DNA of 55,932 nucleotides, from contig JADFHF010000024.1 in NCBI GenBank assembly GCA_022567305.1, positions 1 through 55,932 on the forward strand. Reading direction: 5' to 3'. The position numbers and the translations under genes are program-made. How positions within the stretch are numbered: position 1 is the stretch's first letter; every line of letters begins with the position of its first letter. This stretch comes from Bacteroidota bacterium (GTDB lineage: Bacteria; Bacteroidota; Rhodothermia; Rhodothermales; UBA10348). Below the pieces are notes generated by a model, which did no database searches, was not told where the DNA came from, and saw only the letters and a program-made list of their open reading frames with translations. This document shows positions 1 through 55,932 of this stretch, in pieces.

Positions 1-192
1 AAGACAATTGTCGATAGATTCAATCCACGGATCCCACTCACCGCGGACGTAGGATCGATCAAGGAGAGATATTAGCCTCTTAGCGTCCGTCCGACTCCGA
101 GTTCGAAGGGATAATCGGATTTTTTGGGGAGCACGCCGGGCATTATGCCACTGCGCATAGTAGCATGCTCCGCGCTTGTATAGTGATGCCAT
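1..192 (-). CDS. Tyrosine recombinase (integrase), N-terminal part, cut by window edge
   Basis: An open frame on the minus strand runs from ATG at 192 to the left edge with no stop. It reads MASLYKRGACYYAQWHN, then a basic stretch, then LRTRSRTDAKRLISLLDRSY and RGEWDPW. This is the pattern of the N-terminal arm/core-binding part of phage-type tyrosine integrases: a short beta strand with Y-Y-A-Q-W, a basic turn, LRT, and a helix with A-x-R-L. An AGAGGT ribosome-binding site lies a few bases before the ATG. The catalytic domain (R...HxxR...Y) would lie beyond position 1, so activity cannot be judged. The next gene upstream on this strand is the M28 peptidase. An integrase here suggests that the left edge is the border of an integrated element. 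Family call is from remembered sequence style; moderately sure. Confidence 0.7.
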   Translation of the reverse strand, partial: MASLYKRGACYYAQWHNARRAPQKIRLSLRTRSRTDAKRLISLLDRSYVRGEWDPWIESIDNCL

Positions 193-215
193 TCTGACCT
201 CTTAGGTCTCGGCAT
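186..215 (-). promoter_or_regulatory. Nested inverted repeat over integrase start
   Basis: The sequence has outer arms ATGCC (186-190) and GGCAT (211-215) and inner arms GACCT (196-200) and AGGTC (204-208) around a 3-base loop. In the minus-strand RNA this fold would hold both the AGAGGT ribosome-binding site and the start codon of the integrase. It could be a translation block or a DNA operator. Seen directly; role is inference. Confidence 0.4.
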
Positions 216-260
216 TCACTGCTTACAAACTGTGTGCAGAATTGGCAGCAGTCCTCTCGC

Positions 261-1628
261 CTACCTCGGCAACCTTGTCTCCATGTCAGCCACCACGTAG
301 GCCATAACGGCCATCGTAGCCACACAAAGACCCATTTCGTGGGGATCCAGCTTGTCCATCGTGTCGGCAGGCGAGTGGTGATACCAGAAATACTCCGTGC
401 GGTCGACGCGGAGTCCCATGCCGGGCATGCCTTCTCTCATCAGGGGCCCGATATCTGCACCTCCTCCGCCTTTGGTTATGGTTCCGGAATCGATTCGGTC
501 CAGTAGATGACCGATCTCAGTAAGCAGATTAAAAGCTGCGTCTGATCCTGAGAATCCAAATCCGCTCGGCTTGAATACTCCACCATCTGATTCAATCCCA
601 AGGATGTGATTTTCGATTTGGTCCAGGTAAGCATTTTTATATGCGTTCGCACCGCGCGAACCATTTTCCTCATTCGTCCAGGCAATGACCCGAATCGTTC
701 GACGAGGACGAAGACCAAGTTCCTTCATCAATCGCAGCGCCTCCCAAGCTGCTACAACCCCGCCTCCATCGTCCATTGCTCCAACCCCAACATCCCACGA
801 ATCAATATGTCCGCCGAATACGACCACCTCGTCGGGAAACTCGGATCCGACGATCTCCCCGATTACATTCCTCGACAGGGCGTCGGGAAGAGTAACGTCA
901 TCCATATTTAGCCGCACGACGATTTTCTGGCCTCGATCCTGCATGCGCTGCATCATGGACGCATCTTCGATCGTAACCGCCGCATGCGGAATTTTGACGA
1001 CGTCATCGGCATACGACGACGCTCCCGTGTGGGGTGTATACATAGACACCGGTCCGACGGATCGAATCAAGCTGCCAACGGCACCGACCTGAGCAGCACG
1101 TACGGCCCCGCTCCGACGATAGGTCGTGTCGTAGCCTGTCCATTCAGCATTGTTATAAAGGATGATTTTCCCTACCGCCTTATCTGCATTCGCCGTCAAG
1201 TCGTCGTACGAATTGACGACCAAAACCTCCGCGGTGACTCCCGTCGGAGAGGTCCCAATTGTACCGCCGAGCCCAAGTATCCGAAGATCGGCCACTCTTG
1301 GTTCAAGCAGCGTGAGCGTTTCTTCTCCTCGTACCCAGCGAGGCACCATCACGTCCTCGCCTCGTACGTTTTCGAGGCCATCCTCGTTCATCTCGTCCAG
1401 CATCCAGTCGATGGCATCCTCAAGTGCCTGCGAACCGCTGATTCGTGGCCCATACGTGTCTGTCATAAACGCCAGGCGATCGTACGCAAAACTGTCGGCG
1501 AGGGCGGCGTCGATGAGCCGATCGGCGTCTGCGCGGTACTGCTCGACGAGTGATTCGGGTCCCGCCGCCTGACCGAATGCAAGCACTGGAACGAAGACGA
1601 ATGTTAAGAGAGAAAAGGAGCGTTGCAT
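261..1628 (-). CDS. Secreted M28-family zinc metallopeptidase
   Basis: Predicted secreted exopeptidase of family M28 (aminopeptidase or glutamate carboxypeptidase-like). I chose the ATG at 1628 because it opens a signal peptide (MQRSFSLLTFVFVPVLAFGQ); an upstream in-frame start adds 21 residues without signal character. From that start, a protease-associated (PA) type insert spans roughly residues 110-250. The zinc and catalytic pattern follows: H274-x-D in GGHIDSWD, D286 in AMDDGGG, the E320-E321 pair in NEENGSRGA, the acidic ESDGG near 346, and the HH pair near 417 in YHHSPADT. All usual M28 ligands appear present, so it should be active. Length, 455 residues, is normal. It stands alone, next to the integrase start. 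Substrate is not predictable. Confidence 0.9.
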   Translation of the reverse strand: MQRSFSLLTFVFVPVLAFGQAAGPESLVEQYRADADRLIDAALADSFAYDRLAFMTDTYGPRISGSQALEDAIDWMLDEMNEDGLENVRGEDVMVPRWVRGEETLTLLEPRVADLRILGLGGTIGTSPTGVTAEVLVVNSYDDLTANADKAVGKIILYNNAEWTGYDTTYRRSGAVRAAQVGAVGSLIRSVGPVSMYTPHTGASSYADDVVKIPHAAVTIEDASMMQRMQDRGQKIVVRLNMDDVTLPDALSRNVIGEIVGSEFPDEVVVFGGHIDSWDVGVGAMDDGGGVVAAWEALRLMKELGLRPRRTIRVIAWTNEENGSRGANAYKNAYLDQIENHILGIESDGGVFKPSGFGFSGSDAAFNLLTEIGHLLDRIDSGTITKGGGGADIGPLMREGMPGMGLRVDRTEYFWYHHSPADTMDKLDPHEMGLCVATMAVMAYVVADMETRLPR

Positions 1629-1767
1629 GTGAGATCTACAGGGGCGTATTCGAATTGCGGATCCAGAAACTACGCCGCCAGAACTCGCCAATCGAGAGAA
1701 GAGTTATACACTGAGACCAAGAATCTGTACTTTCAGAAGGTTTCGCAGCGAAGAATACACTCCCATC

Positions 1768-2052
1768 GTGACCGAGAGAAGACCCGATACGCTCATTACC
1801 AATCTGAGAGGCCTCGGCCCCACGTCGACAAAGATGCTCGCTGATATCAACGTTCACACACTGGCCGACTTGCAGGAAATGGGGTCCGTATTTGCATATC
1901 GCGTCTTGAAACACCGATTTGCAAGTGTCTCGCTCAACATGCTTTACGGCTTGGAAGCAGCCGTGCGGGACGTTCATTGGCTCAGCCTTACACAGGACGA
2001 TAAAGAGCAACTACGTGCCGCTGCAACGGATGAATTGAACATCGATCTCTGA
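1768..2052 (+). CDS. TfoX C-terminal domain protein
   Basis: A 94-residue protein beginning with GTG that consists only of a TfoX_C domain (PF04994 type). The helix-hairpin-helix-like opening LRGLGPTSTKMLADI, the LADLQEMGSVFAYRVLK segment and the SLNMLYGLEAAVRDVHW block match the family. In Proteobacteria full TfoX/Sxy proteins turn on competence genes, but stand-alone C-terminal proteins are common elsewhere and their job is not settled. No N-terminal TfoX domain is encoded nearby. It converges with the pyrophosphatase gene, with 13 bases between stops. The DNA-uptake gene dprA lies elsewhere in the window, so a link to competence is possible but unproven. Confidence 0.8.
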   Translation: MTERRPDTLITNLRGLGPTSTKMLADINVHTLADLQEMGSVFAYRVLKHRFASVSLNMLYGLEAAVRDVHWLSLTQDDKEQLRAAATDELNIDL

Positions 2053-2065
2053 TGGGCGGGCAGCG

Positions 2066-2635
2066 CTACGATTCGGATTTCCTTTTTCTCTTCTTTTCCG
2101 AATTCGATCCGTATTTCTTGTGGTAACTCGCGATCGCGCTCTTGACGGCAGCCCGGGCTTTGTCCGGGCCCTCGAACTCACGCACTTCTACGTCGATTTC
2201 TTCCAGCTTCTTGTAGTCTAGAAAGAACCGTTTGAGCTCTCGAAGACTATGTTCGGGGAGCTCCCAGATATGGTAATACCCGTTGAAGGCCGGATCGTCA
2301 ACATGGACACAGATGACTTTCTCGTCTCCTTCCCCCTGGTCCTGCATGTTCATGAGCCCGATTGGCCGTGCGGTCAGTGTACAGAGCGGCATCACCGGTT
2401 CCTGCATCAAGACGAGAACGTCTAGCGGGTCATTATCCTCTCCAAGGGTGCGGGGGATGAATCCGTAATTCGCGGGATAGATGACGGACGAGTACAATAT
2501 CCGGTCTACTCGAAGCAGGCCCGTGTTCTTATCCAATTCGTACTTGACCTTACTTCCTTTCGGAATCTCGATGACGGCCTGAACAACTTCCGGGGCGTCG
2601 TCACCGATTTCGATATCGTGCCATGGATGTGACAT
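2066..2635 (-). CDS. ppa: Inorganic pyrophosphatase (family I)
   Basis: Soluble cytoplasmic enzyme that hydrolyses pyrophosphate to phosphate and pulls biosynthetic reactions forward. The family I signature DNDPLD sits at residues 67-72, after the conserved [11 protein letters not shown] and YPANYGF segments; the VDDP and [14 protein letters not shown] blocks follow. The frame could start 27 codons earlier, but the ATG at 2635 is preceded by a perfect AGGAGG five bases away, so it is the start, giving 189 residues. The tail is lysine-rich (KKRKRK), which is unusual for the family but harmless. It is transcribed alone. Confidence 0.95.
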
Positions 2636-2640
2636 ATCAA

Positions 2641-2646
2641 CCTCCT
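2641..2646 (-). promoter_or_regulatory. Ribosome-binding site of ppa
   Basis: AGGAGG on the minus strand, five bases before the ATG at 2635. It decides the start of the pyrophosphatase, and is notable because most genes in this window lack a strong Shine-Dalgarno site. Confidence 0.85.
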
Positions 2647-2827
2647 GTCTGTATGGAAGAAGATGCGTAGTTCCGTTTGCGTACCAATCTAGAATTCGTT
2701 GCGCTTCGTGTTCCAAGAAGCGGCGAAGAATGGAAGGAGATTAAAACAAGAGATTTGAATAATTATAACCGCCTTAGAAACAGGCGCAAAGACAAGCCGT
2801 CCAACGAGGCCCAAAATCAGTAATAAT

Positions 2828-3394
2828 ATGCGATTTCTGGTCCTTTTTTCTGTATTAGTCGGTCTATCCGTCCAAACTCAGGCTCAGGTTAAACCGGGCG
2901 TATCGGTCCAGATCTACCCTGCAGGACAGATCGTTCAGGCGAGAGCGCTCGTCCACGAAGGTGCCCGAACCGACGTTCGTCTCTATGCCGGAGTCAACCG
3001 CGCGCGTAGAAAAGACTACGGGAAGAAAGACCATGAAGAAGGACTAGGCGCAGGAGTAGGTATCGATCTAGCACACCTGACCGGATCGAAAACCAGCGGA
3101 GTCTATTATGGTGGGAAACTGGATGTCTGGTACCTGAATATCGACTGGGAGCATATCGAAAATCCGTGTCCCCCGGGTACGAAGTGCCTCGCTCCGGCTA
3201 TCCTTCGGGCGGGTGAAACGAAGATTTTTGTCGTACAACCAACTGCGACACTTGGGTATCGATATGCTCTGGAGAACGGCTCGGCCGCACTCGAATTCAG
3301 CGTGTCTCTCGGCGCTGAAATCAACGCCTATACAGATGGAGACCCGGTAGGCGAAGGGCTGATACTATTGGGTGGACTCGCAGTCGACTTCTAG
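2828..3394 (+). CDS. Secreted protein, probable small outer-membrane beta-barrel
   Basis: Not recognised by family. 188 residues with a clear signal peptide (MRFLVLFSVLVGLSVQTQAQ, cleavage after about residue 20). The rest alternates polar and hydrophobic residues in short strands (VSVQIYP, RTDVRLYAGV, LGYRYALENG, AALEFSVSLGAEI) and ends in VDF, an aromatic C-terminal residue typical of outer-membrane barrels. A short loop has two cysteines (NPCPPGTKC) that could form a disulfide. It is a single gene, converging with the amidohydrolase six bases away. A porin-like or structural role is inference. Confidence 0.7.
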   Translation: MRFLVLFSVLVGLSVQTQAQVKPGVSVQIYPAGQIVQARALVHEGARTDVRLYAGVNRARRKDYGKKDHEEGLGAGVGIDLAHLTGSKTSGVYYGGKLDVWYLNIDWEHIENPCPPGTKCLAPAILRAGETKIFVVQPTATLGYRYALENGSAALEFSVSLGAEINAYTDGDPVGEGLILLGGLAVDF

Positions 3395-3400
3395 CCGATT

Positions 3401-4726
3401 CTATCGCACCCTCCAGCCGAATTCGGGCCCGTTGTGGAAAAATCCGAGAGAAGCCACCACGCCGTCTCTCTTGAACACCTTCCCATCTTTCATGACGAAT
3501 CGAATGTCTCTAAGCGCATTGATGTCGTCCAGCGGATTGTCAGCAGTCGAAATAATGTCCGCTGCAAAGCCCACCTTGATCGGGCCGCGCTCGTTCTCGG
3601 TTTCACTAATAAGATATCCGTTTGTCGTCATCGCCTTGAGGATATCCGGAGCCGGTATCCCGGCCTCTTCCCAGGTTTTAATAAACTCGATCGAAAGCTC
3701 CCCGCGATTCATCCCCTTTATGTAATAATCGGCATCGGTCGAGTAGACCAGCAATACGCCCTGGTCATACGCATCTTTGAGCATGGCCTTGCGCCTCTCC
3801 CATCGACGGTCGCTTAATCGTCGGCCCCAATCCGCCTGGGGTGTTTCCGTCCCTGCCCTAAAAATGCCCCTTTCGGCCATCATTTTGTGCAGTTCTGGAT
3901 CGAGCGCACCATCATGATCGATGGACCACAGGCCAGCTTCAATGGCGCGACGAGCCCCTTCGCGGGTCTGCACGTGTCCGGAAACCTTCTGCCCGGCGTT
4001 TGCCGCTTCACGAACAAAAAGTTTCAGTTGCTCCTCCGTATACGGATACGCCTGGCAGTCGACGCACACCTTGATGACTTTCGCGCCGTAGTGGATATTT
4101 CGGCGAATCGCTTTGACAATCTCGTCATCCGTGTCCGCGTTCATGTACTCCGGGTAGACGGTGTCCTCGCGTTCAGGAATCTCGTGGAACTGACCGCCGA
4201 AAGCGCCAATGATAATTCCTGAATTGATCATGGTGGGCCCTGGCACCCAGCCCATTTCAATCGCCTGTCGGAGGGCCGTATCGGCATACAGACCATTGTT
4301 TCCTAAATCTCGAACAATCGTAAATCCGGACGCGAGTTTTTGAAATCCGGTTGACATGGACTGGATGGCCCGAAGAGGCGTGGAATCCATAATCACTGTG
4401 AAGTAGTAATACCAGCTCTCCGGATCCTCCTTGTATGTAATCCCCAGGTGATCGTGCGCATCCACCAGACCGGGTAAGACCCACTGATCTGACAGATCTA
4501 TCACTTCTGCGTCACCAGGAATGTCTATATCGGATCCGATTGCAAGAATCTCGCTCGATCCGTTGTTCGGATTGTGTTCGACGAGAATGATCTGATTGGC
4601 AGTGACGGTTCCCGACGCCGGATCAATCAAGTGACCCGCGATGATAGCCGACTTCTGCCCAAAAACCGAAATGGATGTGATGGCGCCGAGCACAAGAGCC
4701 GAGAAAAGCGCGCGTTGGTAATGCAT
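3401..4726 (-). CDS. Secreted amidohydrolase (imidazolonepropionase/prolidase-like)
   Basis: Metal-dependent amidohydrolase with a TIM barrel. I chose the ATG at 4726, which gives a signal peptide (HYQRALFSALVLGA... SISVFGQ) and a GGAG-like ribosome site; 11 codons upstream are dropped. Metal ligands visible: HDH at residues 91-93 (VDAHDHLG), a lysine in KVIKVCVDC that may be the carboxylated ligand, H in SGHVQT, H in SIDHDGA, and D in STDADYY. The C-terminal composite beta-sheet portion (GFAADIISTADNPLDDINAL, VMKDGKVFKRDG) is typical of this family. Secreted homologues are often annotated as Xaa-Pro or Xaa-Arg dipeptidases, but the substrate cannot be fixed from sequence. Confidence 0.9.
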   Translation of the reverse strand: MHYQRALFSALVLGAITSISVFGQKSAIIAGHLIDPASGTVTANQIILVEHNPNNGSSEILAIGSDIDIPGDAEVIDLSDQWVLPGLVDAHDHLGITYKEDPESWYYYFTVIMDSTPLRAIQSMSTGFQKLASGFTIVRDLGNNGLYADTALRQAIEMGWVPGPTMINSGIIIGAFGGQFHEIPEREDTVYPEYMNADTDDEIVKAIRRNIHYGAKVIKVCVDCQAYPYTEEQLKLFVREAANAGQKVSGHVQTREGARRAIEAGLWSIDHDGALDPELHKMMAERGIFRAGTETPQADWGRRLSDRRWERRKAMLKDAYDQGVLLVYSTDADYYIKGMNRGELSIEFIKTWEEAGIPAPDILKAMTTNGYLISETENERGPIKVGFAADIISTADNPLDDINALRDIRFVMKDGKVFKRDGVVASLGFFHNGPEFGWRVR

Positions 4727-4770
4727 GAATAGCTCCGTTTGGTGGGAAATGGAATGCAAATTTGAATCTT

Positions 4771-6747
4771 CTATTGATCCTTTAGCGAATCGTCGATTAG
4801 TCGTGCAGCGATGCGTCCAAAATCAGTTTCCGTGACAATGCCAACCAGTTGTTCGCCTCGAATGACCGGGAGAGCCCCAATTCCGTTATCGCGCATTTTC
4901 TGAATCGCTACCTTGGTGGGCGTTTCAGGTGTAATGGATATCGGGTCCCGAATCATGATGTCTTTTACGGGTCGTTCGGCTTTGTCACGGGCAACCTGTT
5001 GAGCCGCCATAAAACGGAGAATCATTCGGTTAGTGACCAGACCCACCAGGCGGTGTTGTTCATCTTCGACCAGTACGTGTCGAATCCGACGCCAATCCAT
5101 GAGTACCGCCACGAAATCAATCAACTCATCTTCATGAACCGTAAAAAGGTCGGTTGACATGAAGTGTTCGACCCGTGTTGATGGAACTCTCAAAAGAGAA
5201 TCGTGGGCTTTGTGCGCGAGCTCCCAGGTATGACCGGGCTTCTTGTCCAGTTGATTCGCCAGCATGGTGAGGACCAGCGTGTCGAGTCGCTCGGCTCGTG
5301 TACTTCCCTCTTCTTTCATGAGCGCCAGAGAGTCCAACTGCCACTGAGATCCTGTCATTCTCGAAGACACTCGTTCTTCAATAAGACCTAAATATGTGTC
5401 GATGTCTGACGAATCGATGCCGGCATTCTCCAATCCTTCTCTGGATACCGCGATCAACTTCTTTCTGATCAAATCGCCGACCGGCCATCGCTTTCCATCG
5501 ATCCACTCTATTTCAGAGGCCATACCCTGCCGCGCGACCGTCACAAAATTGTTCTTCGCCGCATCGAAAGGGAGTAACGGCTTAATATCATCGTGCCGGT
5601 GGGCAATCCCGAGAACCAATCCAAACCAGAAGGTAGCATTGGCTACCTCATCCATTACGCTCGGTCCTGCAGGCAAAATCCGATTCTCGATTCTCAAGTG
5701 GGGCTTTCCATCCGTAACTCCGTAACACGCTCTGTTCCAACGATATACGGTACCGTTATGCAGTTGAAGTGCAGAGAGTTGTGGCACGCCGCCTCGGCGC
5801 AGCACGTCAAAAGCATCGTCAAATTCTTTGCTGATGATCATCCGAAAACGAGCGATATCCTCCTTGTACAGTTCGGTCACCGACGACTGTACCCACTCGG
5901 AGCCAAAATGAACCCTCGGACTCATGTCCCTTAAGTACAGGTTGCTGCTTCTCGTATCGAGGGCCTGCTGAAAAAGTGCGATCCGCGTTTCGCGCCAGAG
6001 ACGTTTGCCGAATAATATTGGAGAATTGGTCGCGGACGACAACACCGGAGCAGCGATCAGCTGCGCGATGTTATAGAAATGGGCGAACTCGTCTGGCGTG
6101 ACCTGAAAATGGGTCTGAAAACTGGTGTTGCAGCCCTCCACCATGATGTTTTCGTGCTGGAAAAAAAGCTCGTCTACCCCTCGTATTTGGTACTGGGCGG
6201 TGCCCCCCATCAGCTCCATGATGGCATCATTCAGTGCGAAGTAGCGCGCATGTGGAGCCATATTTTCAATTCGAAGGTCGTATTCGTGGATGGTCGGCAA
6301 TATTCCCGCCATTACGACGTGAGCCCGATCCTCGGCCGCCAGATCTCTCACGTCTCCAAGCACGTCTTCTATCTGACCCTGGAGCCGAGAAAGACACTTC
6401 CCCTCAAACACGCACGGGTCGAGATTGAATTCAAGATTGAACCGGGTCAGTTCGCTGACGAGTCGCGGATCCTGATTACGCTCCAAGACTTCCTCCGCAA
6501 TCGGGGCCGGTTGATATCGTTCGTCGACGAGAAAGAGTTCTTGCTCGGCTCCTATTCGCCGCACGTCGGTCTCAAACATGCCCTCCTGAAGCATGTGCTC
6601 CATGGCACGCACGTCGTTAATAACCTGACGCGTAAATCGGCGCATGGCGCCGGGGGCTTGTTTCTGCCGAACGTCTTGCTCTCCCATAGGAATGACCCGG
6701 TCGTTTCCGATGTGTTGTGAGATACAAACAGGTGGATTCTCACTCAC
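4771..6747 (-). CDS. Glutamate-cysteine-ligase-like protein fused to a CBS pair
   Basis: A 658-residue two-part protein. The first ~510 residues belong to the GCS2/GshA-like carboxylate-amine ligase group: GAEQELFLVD near the start (ATP and metal site), NTSFQTHFQV, and LRIENRILPAGPS. The last ~130 residues form two CBS motifs (FMSTDLFTVHEDE... VGLVTNR and IMIRDPISITPET... VGIVTETDFG), which bind adenine nucleotides in other proteins. So a peptide-bond-forming or ligase enzyme may be controlled by AMP/ATP or a similar ligand. Start is GTG at 6747 with a GAGGG site; an ATG at 6687 is the alternative. It is divergent from the TPR gene. True glutamate-cysteine ligase activity is not certain. Confidence 0.8.
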   Translation of the reverse strand: MSENPPVCISQHIGNDRVIPMGEQDVRQKQAPGAMRRFTRQVINDVRAMEHMLQEGMFETDVRRIGAEQELFLVDERYQPAPIAEEVLERNQDPRLVSELTRFNLEFNLDPCVFEGKCLSRLQGQIEDVLGDVRDLAAEDRAHVVMAGILPTIHEYDLRIENMAPHARYFALNDAIMELMGGTAQYQIRGVDELFFQHENIMVEGCNTSFQTHFQVTPDEFAHFYNIAQLIAAPVLSSATNSPILFGKRLWRETRIALFQQALDTRSSNLYLRDMSPRVHFGSEWVQSSVTELYKEDIARFRMIISKEFDDAFDVLRRGGVPQLSALQLHNGTVYRWNRACYGVTDGKPHLRIENRILPAGPSVMDEVANATFWFGLVLGIAHRHDDIKPLLPFDAAKNNFVTVARQGMASEIEWIDGKRWPVGDLIRKKLIAVSREGLENAGIDSSDIDTYLGLIEERVSSRMTGSQWQLDSLALMKEEGSTRAERLDTLVLTMLANQLDKKPGHTWELAHKAHDSLLRVPSTRVEHFMSTDLFTVHEDELIDFVAVLMDWRRIRHVLVEDEQHRLVGLVTNRMILRFMAAQQVARDKAERPVKDIMIRDPISITPETPTKVAIQKMRDNGIGALPVIRGEQLVGIVTETDFGRIAARLIDDSLKDQ

Positions 6748-6851
6748 TCATCCCTCAAAATCGCCTTTCCGTGTGTAATCGGCAAGCGCTTATCGAAACC
6801 TGCAACCAAAGGCCTCGTTTCGATGAAACGATATTGATCGAACTTCGAAAA

Positions 6852-8153
6852 ATGCACTTCTCTCTTTTGACATCCAGCAAACGCTCGACTCGGGTTCGAC
6901 TCTTATTTCTTATCCTCCTGACAAGCGGGATCGTACCTCTACTCGCTCAGAATCGCAACGAGGAAACACTGGATACTCGCGTTCAACAGCTCTTGGTCCG
7001 AGGGCTGACGCGGCTGTACCTTGAAGATTTTGAAGGTGCGGTCTCCGTATTTGATCAAGCTCTAAAAGTTCGGCCCAACGACCCCGCGCTGCTATCTTCG
7101 ATGGTAACAGCTCAAATGGGTCTTGGCGAGTTCTCTTCAGCACGCTTCTTCATCGAGAGGGCCATCAGCGCTGACGACGGAAATACAGCGATTTGGGAGC
7201 TGTCTGCGGAACTGAGTATGGCCACCGGAGCGGGCCCGACATTGCTCAAGGCACGCCAAGAATTGGTACGATTGAGGCCGGGTAGTGTCGCAGCGCATTT
7301 GGATCTCATCAGACTTCTTTCAAGACTTGAACGCACTGAGGACGCCGTTGGCGCCTCGCGTATCGCTCTGAATCAGGCGGGCGAAGACCCGCGCATCCTG
7401 ATGGAGCGAGTTGCACTTTTTGAAAAACTGGGCCGCACATCTGAACTCGACCGAACATTGCTCCGACTGATTGAGATGGAACCGGCCGATCTTTCAACCC
7501 GGATTCAACTCGGCGCCTCCTACATCCGGCAGAGCAAGTGGGAAAACGCTGAGTCTGCATTTCGGTCCATTCTTGCCCTCGAGTCAGACCATCTGGAAGC
7601 GGGAACGTCTTTGTCCGTCGCGTTGACCCATATGGGAAGGGGCGACGAAGCACAGGCCCTTCTAGCAGAAATCGTGTCTTTGAATCGTGCTGGTATCAGC
7701 GGATCTGAACGGCAATTTGACCTTTCGTCGGACGAAGCTCTGGCGGCAGCGTCCGAGGATCAACTCGAAACATGGCTGACTGAACATCCAACACATACAG
7801 AAGCCCTGAAGGAGTTCGCAAAGAGACTCATGGCTCGTGGGGATGCACTTGAAGCGGCAGAGCTCTACTCAAATATCGTCGCCACCGATCCCCGAGAACT
7901 CGAAATCTGGGTCGCTGCCATCGGTGCGTTTGTGGAGGCCGAAGACTTTGAACGCGCTCTAGAAATAGCCGGGAAAGGTCTTGCTCTTTTTCCAGGATAT
8001 GCTCCACTACGGATCGAGCAGGCCAAAGCCTTGGTGGGTGCTGGGCGTACCGAAGCTGCTCTAACCACCATTCAAGAGCTGTTGAACCAGGTCAAGGATC
8101 CGTATCAAAAAACAGTACTAACAGCCCTAATGGAACAGATTGAAGGCATGTAA
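6852..8153 (+). CDS. Secreted TPR protein
   Basis: The start at 6852 gives a signal peptide ending near VPLLAQ; an upstream in-frame start at 6717 would overlap the divergent ligase gene and adds a non-signal stretch. From about residue 45 the protein is a row of tetratricopeptide units (for example LYLEDFEGAVSVFDQALKV, YIRQSKWENAESAFRSILAL, LMARGDALEAAELYSNIVA, FVEAEDFERALEIAGKGLAL), roughly ten units covering the whole mature part. Such proteins hold complexes together in the periplasm. It heads the TPR / DUF4292 lipoprotein / EnvC-like cluster, so a role in envelope assembly or cell-wall remodelling fits, but no specific partner can be read. Confidence 0.85.
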   Translation: MHFSLLTSSKRSTRVRLLFLILLTSGIVPLLAQNRNEETLDTRVQQLLVRGLTRLYLEDFEGAVSVFDQALKVRPNDPALLSSMVTAQMGLGEFSSARFFIERAISADDGNTAIWELSAELSMATGAGPTLLKARQELVRLRPGSVAAHLDLIRLLSRLERTEDAVGASRIALNQAGEDPRILMERVALFEKLGRTSELDRTLLRLIEMEPADLSTRIQLGASYIRQSKWENAESAFRSILALESDHLEAGTSLSVALTHMGRGDEAQALLAEIVSLNRAGISGSERQFDLSSDEALAAASEDQLETWLTEHPTHTEALKEFAKRLMARGDALEAAELYSNIVATDPRELEIWVAAIGAFVEAEDFERALEIAGKGLALFPGYAPLRIEQAKALVGAGRTEAALTTIQELLNQVKDPYQKTVLTALMEQIEGM

Positions 8154-8164
8154 TTCAATCTGAG

Positions 8165-8185
8165 AACCGGAAAATTCTTCCGGTT
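8165..8185 (+). terminator. Stem-loop between TPR gene and DUF4292 gene
   Basis: Perfect 8-bp stem AACCGGAA / TTCCGGTT with loop AATTC, 11 bases after the TPR stop. The T-run (TTTTTTT) is about 20 bases further on, not directly attached, so it may be an mRNA-processing or stabilising hairpin rather than a full terminator. Confidence 0.45.
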
Positions 8186-8318
8186 ATTCAACTGCTATGG
8201 TGGTTTTTTTCCGTGATTTGGCCTGTCAATTCTGCCTTCCTCGCACTTGATTTTGGAACGATTTCGTACGATTTCGGGTTCGGATCAGGCCATCACGAAT
8301 GGATGTACATAAACTCGG

Positions 8319-9128
8319 ATGCTGAATCTAATTTGGGGGTATTCAAGAGTAAGATCGCACCTCATCGTGCTCACAATCGGTGTTCTTTTTTCTGCTTGCG
8401 GATCCACTAGACCCACGACCACCGTCTATTCTGAGCGTCCCGAGGGCTTTCCCAATCATACGGTAGAAGAGATTTTGAACAGGCTTCCCGTTAGCCCGGA
8501 TGCATTTGACGAACTGTACGCTGAAATGGCCGTGGCCGTCTCTTCACCCGAAGAAAATGGTCGTTTTTCGACCAGAATCACTTTTCGGAGAGATGATTCC
8601 CTGCTCATCAGGGTCCGCTTTCCGCTCGGAATCGAGGGCGCGCGCGTGCTCGTCACCAACGATAGCGCATGGGTCTACGACCGAATTCATGAGGAAGTCC
8701 TTGTGGGTACACACGAGGAAATTGCAGCTTATCTACCGGGTGCGATTTTCGGAACCAACTTCATCGATGATGCAACTGATTTTATCCGACCGGACCCGTC
8801 AATCGCCTGGGTCCTGTCGTCAGATACGCTTCGATACCACCTTATATCGCCTGATTCAACCCTTCGGATAGTTGTCGATCCTGTTCTCTGGAGAATCGTC
8901 CATATCGAACAAAAGAGCCCTGAAGGCACGGTTCTTGAACAACGCTGGTACACTGATTTCAGGACTATTAACCAGCACGTGTTGCCGCTTCGCATGACTG
9001 TCTCACGACCGGAAGAAGATACACGCCTCAGCATGGTGCTTCGAAAAATCGATACCATGCCTGGGCGACTGTCATTCGATCTCGGATTGAAGAGCAAAAC
9101 GCGGCGCATCTTGATCAGAGAATTATGA
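8319..9128 (+). CDS. DUF4292 outer-membrane lipoprotein
   Basis: 269 residues with an N-terminal membrane segment and a lipobox LFSACG, so C27 would carry the lipid anchor. The mature part matches the DUF4292 family known in Bacteroidota-type bacteria, a LolA/LolB-like half-barrel fold: FRRDDSLLIRVRFPLGIEGARVLVTNDSAWVYD, then the L-PGAIFGTNF segment and repeated strands to the end. Likely sits in the periplasm handling a lipid or lipoprotein. Its stop overlaps the start of the EnvC-like gene (ATGA), so the two are translated together. Confidence 0.85.
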   Translation: MLNLIWGYSRVRSHLIVLTIGVLFSACGSTRPTTTVYSERPEGFPNHTVEEILNRLPVSPDAFDELYAEMAVAVSSPEENGRFSTRITFRRDDSLLIRVRFPLGIEGARVLVTNDSAWVYDRIHEEVLVGTHEEIAAYLPGAIFGTNFIDDATDFIRPDPSIAWVLSSDTLRYHLISPDSTLRIVVDPVLWRIVHIEQKSPEGTVLEQRWYTDFRTINQHVLPLRMTVSRPEEDTRLSMVLRKIDTMPGRLSFDLGLKSKTRRILIREL

Positions 9129-10336
9129 ATCGGACATCGTTTGCGCTCCGTCTCACTCTCATCGGTAGCTTTTTACTGTCCGTCACGGTGACGGCTGATT
9201 CCCTGGCCCAGGACTCAGGGGATCGCCAAACTACAGAGGCTCATCTGGCCTCTTTACGGGATGAGATTCGATCTGAAGAAGCCCGATTGGCCGCAGCAGA
9301 TAGAAGCGAAGCGGCATCTACGGACAAAATCAAATCGCTCGGGCGCCAAATCGAGATCCGATCGGAACTCGTCACAACGTACAAGAAACGCCTCGGTACG
9401 ATGACCGAAGAACGCGATTCTTTGTTCAGTTCGATAAGCACATTAGAGATAGAGCTCGAACAACTGAAAGATGATTATCGGCGTCGAGCAACAAACGCGT
9501 ATCGATACGGACGGCTTCATGACGTAGCCCTCATACTCTCTGCGTCGTCCATCAACGAAATGCTGGTTCGAATTCAATACTTACACCGATTTAGTGATAC
9601 CCGTCAATCAAGACTCGAAAACATCAGTTCGATGGCCGTTCTCCTCATCGAGCGGAGGACACAGCTTCAGCGTTTTCTAGTTCGAAACGAGGTGCTTCTT
9701 TCAGATACGCAGTTGGAACAGCAGGAGCTTGCCTCTCTCAAAAAGAACAGAGAACTCGAAGTAGACCGCATTCGAAGTCAACGGGTCGACCTTAAGAAAT
9801 CCATCGCTGACAAACGTTCGTCAGCAGATCAGCTAAATGCACGCATCAGGGTCCTGATCGCTGACGAAACATCTCGACGCGAACTGACGGGTACGGAAGC
9901 GACCCATGCTCTTCACAACGCAGAGACAAATACATTTCATGCTCAAAAAAGCCGCCTACTCTGGCCCGTAGCTGGGACGATTCAGGAACCGTTTGGTGAG
10001 ATTATCAATCCTGATCATGGGACGCGCACAAACAACCTGCATGTGTTGATTGCTGCAGAGGCTTCATCGGAAGTCAAAGCAGTGTCTTCGGGACGAGTGA
10101 GCACCATCGACGTGATGCCTGAATATGGTCGCTTTATGCTCATTGAGCATGGAAATTACGTCACGTTCTACGGAAATCTTTCCCTATTCTATGCGTCATC
10201 TGGAGATACGATCGAGCCGGGTCAGATTATCGGTCGATCGGGTACAGACGCTGAGCCAAAGGGTCAGACGATCTTCTTTGGGATATTTGATAATGGAAAG
10301 GCGGTCGATCCCGAAACTTGGCTTAAATCACAGTAA
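9125..10336 (+). CDS. EnvC-like murein hydrolase activator (degenerate LytM)
   Basis: Signal peptide (ends near SLAQ), then a long coiled coil from about residue 35 to 260, then a LytM/M23 domain in the last ~120 residues. The LytM zinc ligands are absent: the first histidine/aspartate site reads NNLHVLI instead of the H-x-G-x-D pattern, and the HLHF site reads TIFFGI. This matches EnvC, which does not cut murein but switches on AmiA/AmiB-type amidases at the division site. EHGNYVTFYGNLS and PGQIIGRSG keep the fold. Start overlaps the lipoprotein stop by four bases. No FtsEX or amidase gene is in the window. Function as activator is inferred from the missing residues. Confidence 0.85.
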   Translation: MNRTSFALRLTLIGSFLLSVTVTADSLAQDSGDRQTTEAHLASLRDEIRSEEARLAAADRSEAASTDKIKSLGRQIEIRSELVTTYKKRLGTMTEERDSLFSSISTLEIELEQLKDDYRRRATNAYRYGRLHDVALILSASSINEMLVRIQYLHRFSDTRQSRLENISSMAVLLIERRTQLQRFLVRNEVLLSDTQLEQQELASLKKNRELEVDRIRSQRVDLKKSIADKRSSADQLNARIRVLIADETSRRELTGTEATHALHNAETNTFHAQKSRLLWPVAGTIQEPFGEIINPDHGTRTNNLHVLIAAEASSEVKAVSSGRVSTIDVMPEYGRFMLIEHGNYVTFYGNLSLFYASSGDTIEPGQIIGRSGTDAEPKGQTIFFGIFDNGKAVDPETWLKSQ

Positions 10337-10425
10337 GAGTTGCCCATTGCGCAGCTGATCTATTCTGGTTTTCCCCTTGTTCTGATCCGCTTGCATCGCC
10401 TCAGGTCAGGTTGTAGCTTCGTTTT

Positions 10426-11067
10426 ATGGCCGGGAAAAAGCTTATAAACGAAGCATTCATACTGGATGCCGTGGCGACCGGGGAGACCTCGCTCACCGTT
10501 CCAAGAGATGCTATCCTCTCGCCTCTCGCTCGTGATACGGCTCGAGAACGTGGCATTACAATTCTTTTTAGTGATGTGCCAAGTTCTATGGCATCCTCAG
10601 CGCCAGCATCGGCGGCCCGCGTCATTGCGATCGGTAGCGATCACGGCGGATTCGATTACAAGGAAACCCTGATTCCCTTTCTGAAGGATCTGGATTGGAA
10701 AGTTGTGGACGTCGGTACGGACTCACACCGTAGCTGTGACTACCCGGACTTTGCGTACGCCGTTGGAAAAATGGTCGCGGAGGGGCGTGCGGGTATCGGT
10801 CTGATGATTGACGGCGTCGGTGTTGGTTCGGCCATCGTATGTAATAAGATTCGTGGAGTCCGGGCTGCGTGTGCGTGTAACGAATTTGCAGCCTGGAGCG
10901 CCCGAGCGCATAACAATGCCAACGTGCTGACACTCGGTAGCCGCTCAATGGGCATCGAAGTCTGCAAGCGAATCATTTCCACTTTTCTTGAGACTAAGTA
11001 CGAAGGTGGCCGGCACGAGCGTCGCGTCCGAAAGATGCAGGACGTCGAGGACCGATATTCTAAATAG
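10426..11067 (+). CDS. RpiB/LacAB-like isomerase with extra N-terminal segment
   Basis: Residues 65-213 are an RpiB-type fold: SDHGG (D72, H73), CDYPDFA, HNNANVLTLGSR (H162) and the basic HERRV end. Classical RpiB has the base Cys in CGTGIG; here the stretch is IDGVGVG, so Cys is Asp129 and the Thr of the anion hole is Val131. The first ~60 residues are extra and carry VPRDAILSPLARDTARERG, a segment resembling short motifs in bacterial-microcompartment proteins (EutT/PduO-type), from memory. RpiB homologues with an IDG motif occur in microcompartment gene sets, but no shell protein is here. The substrate may be a different sugar phosphate from ribose 5-phosphate. A 400-base gap with a repeat array follows. 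Confidence 0.8.
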   Translation: MAGKKLINEAFILDAVATGETSLTVPRDAILSPLARDTARERGITILFSDVPSSMASSAPASAARVIAIGSDHGGFDYKETLIPFLKDLDWKVVDVGTDSHRSCDYPDFAYAVGKMVAEGRAGIGLMIDGVGVGSAIVCNKIRGVRAACACNEFAAWSARAHNNANVLTLGSRSMGIEVCKRIISTFLETKYEGGRHERRVRKMQDVEDRYSK

Positions 11068-11071
11068 CGCG

Positions 11072-11370
11072 CTTCACTCAAGGGCTGGCACGCTCCGCTG
11101 GGCCGCCTCAATGGATCACAGGGCTGGATCACCCCAATGGATCACGCCGCTAAGTCACCCCAATGGATCACGCCGCTGAGTCACGCCGCTAGGTTACCCC
11201 AATGGATCACGCCGCTAAGTCACCCCAATGGATCACGCCGCTAGGTTGCCCCAATGGATCACGCCGCTGGGTCACGCCGCTAGGTTACCCCAATGGATCA
11301 CGCTGCCAGGTCACTCCAATGGATCACGCCGCTAGGTCACCCCAATGGATCACACCGCCGAGTCGCTTCC
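11072..11370. repeat. Tandem array on a 13-bp quantum, 91-bp higher-order period
   Basis: The gap between the RpiB-like gene and lpdA is filled with repeats. The core ATGG occurs at 11111, 11137, 11163, 11202, 11228, 11254, 11293, 11319 and 11345, so spacings are 26, 26, 39, 26, 26, 39, 26, 26. Each 26-mer is two related 13-mers: A = RTCACGCCGCTRG and B = GTYRCCCCAATGG; a 39-mer is A-A-B. The pattern repeats every 91 bp. A degenerate unit precedes 11111. There are no unique spacers, so it is not CRISPR. The period is not a multiple of three, so a coding role is unlikely. Confidence 0.95.
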
Positions 11371-11468
11371 GCTGGTTTTCATCCCGTCTGCATGGCACCC
11401 ACACGCGAAGTCCTGTATTTTCGCCTGCTATAGAAAATTCGTGCATCGCACGGCAGATGATTTGAATC

Positions 11469-12890
11469 ATGGCAACACCGAAATATGATGTAGTCGTCGT
11501 CGGAACGGGTCCTGGAGGATACGAGACGGCGATTCGAGCGACCCAACTTGGCCTCAAAACAGCAGTCGTTGAAAGGGATAAACTCGGGGGCGTTTGCCTG
11601 AATATCGGGTGTATTCCCACAAAGGCTCTGTTGAAGAGTGCTGAAATGATGGAATACGCTCGACATTTTGAATCATACGGCCTGAGCGTCGACGGAGAAG
11701 TGACGGCTGACTTTGGAAAAGTAATTGATCGAAGTCGCGGCGTCGCCGAGAAGATGAATAAAGGCGTTCAATACCTGATGGGTAAGAATAAAATCGATGT
11801 GTTGTTCGGGCATGCCACGATTGCCGGAGGCGGGAAGATCGACATAAAGCCATCGATAGACATAGATGGCAATGAGATCGGTGAGGCGGTGTCTGTTCAG
11901 GCGAAACACGTCATTCTGGCTACCGGCGCCCGGCCAAAAGAACTTTCCTCCCTACCTATTGATGGGAAGAAAATCATCTCGTCAACTGAAGCGCTCCTTC
12001 AAAAGGATCAACCCAAAAGACTGGTTATCTGTGGAGCAGGGGCCATCGGTGTTGAGTTTGCCTATTTCTACCACCATATGGGTACGGAAGTGACCCTGGT
12101 AGAGCTCATGGATCGCATCGTACCCGTTGAGGATAAAGACGTGTCAAAAGAATTGGCGCGCTGGTTCAAAAAGATGGGTATAAAAATCATGACGGATTCG
12201 TCGGTGGAAAAAGTGGAGTCGGGTGGAAAAACTCTGAAAGTCCATGTGAAAACGAAGAAGGGAGAAGAGATTATCCAAACCGATCAGGTCCTTTCGGCCG
12301 TGGGCGTAAGCGGAAATATCGAGGATCTGGGGCTTGAGACAGCTGGCGTAAAAACAGATCGGGGTACGATCGTTGTAGACGAGTTTAACCGGACAAACAT
12401 CTCGGGCATCTATGCGATCGGGGATGTAGCTGGACCACCGTGGCTAGCCCACAAAGCGAGCCATGAGGGGATTCTCTGTGTTGAAAAAATAGCCGGTCAA
12501 AACGTACACCCGTTGGACAAGAATAACATTCCGGGTTGTACGTATTGTCAGCCTCAGATCGCGTCGGTTGGATATACCGAGGCGGCGGCAAGAGAAGCCG
12601 GTCACGAGATCAACGTAGGCAAATTCCCATTTTCAGCGTCTGGAAAAGCATCCGCTGCAGGGCACTCCGAGGGCTTCGTAAAAATTATTTACGATACCAA
12701 ATACGGCGAAATGCTCGGGTGCCACATTATCGGATACGACGCCACCGAGCTGATTGCAGAGGTGGTCACCGCGCGTACGCTCGAGACCACAGCTCATGAA
12801 ATAATGGAAGCGGTCCACCCGCATCCCACGCTTTCCGAGGCTGTTATGGAGGCCACCCGAGCCGCATTCGGAGCCTCGATCAATATCTGA
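11469..12890 (+). CDS. lpdA: Dihydrolipoyl dehydrogenase
   Basis: FAD-dependent E3 subunit that reoxidises dihydrolipoamide in the pyruvate and 2-oxoglutarate dehydrogenase or glycine cleavage complexes. The FAD-binding GTGPGGYE is at residues 12-19; the redox pair C43/C48 lies in GGVCLNIGCIPTKALL; the NAD site is CGAGAIGVEFA; YAIGDVAG binds FAD; the C-terminal HPHPTLSE supplies the His-Glu pair. Length of 473 is normal. No E1/E2 genes flank it. The repeat array ends about 100 bases before its start, so it lies in or near the promoter region. Confidence 0.97.
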   Translation: MATPKYDVVVVGTGPGGYETAIRATQLGLKTAVVERDKLGGVCLNIGCIPTKALLKSAEMMEYARHFESYGLSVDGEVTADFGKVIDRSRGVAEKMNKGVQYLMGKNKIDVLFGHATIAGGGKIDIKPSIDIDGNEIGEAVSVQAKHVILATGARPKELSSLPIDGKKIISSTEALLQKDQPKRLVICGAGAIGVEFAYFYHHMGTEVTLVELMDRIVPVEDKDVSKELARWFKKMGIKIMTDSSVEKVESGGKTLKVHVKTKKGEEIIQTDQVLSAVGVSGNIEDLGLETAGVKTDRGTIVVDEFNRTNISGIYAIGDVAGPPWLAHKASHEGILCVEKIAGQNVHPLDKNNIPGCTYCQPQIASVGYTEAAAREAGHEINVGKFPFSASGKASAAGHSEGFVKIIYDTKYGEMLGCHIIGYDATELIAEVVTARTLETTAHEIMEAVHPHPTLSEAVMEATRAAFGASINI

Positions 12891-12954
12891 TCCGGATTGG
12901 GTCGCGCGTGAGTAGTCACGGTACAGCGTCAGCCCTCAATTTCGGGTCAGAATG

Positions 12955-15063
12955 TCAGCGCACGACGGCTCCATCTTCTCCACTGGACTCGACCAGGGAA
13001 AGGCGTCCATTGCGATCCTCTGCCATCAGGATCATCCCCTGACTTTCTATACCCATCATGGTGCGGGGAGCGAGGTTGGCCAGTACAACCACTTTCTTCC
13101 CGGACAGGTCGTCCGGATTGTAATGCTCTGCCGCACCGGCCATCACGACGCGCTTCTCAAAGCCTAAATCCAGCTGGATTCGAAGCATTTTTTTTGATTT
13201 CGGCATTTTCTCGGCCGTCAATATCGTCGCGACTCGTAGATCGAGCCTCGTGAAGTCATCAAATGTAATCTGATCAGCCAATGGTTTGTAAGGGGGATCC
13301 ACACCCGGTTCATCTTCGACCGAAATCTGTTGAAGTTTTGCCACCTCGGCCGCAACCACATCATCGTCAACTTTTTTGAAGAGAATTTCGGGCGTACCGA
13401 CCGTATCCCCGGCTTTGAGCAGCGGTTCGGCGGCTTCTTCCCACCCAATGGATCCGCTCATCGCCCCGTCACCATCTGGAACACTACTCCGAACGTCCTT
13501 GATATTCAGCATTTCTCTCAACTTGGATCCTGCAGTTGGGAGCACTGGGTCCATATACACCGATAGCGACGCGCACAATTGTAGACACACATGAATCGTA
13601 TTCCCGCACTTTTGTATATCCGAATTGCGGGTATGCCAAGGTTCGGTATCGTTGAAATACTTGTTTCCGAGCCGAGCCAAACCCATGGTTTCGAATACGG
13701 CTTCCCGGTTTCTGAACGACTCATAAGCCTCGCCAATTCGATCGCGAAAGTCCTTGATTTGTGCCAGAACGGCAAGGTCTTCTTCTGAAGGATTCACGAG
13801 TTCGGGGACGTTCCCAGTGAAATATCGTGTAGCAAACGTCAGGGTCCGGTTGACGAAGTTGCCCAGGATGTCGGCAAGCTCGGAATTAACCCGAGCCTGA
13901 AATTCACTCCATGAAAAGTCGGCGTCTTTCGTCTCAGGAAGCATGGAAGCCAGTGCATACCGGAGCAGGTCGGCTGGATAATTTTCTAGAAACTCATGCA
14001 ACCAAACGGCCCAGCCACGACTCGTCGATAACTTGCCGCCCTCAATATTTAGAAACTCATTGGCCGGGACGTTTTCTGGCAGTACATAGTCTCCATGAGC
14101 CATGAGCATGGCTGGAAACATGAGGCAGTGAAATACGATGTTATCCTTTCCGATAAAATGAAGCAGTTTGGTTTCTGAATCCTGCCAATACTCCTTCCAC
14201 AGATCTTCATCGCCCTCCCTCTTGGCCCATTCTCTCGTTGCGGAGATGTATCCGATCGGTGCGTCGAACCAGACATAAATGACCTTTCCCGACGCATCAA
14301 TTCCGGCTTTTTCGGCTACGTCTTCGGGTACTGGAACGCCCCACGGGACATCGCGCGTAATGGCACGATCTCTCAACCCATCATTGAGCCACGATTTGAT
14401 TTGTCCTCGAACGTTGGGTTTCCACTCCGGGTGGGTCTCGATCCAGGCAGCCAGCCGGTCCTGAAAATCTCCGAGCGGTAAGTACCAGTGCGTGGTCTCT
14501 CGGAGCTCGGGGGTGGCATCCGATAGGGTGCTCCGCGGATTTTTCAGCTCACTCGGGCTCAGAGAGGACCCGCAGTGCTCGCATTGATCGCCGTACGCAT
14601 CCTCGTAGCCACAGACTGGACACGTCCCGATGATAAATCGGTCAGCCAGAAAGATTTCGGCCTCAGGATCGAATAGTTGTTCATCGGTCTTGAGCACGAA
14701 AACATCCTTCTCCGCTAAATTTCTAAAAAAATCCTGGCTGGTTTCCTGATGTGTGACGGTAGTCGTGCGACCGTAGTAGTTGAAACTGATTCCGAGTTTT
14801 TGAAACGAGTCTTCGATCATCGGGTGGTAGCGATCCACCAGCTCCTGTGGGGAGATTCCCTCTTTTCGCGCGCGGATCATGATGGCTACGCCGAGCTCAT
14901 CAGATCCACAGATAAAAACGACATCCCGCCCCTTCAATCTCTGATAGCGGCAGTAGAGGTCGGCCGGCAGATATGCACCCGCAATGTGCCCGATGTGAAT
15001 CGGCCCATTGGCGTAGGGCAGTGCCGAAGTTACAAGTATCCTCTTGAAGTCATTTTTTTGCAT
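12955..15063 (-). CDS. metG: Methionyl-tRNA synthetase with C-terminal tRNA-binding domain
   Basis: Charges initiator and elongator tRNA-Met. 702 residues, class I synthetase: PYANGPIHIGH (HIGH motif) near residue 20, a zinc knuckle with CPVCGYEDAYGDQCEHCG, and KLSTSRG as the KMSKS equivalent. The last ~110 residues form an OB-fold EMAP/Trbp111-type tRNA-binding domain (FDDFTRLDLRVATI...). This is the long form found in many bacteria. A 153-base gap separates it from the divergent HisA-like gene, so the two may share a promoter region. Confidence 0.97.
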   Translation of the reverse strand: MQKNDFKRILVTSALPYANGPIHIGHIAGAYLPADLYCRYQRLKGRDVVFICGSDELGVAIMIRARKEGISPQELVDRYHPMIEDSFQKLGISFNYYGRTTTVTHQETSQDFFRNLAEKDVFVLKTDEQLFDPEAEIFLADRFIIGTCPVCGYEDAYGDQCEHCGSSLSPSELKNPRSTLSDATPELRETTHWYLPLGDFQDRLAAWIETHPEWKPNVRGQIKSWLNDGLRDRAITRDVPWGVPVPEDVAEKAGIDASGKVIYVWFDAPIGYISATREWAKREGDEDLWKEYWQDSETKLLHFIGKDNIVFHCLMFPAMLMAHGDYVLPENVPANEFLNIEGGKLSTSRGWAVWLHEFLENYPADLLRYALASMLPETKDADFSWSEFQARVNSELADILGNFVNRTLTFATRYFTGNVPELVNPSEEDLAVLAQIKDFRDRIGEAYESFRNREAVFETMGLARLGNKYFNDTEPWHTRNSDIQKCGNTIHVCLQLCASLSVYMDPVLPTAGSKLREMLNIKDVRSSVPDGDGAMSGSIGWEEAAEPLLKAGDTVGTPEILFKKVDDDVVAAEVAKLQQISVEDEPGVDPPYKPLADQITFDDFTRLDLRVATILTAEKMPKSKKMLRIQLDLGFEKRVVMAGAAEHYNPDDLSGKKVVVLANLAPRTMMGIESQGMILMAEDRNGRLSLVESSGEDGAVVR

Positions 15064-15216
15064 GGCGCAATAAACAACAAAGTCGCATCAATTGATGGAT
15101 TCATTTCCTCGACGGCGATCATTCATAACTTTTTTAAAACACCGATCAGGCTCTACTTATCCATCGATTCGTGGAACCCCCGAATTTCGCCCTCCGTTTG
15201 ACCCGGCAAATCCTGT

Positions 15217-16014
15217 ATGCCAATGATTCTAGTTATTCCGGCCATCGATCTACTCGAAGAGTTCTGTGTGCGCAAGAACCAGGATGCGTACCGGCGGGAA
15301 ACGAAATACTTCGATGATCCCATCAAGATGGCCAAATTATGGCGTATTCAAAATGCGAAAGCGTTGCACATTGCCGGGCACGATCCGGGTGATACGTGCA
15401 GACGTTCGATTCTGCAGGCGATCTGCAAAGCGGTAGACATTCCCATTCAGTTGCAAGGCGGTCTCGGCAGTTTCGAGGCTATTGATTCGGCCTTCGAGGC
15501 AGGAGTTTACCGAGTGATTGTCGAAGTGTCTTCGGATGAATCACTAGAATTTTTCCGTCGGGCACAAAGCAAGTACGGGCACTCCAAATTGGTTGCTGGA
15601 ATCCATGCCCGCGGCGGAAAAATAACCGCAGATTCAGATACGGACTTAGATTTAGAGACAGCTTCGGAATCCGACGCTGTCGAGCTCGGAAAAGAACTCG
15701 AACACTCAGGATGTAAACGAATCGTTTATACCGATATGTCGAAGGAAGGCATGCTTTCGAGCAAGAATTTCGACGCGTTTGAGAGGATGAACTCGGCGCT
15801 CGATAGGACGCACCTGACAGCGGCAGGCGGAATTGCTGGATTCGAAGACCTCATGCGATTCGATTCGATGCAGAAGCACAGACTTGATTCCGTCGTCATT
15901 GGCCAAGCGCTGTACGAAAATAGATTCCCTTGCCAGCAAAGTTGGTGTTGGAACAACAAAGACGAAATCGACCTGAGCCAATTCACGTCTGCCAGCCTCG
16001 CCGCGCTTGAGTAA
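15217..16014 (+). CDS. HisA-like TIM-barrel protein, divergent paralogue
   Basis: 265 residues of the HisA/HisF fold. The two acids used as general base and acid are kept (D11 in IPAIDL and D173 in YTDMSKEGM), as are phosphate-binding glycines (QLQGGLGS, AAGGIAGFED, VVIGQALYE). It differs from normal HisA in that GGGVR reads GGLGS (Arg lost) and VDLTGA reads IAGHDPG. There are no other histidine genes around it. It may be a ProFAR isomerase variant or act in another pathway on a phosphoribosyl or other phosphosugar substrate. First ATG at 15217; a second at 15223 is possible. A terminator follows. Confidence 0.7.
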   Translation: MPMILVIPAIDLLEEFCVRKNQDAYRRETKYFDDPIKMAKLWRIQNAKALHIAGHDPGDTCRRSILQAICKAVDIPIQLQGGLGSFEAIDSAFEAGVYRVIVEVSSDESLEFFRRAQSKYGHSKLVAGIHARGGKITADSDTDLDLETASESDAVELGKELEHSGCKRIVYTDMSKEGMLSSKNFDAFERMNSALDRTHLTAAGGIAGFEDLMRFDSMQKHRLDSVVIGQALYENRFPCQQSWCWNNKDEIDLSQFTSASLAALE

Positions 16015-16102
16015 GCCCGTTCGATTACTCTTCGGTTATTCCGACGGAGAAAACTCATGCAACCTTGTAACCAATTCGGTCGCATCCCCGTACGTCCTGC
16101 AT

Positions 16103-16142
16103 AGGGTAAAATTTTAGCCCTCAGACTCTTTTTTCTTTTTTT
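16103..16142 (+). terminator. Rho-independent terminator after HisA-like gene
   Basis: Stem AGGGTAAAA / TTTTAGCCCT with one bulged C, followed after CAGAC by a T-rich run (CTTTTTTCTTTTTTTC). About 90 bases after the HisA-like stop, in the right orientation. Confidence 0.6.
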
Positions 16143-16161
16143 CAAGTAGCATGCAATAAGT

Positions 16162-16180
16162 CGCGACAACGTCGCGTTGT
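16162..16180. promoter_or_regulatory. Two overlapping palindromes
   Basis: CGCGAC-AAC-GTCGCG (16162-16176) and ACAACG-TCG-CGTTGT (16166-16180) overlap with centres four bases apart. It lies about 95 bases before the next gene and after the terminator, where an operator could sit. Role is inference. Confidence 0.4.
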
Positions 16181-16274
16181 ATGAGTCATCAAAGGAGCGA
16201 CGCGCAAATACGTATTGGCCAAGTAGGGCCAACACTCTTGAAACACGCAACCGTATGAGGGGGAGGAATTCTTC

Positions 16275-16865
16275 ATGAGCAGCAGTACACGCCCTGATCG
16301 GCCCAGTCGGCTCGTTATGGGATTAGGAATAGCCACGATCGTCCTGTTTTCTGTAAACCTGCTCGCAATGCTATCACAACGCGTCTGGCCGAAGCTTCAG
16401 GACATGGAATTGTTCCAATCTGAAACGGCTGTTGAAGAGGTCGCTCCTCTTGTTGAATTGCGTGGCGAAACCCACAACCGACATACCGTTTACTCGTTTG
16501 TCGCCAATAAGTGGAAGAGGCGGTGCCGCAAGCATCGTAGACATCACAGCGTCTTTTCTTACGATTTAGAGATCGAACATTCTCTTGACTCGGATCTGGA
16601 TCGTCTGGAACGAGAGATTGAACGCGAGATGAATCGTCTGGAAGGAGAGTTATCCGGTGTTCGATCCGACCTTGAAGAGGCGATCACGCTCAAGCTTCAT
16701 ATCGATGAGCCAAATTCAATTCTGGTTCATCGAAGAAATATCGACTTGTCAGAGATGCAGAAGCAAGTGGAAAATATCGCTCGGTCGTTTGAGGTGCGCG
16801 TCCGGATACATGAAGACGCAGCGCGCGACGCCGAAAAGTTGAGGCGCGAGCGCTCGAGAGATTAG
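16275..16865 (+). CDS. Single-pass membrane protein with coiled coil
   Basis: Not recognised by family. 196 residues: a short polar N-terminus, one membrane helix at about residues 14-36 (VMGLGIATIVLFSVNLLAML), a basic patch near 75-90 (KWKRRCRKHRRHH), and a strongly charged coiled coil from about 105 to 140 (DLDRLEREIEREMNRLEGEL). The end is again helical and charged. A strong ribosome site (GGGGGAGG) lies eight bases before the ATG, unusual here, so it is probably well expressed. It has its own promoter region after a terminator. The shape suggests a membrane-anchored scaffold or signalling partner, but no function is assigned. Confidence 0.75.
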   Translation: MSSSTRPDRPSRLVMGLGIATIVLFSVNLLAMLSQRVWPKLQDMELFQSETAVEEVAPLVELRGETHNRHTVYSFVANKWKRRCRKHRRHHSVFSYDLEIEHSLDSDLDRLEREIEREMNRLEGELSGVRSDLEEAITLKLHIDEPNSILVHRRNIDLSEMQKQVENIARSFEVRVRIHEDAARDAEKLRRERSRD

Positions 16866-16909
16866 GACGAATCCGAGTTCATCTCTGAAATAAATTCCGA
16901 TAAAATTTC

Positions 16910-17377
16910 TTAGAGCGATTCTGAGAACACCAGCAGCAGCCAGTCTCTGGCTAGCCGCTGAATCCCCGGATCTTTCGATTCGCGTGGGCCTGCAACATTT
17001 AGCGTAACGGGTTGGGTTCGGTTGAGCCAATTTCTTGCTACCGTGACTGATTCCGAGTCATCCGGATCAACGACCAGATAAGGTTTACCGTGACGCTCGG
17101 CGATCTCACAGGTATACTTCGTTCCACCGGACATTTGATGTCTGCAAAGAATCAGCGTCGCGCTACTATCCAGTACGTTTTTCTCGGTCCGTTCTTCGTA
17201 TCGATCCGAATCGAGTTCCGAAACCGCGTATTGCATGGGGATGCGTCCATCCTCTGCAAGACGTTCGCGTGGGCACCAGCCACCGGTCTTCAGTCCAGTT
17301 TCCATCGCGGCATCCAGAGCACCTCGGTCCACTCCGGTCTGTCCGCCTGATACGACTTTGAATGCATACCTTGTCAT
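16910..17377 (-). CDS. Molybdenum-carrier-like (YpsA/MoCo-carrier fold) protein
   Basis: 155-residue soluble protein with the Rossmann-like pattern of the putative molybdenum carrier family: SGGQTGVDRGALDAA near the start (nucleotide or cofactor loop), GGWCPRERLAEDGRIP, ERTEKNVLDSSATLI and SGGTKYTCEIAERHGKP. Related LOG/DprA-like folds bind nucleotides, and MoCo carriers store the molybdenum cofactor. No molybdopterin genes are near, so the ligand is open. I use the ATG at 17377; a GTG nine bases upstream is the alternative. It converges with the small membrane-protein gene. Confidence 0.8.
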   Translation of the reverse strand: MTRYAFKVVSGGQTGVDRGALDAAMETGLKTGGWCPRERLAEDGRIPMQYAVSELDSDRYEERTEKNVLDSSATLILCRHQMSGGTKYTCEIAERHGKPYLVVDPDDSESVTVARNWLNRTQPVTLNVAGPRESKDPGIQRLARDWLLLVFSESL

Positions 17378-17471
17378 TCGAATCACTCTGGTCTCAATGA
17401 GTCAGTCGACTCATATATACTAATTTGTGCCACACGAGACCACTTCCCGTGCATTTTCAGAGTACAGTCCT

Positions 17472-18035
17472 ATGAGGCTCTTTTTCGCTCTCACGCTCCC
17501 CGATGCCGTAAGAAGCCAATTAGCCGAACTGCCTTTGTCGATGGATCACCTTCGATGGATCCCGGTGACCAACCTTCACCTGACTCTTCAATTCATCGGC
17601 AAGTCGGATATACCGCAAGTTGATGCGATTCAACAAGCAGCCGGCCGAATCGAGGCAACTGCGTTTTTTTTGAAGCTGAACCAGGTAGGCGCCTTTCCGT
17701 CCTCGACTCGAGCTTCAGCGCTGTGGGTGGGCGTGGAGGCCGAGAACGGGCTCGGGGCGCTCCACCGATCCCTGTTTGAATCGCTTTCGTCATTGGATTT
17801 GGGATTGGAAGAGCGCCCATTCGTCCCTCATATCACTGTCGGCCGAACAAAACGTGGGGCCAAAACGGATGCGCGAGATTGGATCGCCCAGAAGATCTCT
17901 TTTGAGTCAGATCCGTTTCTCATCTCGACGTTTCATTTGTATTCAAGTGAACTTCGCCCGTCGGGCGCCATCTATCGCTCGCTGGCTTCGTATCCTCTCG
18001 CCGAGCAAGATTCTGTCGAACAATCCGCTGGTTAG
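17472..18035 (+). CDS. thpR: RNA 2',3'-cyclic phosphodiesterase
   Basis: LigT/2H phosphoesterase that opens 2',3'-cyclic phosphate ends of RNA to 2'-phosphates. The two family motifs are present: HLTL with H36 and HITV with H120. The ATG at 17472 opens the standard N-terminus MRLFFALTLPD; an in-frame start 45 bases upstream adds residues not seen in the family. 187 residues is normal. It is followed 60 bases later by the aminotransferase in the same direction. Confidence 0.9.
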   Translation: MRLFFALTLPDAVRSQLAELPLSMDHLRWIPVTNLHLTLQFIGKSDIPQVDAIQQAAGRIEATAFFLKLNQVGAFPSSTRASALWVGVEAENGLGALHRSLFESLSSLDLGLEERPFVPHITVGRTKRGAKTDARDWIAQKISFESDPFLISTFHLYSSELRPSGAIYRSLASYPLAEQDSVEQSAG

Positions 18036-18095
18036 CCGCACGTCAAGACGTCCTTCGACAGAAGGCGACAGACACACAGCGAATCGCCCATTCAC

Positions 18096-19265
18096 ATGAT
18101 TTCTTGTCAACGAGATCAATTTTCCCTTCCAGAGAACATTCATTACCTGAACTGCGCCTTTATGTCGCCTCAGGCCAAGCGTGTGGAAGAGGCGGGGCAG
18201 GTTGGACTCCGGTTTATGCGGAATCCAGCAGAGATTGGACCCGACGATTTTTTTAAGACTTCGGACGCAGTCCGTCACGCATTCGCGGATTTGATTAACG
18301 CTGACCAGGCCATCCGAGTGTCGCTCGCTCCGGCTGCTTCGTACGGGATCGCGACTGCTGCCCGAAACCTGGAAGTCCCCAAAGGAAGCGAGATTGTCGT
18401 CCTCTTCGAGCAGTTTCCCAGCAATATCTATACGTGGCGCCGGCTGGCATCAGAGCGCGGGCTGAAGCTAATCGAAATTTCGCCACCGAAACTTTCGGCG
18501 CATCGTGGTAAAATCTGGAACGAGCGGATCCTGGAATCTATATCCAGCTCTACGTCCGCAGTTTGTCTTCCAACCGTACATTGGACCGATGGAACCCGTT
18601 TTGATTTGAAGGCCATTGCTACGCGCGTCCGCGAAGTGGATGCCGCGTTGATCGTCGACGGGACTCAATCGGTGGGCGCCATGCCGTTCGACGTTCAGGA
18701 AATTCGTCCTGATTGTCTGATCTGTGCGGGATACAAGTGGCTGCTGGGCCCATACAGCATCGGTATGGTCTACTGGGGCGAACGATTCGACGATGGCATT
18801 CCTCTCGAGGAGAATTGGGTAACCCGAAAAGGAAGCGAAAATTTTGCCAGCGTGATGATCTACCAGGACGCCTATCGTGAAGGCGCAATCCGATATGACG
18901 TCGGTGAACGGAGTAATTTCATCTTGATGCCCATGATGCTGGAAGCGATCAGAATGGTGAGTGAACTGGAACCTTCTCGAATCCAAGACTACTGCCATGA
19001 ACTCACTTCCGAGATGCTCGATGAAGCCGTTGAACTCGGGTATCAGCTCGAAAGTGAACCATTTCGGAGTCATCATCTTTTTGGCATCCGAGTTCCGGAC
19101 GGGATACCGTTTGACCGATTGAAAGGAAAGCTGGCGGATCACCACGTATCGGTCTCCGTTCGAGGAAACGCCATTCGCGTTTCGCCAAACGTGTACAATA
19201 ATTCAGGTGACGTTGATGCATTACTCTCTGCTTTGAGGGCGTGCGTCACCGAGTCGGTACAGTGA
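18096..19265 (+). CDS. Class V aminotransferase (cysteine desulfurase-like fold)
   Basis: PLP-dependent fold type I enzyme of 389 residues. D188 in VDGTQSVGA binds the pyridine nitrogen and K214 in AGYKWLLGP forms the Schiff base; VHWTDG around 161-166 stacks on the cofactor. A mobile catalytic cysteine loop typical of IscS/SufS is not evident, so I do not call it a desulfurase; kynureninase-like or isopenicillin-epimerase-like members share this shape. Same strand as thpR and lolA, but spacings of 54-60 bases leave operon membership open. Confidence 0.85.
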   Translation: MISCQRDQFSLPENIHYLNCAFMSPQAKRVEEAGQVGLRFMRNPAEIGPDDFFKTSDAVRHAFADLINADQAIRVSLAPAASYGIATAARNLEVPKGSEIVVLFEQFPSNIYTWRRLASERGLKLIEISPPKLSAHRGKIWNERILESISSSTSAVCLPTVHWTDGTRFDLKAIATRVREVDAALIVDGTQSVGAMPFDVQEIRPDCLICAGYKWLLGPYSIGMVYWGERFDDGIPLEENWVTRKGSENFASVMIYQDAYREGAIRYDVGERSNFILMPMMLEAIRMVSELEPSRIQDYCHELTSEMLDEAVELGYQLESEPFRSHHLFGIRVPDGIPFDRLKGKLADHHVSVSVRGNAIRVSPNVYNNSGDVDALLSALRACVTESVQ

Positions 19266-19319
19266 TTGCGATACGAATCCTGAGAATTGAGGAATATTAG
19301 ATCATCTTTGGAGGCCTTC

Positions 19320-19952
19320 ATGCGGTCTTTTACTCTAAAAATTGTCGGCGCCGCTGCAATGAGCCTGTTGATGGGCACTGGGCAGGGTTACGCGCAATCG
19401 TCAGACGACGTGATCGAACGACTCCGGACTCGATATGACGCCATGCAGGCGATGCGAGCCACATTCTCTCAAACGACGTCGTCTACATTTCTGGACAACG
19501 TAGAACATTTCGAAGGAGACATATTGATCCAGGGTGATCAATACAGAATTGAGATGGCTAACCAGACGATCGTCACAAACACGATCGTGAGTTGGGTCTT
19601 TAATAGGTCGGAGAATCAGGTGCTTATTAACGACTATGAGCCTGATGAGAATACATTTTCTCTTACGACCTTCCTGGATGAATTCGACTCAGCTTATGAT
19701 GTCGTATCCTACGAACGAAAGGACAAACTGGATGTGTTGGCACTGCGACCACAGGATCCTCTCTCTATGTTCCGAGATGTGACTTTATGGGCAGATGGCG
19801 ATATTGTCGTTCGATTGGATGTTGTAGACATGAACGACGTCAAGATGAAATTCGAACTGTCCGATATCCAATTCAATCCTGAACTTTCGGACCAGACATT
19901 CATATTTTCGATTCCAAATGGCGTAGAAGTGATAGATCTCAGAGAGAACTGA
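19320..19952 (+). CDS. lolA: LolA-like periplasmic lipoprotein carrier
   Basis: Periplasmic chaperone that takes lipoproteins from LolCDE to the outer membrane. The ATG at 19320 is preceded by GGAGG five bases away and opens a signal peptide (ends GQGYAQ); an earlier in-frame start is rejected. The mature part has the LolA pattern: LRTRYDAMQAMRATFSQ, FEGDILIQGDQYRIEM, a FLDE segment, MFRDVTLWAD, and VKMKFELSDIQFNPEL... FIFSIPNGVEVID. Length 211 is standard. It is followed by a membrane protein and a dead M1 peptidase homologue in the same direction. Confidence 0.88.
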   Translation: MRSFTLKIVGAAAMSLLMGTGQGYAQSSDDVIERLRTRYDAMQAMRATFSQTTSSTFLDNVEHFEGDILIQGDQYRIEMANQTIVTNTIVSWVFNRSENQVLINDYEPDENTFSLTTFLDEFDSAYDVVSYERKDKLDVLALRPQDPLSMFRDVTLWADGDIVVRLDVVDMNDVKMKFELSDIQFNPELSDQTFIFSIPNGVEVIDLREN

Positions 19953-20030
19953 ATCGAACACTTCTCGCGCGCACATCGGGTCCAATCACTCCTGTTTGAG
20001 GTCAAGACAGCTCAGCCTATATAGCCGTTC

Positions 20031-21125
20031 ATGTTGCAACAGATCAGAAAGTGGATCTTTCCAACCGCCGCACTGATTGTTGGAATCGGACTGATGTACC
20101 TGGCGTTGCGCGGTGTCGACTTCGATTCTCTCTGGAAAGATCTTGCCCGGGGAAATTATGTCTGGACGATTCCGTTTGTAGGCTTCACCCTGATTGCCCA
20201 CCTCATTCGATCGTGGAGATGGCGTATTCTTTTGGAGGCCTTGCCGGACCAGCGAAGTGGCGCACCCCGAATTTCGCTACGCACAGCGTATTCTTCGGTG
20301 ATGATTGGATTTATGGCCAACTACGCTGCACCTCGATTGGGGGAATTCGTGCGGGCCAGTCATATGTCATTGAGGCAGAAACTGAGATTTGGTAGTGTAT
20401 TTGGAACCGTTGTAGCCGATCGAATTCTTGACATGGTCATGCTGGGACTTTGTCTTCTGACGCTACCATTGGTTTTGGGAGGGCGATTCGCGAATCTCAT
20501 GGGGCTAATGACAGATGCCGTTGGCGCTGATTCTATAGGTCGGGTAGCCTGGATCGCTGGTGTGATCGGTCTCACTTTGATTTTTGCCGGTGCTCTGGCG
20601 ATTAGGGCTTATCGTTCACGCGGGAATGAAAATCGTTACTCGAAGCTTGAAAACGTGTTCACGGCGTTCAAGGATGGCGTTACTTCGCTAACGAGATCGG
20701 GGCATACGGTGGCGCTCGTAACCTCCAGCCTCGTTATGTGGGCCTGCTACCTTTTCCTTGCTTACATCCCGCTACTCATTTTTGGTCTTGCTGGAAACGG
20801 AGGGCTGAACCTGACCGACGCCTGGGCTCTCCTGTTAATCGGAACGCTTGGAATTATCGTACCATCGCCTGGCGGTGTCGGATCTTATCACTTTGTTACG
20901 ATTCAGTCGCTAGTGATTCTCTGGGGAATTTCTCAGGAGTCGGCTGCCTCATATGCCATCTTTTCCCACGGAGCTCAATTGATTCTCTACACCATCGTGG
21001 GATTCACTTTCGTTTTGATCGAAGGCGCAACCTGGCGAGAGCTCAAGTCGGTTCCTGCGAAGTCTGCAACGGAGTCTGCTCTTCCCACTCCTAATACCGT
21101 GGAAAAGGAGAGATCAAACGCGTGA
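20031..21125 (+). CDS. UPF0104 / lysylphosphatidylglycerol-synthase-like membrane protein
   Basis: 364 residues with about eight membrane helices, of the group (PF03706) that forms the flippase part of MprF and also stands alone in many genomes. Typical pieces are FVGFTLIAHLIRSWRWRILLEA, SVMIGFMANYAAPRLGEFVRA and GIIVPSPGGVGSYHFVT. No aminoacyl-transferase domain follows, so it is probably a lipid flippase or an unassigned lipid-handling protein rather than a lysyl transferase. Its stop overlaps the GTG start of the next gene (GTGA), so the two are coupled. LolA lies just upstream. Confidence 0.88.
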   Translation: MLQQIRKWIFPTAALIVGIGLMYLALRGVDFDSLWKDLARGNYVWTIPFVGFTLIAHLIRSWRWRILLEALPDQRSGAPRISLRTAYSSVMIGFMANYAAPRLGEFVRASHMSLRQKLRFGSVFGTVVADRILDMVMLGLCLLTLPLVLGGRFANLMGLMTDAVGADSIGRVAWIAGVIGLTLIFAGALAIRAYRSRGNENRYSKLENVFTAFKDGVTSLTRSGHTVALVTSSLVMWACYLFLAYIPLLIFGLAGNGGLNLTDAWALLLIGTLGIIVPSPGGVGSYHFVTIQSLVILWGISQESAASYAIFSHGAQLILYTIVGFTFVLIEGATWRELKSVPAKSATESALPTPNTVEKERSNA

Positions 21126-23569
21126 AAAAACGAATCGTAATCATTCCTCGGCGCGGACCCCTTTTCTTGTTCGTTGCCGTTTTGCTCGCTGCACCTGTGA
21201 ACGGTCAGGACCTGGGTCCGTCAAACCATTCGCTATTCACAAGTCCTATCCAGGAATCGGAGGACACTCAGTGGGACGTTCAACATCTCAGAATACATGT
21301 GTTCATCGACCCGGAGAGGCATATTTTGCGCGCTGAGGCCGCGTTCGATCTCGTGGTGACGGACAGCACGCTGGATCTCATTCAGATTCCATCCGATGGG
21401 GTCTCAATCACCAGCATAAGCACGTACGGGCTTGCTGCTAACGCAGTGGACGCTCCTGAAAATGCCGTCGCTATTGAGATTCCGCACCCATTTCCTGTGG
21501 ATTCAGTGTTGGGAATCCGAGTAGAATTCGACCTCAATCGCAGTCTTTACACAGCTCCGCTCGGAACCAACTCGGGTAACTGGAGGGGAATCTGGACCTC
21601 TTTTAATCCTGGTCGTCGACCCTGGATCCCATTTGACATCTCGGTTGACGATTGGCTTACGGCCGAATTACGAGTAAGTGTCCCTGATACATGGAAGGTC
21701 TTCCTTACCGGCGAAAAACAGTGGGACATCGAATCTGAAGGAAAAAGAACGACCGCCTCGTTGCATTCTCGCTCGGGTCCTCTCCACAAACTGGGATTTT
21801 TCGCCGTGAAGGGGCAGGAAATTGCCTCTGATAATGGTCGTTTTGTCGTAGCTCTATCGCCGGATGACAGCCCGCAGGTCAGCGAAGCCCGTATCTCCAT
21901 CTCGCGGATGGAGCGCTTTTTTGCTCAGTACCTCGGCTCGGGTGAACCGGACTCTAGTCGCTATATCATATTCCCGGGCCCTAGAAACGTCTCGACAAGC
22001 GGCGCCGGTCTTTCCTTCCTTCCATTTTCTTCCCTACCATCTGGATTATATCCGGCCGAGGAAGATTTTCAGCTTGCCAAGGCGGTTGCCTCCCGCTGGG
22101 TCGTGAAACATCTTCCTCTGTTGGGCTGGACGGATATTTGGCTTTCTGAGGCATTACCGGCCTATATGGCGTCACTCTATGTTCGAGATCGACACGGCGA
22201 CGACGCGTATCTGCATGTCTTGTGGAATCGTCGCGAAGAGTACTTGACCGAATCGCGAACGTATATGCGACCCCTGGTCTGGGATCGATGGACACATCCC
22301 TCGGAATTGCTGGATGCACACGCTACTGGAAAGGGCCTCTGGGTATTTCATATGCTTGGAGAGACACATGGAACGGAATTCATTTGGGAGGCCCTTAACG
22401 AACTTGCATTCCTGGGGAATACCAGGACCATTTCTACGGAAGAGCTGAGAATCGTGCTCGAAAAAGTTCTGGAACTGGATCTCATCGAATATTTTGACCA
22501 GTGGGTTTACGCTGCCGGACATCCCGTGCTAGACTATTTTTACGAGGTAGCCTCGAATCAGGAATCCATCGATCTAACGATTGAGCAAACTCAAGAGGGC
22601 TATCTCGTTCCATCCGAGTTCAAGTTTGACGTAGAAATTGAGTCAGCCTCTCTGATAGGGGTCGATCGCGACGAGTTCTATATCGATGAAAGAAGTTCGT
22701 CGTTGAATTTTCCCGTAACGCTGCGACCCCAATACGTGCTTCTCGATCCAGGGGGCAGATTACTTTTCGAGCATGGAGATTTGCTCAATCCGACGACGAT
22801 CGTATCCAGCCTGCGTAGAAACGCGACAATTTCGGGTAGATATGTTGGTTCACGGAGGCTGCTCTCCGGAGATGTGGACGCCTCCATGCTCATTGCCCTC
22901 AGGCCTATTCTCGCCGAACGAGCCTCCCCGTACGTGGATCGCAACTTACTGGACGCCATCTCTCGAATGGCCCCGTCGGGTTCGGCACTTCGAGAATTAC
23001 TCAGTGTTGCTCGTGATACAACCGCGCGGACACGAGCCTTCGCGGTCCAAAAACTGGGACTGTTTTCTGGTTCTCCGGATGCCCGGCGAACAGCGTTTGA
23101 AGTAGCCAACTCCGAGTCAGACCCACTCATGTTGGCCGCGGCGGTGAGCGCCTTGGTCCGTCTGGATTCGTCGTTGGCGTGGCCTGTGCTCAGGTCTGCT
23201 TTCGTAACGGAGTCCACTGGAGATATCGTGAGAAGAACAGCTGTCCAACTTCTCGTTGATGCACCCATCGATGATGACGATAAAGTAGAAGCGCTTCGCG
23301 GCGTCCTAGATCAGAAATACGCGGACGATTTACGAGGTGATGCGATCCGTTCACTTCAGAGTTGGTCGGACAATCGTGATGTTCGAGAGCAGCTTCTTTC
23401 ACTCTGGGCTGGGTCATCCGTTCATCTTCGATCGGCGATTCTGTCATTCTTCCGGTCGACGGATTTGTCAGAAAATGAGCGGGATTCGCTTCACGCTTGG
23501 ATGGACGTTGAACCTGACCCTCTGCTGCACCGCCGCCTGGAATCAATCCTTCTGGAGCCCACTTCGTAG
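21122..23569 (+). CDS. Secreted M1-peptidase homologue without zinc motif, HEAT-like tail
   Basis: 815 residues. Starts GTG inside the stop of the previous gene. Signal peptide (ends APVNGQ), then an M1 aminopeptidase-like N-terminal beta domain (WDVQHLRIHVFIDPERHIL... AEAAFDLVV) and a catalytic-like domain. The HExxH zinc helix reads KAVAS at 320-324 (AKAVASRWVVKH), so both histidines and the glutamate are lost, while the third-ligand region is recognisable as WLSEALPAYMA with E343. There is no GAMEN loop. From about residue 590 the protein is a helical HEAT-like repeat region (FEVANSESDPLMLAAAVSALV, VDAPIDDDDKVEALRGVL). It should not cut peptides and more likely binds or scaffolds in the periplasm together with the flippase-like protein. 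Confidence 0.8.
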   Translation: MKKRIVIIPRRGPLFLFVAVLLAAPVNGQDLGPSNHSLFTSPIQESEDTQWDVQHLRIHVFIDPERHILRAEAAFDLVVTDSTLDLIQIPSDGVSITSISTYGLAANAVDAPENAVAIEIPHPFPVDSVLGIRVEFDLNRSLYTAPLGTNSGNWRGIWTSFNPGRRPWIPFDISVDDWLTAELRVSVPDTWKVFLTGEKQWDIESEGKRTTASLHSRSGPLHKLGFFAVKGQEIASDNGRFVVALSPDDSPQVSEARISISRMERFFAQYLGSGEPDSSRYIIFPGPRNVSTSGAGLSFLPFSSLPSGLYPAEEDFQLAKAVASRWVVKHLPLLGWTDIWLSEALPAYMASLYVRDRHGDDAYLHVLWNRREEYLTESRTYMRPLVWDRWTHPSELLDAHATGKGLWVFHMLGETHGTEFIWEALNELAFLGNTRTISTEELRIVLEKVLELDLIEYFDQWVYAAGHPVLDYFYEVASNQESIDLTIEQTQEGYLVPSEFKFDVEIESASLIGVDRDEFYIDERSSSLNFPVTLRPQYVLLDPGGRLLFEHGDLLNPTTIVSSLRRNATISGRYVGSRRLLSGDVDASMLIALRPILAERASPYVDRNLLDAISRMAPSGSALRELLSVARDTTARTRAFAVQKLGLFSGSPDARRTAFEVANSESDPLMLAAAVSALVRLDSSLAWPVLRSAFVTESTGDIVRRTAVQLLVDAPIDDDDKVEALRGVLDQKYADDLRGDAIRSLQSWSDNRDVREQLLSLWAGSSVHLRSAILSFFRSTDLSENERDSLHAWMDVEPDPLLHRRLESILLEPTS

Positions 23570-23785
23570 GGTCTTTTCTTTAGAATCCGAAGTCAAAACG
23601 CCCGCAACAGCTCGCAGAGACTATCGAACGACTCACTAGTCTCGAAATACCGTTCAGAGCAATTCACTTTACAGCGGAATAACTGCGTCCTACCCTTAGC
23701 CTGAGGATCGGAGTTAGCACATCCATGCGATCAATTAGGTCGATCGCAAATACTTGTTAATTAAGAACATATTTCGACTTTCACC

Positions 23786-24046
23786 ATGCAAATCCCGTCT
23801 AACAGTATCAACTTCAATCCGCTCGACGGTTTGATCAGCGACACCATTTACGAAATGCTCGAGAATCACAATCTGCTCAGTGAAAAAGGAGTCAGAGATT
23901 TTCAGATTCGGCAGCAATTCCGTTCGATGCGCAGCTGTAATGTCCCCGCGTATGAAGCCATCGAAAATCTGAGAGTAGAGTATCCATACCTCCAGTTTGA
24001 CACGATACGCAAGATCGTCTACAAGCTAAACGGAGCTCGTCGATAG
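23786..24046 (+). CDS. Small helical protein of unknown function
   Basis: 86 residues, not recognised. Mostly helical, with a possible helix-turn-helix arrangement in the second half (NVPAYEAIENLRVEYPYL, then FDTIRKIVYKLN). The start ATG at 23786 follows an AT-rich stretch that could be a promoter. The codon pattern and the conserved-looking amphipathic helices favour a real gene. It stands alone, 216 bases after the M1-like gene. The gap 23570-23785 holds nothing else I can name. A DNA-binding role is only a guess. Confidence 0.6.
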   Translation: MQIPSNSINFNPLDGLISDTIYEMLENHNLLSEKGVRDFQIRQQFRSMRSCNVPAYEAIENLRVEYPYLQFDTIRKIVYKLNGARR

Positions 24047-24101
24047 CAAAAATAAGACAGGATTAATATTTCAGGCCACGAACGAAGCCGATAGGAATCG
24101 T

Positions 24102-24346
24102 TCAGCTTGAAAGGTGGGCGTCCCGGTAGGAGCGTGAACAGCGATGTTCCCCCCTATCGGGGCGTGATCTTTTGGGGATCCGTTGACTTTTTGACGCCAT
24201 TCCATGTTCGAACTCTGGGTTCGTCTCCGTCGGGATGAAAGCACCTGTTTCATTCCACCAGGCGCTCAGTTCTCGGCCAAGCAAATCGGCGATCTCCGGC
24301 TACGTCCCGGAATAGGGTCTTCCCACGTCGCTAGGGTCGATTCGTT
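24102..24346 (-). pseudogene. Decayed C-terminal tail of a sulfatase
   Basis: Minus-strand translation downstream of the cyanophycinase-like gene reads DPSDVGRPYSGT, a TAG stop (24300-24302), then PEIADLLGRELSAWW, NETGAFIPTETNPEFE. The pattern PEIA...L..ELSAW..ETGA..P..NP is what ends many arylsulfatases (residues after the last catalytic part). There is no upstream catalytic domain (no CxPxR motif) and an in-frame stop splits it, so this looks like a remnant of a lost or moved gene. The match is from remembered family style and should be tested by search. This stretch otherwise has no gene. Confidence 0.5.
24119..24164 (+). terminator. Structured hairpin after the 86-residue gene
   Basis: Outer stem CGTCCCGGTAGG / CCTATCGGGGCG (wobble pairs allowed) encloses an inner stem GAACA-GCGA-TGTTC with a GNRA-type loop. 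TGATCTTTT follows. It could end the 86-residue gene's transcript or be a small structured RNA element. It overlaps the sulfatase remnant. Confidence 0.4.
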
Positions 24347-25216
24347 TTATTTTTTCGGCCACTCCCGTTCAACGATCCGTTCTAAGGGTTGCAGGTCTCT
24401 GGACGGGCGGAAGGCTTCACGCGTGGCCAAATTGAAACGATCACCCGGCGCTAGGAAATAATACTGACCGCCCGAGTCGATCATTTTCCTTGCGTCATAG
24501 ATGGCTACGTATCCGCTTCCCATGACCTCGAAATTGTCTCCTCGAACGATAATCGCGGTGTCTTCGTCAATACCGATTCCCAATAGTTCCGGCCGTGCTT
24601 CAATGATCTCAATCAGATCAAACTGCCTGTTTCTCCGCAGCAAGTGTTGATCGATCGCGACATTTTTGATGAAAGCGAGCCCTTCTTCGTGATCACCCAT
24701 CATCACCGTATTGGTCTGCGTATCTCCCCGGGCGAGATAGGACCCTTGGATCGTCGCTCCGGCTGAGCTTCCACCGATGACACCTCCTCTTTCCAGAAGC
24801 GCATCCAATTCTTCGTGTACGCGCGTATTCATGTAGGCGTCGACGAGCCGCCACTGCCTTCCGCCACCGAACCAGACACCGTGTGCTTCCAGGAGCGGAC
24901 TTACGAACTCTTCCGTATTGGCAACTATCGGATCTGACGTGTGGAGCACTGTCAGGTTGGAAGCGCCCACGGCGCGGAATGAATTCAACCCCTGATAAAA
25001 CTCGTCATATTGATCGCCCTCTCCAGCTGTCGGAATGAATACGATCGGAGCATCTTTCCCGCCTGCCAGATCCATAAAGCGCTCAAGGATCGACAGGTCA
25101 CGCATTCCGCCACCGACCATCACGAGGGAACCCCGCTCGGGGCCGATCCCCTGAGCATATCCGCCGATTGGAAACAGGAACAGAACAGTTAAACAGAACG
25201 AGAACAGTTTTTTCAT
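24347..25216 (-). CDS. Secreted cyanophycinase-like peptidase (S51)
   Basis: Class I glutamine-amidotransferase-like serine peptidase. The ATG at 25216 opens a signal peptide (KKLFSFCLTVLFLFPIGGYAQ); 24 earlier codons in the same frame overlap the upstream gene. The nucleophile elbow GGSSAGA puts the serine at residue 151; GVWFGGGRQWRLVD and IPTAGEGD are the other family blocks, and GIGIDEDTAI the late one. Cyanophycinases cut cyanophycin to beta-Asp-Arg dipeptides; secreted forms use external polymer or unknown peptides. The stop is directly followed by the sulfatase remnant. It lies 25 bases after a small membrane-protein gene, so the two probably form an operon. Confidence 0.88.
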   Translation of the reverse strand: MKKLFSFCLTVLFLFPIGGYAQGIGPERGSLVMVGGGMRDLSILERFMDLAGGKDAPIVFIPTAGEGDQYDEFYQGLNSFRAVGASNLTVLHTSDPIVANTEEFVSPLLEAHGVWFGGGRQWRLVDAYMNTRVHEELDALLERGGVIGGSSAGATIQGSYLARGDTQTNTVMMGDHEEGLAFIKNVAIDQHLLRRNRQFDLIEIIEARPELLGIGIDEDTAIIVRGDNFEVMGSGYVAIYDARKMIDSGGQYYFLAPGDRFNLATREAFRPSRDLQPLERIVEREWPKK

Positions 25217-25241
25217 CTTCGTCACCCGGATCAATGTCGAT

Positions 25242-25880
25242 TTAAGTATCACGTGGCGCATCGGGAAGCAAATCGGCTTTCCCCTCAAGAATGTCGGCGT
25301 ACATGTCTAACAAGGAGGCCTCGATGCTAACCAGTAAAGCAAGACTGGATTCGAACTTTTTGATGGCCTCACTCTCATTCCACGGGTGCCCGTTGGCAGC
25401 AGCCACAGCTGTACCGTTTAAAAGAGCCTGGATCAGACTGAATCCGTAATTCCGATAGATATCCTGGATTGAATAGAGATCAGAGAGTTCCAGAATTTGC
25501 TCATAATCGACATGATTGAAGACCCCAATCGAATTTGCCGTCTCCCAGGCGGTGTTCTTCACTTGAATTCCGGGGACAAATCGACTTTCTACCTCATCTC
25601 CAGAATCGTTGGAGTCGTGTAGGTGTGCCAGGATCTCCTCATTTGTTTCGTGAATGGCGCTGATGAGTTCGTTATTGGATCGCACCTCTTCGACGATCTG
25701 AGTCAACGCAGCGTCCGCCCGTCTTTCCTGGGCATTTAATTCACGCCACTCGTTGACTGACAGGGCCAAAACGATACCCAGTATAATAGAAACCACTTCT
25801 ACGAACATGGCTTGAAGCGGAAAGCGGTTGCGTCGTTCAGCCGAAGTACTGGATTGCTCGGCTCTTTGGGGAATTTCCAT
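25242..25880 (-). CDS. Small membrane protein, DUF6090-like shape
   Basis: 212 residues. A polar N-terminus is followed by one membrane helix at about 26-44 ending in the motif SIILGIVLALSVNEWRE, which is shared by a common group of unnamed membrane proteins in marine bacteria (the ALxxNxW pattern of DUF6090-like proteins). The rest is helical and probably periplasmic or cytoplasmic, rich in acidic residues. It sits 25 bases before the cyanophycinase-like gene in the same direction, so co-transcription is likely. No function is known. Confidence 0.75.
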   Translation of the reverse strand: MEIPQRAEQSSTSAERRNRFPLQAMFVEVVSIILGIVLALSVNEWRELNAQERRADAALTQIVEEVRSNNELISAIHETNEEILAHLHDSNDSGDEVESRFVPGIQVKNTAWETANSIGVFNHVDYEQILELSDLYSIQDIYRNYGFSLIQALLNGTAVAAANGHPWNESEAIKKFESSLALLVSIEASLLDMYADILEGKADLLPDAPRDT

Positions 25881-25910
25881 ATCGAGTTGTATGTCAGGCG
25901 AAGAATCGTT

Positions 25911-26717
25911 CTATTCAGATTCGCGATACAGCTTTGCTGCGATGTCGGCAGAAAGCGTTATACCCTTTATCATGGCCGAGCTGAACCCCTCGTGCTCCAT
26001 TCGATTGAGACCGGCAATCGTACAACCTCTCGGTGTGGTCACACGATCAATCTCGAATTCCGGATGATTATCCATTTCTAGCAGAAGCGTGGCAGCACCA
26101 CGCGCTGTTTGTGCAGCGATTTCGAGCGCCTCGTATGAATGAAATCCTATCTCTATGCCACCCTGGGATGCAGCACGAATCGCGCGTAGGAAAAAGGCAA
26201 TTCCGCACGCGCCAAGCGCCGTCGCTGCAGTCATCAATTCCTCCTCGATCACCAGTGTCTTACCTACCACGTTGAAAATCGTCTTCGTGACTTCTATTGC
26301 CTTATCATTCGAACTCTCGGAAGCAATGCAGGTCATGGATTCGTGAATTGAGATGGCCGTGTTGGGCATTGCCCTAACCACGGAAACGCCATCAGGTATT
26401 CTGGATGAAATCTGAGCGGCAGTCACTCCCGTAACGACAGAAATAAGAATGTGATGACCTGGCTTCAAAACCGGGGAGAGTTCTTCCAGCACGATATCGA
26501 TCTGTTGCGGCTCGACGGCAATAATCACGACTTCCCTGGTCTCGACCGCCTTACGATTATCCCCCTCGACGACGAATCCCATCTCCTTCATCGGATTGAG
26601 GAGAGAGACTGTTCGCCGGGAAAGTGTGATGTTTTTCGCGGCGAGCGACTCAGATTTTACAAGCCCGTTGGCGATCGCCATTCCCAGGTTGCCGGCTCCA
26701 ATGATTGCGATATCCAT
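25911..26717 (-). CDS. proC: Pyrroline-5-carboxylate reductase
   Basis: Makes proline from pyrroline-5-carboxylate with NAD(P)H, the last step of proline synthesis. Rossmann GAGNLG at residues 7-12 opens the protein; PNTAIS and the C-terminal signature region with TTPRGCTIAGLNRMEHEGF (normally TSPGGTT-AGL) are seen. 268 residues is normal. The start at 26717 fits the family. Same strand as rlmB with 157 bases between. Confidence 0.94.
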   Translation of the reverse strand: MDIAIIGAGNLGMAIANGLVKSESLAAKNITLSRRTVSLLNPMKEMGFVVEGDNRKAVETREVVIIAVEPQQIDIVLEELSPVLKPGHHILISVVTGVTAAQISSRIPDGVSVVRAMPNTAISIHESMTCIASESSNDKAIEVTKTIFNVVGKTLVIEEELMTAATALGACGIAFFLRAIRAASQGGIEIGFHSYEALEIAAQTARGAATLLLEMDNHPEFEIDRVTTPRGCTIAGLNRMEHEGFSSAMIKGITLSADIAAKLYRESE

Positions 26718-26874
26718 GCGAAAGATCTTTTAGGTTCCGAACAATTAGCTGCCAATGCCATTTCACTTCGACCACTCCGTTGGGGTCCGATCCTGCCGAA
26801 TATCCTTCAATGTTTCTTGCAGTGAAGATGGTGTTCGAAGACACTCTGAGGCATCCCGGGGCATGATATACAGT

Positions 26875-27654
26875 TTATTTCGTTTTGGCTGCGGCGAATA
26901 AAACAATCCCTGCGGCTACGGACGCATTCAGAGATTCCACGCGATCACTGATGGGAATGGATACCGTGAAATCGCACAATTTTGTGACTCCAGCCTGCAT
27001 TCCTTTTTCTTCGCTGCCGATTACGATGCCAAGCGGTCGATCCCAGTCCATGTCCCAGATTGACGTTTCCCCTTCACCGCTTAACCCGACAATCCAATAT
27101 CCCCGCTCTTTCATTTCTTCCAAGACGCGGGTCAGGTTTGACGTACGCGCGATGGGAATCTTCGTCGCCGCGCCGGCGCTCGTTTTTAATACCGTTGCAT
27201 TAACGGGCGCAGCGTCGCGATCAGGAATGATGACGCCAGACGCTCCCACAGCGACCGCGCTTCGAAGAATTGCACCGAAGTTGTACGGGTCCTGGATACG
27301 GTCCAGAAGGAGAATAACAGGATTCGATCTCTGGACATCTTCCAGTTGTGGTGCAATCTCTGTAAGGAGATCGTGCACGGTGAAGTAACTGACTGGAGAC
27401 ATGATGAGAATCACACCTTGATGATTCACATTGGGAAGCTGCTTGTTCAGCCGCTGGGGTGGCACCATCTGGAACGGCACATCGGCATCTTTGGCAAGAC
27501 CGCGTATCTCTCGCTGAAAAGAGGCTACTGCCGTTTTTGATAGCATCACCTTTATAATTCGAGACGTATCGCCTTTCAAGGCCTCTTTTACAGCATTTCG
27601 GCCTCCCAGAGATTCACCCGGCGAATCTGTCGATCTGTTTGCTTCTGCCATCAA
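26875..27654 (-). CDS. rlmB: 23S rRNA 2'-O-methyltransferase RlmB-type (SpoU)
   Basis: SPOUT methyltransferase that modifies G2251 of 23S rRNA or a tRNA 2'-O site. The N-terminal substrate-binding part holds GRNAVKEAL; the knotted catalytic part shows DRIQDPYNFGAILRSA (motif 1), IGSEEKGM (motif 2) and ISDRVESLNASVAAGI (motif 3). 259 residues, start MMAEANRS at 27654. RlmB and TrmH-type enzymes are hard to separate by eye, but the N-terminal part favours RlmB. It is divergent from the DDAH-like gene. Confidence 0.9.
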   Translation of the reverse strand: MMAEANRSTDSPGESLGGRNAVKEALKGDTSRIIKVMLSKTAVASFQREIRGLAKDADVPFQMVPPQRLNKQLPNVNHQGVILIMSPVSYFTVHDLLTEIAPQLEDVQRSNPVILLLDRIQDPYNFGAILRSAVAVGASGVIIPDRDAAPVNATVLKTSAGAATKIPIARTSNLTRVLEEMKERGYWIVGLSGEGETSIWDMDWDRPLGIVIGSEEKGMQAGVTKLCDFTVSIPISDRVESLNASVAAGIVLFAAAKTK

Positions 27655-27805
27655 TGTTCTTTTTTGATCCCGCAGAAGGTAGCGAACGAAGCCGTTCTGT
27701 CCATCCCGCTATCCATCCTGCTGACCACGTCGGTGTCCGACTCGTATCCGATTATACTGCACGGCTTAACTTGAATCTTTTCGAGAAGTCAGATACGTTT
27801 TTTTG

Positions 27806-28681
27806 ATGGAAGTCCATTGCCATTCCATGAGCGATCCGTTGCGTGATGTGCTCGTAAGACATCCGTCCGTCGCATTCAATTCTCAGGATTCTCTGGAGGC
27901 CCAATGGGCTCGGTACGGATATACGGCGTGCCCTGACTATCTCCAGGCCTGCACAGACTTCGATCAATTCATTGACGTTTTGGAGAGTAACGGTGCCACG
28001 GTTCATAGAATGGAAGATGAAATTGACCCGGGAATGGATTCGCTCTACGTCCACGATCCTGCATTGACGATCGGGAACGGAATGGTCTTGGGGCGAATGG
28101 GAAAAGAAGAACGACGTCGTGAAGCCGTAGTGTTCGAACTGCACTGCCAATCTCACGGCATTCCAATCCTCGGAAAAATAGAAGCTCCAGGCTTTCTCGA
28201 AGGAGGCGATGTCATCTGGTTGGACGAAAAGACGCTTGCCGTCGGACTCGGATACCGGACGAACAGAGACGGAATCCAACAACTTGAAAAAATCTGCAGG
28301 AACGTGATTGACAAGATTATAACGGTTCCCCTACCCCACTTCCGCGGGCCAGGTGACGTGCTGCACCTGATGTCCCTGATCAGTCCAGTATCCACGAATA
28401 AGGCGGTTGTTTACAAAAAACTCCTTCCGGTCCCCTTCCTAGCTATACTTTCGGATCGATTTCATACCCTCATCGACGTACCCGACGACGAATACGATAA
28501 GCTGGGTTGCAACGTGCTGGCCATATCCCCAACCGTAGCCATCATGGCCGAGGGCGCACCGAAGACTCGCGCAAAACTCGAAGGTGAGGGGATTCAGGTA
28601 CTGACGTATCCACCCGAAGAAATCTCGCTGAAAGGTCAGGGCGGGCCTACGTGTCTGACTCGACCGCTGGTTCGGGGTTAA
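27806..28681 (+). CDS. Dimethylarginine dimethylaminohydrolase-like guanidino hydrolase
   Basis: Pentein-fold enzyme of the DDAH/arginine deiminase group. Visible active-site pieces: VHDPALTIGNG and EGGDVIWLD in the first two thirds, the histidine in LHLMSLISPV, and the nucleophile cysteine in GGPTCLTRPL near the end. These are the His-Glu-Cys set for cleaving a guanidino C-N bond, as in conversion of methylarginine to citrulline. Start ATG at 27806 (a TTG directly before it is less likely). The last 35 bases overlap the convergent lgt gene. The exact substrate cannot be read. Confidence 0.85.
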   Translation: MEVHCHSMSDPLRDVLVRHPSVAFNSQDSLEAQWARYGYTACPDYLQACTDFDQFIDVLESNGATVHRMEDEIDPGMDSLYVHDPALTIGNGMVLGRMGKEERRREAVVFELHCQSHGIPILGKIEAPGFLEGGDVIWLDEKTLAVGLGYRTNRDGIQQLEKICRNVIDKIITVPLPHFRGPGDVLHLMSLISPVSTNKAVVYKKLLPVPFLAILSDRFHTLIDVPDDEYDKLGCNVLAISPTVAIMAEGAPKTRAKLEGEGIQVLTYPPEEISLKGQGGPTCLTRPLVRG

Positions 28682-29612
28682 CGATCTTCCTCTCAGACAC
28701 GCTCGATTTGCCGTTCTTAGACCACATCTTCCACATTCCCACCGCGCCAACGACAATGAGCACGACCGCGATGATTTCAGCTTGGGTCATCGTGATCCCG
28801 AGCACATCAAAACGATTGTTGACGCGAATCTTCTCAATAAAAAATCGCTCGATTCCGTTGACGACGATGTAGGTCCAGAATAGCCACCCGGCAGCATGGA
28901 GATGGTCTCGCATCTTCCACAAGAGGAAGAAGAGCAACGAGGCAAGGATCAATTCATAAATGGGGGTCGGATAGACGGGTACCGATGACAGATCGATCCC
29001 AAGAATATTGTTCGGGTAGGACTCCGCCCATAGGAAATCCGGTACCCATCCAGGTTTCGCCGCTAGATTTGCCGCGATTCCCCAGTCTCCGTCTCCTGAA
29101 AGATGACATCCGACACGTCCGATTCCGTAGGCCAACATCATTCCCGGAGCCGCAGCATCTGCCAGAACAGGTACGGACACGCCCTTTTTCTTTACATACC
29201 TGCTGACAACGATCGTACCTAGGATCATTCCGCCATAAAAGGTAAATCCACTTTTGGAAAAGATCATCCCCATTGGATTGACGAAGAAATCGTCGAGGTT
29301 TTCCAGGATGTGAAAGATCTTAGCACCACCGAATCCAGCGGCGATCGTAAGAATGGTAATCGTCCCTACGAGGTATGAGGGGCTCACATCAACGAACTTT
29401 TTCCGGGACTTCTTTTTGCTTTTTCCCGCAGACGGGTCCGGAATTTTCACACTCCCAATACGACCCGCTTGATAGAGGCGGTCCAACTCCTTCTGCAACA
29501 GCCAGGCTGCAGTCATCACCGCCATGGCCACCATGAATCCGAACGAATAAATCGGGAGCGGGAAGTCAAACCCTAGAAAGTCCCTAAATAGATCACTCAG
29601 TCGAGGATACAT
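28647..29612 (-). CDS. lgt: Prolipoprotein diacylglyceryl transferase
   Basis: Inner-membrane enzyme that attaches diacylglycerol to the lipobox cysteine of lipoproteins, several of which are encoded in this window. About seven membrane helices; the N-terminal YSFGFMVAMAVMTA segment and the signature YGIGRVGCHLSGDGDWG are visible, and the YPTPIYE segment follows. The form with an extra charged loop (KKKSRKKF) is seen in Bacteroidota-type bacteria. The C-terminal end overlaps the DDAH-like gene on the other strand. It follows hisS after 91 bases. Confidence 0.93.
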   Translation of the reverse strand: MYPRLSDLFRDFLGFDFPLPIYSFGFMVAMAVMTAAWLLQKELDRLYQAGRIGSVKIPDPSAGKSKKKSRKKFVDVSPSYLVGTITILTIAAGFGGAKIFHILENLDDFFVNPMGMIFSKSGFTFYGGMILGTIVVSRYVKKKGVSVPVLADAAAPGMMLAYGIGRVGCHLSGDGDWGIAANLAAKPGWVPDFLWAESYPNNILGIDLSSVPVYPTPIYELILASLLFFLLWKMRDHLHAAGWLFWTYIVVNGIERFFIEKIRVNNRFDVLGITMTQAEIIAVVLIVVGAVGMWKMWSKNGKSSVSERKIVNPEPAVESDT

Positions 29613-29703
29613 GTGTGAATCAGGACGAAAAACGTCTAGCTACGTGAGAATTATGGCCCTCAACACCCTGGAAATCGAAGCGTTCCGCCCATGCTCTGTT
29701 GGC

Positions 29704-31002
29704 TCAGCGTACGACATCTCTCAGACGGTCCAGCAGATCGTGGAGTGGCACGGTCTCTTGATCTCCGGTCTCCATCTCACGCACGATCGCCTTTCCGCTC
29801 GTCAGCTCATCCTCGCCAACGATAACGACTTTCGAGGCGCCGTGTCTGTTCGCATCTCTCATCTGCGCTTTCATGGATCGCCCCTGAAGGTCAAATGCCA
29901 CGTGCAGTCCGGAAGATCTCCATTCGTTCGCTGTCTTGAAGGCCCACTTTTCTGCTGCCTCCCCCTGGGCCACGATATAAACATCGGTTTTTACCGCATC
30001 CGGTAGCTTTACGCCTTCCCCCGCGAGTGCCAAGAACAATCGCTCGAGGCCTGCTGCAAATCCTACCGCCGGAATCGCCTCTGAACTTCCCAGTTCTTGC
30101 GCCAGTAAATCATAACGCCCGCCTCCTGCCAGCGTTGATTGCGCTCCCAGGTGGGGACTGTCCAATTCGTATGCCGTGCGCGTATAGTAATCGAGTCCTC
30201 TTACCAAAAAGGGATCTTCCGTATATGATATTTCCAGATCAGAGAGATGCCCTTTTACGGCCTCGTAGTGTTCACGACTCGCGTCGTCGATATAATCGAT
30301 AAGTCTGGGGGCGCCTTTCACTAACTCCTGTTCCCGTTCAACCTTGGTATCAAGAATGCGCAAAGGATTGGTCTTCAGACGTCTTCTGCTCGTATCGCTG
30401 AGTTCAGACGCCAGCGGCTCAAAATACTCCTGAAGCGCGTTTTTAAAAGCTGGGCGGGTTTGTTCATCGCCCAAGGAATTGATCTTCAGAACCAGGTCCT
30501 TGAGCCCGAACGACGCGTATATTTGCATCATTACGGCCACCGTCTCAGCGTCCGCACGCGCATCGCTGGCACCGATCACCTCGACGCCAAACTGATGAAA
30601 TTGCCTGTATCTACCCTTTTGAGGCTTCTCGGCCCGAAAACAGGGGCCCATGTAGAACAATTTCTGCACGCCACCCTTCTGTGCCAGATGGTGTTGCAGG
30701 TAGGCGCGGATCGCTGGGGCGGTTAACTCCGGCCGCAACACATAGTGGGTATCGCCCCGCTCGAAGGAGAACAATTCCTTCGAGACAATATCCGTCAGTT
30801 CGCCGACACCGCGCGCGATCAATTCAGTTGGCTCAAAAACCGGAGTCCGGATTTCTAAATATCGATAGTGAGCCATCACCTCGCGAATACGCTCTTCAAC
30901 GAAGTGCCAAGAGGCCGAACTCTCGATAACCGTTCCATCAGCGTTGAAAGCGTCGGGTAGGATATCGAATGTGCCGGAAATATTTTGAAACGTCTTACTC
31001 AT
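29704..31002 (-). CDS. hisS: Histidyl-tRNA synthetase
   Basis: Class II synthetase that charges tRNA-His. Start taken at the ATG at 31002 (MSKTFQNISGTFDILP); six extra codons upstream are not needed. Motif 2 is FRAEKPQKGRYRQFHQFGVE, the histidine-specific signature GLDYYTRTAYE follows, and the C-terminal anticodon domain includes VYIVAQGEAA. 432 residues, complete. Likely co-transcribed with ptsN upstream and lgt downstream. Confidence 0.96.
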   Translation of the reverse strand: MSKTFQNISGTFDILPDAFNADGTVIESSASWHFVEERIREVMAHYRYLEIRTPVFEPTELIARGVGELTDIVSKELFSFERGDTHYVLRPELTAPAIRAYLQHHLAQKGGVQKLFYMGPCFRAEKPQKGRYRQFHQFGVEVIGASDARADAETVAVMMQIYASFGLKDLVLKINSLGDEQTRPAFKNALQEYFEPLASELSDTSRRRLKTNPLRILDTKVEREQELVKGAPRLIDYIDDASREHYEAVKGHLSDLEISYTEDPFLVRGLDYYTRTAYELDSPHLGAQSTLAGGGRYDLLAQELGSSEAIPAVGFAAGLERLFLALAGEGVKLPDAVKTDVYIVAQGEAAEKWAFKTANEWRSSGLHVAFDLQGRSMKAQMRDANRHGASKVVIVGEDELTSGKAIVREMETGDQETVPLHDLLDRLRDVVR

Positions 31003-31058
31003 TCTGCGGCGTGCCAACAATCAATTATGCACCAGGAATCGATGATCGTCTTTCCGCT

Positions 31059-31529
31059 TCAACTAGACATCATCTGAGTTTCGCTCTGCTCAAGCAATTC
31101 CAAGAGTGTTTCAGTGGATTCCATGGTTTTGAACCGGTCGCGCACTTCGTCTCGATTCATTAGCCGGGAAAATCGGCTCAAGATGCGAACGTGTTGTGAC
31201 TTGGAATCAGGAGGACCGACGAGGAGGAAAAGTATCCGAACCGGCTCGCCATCTACAGCATCAAAATCAACGTCTCCGTCCGTGATGGCAAGTGCTGCAA
31301 TGGTTGACGATACACCCGTCGTCTTGGCGTGGGGCAGCCCCAAACCTTTCCCTACACCGGTTGACATCTCGGATTCACGCTCCATAACGGCTTTGCGAAC
31401 GAGTTCCAGATTCACGACGGCCGGATGTCCAGCAAGCATGTTGACCATTTCGGCGATCACCGAATCTTTATCATCAGCTTGAAGCCCGATAACGACCGTT
31501 TTTGCACTCAATAATTGGTGTATTTGCAC
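31059..31529 (-). CDS. ptsN: PTS IIA-Ntr-like regulatory protein
   Basis: 156-residue EIIA domain of the fructose/nitrogen-regulatory class, with the phospho-accepting H67 in LGLPHAKT. The best start is GTG at 31529, after AGGG; it gives the usual length, while the longer frame adds 30 unlike residues. EIIA-Ntr proteins are signalling modules, not sugar transporters. No EI, HPr or permease gene is here, so the phosphate donor is unknown. It lies between rluD and hisS. Confidence 0.85.
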   Translation of the reverse strand: MQIHQLLSAKTVVIGLQADDKDSVIAEMVNMLAGHPAVVNLELVRKAVMERESEMSTGVGKGLGLPHAKTTGVSSTIAALAITDGDVDFDAVDGEPVRILFLLVGPPDSKSQHVRILSRFSRLMNRDEVRDRFKTMESTETLLELLEQSETQMMSS

Positions 31530-31668
31530 GAATTCCCTGGTCTTGATCCCCCACGCTTGAAAGGGCCAATCTAGCAAGAAAACCGACACCTGATCGGAAA
31601 AACGGACTCTGCACAACAATTTAATAGAGCCTGGCCCATGAGCGATCTCTGTAAAGTGATTCGCCTGC

Positions 31669-32751
31669 CTAGTACGAATCGCGAAACTTCAGCTCTTCAA
31701 TAACGAAAATCATGTCCTCCGGGAACGGCGCAACTGACATTACCTCCGTCCCATGAATCGGATGTATGAAGCCCAGCTTGTACGCATGGAGTGCTTGCCT
31801 CGGAAGACGCTCGAACAGGCCTCTGAAAAATACTTGACGTGGTCCTGCCTGTGACCCTTTGAGGATTGTTTTACCCCCGTACATCACGTCTCCAAAGACG
31901 GGGTGGCCGATCATTTTGGCGTGGGCTCGAATCTGATGGGTCCGGCCTGTCTCCAGCTTGAATTCCATGAGTGTCGTGTGCCCGAGCGATTCCAATGTTT
32001 TGTAGTTCGTGATCGCCAGCTTTCCGTGGTCCTCGTCCGTGGACGTCATGCGGCGTCTGTCTTGCGAATCGCGCCCGAGGTAAGATTCAATCCGCCCATC
32101 GGCGGGATTGGGGCTCCCCCAGACAATCGCCTGATATTCTCTCCGGATCGTCCTTCTGGCAAACTGCTTGGCCAGGTGAGCGTGCACCTCGTCATTCTTA
32201 GCTACAACGAGCGCGCCGGTCGTGTCTTTGTCCAGTCGGTGCACAATGCCCGGGCGGATGACGCGATCGCCTGTGGGTTCTGAGCTCGTGTTGATTACGG
32301 ACAAGCCAACGTCGTCGTCAGTCCGTTCGTCTTCATCAACATCTTCCATCTCAATCTTCCCGGCACCCACATGATGCAACAAAGCGTGGACCAACGTCCC
32401 GGTACGATTCCCGTAGCCCGGATGCACCACCATCCCAGCCGACTTATTGACGACGAGGAGATACTCATCCTCGTAAAGGATATCGAGCGGAATGTCTTCC
32501 GGGAGGAGCTCAATCGGGGGTGATTTCAAGATCAGACACTCAATGTGATCCCCGGCCTGAATCGTATATGATCTCTTCTTGATCACTTTGCCCTGAATCG
32601 AGACGCGGCCTTCCTTGATGCCACGCTGGACCTTGGCTCGGGTTGCGTTTTGAATCTGTGCCGTCAGATAGACATCCAGTCTCGCCGCTTCCCCGTAACC
32701 TGCCGGTACGCGAAACTCCAGCAATAATTCTTGTTTCTCGGACTCTGACAT
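31669..32751 (-). CDS. rluD: RluD-family 23S rRNA pseudouridine synthase
   Basis: Has an N-terminal S4 RNA-binding domain (RLDVYLTAQIQNATRAKVQRG) and the RluA-type catalytic signature HRLDKDTTGALVVAKN with the active-site Asp, then RREYQAIVWG and GRTHQIRAH. RluD modifies the helix 69 loop of 23S rRNA. An acidic insert of about 20 residues (MEDVDEDERTDDDVG) between the S4 and catalytic parts is unusual. 360 residues. A 240-base gap with a strong terminator on the other strand lies upstream. Confidence 0.92.
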   Translation of the reverse strand: MSESEKQELLLEFRVPAGYGEAARLDVYLTAQIQNATRAKVQRGIKEGRVSIQGKVIKKRSYTIQAGDHIECLILKSPPIELLPEDIPLDILYEDEYLLVVNKSAGMVVHPGYGNRTGTLVHALLHHVGAGKIEMEDVDEDERTDDDVGLSVINTSSEPTGDRVIRPGIVHRLDKDTTGALVVAKNDEVHAHLAKQFARRTIRREYQAIVWGSPNPADGRIESYLGRDSQDRRRMTSTDEDHGKLAITNYKTLESLGHTTLMEFKLETGRTHQIRAHAKMIGHPVFGDVMYGGKTILKGSQAGPRQVFFRGLFERLPRQALHAYKLGFIHPIHGTEVMSVAPFPEDMIFVIEELKFRDSY

Positions 32752-32839
32752 CGTCTTGGAATTAGGGATGGTACCTATTGGGTTAACATCTAAAAGGTCA
32801 CTGAGCGGCTATTTAGAATACCTCTCATCCAATCCTTCA

Positions 32840-32990
32840 TAATACGATCGGTTGCAACTGTAACTTTTTGGCGACAACTGCGTCTTAAGAACAGTCAGAT
32901 AAGGATAGCTTTGGCAGCGTCCTTGCCTCTGATGGATAGCACCTCTGTGAGCCCGGTTTCGGTGGGGAAACCGGGCTCATTTCTTTTTGC
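32840..32990 (+). ncRNA. Candidate small RNA ahead of an orphan terminator
   Basis: The gap 32752-32990 has no plausible reading frame, yet it ends in a perfect plus-strand terminator (32948-32989). No plus-strand gene lies upstream within a kilobase that could need it. Local folds are possible: AAGGA / TCCTT around TTTGGCAG, and ACTGT / ACAGT. The 5' end is not defined; I give a rough start. Known classes (tmRNA, SRP RNA, RNase P) were not recognised. Inference only. Confidence 0.3.
32948..32989 (+). terminator. Strong rho-independent terminator, plus strand
   Basis: Perfect 13-bp stem TGAGCCCGGTTTC / GAAACCGGGCTCA, loop GGTGGG, followed by TTTCTTTTTG. The T-run is only on the plus-strand side; the minus-strand side (after dprA) has none, so it points to a plus-strand transcript. 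Confidence 0.85.
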
Positions 32991-34103
32991 TCAAATGCTC
33001 CCGGACTGGACGAAATATTTTCCGGGTAACTGTCGCACTTTTCCACCGCACTCCAATCGTAACAACTGAATAAGGAGCTGGGATGTGGACTCGCAAAGAT
33101 GGTCTGCCAAGTCGTCTATGTGTGTGGGCGTAACAGAAAGAGATTGAAGTAGTGTTAGATCAGTCGCCGAAAGTTGGGTTTCGTCGGGCTCCATCTGTAG
33201 CTCCTCAATAAGATCTGAAACACTCGTAAATAGCTGGGCTTCACCATTCTGGATCAAGTGGTTTGTACCCTCAGCCGCCGGGTTTCCAAGTTGTCCTGGA
33301 ACGGCGTAAACCTCTCTATTCTGATCAAGCGCCATCCGGGCGGTCAGAAGAGCCCCGCCTTTTTCGTAAGCCTCCACGACAATCGTAGCTTCACTCATGC
33401 CGCTGATAATTCTGTTTCGGCGAGGAAAATGTCCAGGCTTGGCGGTCATGTCCAGCGGGAATTCGGAAAAAAGAAATCCACGCACGCATATTTTGTCCGC
33501 AAGTCGTCTATGATATGCCGGATAAAGTCGATTCAGCCCTGATCCCAGAATGGCAATGGTCTTTCCACCGGCGTCAAGCGACGCTTGATGTGCCACCGAA
33601 TCTATTCCATAGGCGAGTCCACTGACTATCGTAATCCCGTTTGAGGCTAGCTCATAGGCAAGCGAGTAGGCAATACTTTTCCCGTAGGCCGACGGACGCC
33701 GGGTTCCAACAATAGCAATACACCTCCCGGACGTGCGGGTGTTCTCACCCTGAACCCAAGCGATGGCTGGAGGCGCATAGATCGAACGGAGCATCTGAGG
33801 ATAATCAGCGTCATTGATTGTGAGCAAGATCCGACGCTCGGACCGATCGCTGGCTCGGTTTTTCTCCATGCCAGAAAATGACCACGCTTTTCTCAGATTC
33901 TGGACCAACTCGGGCGAAATTCCGTCCACCGCGATCAACTCTTCATCTTTCGATTCAATAATGATTGAAGCGCTCCCGAATCGGTCCAGGAGACGCACCG
34001 TACGAATCGGACCCATGCCTTCAACGGACAATATGGCTGCTCGAGCCCGTTGCTCTTCTGAAAAAGGGAGGTGTTCCAATACGCGGGTGTCTTCTCTATC
34101 CAC
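32991..34103 (-). CDS. dprA: DNA-processing protein DprA
   Basis: Loads RecA on incoming single-stranded DNA in natural transformation. Rossmann-like core: GTRRPSAYGKSIAYSLAYE, SGLAYGIDSVAHQASL, GSGLNRLYP, FPLDMTAKPGHFPRRNRIIS and YAVPGQLGNPAAEGTNHLI. A winged-helix DprA tail closes the protein. Start taken at GTG at 34103, which overlaps the obg stop by eight bases; the open frame runs further into obg, but that part is not family-like. With the TfoX_C protein elsewhere, transformation is possible, but the pilus and ComEC genes are not in view. Confidence 0.92.
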   Translation of the reverse strand: MDREDTRVLEHLPFSEEQRARAAILSVEGMGPIRTVRLLDRFGSASIIIESKDEELIAVDGISPELVQNLRKAWSFSGMEKNRASDRSERRILLTINDADYPQMLRSIYAPPAIAWVQGENTRTSGRCIAIVGTRRPSAYGKSIAYSLAYELASNGITIVSGLAYGIDSVAHQASLDAGGKTIAILGSGLNRLYPAYHRRLADKICVRGFLFSEFPLDMTAKPGHFPRRNRIISGMSEATIVVEAYEKGGALLTARMALDQNREVYAVPGQLGNPAAEGTNHLIQNGEAQLFTSVSDLIEELQMEPDETQLSATDLTLLQSLSVTPTHIDDLADHLCESTSQLLIQLLRLECGGKVRQLPGKYFVQSGSI

Positions 34104-35109
34104 CGAACGAGCGAATTTCTTCGACCCGGGCCCACAATCCCATGCGCAATTCTTCGAGCCCGACTCGGGCCACTGCGCTAATCCCGAACACGTCGATATC
34201 ATCTTCGATGGAAGCTCGTATCGCATCCACCTGCGATGCGTGCTCCTCGGTGGGAATTAGATCCAGTTTTGTTATGGCGATCATTCTTGGCTTTTCGAGC
34301 AGTTGCGGCTCGAACGACTCGAGTTCGTTGACGAGCGTCGCATATTCTGTGGCTGAGTCGTCTGAAGTCACCGGAATCATCAGGAGCAGGACCGCATTGC
34401 GTTCAATATGCTTCAAGAAACGAATCCCGAGGCCCTTTCCTTCGTGTGCGCCTTCGATGATCCCGGGAATATCTGCGATCACGAACGATTGATAATCTCC
34501 CACTTTGACCACTCCGAGAGACGGTGCCAGCGTCGTAAAAGGATAGTCCGCGATCTTTGGCCGGGCTGCAGACAATGTGGCAACCAGGGTACTCTTTCCG
34601 GCATTTGGCAATCCCACCAGCCCGACATCCGCAAGTAACTTGAGTTCAAGTGTAATATTTCGCTCTATACTCGGCTCGCCTTCCTGAGAAAATTTGGGCG
34701 CCTGCCGGGTCGACGATTTGAAGAACGAGTTTCCTTTTCCACCACGCCCACCTTCGACCAGGGTAAATCGAGCATCATCAACGAGGATTTCTCCGATGGT
34801 GTCTCCGGAATCCGTATCCTTTATTACCGTACCTATCGGGACCCGTAGAACGATATCGTTCCCGTCTTTGCCGGTCTTGTTAGATCCTGAACCGTTCTTG
34901 CCGTTCTCGGCAAAGTGATGTCGATTGTACCGAAAATCAAGCAGTGTATTCAGGTGAAAATCGGCATTGAGTATCACCGATCCCCCGGCTCCGCCATCGC
35001 CGCCATCCGGCCCTCCCCTGGGAGCAAACCGTTCACGACGAAATGAAACGACTCCGGCTCCGCCCCTCCCGCTTCGCACGGTTACTGTAACGTAATCGAC
35101 AAATTTCAT
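34096..35109 (-). CDS. obgE: Obg-type ribosome-associated GTPase
   Basis: Conserved GTPase for 50S maturation and stress response. Glycine-rich Obg fold first (GRGGAGVVSFRRERFAPRGG, GGDGGAGGSVIL), then the G domain: GLPNAGKST (G1), YPFTTLAP (G2), DIPGIIEGA (G3) and TKLD (G4). 337 residues; the longer C-terminal extension of some homologues is absent. Its end overlaps dprA, so the two form an operon. Divergent from rnhA. Confidence 0.96.
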   Translation of the reverse strand: MKFVDYVTVTVRSGRGGAGVVSFRRERFAPRGGPDGGDGGAGGSVILNADFHLNTLLDFRYNRHHFAENGKNGSGSNKTGKDGNDIVLRVPIGTVIKDTDSGDTIGEILVDDARFTLVEGGRGGKGNSFFKSSTRQAPKFSQEGEPSIERNITLELKLLADVGLVGLPNAGKSTLVATLSAARPKIADYPFTTLAPSLGVVKVGDYQSFVIADIPGIIEGAHEGKGLGIRFLKHIERNAVLLLMIPVTSDDSATEYATLVNELESFEPQLLEKPRMIAITKLDLIPTEEHASQVDAIRASIEDDIDVFGISAVARVGLEELRMGLWARVEEIRSFGG

Positions 35110-35269
35110 GTGGATTGGACCGATTTCGCACCCGACAATCAGCTGAAGAGTTGGACGCGATTCTTACCTAAAGAGGAACTATGATACAGTTTCGTTTCAC
35201 ATCTCGGTAAAAATTAATAATCTAGTAGAGTCGAAGCCCGACCTTAAGGCGTCGAGATTAAGCATCCAT

Positions 35270-35701
35270 ATGAAAGAAGTGACCATTTATACGGATGGGG
35301 CCTGTAGTGGCAATCCCGGACCCGGCGGCTGGGCCGCAATCCTCCGGTACGGTTCTCGTGAACGAGTCATCACGGGAGCGGAGCGACAGACAACCAACAA
35401 TCGGATGGAGCTGGCTGCCGTAGTGGAATCTCTGCGTGTCCTGAAAAAAAGGTGTAAGATTTTCATCCATACGGATAGCGCCTATGTGGCCAATGCGTTT
35501 AATCAGGGATGGATCGAGGGATGGCTCAAAAACGGCTGGAAGACGGCCAACAAGAAGCCCGTAAAGAATAAGGACCTCTGGCAAAACCTTTTGTCACAGA
35601 TGGACCGACACGAAGTCCGTTTTGTGAAGGTGAAGGGACATGCTGACAACGATCTGAACAACCGCGTTGACCGGCTCGCCGTAGAGGCCATGAAGCTCTA
35701 G
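35270..35701 (+). CDS. rnhA: Ribonuclease HI
   Basis: Degrades RNA in RNA-DNA hybrids. All catalytic acids are visible: D9 (YTDGA), E47 (RMELAAV), D69 (HTDSAY) and D134 (NRVDRLA), plus H124 in KGHAD. The basic protrusion NGWKTANKKPVKNKDLW is complete. 143 residues, standard. Its TAG stop and the stop of the convergent IMPACT gene share the palindrome CTAG. Confidence 0.97.
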   Translation: MKEVTIYTDGACSGNPGPGGWAAILRYGSRERVITGAERQTTNNRMELAAVVESLRVLKKRCKIFIHTDSAYVANAFNQGWIEGWLKNGWKTANKKPVKNKDLWQNLLSQMDRHEVRFVKVKGHADNDLNNRVDRLAVEAMKL

Positions 35702-36312
35702 CTATTTTCGGAAATATCAATCTCGCCGCGGCCCGAAAGCGCATTCTCGAATGCCGAGAGAAAATCGTTCACCAGAGACCGTTTTACACCCAGTTCAATC
35801 GTTGTATTGTCTCCATAGTCGGTCGATCTAATCTCTGCGTCATACTTGTTGATGACGTGCATGGCTGGCGACGTGTCATCATAGGCAAATGTAGCATGAA
35901 TGGTGGAACGCTGAACGACCGTTTTTACGGTTGCCAAAGACAGCGCTTCGTTAGCTGCGTCGCCGTACGCGCGGATCAGGCCCCCTGTACCCAGCTTCGT
36001 GCCGCCATAATATCGGGTGACCACAACCAGTGTGTTCGTGAGATCGGCCGCCTCGATCTGGCGGAGAATAGGGCGACCAGCCGTACCCGGCGGTTCACCA
36101 TCATCATTGAAGCGTAACTCCACTCCGTCCGGTCCCGTACGGTACGCCATACAATGATGTGTCGCGTCGTGTTCGCGACGCTTTATTTCGTCGAGACGAT
36201 CCTTAGCCTCTTGAGGTGACCCCACAGGGATGGCCTCTCCAATGAAACGGGAGCCCTTCACTTTAATCTCCGCTCGTGAAGTCGATCCTAAAACGCGATA
36301 CGTGTCGCTCAT
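35698..36312 (-). CDS. IMPACT/YigZ family protein
   Basis: 204 residues of the YigZ/IMPACT family: KGSRFIGEAIPV, REHDATHHCMAYR, NDDGEPPGTAGRPIL, VVVTRYYGGTKLGTGGLIRAYGDAA, then a C-terminal ferredoxin-like domain of about 70 residues. The eukaryotic relative modulates the eIF2alpha kinase GCN2; bacterial members have no settled role. It is a single gene, convergent with rnhA. Confidence 0.92.
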   Translation of the reverse strand: MSDTYRVLGSTSRAEIKVKGSRFIGEAIPVGSPQEAKDRLDEIKRREHDATHHCMAYRTGPDGVELRFNDDGEPPGTAGRPILRQIEAADLTNTLVVVTRYYGGTKLGTGGLIRAYGDAANEALSLATVKTVVQRSTIHATFAYDDTSPAMHVINKYDAEIRSTDYGDNTTIELGVKRSLVNDFLSAFENALSGRGEIDISENS

Positions 36313-36461
36313 TCAGTCCGAATTACGCAGTCCAATGGACCGAGCTACGAAGATTTCCCGAAGTTGGAATGCACTGTAGCTCATGTCTGTCTAGGAATAC
36401 GTATTTTATTATGATATAGGAATTTACGCCTAACGGGTAGATTCTCAATACGCCGAGCGCT

Positions 36462-38960
36462 ATGACATCGCTTCTTGCGGTTATCCTATCTTTCGCGACA
36501 CTTAGTCCGGGATCTCTCGGCCATCCCGACGATCCGCGAATCCTTGTAGCCCACAGAGCCAGGCAGGCCATCTCCATAGACGGTGTTCTGAACGAACAAG
36601 ACTGGGCGGTGGCCCCATTTGCTACCGGCTTCCTCCAGTACGAACCCACCGAGGGTGCAGCGCCATCCCAGCGTACCGAAGTTCGCGTACTGTATAGCAA
36701 TAATTCGATCTACATTGGTGCTCATCTCTTCGATACAGAACCCGACAAAATCTGGAGAACGCTGGGGCGACGGGACGACAAGAACAAAGCCGACTGGTTC
36801 TTCGTGTCGATTGATTCGTATCTGAATCGAAAGTCAGCGTACACATTCGGCGTCAATGCTGCCGGTGTCCAGCGCGATGGCGTAACAACGCGCGAGATGA
36901 ATTCGTCCTGGGATGCCGTATGGGACTCTGCCGTTCGAGTGACGGCTGATGGCTGGATCGTCGAAATGAGAATCCCGTACTCCATGCTTCGTTTCACAGA
37001 AGCAGAAAATCAGTCCTGGGGATTGAACTTCAAGCGCCTAATTCCTCGAACGAGTGAGACGCTCGAGTGGGCGCTTGTAAAACGCTCCGAAAGGGATAGC
37101 GGCGTGGTTTCGAAGTACGGAGAACTCCACGGCCTGAATCGATTGAGGCCTCGAAAGAACATTCAGATTACCCCTTACACGGTCTCACAAATATTGACCG
37201 AAGAGGGAGACCCGGGCGAACGAGTTTCAGACGGCGATTACAATTTCGGTGCAGATCTGAAAATCGGCCTTAGTTCAAATATTACGCTCGACATGACCGT
37301 CAATCCTGACTTCGGTCAAGTAGAAGCGGATCCGGCCGAGCTTAATCTGACGGCCTTTGAAACTTTCTTCCGGGAGAAGCGACCTTTTTTCGTGGAAGGC
37401 GCTCAGACGCTGAATTTTAGCCTCGATCATGGAAGTAGCCTACTTTACTCGAGGCGCATTGGCGCGGCCGACCCGATTATCGGCGCATCTAAACTATCGG
37501 GGCGAACGGAAGGTGGCCTTCAGTTCGGAATCTTGGGCGCTGCAACGGGTTCAGATTTTAACCCAAACCGATATTTCGGCGTTACACGTGTCAAACAGGA
37601 ACTAGGCAAATACTCGTCGATTGGTGGAATCGTTACCCTATTCAATCGCGATGTTGCCTACGACGGACTTACCTCCGTTGTAGGAGGCGCCGACTGGGAC
37701 ATTCGCCTGGCAGACAACACCTACAAGATCAGTGGTCTTGCCAGTGTGACCAATCGCCAGTTCGAGGATCCTTCCTTCGAGGACACACGGGGCTTCTCCG
37801 CATATTCAGAGTTTGAGAAAGTAAAAGGTAGCTTTACGTACTCGACCAGCGTCCGCGTTGTGTCCGAAGATTTCAATCCGAATGATATCGGACGGATTAG
37901 AGACGTGGATTTTTTGAGTTTCTCGACAAAAGTAGACCTTCAGTTCAACGATGGTCAACCTTTTGGACCGTTTCGTCGAGCATCGGTTTTTACATACGTC
38001 TATCAGAGCATCAGTTATTCGGAAGGACTTGACAGGGGTCTTGGCAATTGGTTACGCGCGAAATTCTTTACCAACGGGTATCAGTCTATCGAGTTTTCTC
38101 TCAACTCTAGTTACTTGCTCGGTGGCTACGACTTGAATGAAACACGCGGTCTTGGCGCGTGGCGAGCGCCCAGAAAAGTGAAGATTGGTACAAAGTTCGA
38201 GACGGATTCGCGGCGCCAGTGGCAGGTAGAACCCGAAATCGAATACGAAGTGAAAGAGAGAGGGGGAAAACGAATCAAGCTGGGACTTGAGTCTTCGTGG
38301 AACGCGGGCTCAAGACTTCGACTTTCAGCCGAAGTCAATTTGAATCGAACGCGTGGTGATCTGGCCTGGGCAACCAATCAATCCTTCCAGAAGATCGGCA
38401 ATGAATGGATGATGGCCGAGGAGGCAGGATCTCCAAGTAACTTTTCCGAAGAAGACTATCTGTCATTCAACGGTTCAGATCAGTTGGAGTCGATTTTGGA
38501 GTCCGTCTCCCCGCATGAAGACGATGCGTATTACGTTCCTATTTTCGGGAGACGTGATACGGATAGCATGGATTTCACGCTCAGGAGCAACATTACGTTT
38601 TCGCCCAATCTCTCCTTGCAGATCTACGGTCAGTTATTTGCGGCAAAGGGTCAATATGATAACTTCACCCTCTTGCAAAACCGGGACGACCTGGCGGCCT
38701 TTGATGCCTACCCGAAACGTCATGATTTTGCGTTCAGCTCGTTTCAGACGAATACAGTGTTGCGCTGGGAATATCGACCCGGATCGACGCTTTTCCTGGT
38801 TTGGACCCACTCGAGACGTGGGTCAGCTGAATTCGACCCATTTGATCTCACAGCTAGATCTCCGTACAGAACGGGAACGCTCGATCAAATTTCAGAGGCG
38901 TTCGACGTCTTTCCACAAAACGTATTCCTGATCAAGCTGAACTACCTGTTCATGCGGTAG
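36462..38960 (+). CDS. DUF5916 outer-membrane protein with CBM9-like domain
   Basis: 832 residues, secreted (N-terminal hydrophobic segment to about residue 20). Residues ~25-215 form a CBM9-like sugar-binding-type domain (AISIDGVLNEQDWAVAP, VRVLYSNNSIYIGAHLFD, IVEMRIPYSMLRF). The rest is the DUF5916 barrel: ITLDMTVNPDFGQVEADPAELN, FETFFREKRPFFVEGAQ, then many alternating strands ending in NYLFMR. Such proteins are common in Bacteroidota-type bacteria, probably for binding or passing polymers, but the ligand is unknown. It is a single gene, convergent with rlpA, 13 bases apart. Confidence 0.9.
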   Translation: MTSLLAVILSFATLSPGSLGHPDDPRILVAHRARQAISIDGVLNEQDWAVAPFATGFLQYEPTEGAAPSQRTEVRVLYSNNSIYIGAHLFDTEPDKIWRTLGRRDDKNKADWFFVSIDSYLNRKSAYTFGVNAAGVQRDGVTTREMNSSWDAVWDSAVRVTADGWIVEMRIPYSMLRFTEAENQSWGLNFKRLIPRTSETLEWALVKRSERDSGVVSKYGELHGLNRLRPRKNIQITPYTVSQILTEEGDPGERVSDGDYNFGADLKIGLSSNITLDMTVNPDFGQVEADPAELNLTAFETFFREKRPFFVEGAQTLNFSLDHGSSLLYSRRIGAADPIIGASKLSGRTEGGLQFGILGAATGSDFNPNRYFGVTRVKQELGKYSSIGGIVTLFNRDVAYDGLTSVVGGADWDIRLADNTYKISGLASVTNRQFEDPSFEDTRGFSAYSEFEKVKGSFTYSTSVRVVSEDFNPNDIGRIRDVDFLSFSTKVDLQFNDGQPFGPFRRASVFTYVYQSISYSEGLDRGLGNWLRAKFFTNGYQSIEFSLNSSYLLGGYDLNETRGLGAWRAPRKVKIGTKFETDSRRQWQVEPEIEYEVKERGGKRIKLGLESSWNAGSRLRLSAEVNLNRTRGDLAWATNQSFQKIGNEWMMAEEAGSPSNFSEEDYLSFNGSDQLESILESVSPHEDDAYYVPIFGRRDTDSMDFTLRSNITFSPNLSLQIYGQLFAAKGQYDNFTLLQNRDDLAAFDAYPKRHDFAFSSFQTNTVLRWEYRPGSTLFLVWTHSRRGSAEFDPFDLTARSPYRTGTLDQISEAFDVFPQNVFLIKLNYLFMR

Positions 38961-38973
38961 TGGCCATTCGGCG

Positions 38974-39711
38974 TCAAGGGGATATTTCTCTCAGAAAACT
39001 ATCGTGACCGCTGGCCCTCAGCTGCTTCTGCGCCTTTCGCGCGGGCGGTTCCTGCGTAAAGCGATCGAAGTAAACTCGATAAAGAGTATCGCCCGACTCG
39101 TTGATCTCTGCCACCCATCCGTTTTCGAAGCCCGAGGCAAACGATTGAGCTGCGGGATGCGTAGAGAAAACGCCCAGCTGAAGCGTGTATTTTGAGAGAT
39201 CAGGTGCCGCCGTAGCCATTCGGACCGAACCAGCAACGACCGGCAACTCCGGTTCTTCGGCTGAATCGGGCTCGTTTCGACTCGCGAGAGTCCCCCGAAC
39301 CCGAAGAAGATTGACCGTGTTCTCAATGTCGATTTTGACTTTTGCCACGTTGACATCCAGCAAACCCAGTTTGGCCGCGGCAGCACCGGATAAATCGATA
39401 ATGTGACCCGGGCCTGACTCCATACGGTCGTTAATCCGGACGACAACAGTTCGCCCGTTATCCAATCGCGTCACTCGAACCATGGAGTCGAATGGTAACG
39501 AAGGATGGGCAGCGGTCATCGCCAGATGATCGTAACTCTCCCCGCTTGCGGTTTTATCCCCGTGCGCTCCACGATTATACCAACTCGCATACCCGTCGAC
39601 TTGGACAATCTGACTTTGCCCCGTAGGCGCGACAAGCAGTAGAAAAAGAGGGATCACCGCGAGGGCGACAAGCCTTGTTTTCACTGTCTTTGAAGTCCAT
39701 GTACCATTCAT
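38974..39711 (-). CDS. rlpA: RlpA-type septal lytic transglycosylase with SPOR domain
   Basis: Signal peptide (residues ~10-33), then a double-psi beta-barrel with ASWYNRGAHGDKTASGESYD, AHPSLPFDSMVRVTRL and VRINDRMESGPGHIIDLS, which carries the catalytic aspartate region, then a linker and a C-terminal SPOR domain (YTLQLGVFSTHPAAQSFA). RlpA cuts glycan strands lacking stem peptides, and SPOR sends it to the septum. No lipobox cysteine is seen, so it seems soluble in the periplasm. It lies 223 bases after clpS on the same strand; that gap holds nothing I recognise. Confidence 0.9.
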   Translation of the reverse strand: MNGTWTSKTVKTRLVALAVIPLFLLLVAPTGQSQIVQVDGYASWYNRGAHGDKTASGESYDHLAMTAAHPSLPFDSMVRVTRLDNGRTVVVRINDRMESGPGHIIDLSGAAAAKLGLLDVNVAKVKIDIENTVNLLRVRGTLASRNEPDSAEEPELPVVAGSVRMATAAPDLSKYTLQLGVFSTHPAAQSFASGFENGWVAEINESGDTLYRVYFDRFTQEPPARKAQKQLRASGHDSFLREISP

Positions 39712-39934
39712 TTCGTTACCCGTACTCGTTTACTTGCCATGTCGCCAGGATTCTCCTGACCTTTCGACTCGCCTCCGATGGCAGCCAAGTTCATGCCGAT
39801 GATTGAAACCCCTCATTTAGGGTGATTCGCAATGATACTCGGGCTAGAATGGCGATTATTGACCGGATGAATGACTAATATTTTCCTACAAAACGGTAAA
39901 GCTGTCCCTTTTGCGACGATTTTTAGGTAGAAAT

Positions 39935-40288
39935 TTACCCTTGAACTTCGGTCACTAAATCGATCTCCGTGAGAACACTCTGGACCTTCAGACACCGCTC
40001 GAAGTCACCATCAAACACGCATGCCTTCCCCTTGAGATGGACCTGCCACGCATACTTCTCGGCATCGGACATCGGGCATCCCGTGGCCTTCACAATCTGA
40101 AAAATGACTTCTTCAAACGTATGGATTTCGTCATTGAAGAGAATCACTAGCCACGGCTCCTTCACTCGACTTTCGGATTCATCCTCAACGAGAACGATCG
40201 TTTCCGTGGTGGTCTCCGTCGTGGTCTCTGTGGCAGCGGGTGCGGCATCCGCAAGATTAAAAAGGCTATGGACTTTTCCGGACCTCAT
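39935..40288 (-). CDS. clpS: ClpS-like adaptor
   Basis: Adaptor that hands N-degron proteins to ClpAP. After a variable Thr/Glu-rich N-terminus with an ETTTETTTET repeat (~residues 20-30), the ClpS core is clear: WLVILFNDEIHTFEEVIFQI, then KYAWQVHLKGKACVF and LTEIDLVTEV. It resembles the Bacteroidota-type ClpS group with FNDEIHTF in place of NDDYTPM. Its start overlaps the purS stop by four bases. No clpA is in the window. Confidence 0.85.
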   Translation of the reverse strand: MRSGKVHSLFNLADAAPAATETTTETTTETIVLVEDESESRVKEPWLVILFNDEIHTFEEVIFQIVKATGCPMSDAEKYAWQVHLKGKACVFDGDFERCLKVQSVLTEIDLVTEVQG

Positions 40289-40539
40289 TCCTCAATGGGT
40301 TCAATATCCACCGAGTAATCTTCCATGACTGGATTGGCCAATAACTTTTCGCAAGCCTGACGGGCAACCTCTGCTGCCGAATCTTCAGATTCAGCATCGA
40401 TGCTCAGCTCGATGTGCTTACCTATGCGAACTTCGTCGACATGATCGAATCCGAGTTGGGAAAGCGCATGATGCGCCGCCTTTCCCTGCGGATCAAGAAT
40501 GGATTGCCTGAGGGTTACGTTTATTCTGGCTTTGTACAT
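40285..40539 (-). CDS. purS: Phosphoribosylformylglycinamidine synthase subunit PurS
   Basis: 84-residue small subunit that bridges PurQ and PurL in purine synthesis. Pattern: ARINVTLRQSILDPQGKAAHHAL, VDEVRIGKHIEL, and a final NPVMEDYSVDI. Neither purQ nor purL is near, and the gene overlaps clpS instead. The start ATG at 40539 is the only sensible one. Confidence 0.92.
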   Translation of the reverse strand: MYKARINVTLRQSILDPQGKAAHHALSQLGFDHVDEVRIGKHIELSIDAESEDSAAEVARQACEKLLANPVMEDYSVDIEPIEE

Positions 40540-40625
40540 CGCCTTTAGCTATTGCAGACCGGTTTCGTGAAGTAGGGAAGGTACGCCCGGAAGCACGACG
40601 AGATTCGTGAAAAGACCGGTGACCT

Positions 40626-41474
40626 CTAGCGATCCGCGTACAGATCCGGGTCGGAGGCGAGTACGGCCCGGACAAACCGATAAATCGCGCGCCCGATCCC
40701 GATTACCAGATACGAAAAGAGAACTGCTAGAAGCCCGAGTTCTCTGAAAACCACCATTAACACCACTGCAAGGCCATACAGGATGGCCTTCAACGGATGC
40801 GCCCGCATGTACCTGGCCGATGGTTTCGGGACGGTATCAAATGCGAAATTTGTGAGCATCAACACTGACAAAATGACGACGACTGGGATTAATAGCGGAA
40901 GGCGTCCGGGTTCGACCGGCGCTAGAAACCCCACGTTTTCCGCATTCAAAATGATGGCGATAATCGCGGCCGCCATTCCGGGGATGGGGAGTCCTTCGAA
41001 GTGTTCAAACTTCACATCGGTATACGCAACATTGTACTTCGCAAGTCTTACGGCCCCACATACGGCGGGTAGCGATGCTACGATCACCCCGAAAATGCCA
41101 TAGGAGGACAGGCCAAAAACGTAGATCAAAAAAGCAGGAGCAACACCGAACGAAACGATGTCTGCCAGCGAGTCGAGTTCAACTCCGAAAAGACTGGAAC
41201 CATCTGTGATGCGGGCCATCATCCCGTCCAGGATGTCAAAGAAACCAGCCAGGATGATCAGCCATGCTGCGTACTCGAACCGACCTTCCATCGCCTGCGT
41301 CAGCGATAGAAATCCGCAGAAGAGATTCATCAACGTGAAGAACGACGGGACTGCTGCTCGTGGAATTTGCCTCCTTCCTCTAGGACCCTTGGCCTCGCGA
41401 TACGCCACGAGGCGCTGTCTGAAACGTCGTTGTTTCAGACCCGGGTGCAATCTTCTTTTCGCAGGTTTTAACAT
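40626..41474 (-). CDS. pssA: CDP-diacylglycerol-serine O-phosphatidyltransferase
   Basis: Makes phosphatidylserine in the inner membrane. The CDP-alcohol phosphotransferase motif is perfect: D83-G-x2-A-R-x8-G-x3-D101-x3-D105 (DGMMARIT, GVEL, DSLADIV). Several membrane helices follow. The N-terminus is very basic (about 40 residues), perhaps for membrane-surface contact. Stop and start leave a 39-base gap to psd, so pssA and psd form the PE synthesis pair. Confidence 0.95.
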   Translation of the reverse strand: MLKPAKRRLHPGLKQRRFRQRLVAYREAKGPRGRRQIPRAAVPSFFTLMNLFCGFLSLTQAMEGRFEYAAWLIILAGFFDILDGMMARITDGSSLFGVELDSLADIVSFGVAPAFLIYVFGLSSYGIFGVIVASLPAVCGAVRLAKYNVAYTDVKFEHFEGLPIPGMAAAIIAIILNAENVGFLAPVEPGRLPLLIPVVVILSVLMLTNFAFDTVPKPSARYMRAHPLKAILYGLAVVLMVVFRELGLLAVLFSYLVIGIGRAIYRFVRAVLASDPDLYADR

Positions 41475-41513
41475 GACCGTGCCGCAACTTCCAACAGAGG
41501 CAAAGTGCAGTTT

Positions 41514-42161
41514 CTAAAGGTATCCAAGAATAGTCTCGCCCCCTTTAACCTTGTCGCCTACAACGACCTCAAAGGTGGCCGTTTCAGGAACGATAACATC
41601 CATTCTTGATCCAAATTTAACGATTCCGAACCGATCACCCGCCCTCACACGATCACCTTTCGACACGTGGAAAACCACGCGCCTTGCGACGGCGCCGGCA
41701 ATCTGCTTAAAAAGCACCTTGGCACCACTCGGATGAACAAGCCCGATCTCAGATCGCTCATTGAGTTCACTGGCCTTTGGATGCCAGGCGACCAGATATT
41801 TGCCGGGTACATAATTGACCAGTTCAATGACGCCATCAGCAGGAATTCTATTCACGTGAACGTCTAATGGTGACAAAAAGATCGATACGCGTTTGGCTCT
41901 TGCATCGAGAAAAATCGAGTCATTGTGATCCTCGATTTCGATCACCTTCCCGTCGGCAGGCGACAAAAGCACGTTGTCATGACCGGTCGGCGGTGTTCGG
42001 GGCGGATCACGAAAGAAATACAGCGTGAAAGCGAGTACAAAAATTCCAAATATCCCGGGCAACATGCCCCAGTATCCGCCTATCAAGAAGGCAAATGCCC
42101 ACGAGATGCCACACAAGATTATTGAACCGGTTATCAGGGCGTACCCTTCCCTTGCGAACAT
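41514..42161 (-). CDS. psd: Phosphatidylserine decarboxylase, short form
   Basis: Makes phosphatidylethanolamine. I take the ATG at 42161 (FAREGYALITGSIILCG), which starts with two membrane helices; 40 earlier codons look non-coding. The self-cleavage site that makes the pyruvoyl group is GS in VKFGSRMDVIVP. Other blocks are SPADGKVIEI and FLSPLDVHVNR. 215 residues is the short type. The other psd gene form was not seen. Confidence 0.92.
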   Translation of the reverse strand: MFAREGYALITGSIILCGISWAFAFLIGGYWGMLPGIFGIFVLAFTLYFFRDPPRTPPTGHDNVLLSPADGKVIEIEDHNDSIFLDARAKRVSIFLSPLDVHVNRIPADGVIELVNYVPGKYLVAWHPKASELNERSEIGLVHPSGAKVLFKQIAGAVARRVVFHVSKGDRVRAGDRFGIVKFGSRMDVIVPETATFEVVVGDKVKGGETILGYL

Positions 42162-42289
42162 GATCTGGCGATGAGTTGAGAGGTGGGAAATGCAGGTTTG
42201 AAACTCCAAAATAGCTGTTTCGTTGCAGAGCCGCACTGCACCTTCACTCTGCCTTTCTTCTGACTGGCCTTCACTCCTCACGAGCTGAC

Positions 42290-43603
42290 TTGAGATCTGT
42301 CTCGATACATACCCTAGGATGCAAGCTCAATTTTGCCGAATCCGGCACATTGGAAAGGCAGTTTCGGGACCATCAGTATGACGTGGTTCCATTCGGTGCA
42401 CCCTCGGACGTAACGGTGATAAATACGTGTACGGTTACCGAAGAGGCCGATCGGAAATGTCGACAAGTTGTTCGACGTGCCATTCGACTTAATCCTGACA
42501 CATTCGTTGTCGTGACCGGATGCTACGCGCAGTTAGAGCCGGAAGAAATAGCTGCGATTCCAGGAGTGGATGTGGTTTTGGGCGCGAACGAAAAGCTGCA
42601 GCTGTTTCGGTACGTAGAAGCTTTTCAAAAAAGGGAGAGCACACAAATCTCAGTATCATGTATCGATGATGTCGAGACATTTGGTCCGGCGTATGCGACG
42701 GGTGATCGTACCCGTGCATTCCTGAAAATTCAGGATGGGTGCGACTATATCTGCTCTTTCTGTACGATTCCCTTCGCCCGTGGGAAAAGCAGATCGGCGA
42801 ATATCGTCGACGTGGTTCGACAGGCACACGAAATCGGCGACGCGGGGTACAAAGAAATCGTGATCAGCGGAGTCAACATCGGTCTGTTCGGGCAGGACAC
42901 AGGAGAAAGGCTCATAGATTTAATTGCCGCTCTTGATAACGTAGAGAGCATCGAACGATTTCGAATCTCTTCTATCGAGCCGAATCTCCTTACGGACGAA
43001 ATTATCGAATTCGTGACAGAATCGCAGCGATTCATGCCACATTTCCATATGCCGCTCCAAAGCGGTGACGACGAGATTCTCGGGAAAATGAAGAGGCGAT
43101 ACCGAAGTAAACGATACAAGGATCGGGTGCTGAAAATAAAAGAGGTCATGCCTCACGCCTGTATTGGAGTCGACGTGATCGTCGGGTTTCCAGGAGAAAC
43201 AGACGATCACTTCCAACGCACCCTGCACTTGTTGACCGAACTCCCGGTTTCGTATTTGCATGTCTTTACATATTCAGAACGGCCGCTCTCGTCTGCGTCC
43301 TCGGTGGAGACTGGACTTTCCGTTCCAAAATCAGAGCGCAGTCGTCGAAATAAAGTGTTACGAATGCATTCGGAGAAAAAGCGGGCGGCATTTTACAACG
43401 AACACCTGGGAACGAGCCGAACGGTCCTCTGGGAGCACTCAGAGAAAAACGGATGTCAGTTGGGATTCACAGACAACTATATACGCGTCGAGCGCGCCTC
43501 AGATGGAGTTTTCGACGAACAACTCGAAACGGTCTTCTTGGATGGTGTTTCTGCGAGTGGAAATGTCCAAATTGGTGAGCCAGAATTCGTCACACTCATC
43601 TGA
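42290..43603 (+). CDS. mtaB: tRNA t6A37 methylthiotransferase
   Basis: Radical-SAM enzyme adding a methylthio group to t6A at position 37 of tRNA. N-terminal cluster cysteines are C11, C47 and C78; the radical-SAM CxxxCxxC is C151, C155, C158 in GCDYICSFC. Motifs of the MtaB subgroup include TLGCKLNFAES and VTGCYAQLEP. A TRAM-like tail ends the protein. The start is TTG at 42290 as the nearest to the first conserved residues; no ATG is available. Confidence 0.93.
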   Translation: MRSVSIHTLGCKLNFAESGTLERQFRDHQYDVVPFGAPSDVTVINTCTVTEEADRKCRQVVRRAIRLNPDTFVVVTGCYAQLEPEEIAAIPGVDVVLGANEKLQLFRYVEAFQKRESTQISVSCIDDVETFGPAYATGDRTRAFLKIQDGCDYICSFCTIPFARGKSRSANIVDVVRQAHEIGDAGYKEIVISGVNIGLFGQDTGERLIDLIAALDNVESIERFRISSIEPNLLTDEIIEFVTESQRFMPHFHMPLQSGDDEILGKMKRRYRSKRYKDRVLKIKEVMPHACIGVDVIVGFPGETDDHFQRTLHLLTELPVSYLHVFTYSERPLSSASSVETGLSVPKSERSRRNKVLRMHSEKKRAAFYNEHLGTSRTVLWEHSEKNGCQLGFTDNYIRVERASDGVFDEQLETVFLDGVSASGNVQIGEPEFVTLI

Positions 43604-43721
43604 AACGGCGTCAGATCGCTTCATTACGACCGGCCATTTCGAATTGCATTGATGAATTTCCCTGTATTCTCGATATTTTGGGGGTTAATAAATCATCGAA
43701 AATGGGTCATGAAGGGAGAAC

Positions 43722-44201
43722 ATGATGCTGTCAAACCCAGGCTTGCGCCTGTTAACGGGCATATTCGCATTCGTATTGGTAATGACCGTTGCAGGGTGTG
43801 AGCTTTTCGGCGGAGATTCAAGGGAGCAAGACGAGCTGTCCAGTCAGCGCAGGATCTGGCAGAATTATAATAGCGGCACATATTCGTTCGTGCTAACCCG
43901 AAGCTGCTTCTGCGCCTATGCCGGCGAGTTTCAACTTTTCGTTGAGGACAACGAATTGGCCAATATCATTCCCCCGTGGGATGACTTGGAAGGCGTACCG
44001 AGAGAAGATTGGGGCATCTTCCTTACGATCGATGGTATTTTCGATCTGATTCAGGATGCGTACTCAGGGAAAGCAGCTCGGGTGACCGTGGACTATTCCG
44101 AGCATGGATATCCGGCCACAGCCGACATCGATTACATCGAAAATACGCTCGACGACGAACTCTTCCTGGGCGTCACAGACCTATTGATGGCGCTGGATTA
44201 G
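43722..44201 (+). CDS. DUF6174 lipoprotein
   Basis: 159 residues with a signal sequence and lipobox VAGC (C26), so a lipoprotein made by Lgt. After a short linker, the pattern IWQNYNSGTYSFVLTRSCFC is the family DUF6174 shape, in which two cysteines follow a YSF segment. Two ATGs in a row start the frame, after a GGGAG ribosome site. The gene converges with carB, 52 bases apart. The role is unknown. Confidence 0.85.
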   Translation: MMLSNPGLRLLTGIFAFVLVMTVAGCELFGGDSREQDELSSQRRIWQNYNSGTYSFVLTRSCFCAYAGEFQLFVEDNELANIIPPWDDLEGVPREDWGIFLTIDGIFDLIQDAYSGKAARVTVDYSEHGYPATADIDYIENTLDDELFLGVTDLLMALD

Positions 44202-44253
44202 GGATCGTCGGGAGAGATATAAGTTGCGCATTTACTCGTCTGCCTGGCCGAGA

Positions 44254-47082
44254 CTATCTCGAAAGATATAAATTCCTCATCTCATAGGGCCTTTGAAAGT
44301 GCTCGTCGGTGAGTTCATCGATGAAGGCGATGGCCTCGCCCGTCGATTTCATCTCCGGTCCGAGCTCCTTGGGCACCTCAGGGAATTTATCCCAGGAGAA
44401 AACGGGCTCCTTGAGGGCATAGCCGACGAGCGTGGACTCAAGGTCTCCCCGCTCCCGAAACTCCGCGATCTTCTCCCCGAGCATGACTCTCGTCGCGATA
44501 TTTGCGACTGGGACGCCAGTAGCTTTGGCGACAAACGGAACGGTGCGTGAGGCGCGGGGATTCGCTTCTATCACATAGACAATTCCATCCTTGACCACGA
44601 ACTGAACGTTAACGAGTCCAATCACGTCCAGGCGATCTGCGATCTCCGTGACATACTGTTCCACCGAGTTCAGAACAACTTCGGAGAGTGAATACGGGGG
44701 TAGGACTGCTGTCGAGTCGCCCGAATGAACCCCGGCAGGTTCAATATGCTGCATGATACCAGCGATCCAGACTTCATCGCCGTCCCGAATCGCATCCACC
44801 TCCAGTTCAATTCCATCTTCAAGGAAAAGATCGAGAAGCACCGAATTGTCAGGCATCTGCTTCCAGATTTCTATCAAACAGCTTTCGACTTCCTCCTTGT
44901 TGATCGCAATGCGCATCCCTTGACCGCCGAGAACGTAGCTGGGGCGAACAAGGACAGGATAGCCAACCCGCTCGGCCGCATCGACGGCTTCCTGGATCGT
45001 GGTGGCCATTCCGTACGGTGGATATGGAATTTCAAGCTCTTTGAGGATATCGGAGAATCGGCCCCGATCTTCCGCGAGGTCCATATTCTCGGCCGATGTA
45101 CCTATAATTGGAATGCCGATTGCTTCAATTTGCCGAGACAGCTTCAGCGCCGTCTGGCCACCGAGCTGTACGATGACACCTACGGGTTGCTCGTGCTCAA
45201 TGACGTCCTGGACCTTTTCCCAAAAAACGGGCTCAAAGTACAGCTTGTCGGCGACGTCGAAATCAGTCGAGACGGTCTCGGGATTGCAGTTGATCATGAT
45301 GGCCTCGTAGCCCATCTCCTTCGTAGCCAATAAGCCGTGCACGCACGAATAGTCAAACTCGATACCCTGCCCAATTCGATTTGGGCCACTTCCAAGGATG
45401 ATCACCTTTTCCTTCTCCGACACCTCGCTTTCGTTGGCGGATTCGTAAGACGAATAGAAGTACGGGGTCTGGGCCGGAAATTCGCCAGCGCACGTGTCGA
45501 CCAATTGGAACGTTGGCTTGATTCCCAGTTCCAATCGCCTCGTGCGAACCTCGTCCTCCGAGGTGTCGTCCACCACCAGATAGGCTATCTGTATGTCTGA
45601 GAATCCATATCGTTTGATCAGGCGCATGAAGTCAGGCTCTATCCGCTCAAGAAAATGCTGACGGATTTCAGCTTCCAGCTGTACCAGCTCTTGGATCTGG
45701 TAAAGAAACCACGGATCGGTCTTGGATATGTCAGCTACCTCCTCCACCGACGCTCCCAGTTTCAAGGCATTTCGAATCTGGAGCGTGCGATCCCAATAAG
45801 GCTTTTTCAGCCGATCTCGAACTTCCGCCCGCGGTGACTCATCCCGGTCGGCCCCTAATCCTGCGTAACCATTCTCGAGGCTCTGCCATGCTTTCTGAAG
45901 GCTTTCGGGAAAACTACGGCCGATCGCCATCACCTCGCCGATGGCTTTCATCTGAGTCGTCAACTCCTCGTCAACTCCCTCAAATTTCTCAAAGTTGAAT
46001 CGAGGCATCTTGGTCACCACGTAATCAATGGCCGGCTCGAAGCAGGCAGACGTCGTGCCGGTTACGTCGTTGGAGAGTTCGTCGAGCGTATACCCGACGG
46101 CCAAGCGCGCGGCTACTTTCGCAATCGGATAACCTGTCGCCTTTGATGCCAAAGCAGATGAACGGGAGACTCGGGGATTAATCTCTATAGCGATCATCCG
46201 CCCTGTGGTTGGATCCACTGCAAACTGGACATTGCATCCACCGGCAAATGTGCCTATAGATCGCATCATCTTGATCGCGGCATCGCGCATCACTTGAAAC
46301 TGCTTGTCCGTGAGCGTCTGAGCCGGTGCCACGGTCACGGAATCTCCGGTGTGAACCCCCATCGGATCCACGTTTTCAATCGAGCAAATAATGATTACGT
46401 TGTCGTTGGAGTCCCGAAGCAGTTCGAGCTCAAATTCCTTCCATCCGAATACACATTCTTCGACCAGGATTTCGTGAACCGGGGAAACCTCCAGGCCTCG
46501 CATCACTTTTCGGTCGAACTCTTCCGGCTGCCAGACAATTCCTCCACCGCTACCGCCGAGCGTAAAGGAGGGTCGGATAACAATCGGTAGCCCGCCCAAC
46601 TCCTGTGTGATCTCTTTGGCCTCGAGTAAGCTTTTTGCTACGTTGCTCCGGGCCTGGTCAATACCGATCGATTCCATCAACTCACGAAACAGCTGACGAT
46701 CTTCCGTTATGCGGATCGCATCGATGTCAACCCCGATCACCTCAATGCCCTGTTCTTCCCAGAACCCTTCCTGATGAAGCTGATCGGCCAAATTAAGGGC
46801 CGTCTGACCACCCATGGTTGGAAGAACAGCGTCCGGTTTTTCTTCGGCTACGATTTGTTTGATGGACTCTGGTGTCAGATCCATCAAGTAAATCTTGTCG
46901 GCCGTCACCGGGTCGGTCATGATGGTGGCCGGATTCGAGTTGACAAGGACTACCTCGTATCCTTCCGCACGCAACGATCTGGCTGCCTGGCTACCCGAAT
47001 AATCGAATTCGCACGCCTGTCCAATAATGATGGGCCCCGAGCCGATCAGAAGAATCTTCTTGATGTCTGTGCGTTTTGGCAT
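44254..47082 (-). CDS. carB: Carbamoyl-phosphate synthase large subunit lacking MGS domain
   Basis: Makes carbamoyl phosphate with CarA for pyrimidine and arginine synthesis. Two ATP-grasp halves are intact: the first from GSGPIIIGQACEFDYSG, the second from GSGPNRIGQGIEFDYSCVHG. Typical CarB is about 1070 residues; this one has 942 and stops just after the second synthetase unit (MKSTGEAIAF... PYEMRNLYLSR). The allosteric MGS-like domain that binds UMP and ornithine is missing. Only 52 bases separate the stop from the next gene, so there is no lost tail. Short CarB proteins occur in Bacteroidota-type genomes (remembered). carA is 26 bases upstream. Confidence 0.95.
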   Translation of the reverse strand: MPKRTDIKKILLIGSGPIIIGQACEFDYSGSQAARSLRAEGYEVVLVNSNPATIMTDPVTADKIYLMDLTPESIKQIVAEEKPDAVLPTMGGQTALNLADQLHQEGFWEEQGIEVIGVDIDAIRITEDRQLFRELMESIGIDQARSNVAKSLLEAKEITQELGGLPIVIRPSFTLGGSGGGIVWQPEEFDRKVMRGLEVSPVHEILVEECVFGWKEFELELLRDSNDNVIIICSIENVDPMGVHTGDSVTVAPAQTLTDKQFQVMRDAAIKMMRSIGTFAGGCNVQFAVDPTTGRMIAIEINPRVSRSSALASKATGYPIAKVAARLAVGYTLDELSNDVTGTTSACFEPAIDYVVTKMPRFNFEKFEGVDEELTTQMKAIGEVMAIGRSFPESLQKAWQSLENGYAGLGADRDESPRAEVRDRLKKPYWDRTLQIRNALKLGASVEEVADISKTDPWFLYQIQELVQLEAEIRQHFLERIEPDFMRLIKRYGFSDIQIAYLVVDDTSEDEVRTRRLELGIKPTFQLVDTCAGEFPAQTPYFYSSYESANESEVSEKEKVIILGSGPNRIGQGIEFDYSCVHGLLATKEMGYEAIMINCNPETVSTDFDVADKLYFEPVFWEKVQDVIEHEQPVGVIVQLGGQTALKLSRQIEAIGIPIIGTSAENMDLAEDRGRFSDILKELEIPYPPYGMATTIQEAVDAAERVGYPVLVRPSYVLGGQGMRIAINKEEVESCLIEIWKQMPDNSVLLDLFLEDGIELEVDAIRDGDEVWIAGIMQHIEPAGVHSGDSTAVLPPYSLSEVVLNSVEQYVTEIADRLDVIGLVNVQFVVKDGIVYVIEANPRASRTVPFVAKATGVPVANIATRVMLGEKIAEFRERGDLESTLVGYALKEPVFSWDKFPEVPKELGPEMKSTGEAIAFIDELTDEHFQRPYEMRNLYLSR

Positions 47083-47108
47083 GAGGAAACTACAATTCGA
47101 TAGGTCCG

Positions 47109-48263
47109 CTACTTGGCGGAAGCGGCAGCCGGCTGACTTTCAACCGGAGCGCCCGGCGACTCGATTTCAGAAAGAAATTGTTGGAAGAGGTAGTGGCTGT
47201 CATGCGGCCCCGGTGACGCCTCTGGGTGATACTGAACCGAGAAAGCGCGACACGTTTTGAAGGCAAGCCCTTCGACCGTACCGTCATTCAGATTGACATG
47301 CGTCATTTCGGCGATGTCCGGTTGCACAGAATCGATGTCTACCGCAAATCCATGATTCTGAGTGGACACTTCGACACGCGAAGTATCTAGATTCTTAACC
47401 GGATGGTTCGCTCCACGATGACCGACGAACATCTTATACACTTCGAGTCCCGACGCGAGTGACATCAGCTGATGGCCGAGACAAATTCCAAAAAGAGGAA
47501 TATCGAGCGCCATGGCTTCTTTCACCGTTTCGATCGAATCCGGCATTGACCTAGGATCGCCGGGGCCGTTTGAGAAAAAGATGCCATCTGGATTCCAATC
47601 AAGAATCTCACTTAGTGCTGTCGAGGCCGGAAAAACGCGAACCAGGCAATCCTTAGTGGCAAAAGAGCGGAGAATGTTCAACTTCACCCCGAAATCGAAT
47701 ACTGCTATTCTGGGACCGTCTCCCTCTGAGAAATTGTACGCGCTCTCGGTCGTTACGGCCGACGCTAGTTCCAGTCCCTCCATGGATGGCCAGGCCCGGG
47801 CCTTCTCTACAAGCGAATCATCGTCTAGATCTTTTGACGAAATCACGGCGTTCATGACTCCCTTCGCTCGAATATGGCGTACGAGCGTCCGTGTATCCAC
47901 GTCCGAGATACCCACGACGTTGTGAGCGCGCATGAAGACGTCCAGCGACGCGTCTGCCATTGGATTTGAGTATTGATGCGAAAACGCCCGAACCACAAGT
48001 CCCGCAATCATGGGCTCGAGAGCCTCCATATCGGCATCTGACGTTCCATAATTGCCGATATGCGGATACGTCATCATCATGATTTGGCCGTGATAAGACG
48101 GATCCGTCATGATCTCCTGGTATCCCGTCATGCTCGTATTAAAGCACAATTCCCCACCAATCTCGCCCCTTTTGCCGATCGCGACACCGGTCACGACGGT
48201 GCCATCGGCGAGCGCGAGTTTACACGTATCTTTATAATTATTAAGTATTTGTCCTAATTTCAT
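47109..48263 (-). CDS. carA: Carbamoyl-phosphate synthase small subunit
   Basis: Glutamine amidotransferase subunit that passes ammonia to CarB. C261 in GICLGHQ is the nucleophile; H346 and E348 in QYHPEAS complete the triad; N-terminal GELCFNTSMTGYQEI is the family block. It is followed 26 bases later by carB in the same direction. Upstream on the same strand lie a leader ORF and a terminator (48325-48477), which suggests transcription control of the pair. Confidence 0.96.
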   Translation of the reverse strand: MKLGQILNNYKDTCKLALADGTVVTGVAIGKRGEIGGELCFNTSMTGYQEIMTDPSYHGQIMMMTYPHIGNYGTSDADMEALEPMIAGLVVRAFSHQYSNPMADASLDVFMRAHNVVGISDVDTRTLVRHIRAKGVMNAVISSKDLDDDSLVEKARAWPSMEGLELASAVTTESAYNFSEGDGPRIAVFDFGVKLNILRSFATKDCLVRVFPASTALSEILDWNPDGIFFSNGPGDPRSMPDSIETVKEAMALDIPLFGICLGHQLMSLASGLEVYKMFVGHRGANHPVKNLDTSRVEVSTQNHGFAVDIDSVQPDIAEMTHVNLNDGTVEGLAFKTCRAFSVQYHPEASPGPHDSHYLFQQFLSEIESPGAPVESQPAAASAK

Positions 48264-48324
48264 AATCTGGATCGAACGGCGCTAAATCTGTTCACCCTGT
48301 CCGCAAATGCTGTACCGAAACGCC

Positions 48325-48357
48325 AAAAAAAAACCTCCCCAGCAACCCTGAGAAGGT
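48325..48357 (-). terminator. Terminator/attenuator in front of carA
   Basis: In minus-strand RNA: a 10-bp stem ACCUUCUCAG / CUGGGGAGGU with two G-U pairs and loop GGUUG, followed by nine U. It sits about 60 bases before the carA start and in the carA transcript direction. No gene lies upstream on this strand for it to end, so it is best read as an attenuator. Confidence 0.65.
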
Positions 48358-48444
48358 CTCAAAAGCCTAAGAAAGGCCATCTTGGAATACGGTTGGAGAG
48401 CAAAAAACGAGCAAGCGAGTTTCCCGGCCTTTTCCGGTGCAGGA

Positions 48445-48477
48445 TTAAGTGGTTGAAGCTGCGCGCAGAGGCATCAT
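48445..48477 (-). CDS. Possible carA leader peptide (MMPLRAASTT)
   Basis: An 11-codon frame with two ATGs in a row lies between the suspected promoter and the attenuator of carA. A six-T run in the RNA sense (48402-48407) lies between this frame and the terminator, where polymerase could pause when UTP is low. Such layout is known from pyrBI-type attenuation in enteric bacteria. Whether it is translated is unknown. Confidence 0.3.
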   Translation of the reverse strand: MMPLRAASTT

Positions 48478-48487
48478 GGTCGGAAAT

Positions 48488-48537
48488 GTTCAGAAACGCT
48501 CGGACAAGCTCAGAATTGCCGAGAATTGCTCAGAATG
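48488..48537. repeat. Five 10-bp phased repeats
   Basis: GTTCAGAAAC, GCTCGGACAA, GCTCAGAATT, GCCGAGAATT, GCTCAGAATG lie exactly end to end. A second run GTTCAGAATC, GACTAGAACC, GTTCAGAAAC occupies 48673-48702. The period equals one DNA turn, as for a cooperative binding site; in the minus-strand transcript they would lie in the carA leader. Confidence 0.7.
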
Positions 48538-48572
48538 TACGTTGAACAGAACCAGTGATGGATTGCGTGATG

Positions 48573-48601
48573 AAAATACGTTCGACTCGTTCCATTGACA
48601 A
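48573..48601 (-). promoter_or_regulatory. Candidate promoter for the carA leader
   Basis: On the minus strand TTGTCA is followed after exactly 17 bases by TATTTT. Transcription would start near 48566 and give a leader of about 300 bases. The spacing is ideal for a sigma70-like enzyme, but the preferred promoter of this lineage may differ, so this is tentative. Confidence 0.35.
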
Positions 48602-48672
48602 CAACCGAATGAAAAGGAATTCGATTTCCTGTCAGCGATTTGGATTCTTCGACAGATCCTCAAATATGCGCT

Positions 48673-48702
48673 GTTCAGAATCGACTAGAACCGTTCAGAA
48701 AC
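48673..48702. repeat. Second run of 10-bp phased repeats
   Basis: Three units GTTCAGAATC, GACTAGAACC, GTTCAGAAAC, end to end. TTCAGAA is a near-palindrome centred on A. Lies about 65-95 bases before the TonB start and upstream of the candidate carA promoter. Confidence 0.6.
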
Positions 48703-48768
48703 GTTATTGAATCCGTTGCGGTGAACAATCGTTAATATGTGCTAGTCCGGATGGTCTATGAATGTGAG

Positions 48769-49485
48769 ATGACCGCAAACCATTCCGAGCCATTAATATT
48801 GGATTTGAGAACCAAAAATAGCATAAGAGACCAGGAATACCCCCGCCGTGCTTTGGCATGCATGGTGGGTAGCCTGTTTCTGGTGCTGGCATTTATTCGG
48901 TGGTGGCCCTTACCTGGTCCTGACTTACCCGCAGACATCAACTATGATGTTCGAGGTCAAGAGGTCATCACCATGGAGGAAATTACGCAGACCCGACAAG
49001 AGGCAAAAAAACCCCCACCACCTCCGCCCATTCCACCGGTGGTTGTACCCGATGACGTGATCCTCGATGATGTCGAATTCGAGGTCGCCGACCACTTTTT
49101 GGCAATCGAGGACACGGGAGAGGACGTCGAAGAAACGGACGGTGCAACCGTCGGAAGTAATTTATCGTTTCGAGCAGATAGCGGGCCCCGGCCCGTTCGA
49201 ATCATCGAACCCAAATACACGCGTGAAGCGCGGCGCAGAAATATTCGAGCGGAAGTCGTAATTGAGGTTTTGGTAGACGAGAGTGGTGGTGTTTCCGAAG
49301 TCAAGGTCATCGGACGCTTTCTTCTGAACAAGGATGCCACAAAAAGGGAAGCTGTTGCCAGCGTTGGGTATGGACTGGAAGAAGCTGCTGAAAAAGCAGC
49401 TTTGCAGTACATATTCCGGCCGGCACAAGAAGGAGGAATCGCTGTTCGGAGTTACACGACGCTTACGTTTTCATTCGGAGTGTAA
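48769..49485 (+). CDS. tonB: TonB energy-transducing protein
   Basis: Couples inner-membrane ExbBD energy to outer-membrane receptors. Membrane helix at about residues 28-48 (ACMVGSLFLVLAFIRWW), a proline-rich stretch KKPPPPPPIPP near 80, then an acidic linker and a TonB C-terminal domain (EPKYTREARRRNIRAEVVIE, LQYIFRPAQEGG). I use the ATG at 48769; earlier in-frame starts at 48751 (ATG) and 48739 (GTG) are possible. No ExbB/ExbD or receptor gene is nearby. The gap before it holds the carA leader region. Confidence 0.88.
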   Translation: MTANHSEPLILDLRTKNSIRDQEYPRRALACMVGSLFLVLAFIRWWPLPGPDLPADINYDVRGQEVITMEEITQTRQEAKKPPPPPPIPPVVVPDDVILDDVEFEVADHFLAIEDTGEDVEETDGATVGSNLSFRADSGPRPVRIIEPKYTREARRRNIRAEVVIEVLVDESGGVSEVKVIGRFLLNKDATKREAVASVGYGLEEAAEKAALQYIFRPAQEGGIAVRSYTTLTFSFGV

Positions 49486-49512
49486 CGAGCGCGGCTCAAG
49501 CTCCGAACCGTG

Positions 49513-49730
49513 CTATGATCGAGCCAGCGTCTCGGCGACCCCCTTTCCTACAAAAACCCTTGCCGCTTCAATGCCCACGGCGAGGAGAGCAGAAACAAAA
49601 GACACCGCTATTGGAGCATACAAAACCAACATCAGGCACAGCACTGATAGAAAGATTTGAACTTTCCGCCCCGAATTACTTTGCCAGATGGACGATTCGC
49701 TGAAGTAGCCATATCCTAAAACGGCTGTTA
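49513..49730 (-). other. Open frame with hydrophobic tail, uncertain
   Basis: In the 362-base gap between tonB and the lipoprotein, one minus-strand frame ending at 49513 reads YGYFSESSIWQ, SNSGRKVQIFLSVL, then a membrane-like stretch (MLVLYAPIAVSFVSALLAVG) and AARVFVGKGVAETLARS. A GTG at 49644 or ATG at 49632 could start it, but there is no good ribosome site and the frame stays open into the upstream gene. It may be a small membrane protein or chance. Nothing else is seen in this gap. Confidence 0.2.
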
Positions 49731-49847
49731 AAAGATAATGACACGATGTATACGGAACTGGGCATCGACTGAGGAGCGGAGCAGGCGATCGAATCCTTTT
49801 CCTTCTTCGAAAGCCACCAGAAGCATGTTTCGACTGGTAACGATTAC

Positions 49848-50558
49848 TTAGTCGGCGTGGCCGTCTTTGTTGTTGTCCTTGAAAATACGGAACGACTCAC
49901 GGATAGACTGATCGATCCTGCTTGTGTTTGAGGCGCTATCATCAGTAGGGTCCAGTTCATTTCCGTCATCGTCCATAAACCAGGTTGATACATCAACAAG
50001 CAGAGTAACTTTGACATCGACCATGGTTTCATCGATGACCAGGTCCTCTTCAAAATCTACCTGTTGCTGCATCGACTTTGACGAGCGATACTGGAATGGA
50101 AAACCGTCGAGCATCCCGTCAACGATTACTGAGAATCGCTCATTTCCACTTTCCCCTATCTTGAAATCTGAATCAGGGGGAGTCTCACCGTCCTCTGGTT
50201 TATGTATCCTAAACGATACTTTGTGATAGGTGCCGAACGGAATTTCAGCGACGGTTAGCTCAATCGGCATACCATTTAAATCCAATACCGCTACCAACGG
50301 ATCAGAACGGAATTCGACACCCTCTGTCTCTTCGTCTAAATCTCTAGCATGAAACTGTATGGTCCTCAGTAAAACCTTGGCCGCTGTTACTTCTGCGGTC
50401 GAACTAGCACTCTTTGCCGCGGGTCCAGAATTTACAGCCATAATACTCAGCGTCACTCGGACGGTATCGTCTGAACCCACGCCTTGAGAATCACATCCGG
50501 CAAAAACAGTAAAAACTACAACGGCAACAATCGTAAGTAGCGTCTTGGACAACTTCAT
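49848..50558 (-). CDS. Lipoprotein, DUF4382-like shape
   Basis: 236 residues with signal sequence and lipobox VFAGC (C22). The mature part has beta-rich segments of the kind seen in DUF4382-like secreted proteins (TVRVTLSIMAVN, AAKVLLRTIQFHA, VAVLDLNGMPIELTVAEIPFGTYHKVSFRIH), then a conserved late strand VDVKVTLLVDVSTWF. The end, FKDNNKDGHAD, looks like a calcium-binding EF-hand/dockerin-style loop. It follows the polyketide synthase in the same direction after 234 bases. No function is known. Confidence 0.75.
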   Translation of the reverse strand: MKLSKTLLTIVAVVVFTVFAGCDSQGVGSDDTVRVTLSIMAVNSGPAAKSASSTAEVTAAKVLLRTIQFHARDLDEETEGVEFRSDPLVAVLDLNGMPIELTVAEIPFGTYHKVSFRIHKPEDGETPPDSDFKIGESGNERFSVIVDGMLDGFPFQYRSSKSMQQQVDFEEDLVIDETMVDVKVTLLVDVSTWFMDDDGNELDPTDDSASNTSRIDQSIRESFRIFKDNNKDGHAD

Positions 50559-50591
50559 GACAAATCCTGGAGTATTAAATGGCCTAAATGT

Positions 50592-50622
50592 CTGGAAATT
50601 ATCGGCTTTTTAAGAATTCCAG
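50592..50622 (-). promoter_or_regulatory. Dyad in lipoprotein upstream region
   Basis: CTGGAA (50592-50597) and TTCCAG (50617-50622) are perfect inverted halves with 19 bases between, lying about 35-65 bases before the lipoprotein start. It may be an operator. The rest of 50559-50792 shows nothing I can name. Confidence 0.25.
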
Positions 50623-50792
50623 TTAAGCATTCGGCCAATTAGACCACTCTCGCCCGCTCAAGGTTCAGCAGTGCCCCAATTTGCAATTTTTCAGTTCATT
50701 CTGGCCGATGGTAAGCCCCTTCTCCCCAAAATGTCGAGATTTCTCTAGCGCCTCAATCAGAAGGACTTCCAATCGCCATTCAGGTTGAATCT

Positions 50793-53700
50793 TCAGTTTT
50801 TAGTCAGGCGTAAGATCTTTTTCACTGCCTTCGCTAATTTGGCAATAGTAGATTGCCCAAAAAAGATAGTGGGGCTTATGCGGGCGCCGAGATGAGCTCG
50901 TATTCGGGTCATTATTTGGATGGCTGATATGGAATCTCCTCCCAAATCCCAGAAATCGTCGTCAACGCCTATTTGATCTATCCCCAGAATCTTGATCCAG
51001 ATCTCGGCGAGTTTTTCTTCGATCTCGTTTGAGGGTGCTCTATAGTCGACGAGTGATGAACGCTGAATGGTAACTTTCTCTACGTCTTCAAGGTCGGGAG
51101 CATGGCGCACGAAGTTGCTCATATCCCATGCTCGCGGTGTGCACACGACATGTGCTGATCCTCCCGCATCAGTTAGTAACTCCTGAAAGATATCGAGGCC
51201 CTGTTGAAGAGGAATCAGCAAGCTTTCTTCCTTCGATACCATTTCCAATTCGCGAAACTGTTTCAACGCGTCTGACATTACAAGAACAACTTTGCCAATA
51301 TGACGAGCTGAAGCCATATGCTCGAATGCCTGGGTAGCCCTCTCCCAGGGCACCGACAAGGTCGGGTTCGGTTTCAGGGTTCCGTCTTCGAATCTGGCCA
51401 CTAGCTCCGTAAGCATTCGAGTAATCAACGGATGTTTATTTTGGATGAGTGGCTCTAAATCAATGGCGTGGAATGTCAGATTCTTTCGGAAAGGGAACAG
51501 TCCAATCTTGAAATCAGAGTAGATATCTCGTTTCCCGATCTCCAAAAATCGACCCATAGGTCTCAACAGATCAAGACCGGCCAGGAGGAATTCACCGGCT
51601 AGCGAGTTTAGAACTACATCAACGCCCGAGTCGTCCGTAATCTCCTTGATGGAACTCGCGAATTTGAGTGACCTGGAGTCCATGACATGTTCAACACCGA
51701 GATCAGAAAGGTACGCTCGTTTCTTCTCTGACCCAGCAGTGGCGTAGATTTCGGCTCCAAGGTATTGCGCTAGCTGTATGGCAGCAAGGCCAACACCACC
51801 GGTCGCGGCATGAATCAATATTCGTTCTCCTTCTGCCAGATGCCCTAAATGGTTGAGTGCATACTCTGCCGTGAGATAGGCGATTGGAACACCTGCAGCT
51901 TCTTCGAACGAAAGATTAGCGGGCTTATGTACTACGAGACGGGCATCTACATTAGTTCGCGAGGCCGCCGCGCCCCTGGCAACAGCGATAACTTCGTCGC
52001 CGACTTCGAACCCCTCTACGTTTTTTCCGAGCTCAAGAATTCGGCCTGAACACTCTCCGCCAATCATCGCCGAGCTGTCTTCGTTACCAGGAAGCGCTCC
52101 AAGAGCGAAGAGAATATCGCGAAAGTTGAGTCCTGCGGCAAACACCTCAATCTGCACTTCATCGTCGGCGAGTTGGGCAATTTCGTGGCCAACAATAGCT
52201 ATGGTATCTAAATCACCAAACTCGCCGATCAACAGTCTTTTATCTGAAGAACTCTCTTCAGATTCATCTACGTCTGGGAGTACCACCAGGAGATAATTGT
52301 CAACTTCGACTGCGATGTTACCTTTTTCGTCACAAAGAGCAATGTTTACGGATCCATCACCCTCCGGTACATCTGTTACTACCGCCGTCACGATTAACGG
52401 TAGGCGATCGTAGACCCTAATATCACCAATGGTTGAAGGTACCCCCTGCTCATTCACGCGCTGTTGGGGCACATACCCGGTCGCCTGGTCCATAATGGCA
52501 GGATGGATGACGTAATTCGAGTTCTCAGACCGGAGATCATCACTTAATCCCAATTGGAGAATCGTCGCACCGTGCCATTCGGCCGTGCCACGTAGGGATA
52601 GAAAATGTGGGGAGTTCCGATAACGGTCAGGAATGCTTGGATCTTCGAACTTAAGGTCGGGAATAGGAATCGGAGTGGGACTCGATCCTTCCAGACTAGA
52701 TGCAGTACATGTACTATGAAGCGGCAAATCCTCAAACCGCTTCATCGTCTCTCCAATCGGGCGAGAGCGCATTTCAAAGTATGTCTGCGGTCCGTCTTCC
52801 GTTGCAATAAGCCAAATCTCTGTTCCTTCCTCGTGAGGTTGAAGGAGGCGAAGAAAACCCACGTTACTGAGTACAATAGGATTGTCGGAATTTAGCAGAT
52901 GCTGATAGGCGGCATGAAACATCTCTAGCATTCCCGTTCCAGGCATAGTCGGTACACCCTGAATCGTGTGTTCCGCGACGATCCAGTCGTCTGGACTAAT
53001 TCGACCTCTGAAGAGCGTCCGTTCTGGTTCTCTTTGGCAGTACTGTAGAAGCGGATGATCCACCGTTTCAGAATAGGGACCTCGGGATATGTCCGGGATG
53101 GATCCCTGACCCCAATAATTGTCGACCATCATGCCGACTTCATTCCAACCACTCCAGCTGATAGAGCGTACTCTTCCCCAATTAGTTCGGTCACGCTTGC
53201 AGGCAAAAGCATCCAAAACCGCGTTTGCGCTGGCGTATGCGGTTTGGCCGGGTTGTGGCGACACGCTTGCGATTGAAGAGAAATTGAAAAAGAAATCCAG
53301 CGGATCGTCGCAAAGTAAATTTTCGAGGATGAAAGCGCCTTCCACCTTTGCACCGAATACCTTGGCTGTAGTTTCCCGATTCATTTGCAGCACCAACTCT
53401 GGTGACACGATTCCCGCGGCGTGAACTACACCATTCAAATCTCCGAAATGAGCCCGTACTTCTTGAACAACACGAGCCATGTCGTTCGCGCTCGTGCAAT
53501 CACCCTCAACCAGCAAAACATCGGCTCCCTTCTCTCTAAGTGCCGTAATTTTGTTGAGCGCTTTTCCGACTCGGTCATTCTCCGCAGCTCGGGAAACCCA
53601 TTCCTCCGCTGGAGGTGGTTCCCAACGGGTTAGAAGCGCTAGCCGCATTTCGGCCATTTCGAAAAGCCTTCCTGCTACCGCAAGCCCCAGACCGCCCGCG

Positions 53701-55931
53701 CCACCTGTGATCAACGTAACGGCCTTCCGCCGAAAGCCTACATTTTCACCCGAGTGTGTTGCCAATCGGAAGTACTCCGTAAACCGTCCTGATTTTCGAA
53801 GAACTAATCGGGATTCACTCTGTGGTTGACAAACCTCCGCGACAAGCGCTTGTACCAGATGTTCAATATCCGACGAGACGGTCGGGATGTCGATTATCTG
53901 GAATGAAAGAGAAGGAATCTCCTTGGGTATTACCCGGCATGGGCCTATGAGCAAGGATTTCTCTATACATAGCGGCCCGTCTTCGTCACTCAAGAGCGAT
54001 AATCCATTTGCCGCCACCGTAACGTGCACGTTCTCTTCAACACCAAATTCCTCAAGCGCACGTGCCAATGAAACCAGCGTATCAAATCCCGGGGCAAGGC
54101 ATTGATGATACCGTTCGAGTACGTCCGTCTTGACTGAATCACCAGTCATCTGCCACAAGTGTAGAACCCGCTGTGGATGCCATCCCTGTTTCGAGACCTC
54201 GCGAAAAACGCCGATCAAATCTTCCATCTCTCCAGGCCTCACCTCAAATCGATCACGTTCCAACTTCCTTAGCTCGCTGCCTGCGATCAGCGAAATGACA
54301 TGAATGTTTTGGTTGCGGAGAGTCTTAAGGACCTGATCAGACCAACCAGTCTTATCTTCAAACACCAGCCATTCTTCTTCCCGTGAAGGCGAAGCCGTCC
54401 GCAATTCCTCCCGGTGCCAGAAAGGTTCGTACAGCCAATCGTCGTTCTCCGTACGGATCGAATCAGCAGTCTCTGGGCGTATCGCACCAACTGCACCGTT
54501 ACCACCGGGTATATAGACAGGTGGTTCTATCCAATAATTTTGTTCTTCAAACGGATACGTTGGAAGCGTAACTTTATGCCGTTCGTCAGCTCGTCCAGGC
54601 AGCTTCCCAACCTCATTCCAGTCGAGAGCGACACCTTCGACCCAGATGCGGGACAAGGCGTCATACAATACATTTGAGTCCGCAGGAGAATCGTACATAT
54701 CTGACACAATCGCCGCACCCTCACGTTGCCGTTTGATAAGACTTGAAAGCGCGTGACCCGGGCCGACTTCAATCCAAACTGGATTATCAATTTCGTCCAG
54801 CGATGCGATACCGTCTCCAAAACGAACCGGTTTTCGGATGTGTTGACCCCAATAAGCTGGATCTGTAGCCTGTTCTTCTGTAATAAACTTCCCCGATACG
54901 TTTGAAATAAAGGGGATCTGAGGTGCCTTGCGGTCTATTTTCGAAACAGCCTCTATAAACGGCACCACGGCCGGCTCCATGGCGGCAGAATGAAATCCAT
55001 GTGAGGTTTTCAACACTTGGAAGTCAAGCTCCTCAGTTTCAAGACGCTTCGTTAGGTTCTCAATCGCAGCGATGGAACCAGATACGACAGTAATATCAGG
55101 AGCGTTTACAGTGGCAATTTCAAGGTCAACATCGAGAAACGCCTTCGTGTCATCCTCAGATAAAAACAGTGCTATCATAGCGCCTGGATTACAGGCCTGC
55201 ATCAGTTCGCCTCTTTGAGCCGCCAAATGCAATGCGTCCCCTAAATCAAAGACACCAGCCAAGCAGGCCGCCACTAGCTCACCGGCAGAATGACCGATCA
55301 TTGCAGAAGGATGAATACCCGCCGTCATCAGTCTCCGGGCCCAAGCATATTCGGTTACAAATAACGCTTGTTGGGCGATCGCCGTTTGGCGAAGTTTCTG
55401 AGCCGAATCATCGTCATCTCCATGCATTATCTGGCGAATGTCGAATCCACAATGTGCGGCTAGCAGTTCGGCACAGTGATCTACGTCCTTTCGGTAATCA
55501 GGGTCTTCTTTGTAAAGCGCATGTCCCATACCCGGTCTCTGACTACCCTGACCTGGAAATGCAAAAATTACAGAGCGGTTCGGAGATCCGATCCCTTCAT
55601 GGAACTTGCCCGCGCTCAACTTCTCTTTGAGTTCATCTGAACTGGAAGCGACCAGCGCTACACGATGGTCGAATGTTTTTCGTCCGATTTGAAGCGTGTG
55701 AGCAATGTCGTCGAGGCGCAATTCAGTATGAGCCTCGACATGATCTGACAAGTTTGCGACCTGTTTTTTTAGTCCTGCTGGAGTTCGAGCGGAGAGGACA
55801 ACGAGCGAGCGCTGAGTAAACGGATCTCGAACAGGCATCTGGGGCGGTTCCTCTAATACAACGTGCGCATTATTCCCACCAAAACCGAAAGCGGATACCC
55901 CTGCTCTGCGCGGATGTCCGTTTGAATTCCA
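50793..55931 (-). CDS. Type I polyketide synthase, KS(partial)-AT-KR-DH-ER-carrier
   Basis: Runs off the right edge. The last 31 codons read before the edge end a ketosynthase (RRAGVSAFGFGGNNAHVVLE). Counting from the internal Met at 55838: an acyltransferase at ~90-435 with GHSAGE (S184) and HGFHS (280-284), which suggests malonyl-CoA; a KR-like region at ~470-900 with TGGAGGLG, S854, Y868, N872; a DH at ~925-1190 with H957 in HTIQGVPTMP and D1117; an ER at ~1205-1520 with NFRD and AATGGVGLAA; and a carrier at ~1603-1675 with GGDS (S1636). A normal module has DH-ER before KR, so this order is odd. No thioesterase is present. Product unknown; the rest of the cluster lies beyond 55932. Confidence 0.93.
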   Translation of the reverse strand, partial: WNSNGHPRRAGVSAFGFGGNNAHVVLEEPPQMPVRDPFTQRSLVVLSARTPAGLKKQVANLSDHVEAHTELRLDDIAHTLQIGRKTFDHRVALVASSSDELKEKLSAGKFHEGIGSPNRSVIFAFPGQGSQRPGMGHALYKEDPDYRKDVDHCAELLAAHCGFDIRQIMHGDDDDSAQKLRQTAIAQQALFVTEYAWARRLMTAGIHPSAMIGHSAGELVAACLAGVFDLGDALHLAAQRGELMQACNPGAMIALFLSEDDTKAFLDVDLEIATVNAPDITVVSGSIAAIENLTKRLETEELDFQVLKTSHGFHSAAMEPAVVPFIEAVSKIDRKAPQIPFISNVSGKFITEEQATDPAYWGQHIRKPVRFGDGIASLDEIDNPVWIEVGPGHALSSLIKRQREGAAIVSDMYDSPADSNVLYDALSRIWVEGVALDWNEVGKLPGRADERHKVTLPTYPFEEQNYWIEPPVYIPGGNGAVGAIRPETADSIRTENDDWLYEPFWHREELRTASPSREEEWLVFEDKTGWSDQVLKTLRNQNIHVISLIAGSELRKLERDRFEVRPGEMEDLIGVFREVSKQGWHPQRVLHLWQMTGDSVKTDVLERYHQCLAPGFDTLVSLARALEEFGVEENVHVTVAANGLSLLSDEDGPLCIEKSLLIGPCRVIPKEIPSLSFQIIDIPTVSSDIEHLVQALVAEVCQPQSESRLVLRKSGRFTEYFRLATHSGENVGFRRKAVTLITGGAGGLGLAVAGRLFEMAEMRLALLTRWEPPPAEEWVSRAAENDRVGKALNKITALREKGADVLLVEGDCTSANDMARVVQEVRAHFGDLNGVVHAAGIVSPELVLQMNRETTAKVFGAKVEGAFILENLLCDDPLDFFFNFSSIASVSPQPGQTAYASANAVLDAFACKRDRTNWGRVRSISWSGWNEVGMMVDNYWGQGSIPDISRGPYSETVDHPLLQYCQREPERTLFRGRISPDDWIVAEHTIQGVPTMPGTGMLEMFHAAYQHLLNSDNPIVLSNVGFLRLLQPHEEGTEIWLIATEDGPQTYFEMRSRPIGETMKRFEDLPLHSTCTASSLEGSSPTPIPIPDLKFEDPSIPDRYRNSPHFLSLRGTAEWHGATILQLGLSDDLRSENSNYVIHPAIMDQATGYVPQQRVNEQGVPSTIGDIRVYDRLPLIVTAVVTDVPEGDGSVNIALCDEKGNIAVEVDNYLLVVLPDVDESEESSSDKRLLIGEFGDLDTIAIVGHEIAQLADDEVQIEVFAAGLNFRDILFALGALPGNEDSSAMIGGECSGRILELGKNVEGFEVGDEVIAVARGAAASRTNVDARLVVHKPANLSFEEAAGVPIAYLTAEYALNHLGHLAEGERILIHAATGGVGLAAIQLAQYLGAEIYATAGSEKKRAYLSDLGVEHVMDSRSLKFASSIKEITDDSGVDVVLNSLAGEFLLAGLDLLRPMGRFLEIGKRDIYSDFKIGLFPFRKNLTFHAIDLEPLIQNKHPLITRMLTELVARFEDGTLKPNPTLSVPWERATQAFEHMASARHIGKVVLVMSDALKQFRELEMVSKEESLLIPLQQGLDIFQELLTDAGGSAHVVCTPRAWDMSNFVRHAPDLEDVEKVTIQRSSLVDYRAPSNEIEEKLAEIWIKILGIDQIGVDDDFWDLGGDSISAIQIMTRIRAHLGARISPTIFFGQSTIAKLAKAVKKILRLTKN

Positions 55932-55932
55932 A

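What the first reader, a model, noticed from the sequence alone, without database searches (positions are those of the whole stretch)
50793..55931. Polyketide synthase module with KR ahead of DH and ER
Seen in sequence: the catalytic KR motif (TGGAGGLG, S854, Y868) precedes the DH motif (H957, D1117), which precedes the ER (AATGGVGLAA); the carrier is last. In the usual reducing modules DH and ER lie before KR. The DH also has DQATG where DxxxQ/H is usual. Inference: a rearranged module whose domains may act in a different spatial order, or a distinct iterative lineage.
Basis: partly seen in the sequence, partly recalled or inferred. Interest (0 to 1): 0.75.

Follow-up and report, generated by a model that had tools for sequence, protein, structure and literature searches.

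The report
Polyketide synthase module, KR-first domain order
This is the end of a bacterial enzyme assembly line for fatty-acid-like molecules; its reducing parts do come in an unusual order, but the same order is already known from other assembly lines, so it is a new member of a known, less common type.

Summary
On the minus strand (50793-55931), cut by the contig end inside the KS, a 1712-residue frame reads KS tail-AT-KR-DH-ER-ACP, with one KR. The order is not unique. Pfam gives it in two Chroococcidiopsis proteins, a Streptomyces clavuligerus hybrid (C-A-T-KS-AT-KR-DH-ER-ACP) and an unnamed Pseudomonadota genome. Published precedents: ClbB of colibactin, KS-AT-KR-DH-ER-T, credited with a reduced 4-aminopentanoic residue, and dinoflagellate A-PP-KS-KR-DH-ER-PP-TE proteins. 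It is not a one-off shuffle: in a tree of AT+KR+DH, 17 KR-first proteins separate from 10 DH-first ones at 100/100. The odd DQATG is the KR-first norm: Q/H four after the catalytic Asp in 0 of 19 KR-first DHs, against 12 of 12 DH-first. Most likely it is an ordinary non-iterative, fully reducing, malonyl-type module of an NRPS/PKS hybrid line (activity inferred). The structure prediction failed.

The parts
50793..55931 (-). PKS gene, 5' end cut off by the contig end (1712 residues + stop)
55611..55931 (-). C-terminal tail of the KS and KS-AT linker (residues 1-107); KS body missing
   Evidence: Pfam KAsynt_C_assoc, CurL-like_PKS_C, RhiE-like_linker; coordinates
54747..55565 (-). AT (residues 123-395), GHSAG and SHGFH motifs (malonyl type by recalled motif rule)
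   Evidence: PF00698 4e-46; motifs
53841..54371 (-). KR structural half (Beta-ketacyl_N, residues 521-697), directly before the catalytic half
   Evidence: PF21394 3e-08
53142..53720 (-). KR catalytic half (residues 738-930): TGGAGGLG, S885, Y899, N903
   Evidence: PF08659 2e-42; motif positions
52269..53057 (-). DH (residues 959-1221): H988, D1148, HPAIMDQATG
   Evidence: PF21089 1.7e-13, PF14765 1.5e-05
51276..52229 (-). ER (about residues 1235-1552): AATGGVGLAA nucleotide-binding motif
   Evidence: PF13602, PF00107, PF08240
50823..51017 (-). ACP/PCP-like carrier (residues 1639-1703), LGGDSI
   Evidence: PF00550 1.6e-16

Best explanation
The gene encodes one cis-AT, fully reducing extension module, most likely KS-AT-KR-DH-ER-ACP, of a hybrid NRPS/PKS line. 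It belongs to a KR-first lineage of modules in which the intact KR (structural plus catalytic half) follows the AT, the DH follows the KR, and in some members an ER sits between DH and carrier. Inferred working: the AT loads malonyl-CoA, the KS condenses it onto a chain from an upstream (probably NRPS) module, and the tethered carrier visits KR, DH and ER in chemical order, giving a saturated two-carbon extension. Primary order does not set reaction order. With no TE at the C-terminus, the chain is passed to, or released by, another protein. Shown: domain content, order, conserved catalytic residues, lineage. Inferred: activity, substrate, partners, single use.
For: Pfam order. Same order by Pfam in L041 x2 (Chroococcidiopsis, one with a methyltransferase), L083 (S. 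clavuligerus) and L111 (G631). Collinear tblastn cover of at least 80% of the KR-DH-ER query in 17 of 72,556 plasmid records: 1 Chroococcidiopsis, 16 S. clavuligerus. The ER-less order KS-AT-KR-DH-ACP-TE by Pfam in L012, L013, L040, L042 and by my HMMs in L043, L112, L113, L114, L119. Concatenated tree: 17 KR-first against 10 DH-first, 100/100. DH +4 residue Q/H in 0 of 19 against 12 of 12. NRPS context of the other KR-DH-ER modules; NRPS and an NRPS-PKS in the same genome. ClbB with this order, and isolation of a compound with the 4-aminopentanoic acid residue that the authors assign to it (PMC5490422, passages).
Against: The KS body and everything upstream are off the contig, so KS, NRPS partner and first domain are not seen. 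The next gene downstream encodes a protein with no Pfam match, not a PKS/NRPS partner. The window's DH and KR are on long branches (DH at most 24% identity to any row; KR best identity is to a DH-first KR, 39%), so the DH could be impaired. With PfaA rows added, KR-first KRs form a grade rather than one supported branch, and the DH branch has 92. Most KR-first relatives found lack the ER.
Confidence: 0.82

Rival explanations
1. An iterative KR-first synthase that makes a lipid or polyene chain by repeated use, like PUFA (PfaA) or enediyne (PksE) synthases, which also have KR before DH.
For: Of five KR-bearing PfaA-type proteins fetched here, three read KS-AT-KR-DH by my HMMs; in two no DH was found; one of the three is below the PfaA family cut-off. 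One paper calls the KR-DH pair specific for PksE (PMC9967187, passage).
Against: PfaA rows form their own group in the KR, DH and KS trees (100, 97 and 100) and, by eye, keep Q four after the Asp in the 3 DH sequences printed there; the window has a single carrier, at the C-terminus; the other KR-DH-ER modules are tied to NRPS genes. PksE itself was not placed in a tree.
Confidence: 0.08
2. The order is real but DH and/or ER are degenerate, so the module makes a less reduced product.
For: Weak Pfam score for the second DH half (25.1 against 23.7 bits); Gly instead of Q/H after the catalytic Asp; long DH branch.
Against: Catalytic His and Asp present in the window and in 19 of 19 KR-first DHs; the frame is open; the ER has its nucleotide-binding motif; none of the 19 KR-first DHs has the Q/H.
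Confidence: 0.08
3. A chimera of the assembly has joined pieces of different modules.
For: The genome is in 115 contigs and the gene sits at a contig end.
Against: The same order, collinear over 4-838 of 842 model positions, in a genome of another phylum, and in plasmid records labelled complete.
Confidence: 0.02

Closest known systems
PKS module of ClbB (colibactin pathway)
   Same: KS-AT-KR-DH-ER-T order (PMC5490422, passage); malonyl extension; association with an NRPS module
   Different: ClbB also carries a C-A-T NRPS module; what precedes the KS in the window is unknown. I did not fetch or align ClbB, so common descent is untested
Streptomyces clavuligerus hybrid NRPS/PKS WP_106432074 (L083)
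   Same: KS-AT-KR-DH-ER-ACP; its AT joins the window's AT at 95; LDNAAG at the DH Asp
   Different: C-A-T fused in front; 32% identity over KR-DH-ER
Chroococcidiopsis type I PKS WP_250017948 (L041, 2195 aa)
   Same: KS-AT-KR-DH-ER-ACP and no other catalytic domain found
   Different: member of a cyanobacterial plasmid cluster; DH motif LDSAVG
   Same: KR before DH, no Q/H at +4, same side of the tree
   Different: no ER; C-terminal thioesterase
Dinoflagellate A-PP-KS-KR-DH-ER-PP-TE proteins
   Same: KR-DH-ER order (PMC7159223, passages)
   Different: no AT in that description; adenylation and TE domains; sequences not compared here
Canonical DH-ER-KR modules (e.g. L053, L123)
   Same: same domain families; ER of the same family
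   Different: DH first, ER between the two KR halves (L053), DxxxQ/H motif

Membership tests
KR-first cis-AT PKS modules (KS-AT-KR-DH[-ER]-ACP) | KR before DH in one frame, no second KR after ER | tested here: met
KR-first cis-AT PKS modules (KS-AT-KR-DH[-ER]-ACP) | sequence groups with KR-first, not DH-first, proteins | tested here: met
   AT+KR+DH tree 100/100; DH 100, KR 99; weaker with PfaA rows added
KR-first cis-AT PKS modules (KS-AT-KR-DH[-ER]-ACP) | DxATG-type motif without Q/H at +4 | tested here: met
   0 of 19 KR-first with Q/H, window included; 12 of 12 DH-first with Q/H
ClbB-type NRPS-PKS | NRPS C-A-T module in the same protein | not testable with these tools
   contig ends inside the KS; KS body not found elsewhere
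ClbB-type NRPS-PKS | common descent with ClbB | not tested
   ClbB sequence deliberately not fetched; order taken from passages of PMC5490422
Canonical DH-ER-KR fully reducing module | DH and ER before the KR catalytic half, ER between the KR halves | tested here: not met
PUFA synthase PfaA (TIGR02813) | score over the curated cut-off; carriers between AT and KR | tested here: not met
   155.8 bits against 1010.1 (the window's frame lacks the KS body, which lowers the score); single carrier at the C-terminus; separate in trees
Enediyne synthase PksE | KS-AT-ACP-KR-DH order (recalled), conserved sequence | tested here: inconclusive
   the carrier is last here, unlike the recalled order; no PksE sequence was placed in a tree

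The most novel reading that the evidence does not exclude
KR-first modules are an old, separate line of reducing PKS whose DH works with a different support for the catalytic Asp (DxATG in place of DxxxQ/H), and whose ER was gained or lost more than once at one permissive site between DH and carrier. The DH and ER would then be held in a spatial layout unlike the known DH-ER-KR module.
Probability: 0.35. Interest if true: 0.5.

Novelty: new member of a known kind. Interest (0 to 1): 0.3.

Why it matters
The usual picture of cis-AT modules is DH-ER-KR order with a DxxxQ/H motif (established knowledge), and one paper treats the KR-DH pair as specific for enediyne synthases (PMC9967187, passage). 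The data here argue that KR-DH also marks a broader modular lineage, so KR-DH alone should not be read as enediyne, and a Gly after the Asp should not by itself be read as a dead DH. Modules with the ER between DH and carrier are natural examples of an ER at a second site, which engineers could try.

Tried and rejected
Structure: AlphaFold2 on residues 500-1560 with one relative (2 rows) gave mean pLDDT 35.0, pTM 0.29; nothing is taken from it and no fold search was run.

Missing 5' end: looked for a KS half in the rest of the genome. The full KS on C55 sits in its own KS-AT protein, the one on C73 in a 425-residue frame, and two short partial matches lie in 397- and 420-residue frames; none looked like the missing piece.

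Close relatives: at the E limits used, none of 393 other sampled genomes of the phylum gave a match across KR, DH and ER, by single sequence (limit 1e-40) or by profile (limit 1e-80); the listed matches were to the ER. Two candidates per genome were scored, so these are lower bounds. In Pseudomonadota 1 of 398 did (limit 1e-80). A scan of genome contigs with the whole frame found one relative, Hephaestia, without ER.

One origin of the ER: the five KR-DH-ER ERs as one clade are rejected (AU p 0.004), but not once the Nostoc KR-ER protein is included (p 0.13); on the AT+KR+DH tree the same six proteins as one clade are rejected (p 0.0003). So ER gain or loss happened more than once by that tree; the direction is not settled, the window is a long branch, and trees are midpoint-rooted.

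Papers: 9 searches. 'KS-AT-KR-DH-ER-ACP' had no hit; 'KS-AT-KR-DH' hit 2 papers. The lusichelin paper names 'KR-DH-ER domains' without fixing the order (passage) and the KR-motif paper speaks of a 'KR-DH-ER tridomain' (passage), so neither is counted as a precedent. 'Unusual domain order' passages concern trans-AT systems. I do not claim that the KR-first lineage or DxATG is unpublished; no search was made for the motif.

Full report
What is there. The finding lies on the minus strand. window:50793-55931 holds an open frame of 1712 residues that runs off the contig end; the window is one whole contig of a 115-contig genome. Pfam places, in order, the KS C-terminal extension and KS-AT linker, AT, KR structural half, KR catalytic half, DH, ER and a phosphopantetheine carrier. 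There is one KR. The next gene downstream (49848-50558) has no Pfam match, and none of the 19 other window proteins that I scanned with Pfam is a PKS or NRPS; so in the window the module stands alone, and any partner genes beside it must lie upstream, off the contig.

How it differs from the usual module. In a canonical module of a related genome (L053) the order is DH, KR structural half, ER, KR catalytic half, ACP, so the ER sits between the KR halves. In the window the KR halves are adjacent and DH and ER come after them.

The order recurs. A tblastn with KR-DH-ER covered at least 80% of the query in one place in 17 of 72,556 plasmid records: one Chroococcidiopsis and 16 of S. clavuligerus. 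Pfam confirmed KS-AT-MT-KR-DH-ER-ACP in Chroococcidiopsis, C-A-T-KS-AT-KR-DH-ER-ACP in S. clavuligerus, and a second Chroococcidiopsis protein with KS-AT-KR-DH-ER-ACP. A profile of three such regions found one more among 398 Pseudomonadota genomes (G631), confirmed by Pfam, with an NRPS protein (two carriers, C, A) directly upstream. In the window's own phylum sample, 1 of 394 genomes, its own, had it at the limits used. These are lower bounds, as two candidates per genome were scored. A Nostoc protein has KR then ER with no DH found.

Related ER-less proteins. KS-AT-KR-DH-ACP-TE was found by Pfam in two genomes of the window's order, in Hephaestia, and in Planktothrix (with a sulfotransferase at the end). 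A Streptomyces protein (L044) read KS-AT-KR-DH-ACP and one locus (L054) KS-AT-KR-DH.

Lineage. In single-domain trees the KR-first rows separate from the others: DH 19 rows against 14 at 100; KR 23 rows (three of them KR-only, one KR-ER) against 35 at 99. KS and AT rows of the KR-first proteins also fall together, along with KS-AT and KS-AT-KR proteins (KS 24 rows at 100, AT 25 rows at 99); the window has no KS row. On AT+KR+DH joined, 17 KR-first rows (one lacks DH) separate from 10 others at 100/100. Against this: with PfaA rows added the KR-first KRs become a grade, and the DH-tree support is 92. The window is a long branch in the DH, KR and joined trees, and trees are midpoint-rooted. Rows left out: identical sequences, domains too short in cut loci, and the rows with no KR and the extra DH-first KRs (10 of 35 kept).

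The DQATG motif. Four residues after the catalytic Asp there is Q or H in 12 of 12 DH-first DHs (8 Q, 4 H), and in 2 of 2 DHs of loci cut before a KR. It is G in 15, S in 2, A in 1 and Y in 1 of 19 KR-first DHs; Thr stands at +3 in 16 of 19. The Asp is present in 19 of 19 and the His in 19 of 19 (in DH-first rows His in 11 of 12, one row being cut there). So the window's DQATG is the lineage norm. Whether Thr or another group supports the Asp is inference.

PUFA synthases. PfaA also has KR before DH. Five KR-bearing PfaA-type proteins were fetched; in three my HMMs found the DH after the KR, in two they did not; one of the three (L141) is below the PfaA family cut-off. In KR, DH and KS trees these rows form their own group, so the shared order does not make the window a PUFA synthase; its TIGR02813 score is 155.8 bits against a cut-off of 1010.1, with the caveat that the KS body is missing.

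The ER. KR-first ERs belong with ERs of PKS modules, apart from ten stand-alone reductases (99). The window's ER does not join the four other KR-DH-ER ERs; it is weakly next to ERs of two Streptomyces DH-first modules (81). On the AT+KR+DH tree one clade of all six ER-bearing KR-first rows is rejected (p 0.0003). This fits ER gain or loss more than once.

Function. AT has GHSAG and HGFH; by the recalled rule the latter points to malonyl-CoA (the lusichelin paper cites a similar HAFH as malonyl-specific; passage). KR, DH and ER motifs are present, the carrier is last, and no TE was found. The same genome has NRPS proteins on contig C100 and a formyltransferase-C-A-T-KS-AT-T protein on C55; whether they work with this module is unknown. 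For ClbB, with this order, the paper reports one malonyl extension with beta-carbon processing as the reading that its isolated compound, with a 4-aminopentanoic acid residue, supports (passages only). So a KR-DH-ER order is compatible with full reduction. I therefore read the window's protein as an ordinary fully reducing extension module in a minority layout. Activity, substrate and partners are inference.

Verdict. New member of a known kind; the lineage-wide DH motif and the repeated ER placement are the parts worth following.

Noticed in passing
G000:C55, L059:5237-11845 (+); G000:C100, L060: The same genome has a formyltransferase-C-A-T-KS-AT-T hybrid protein on C55, and A-T and C-A-T NRPS proteins on C100.
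   Followed up: partly
L043 (Ruegeria conchae plasmid): A KS-AT-KR-DH-ACP-TE protein sits in a row with exosortase xrtD, rfb sugar genes and glycosyltransferase genes, close to a MupA/Atu3671 luciferase-like monooxygenase protein and a phosphopantetheinyl transferase.
   Followed up: no
L122:4401-11075 (Nostoc plasmid): KS-AT-KR-ER-ACP-TE with no DH found between KR and ER; an ER without DH would have no enoyl substrate made in cis.
   Followed up: partly
L042:10759-18288 (Planktothrix plasmid): KS-AT-KR-DH-ACP-TE followed by a sulfotransferase domain in one protein.
   Followed up: no
window 49848-50558 (-): 236-residue protein with an N-terminal hydrophobic stretch ending in a Cys (lipoprotein-like by eye), no Pfam match, same strand just downstream of the PKS.
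   Followed up: no
window 4771-6747 (-): 658-residue protein with a glutamate-cysteine-ligase-like region (weak match) and two CBS domains.
   Followed up: no
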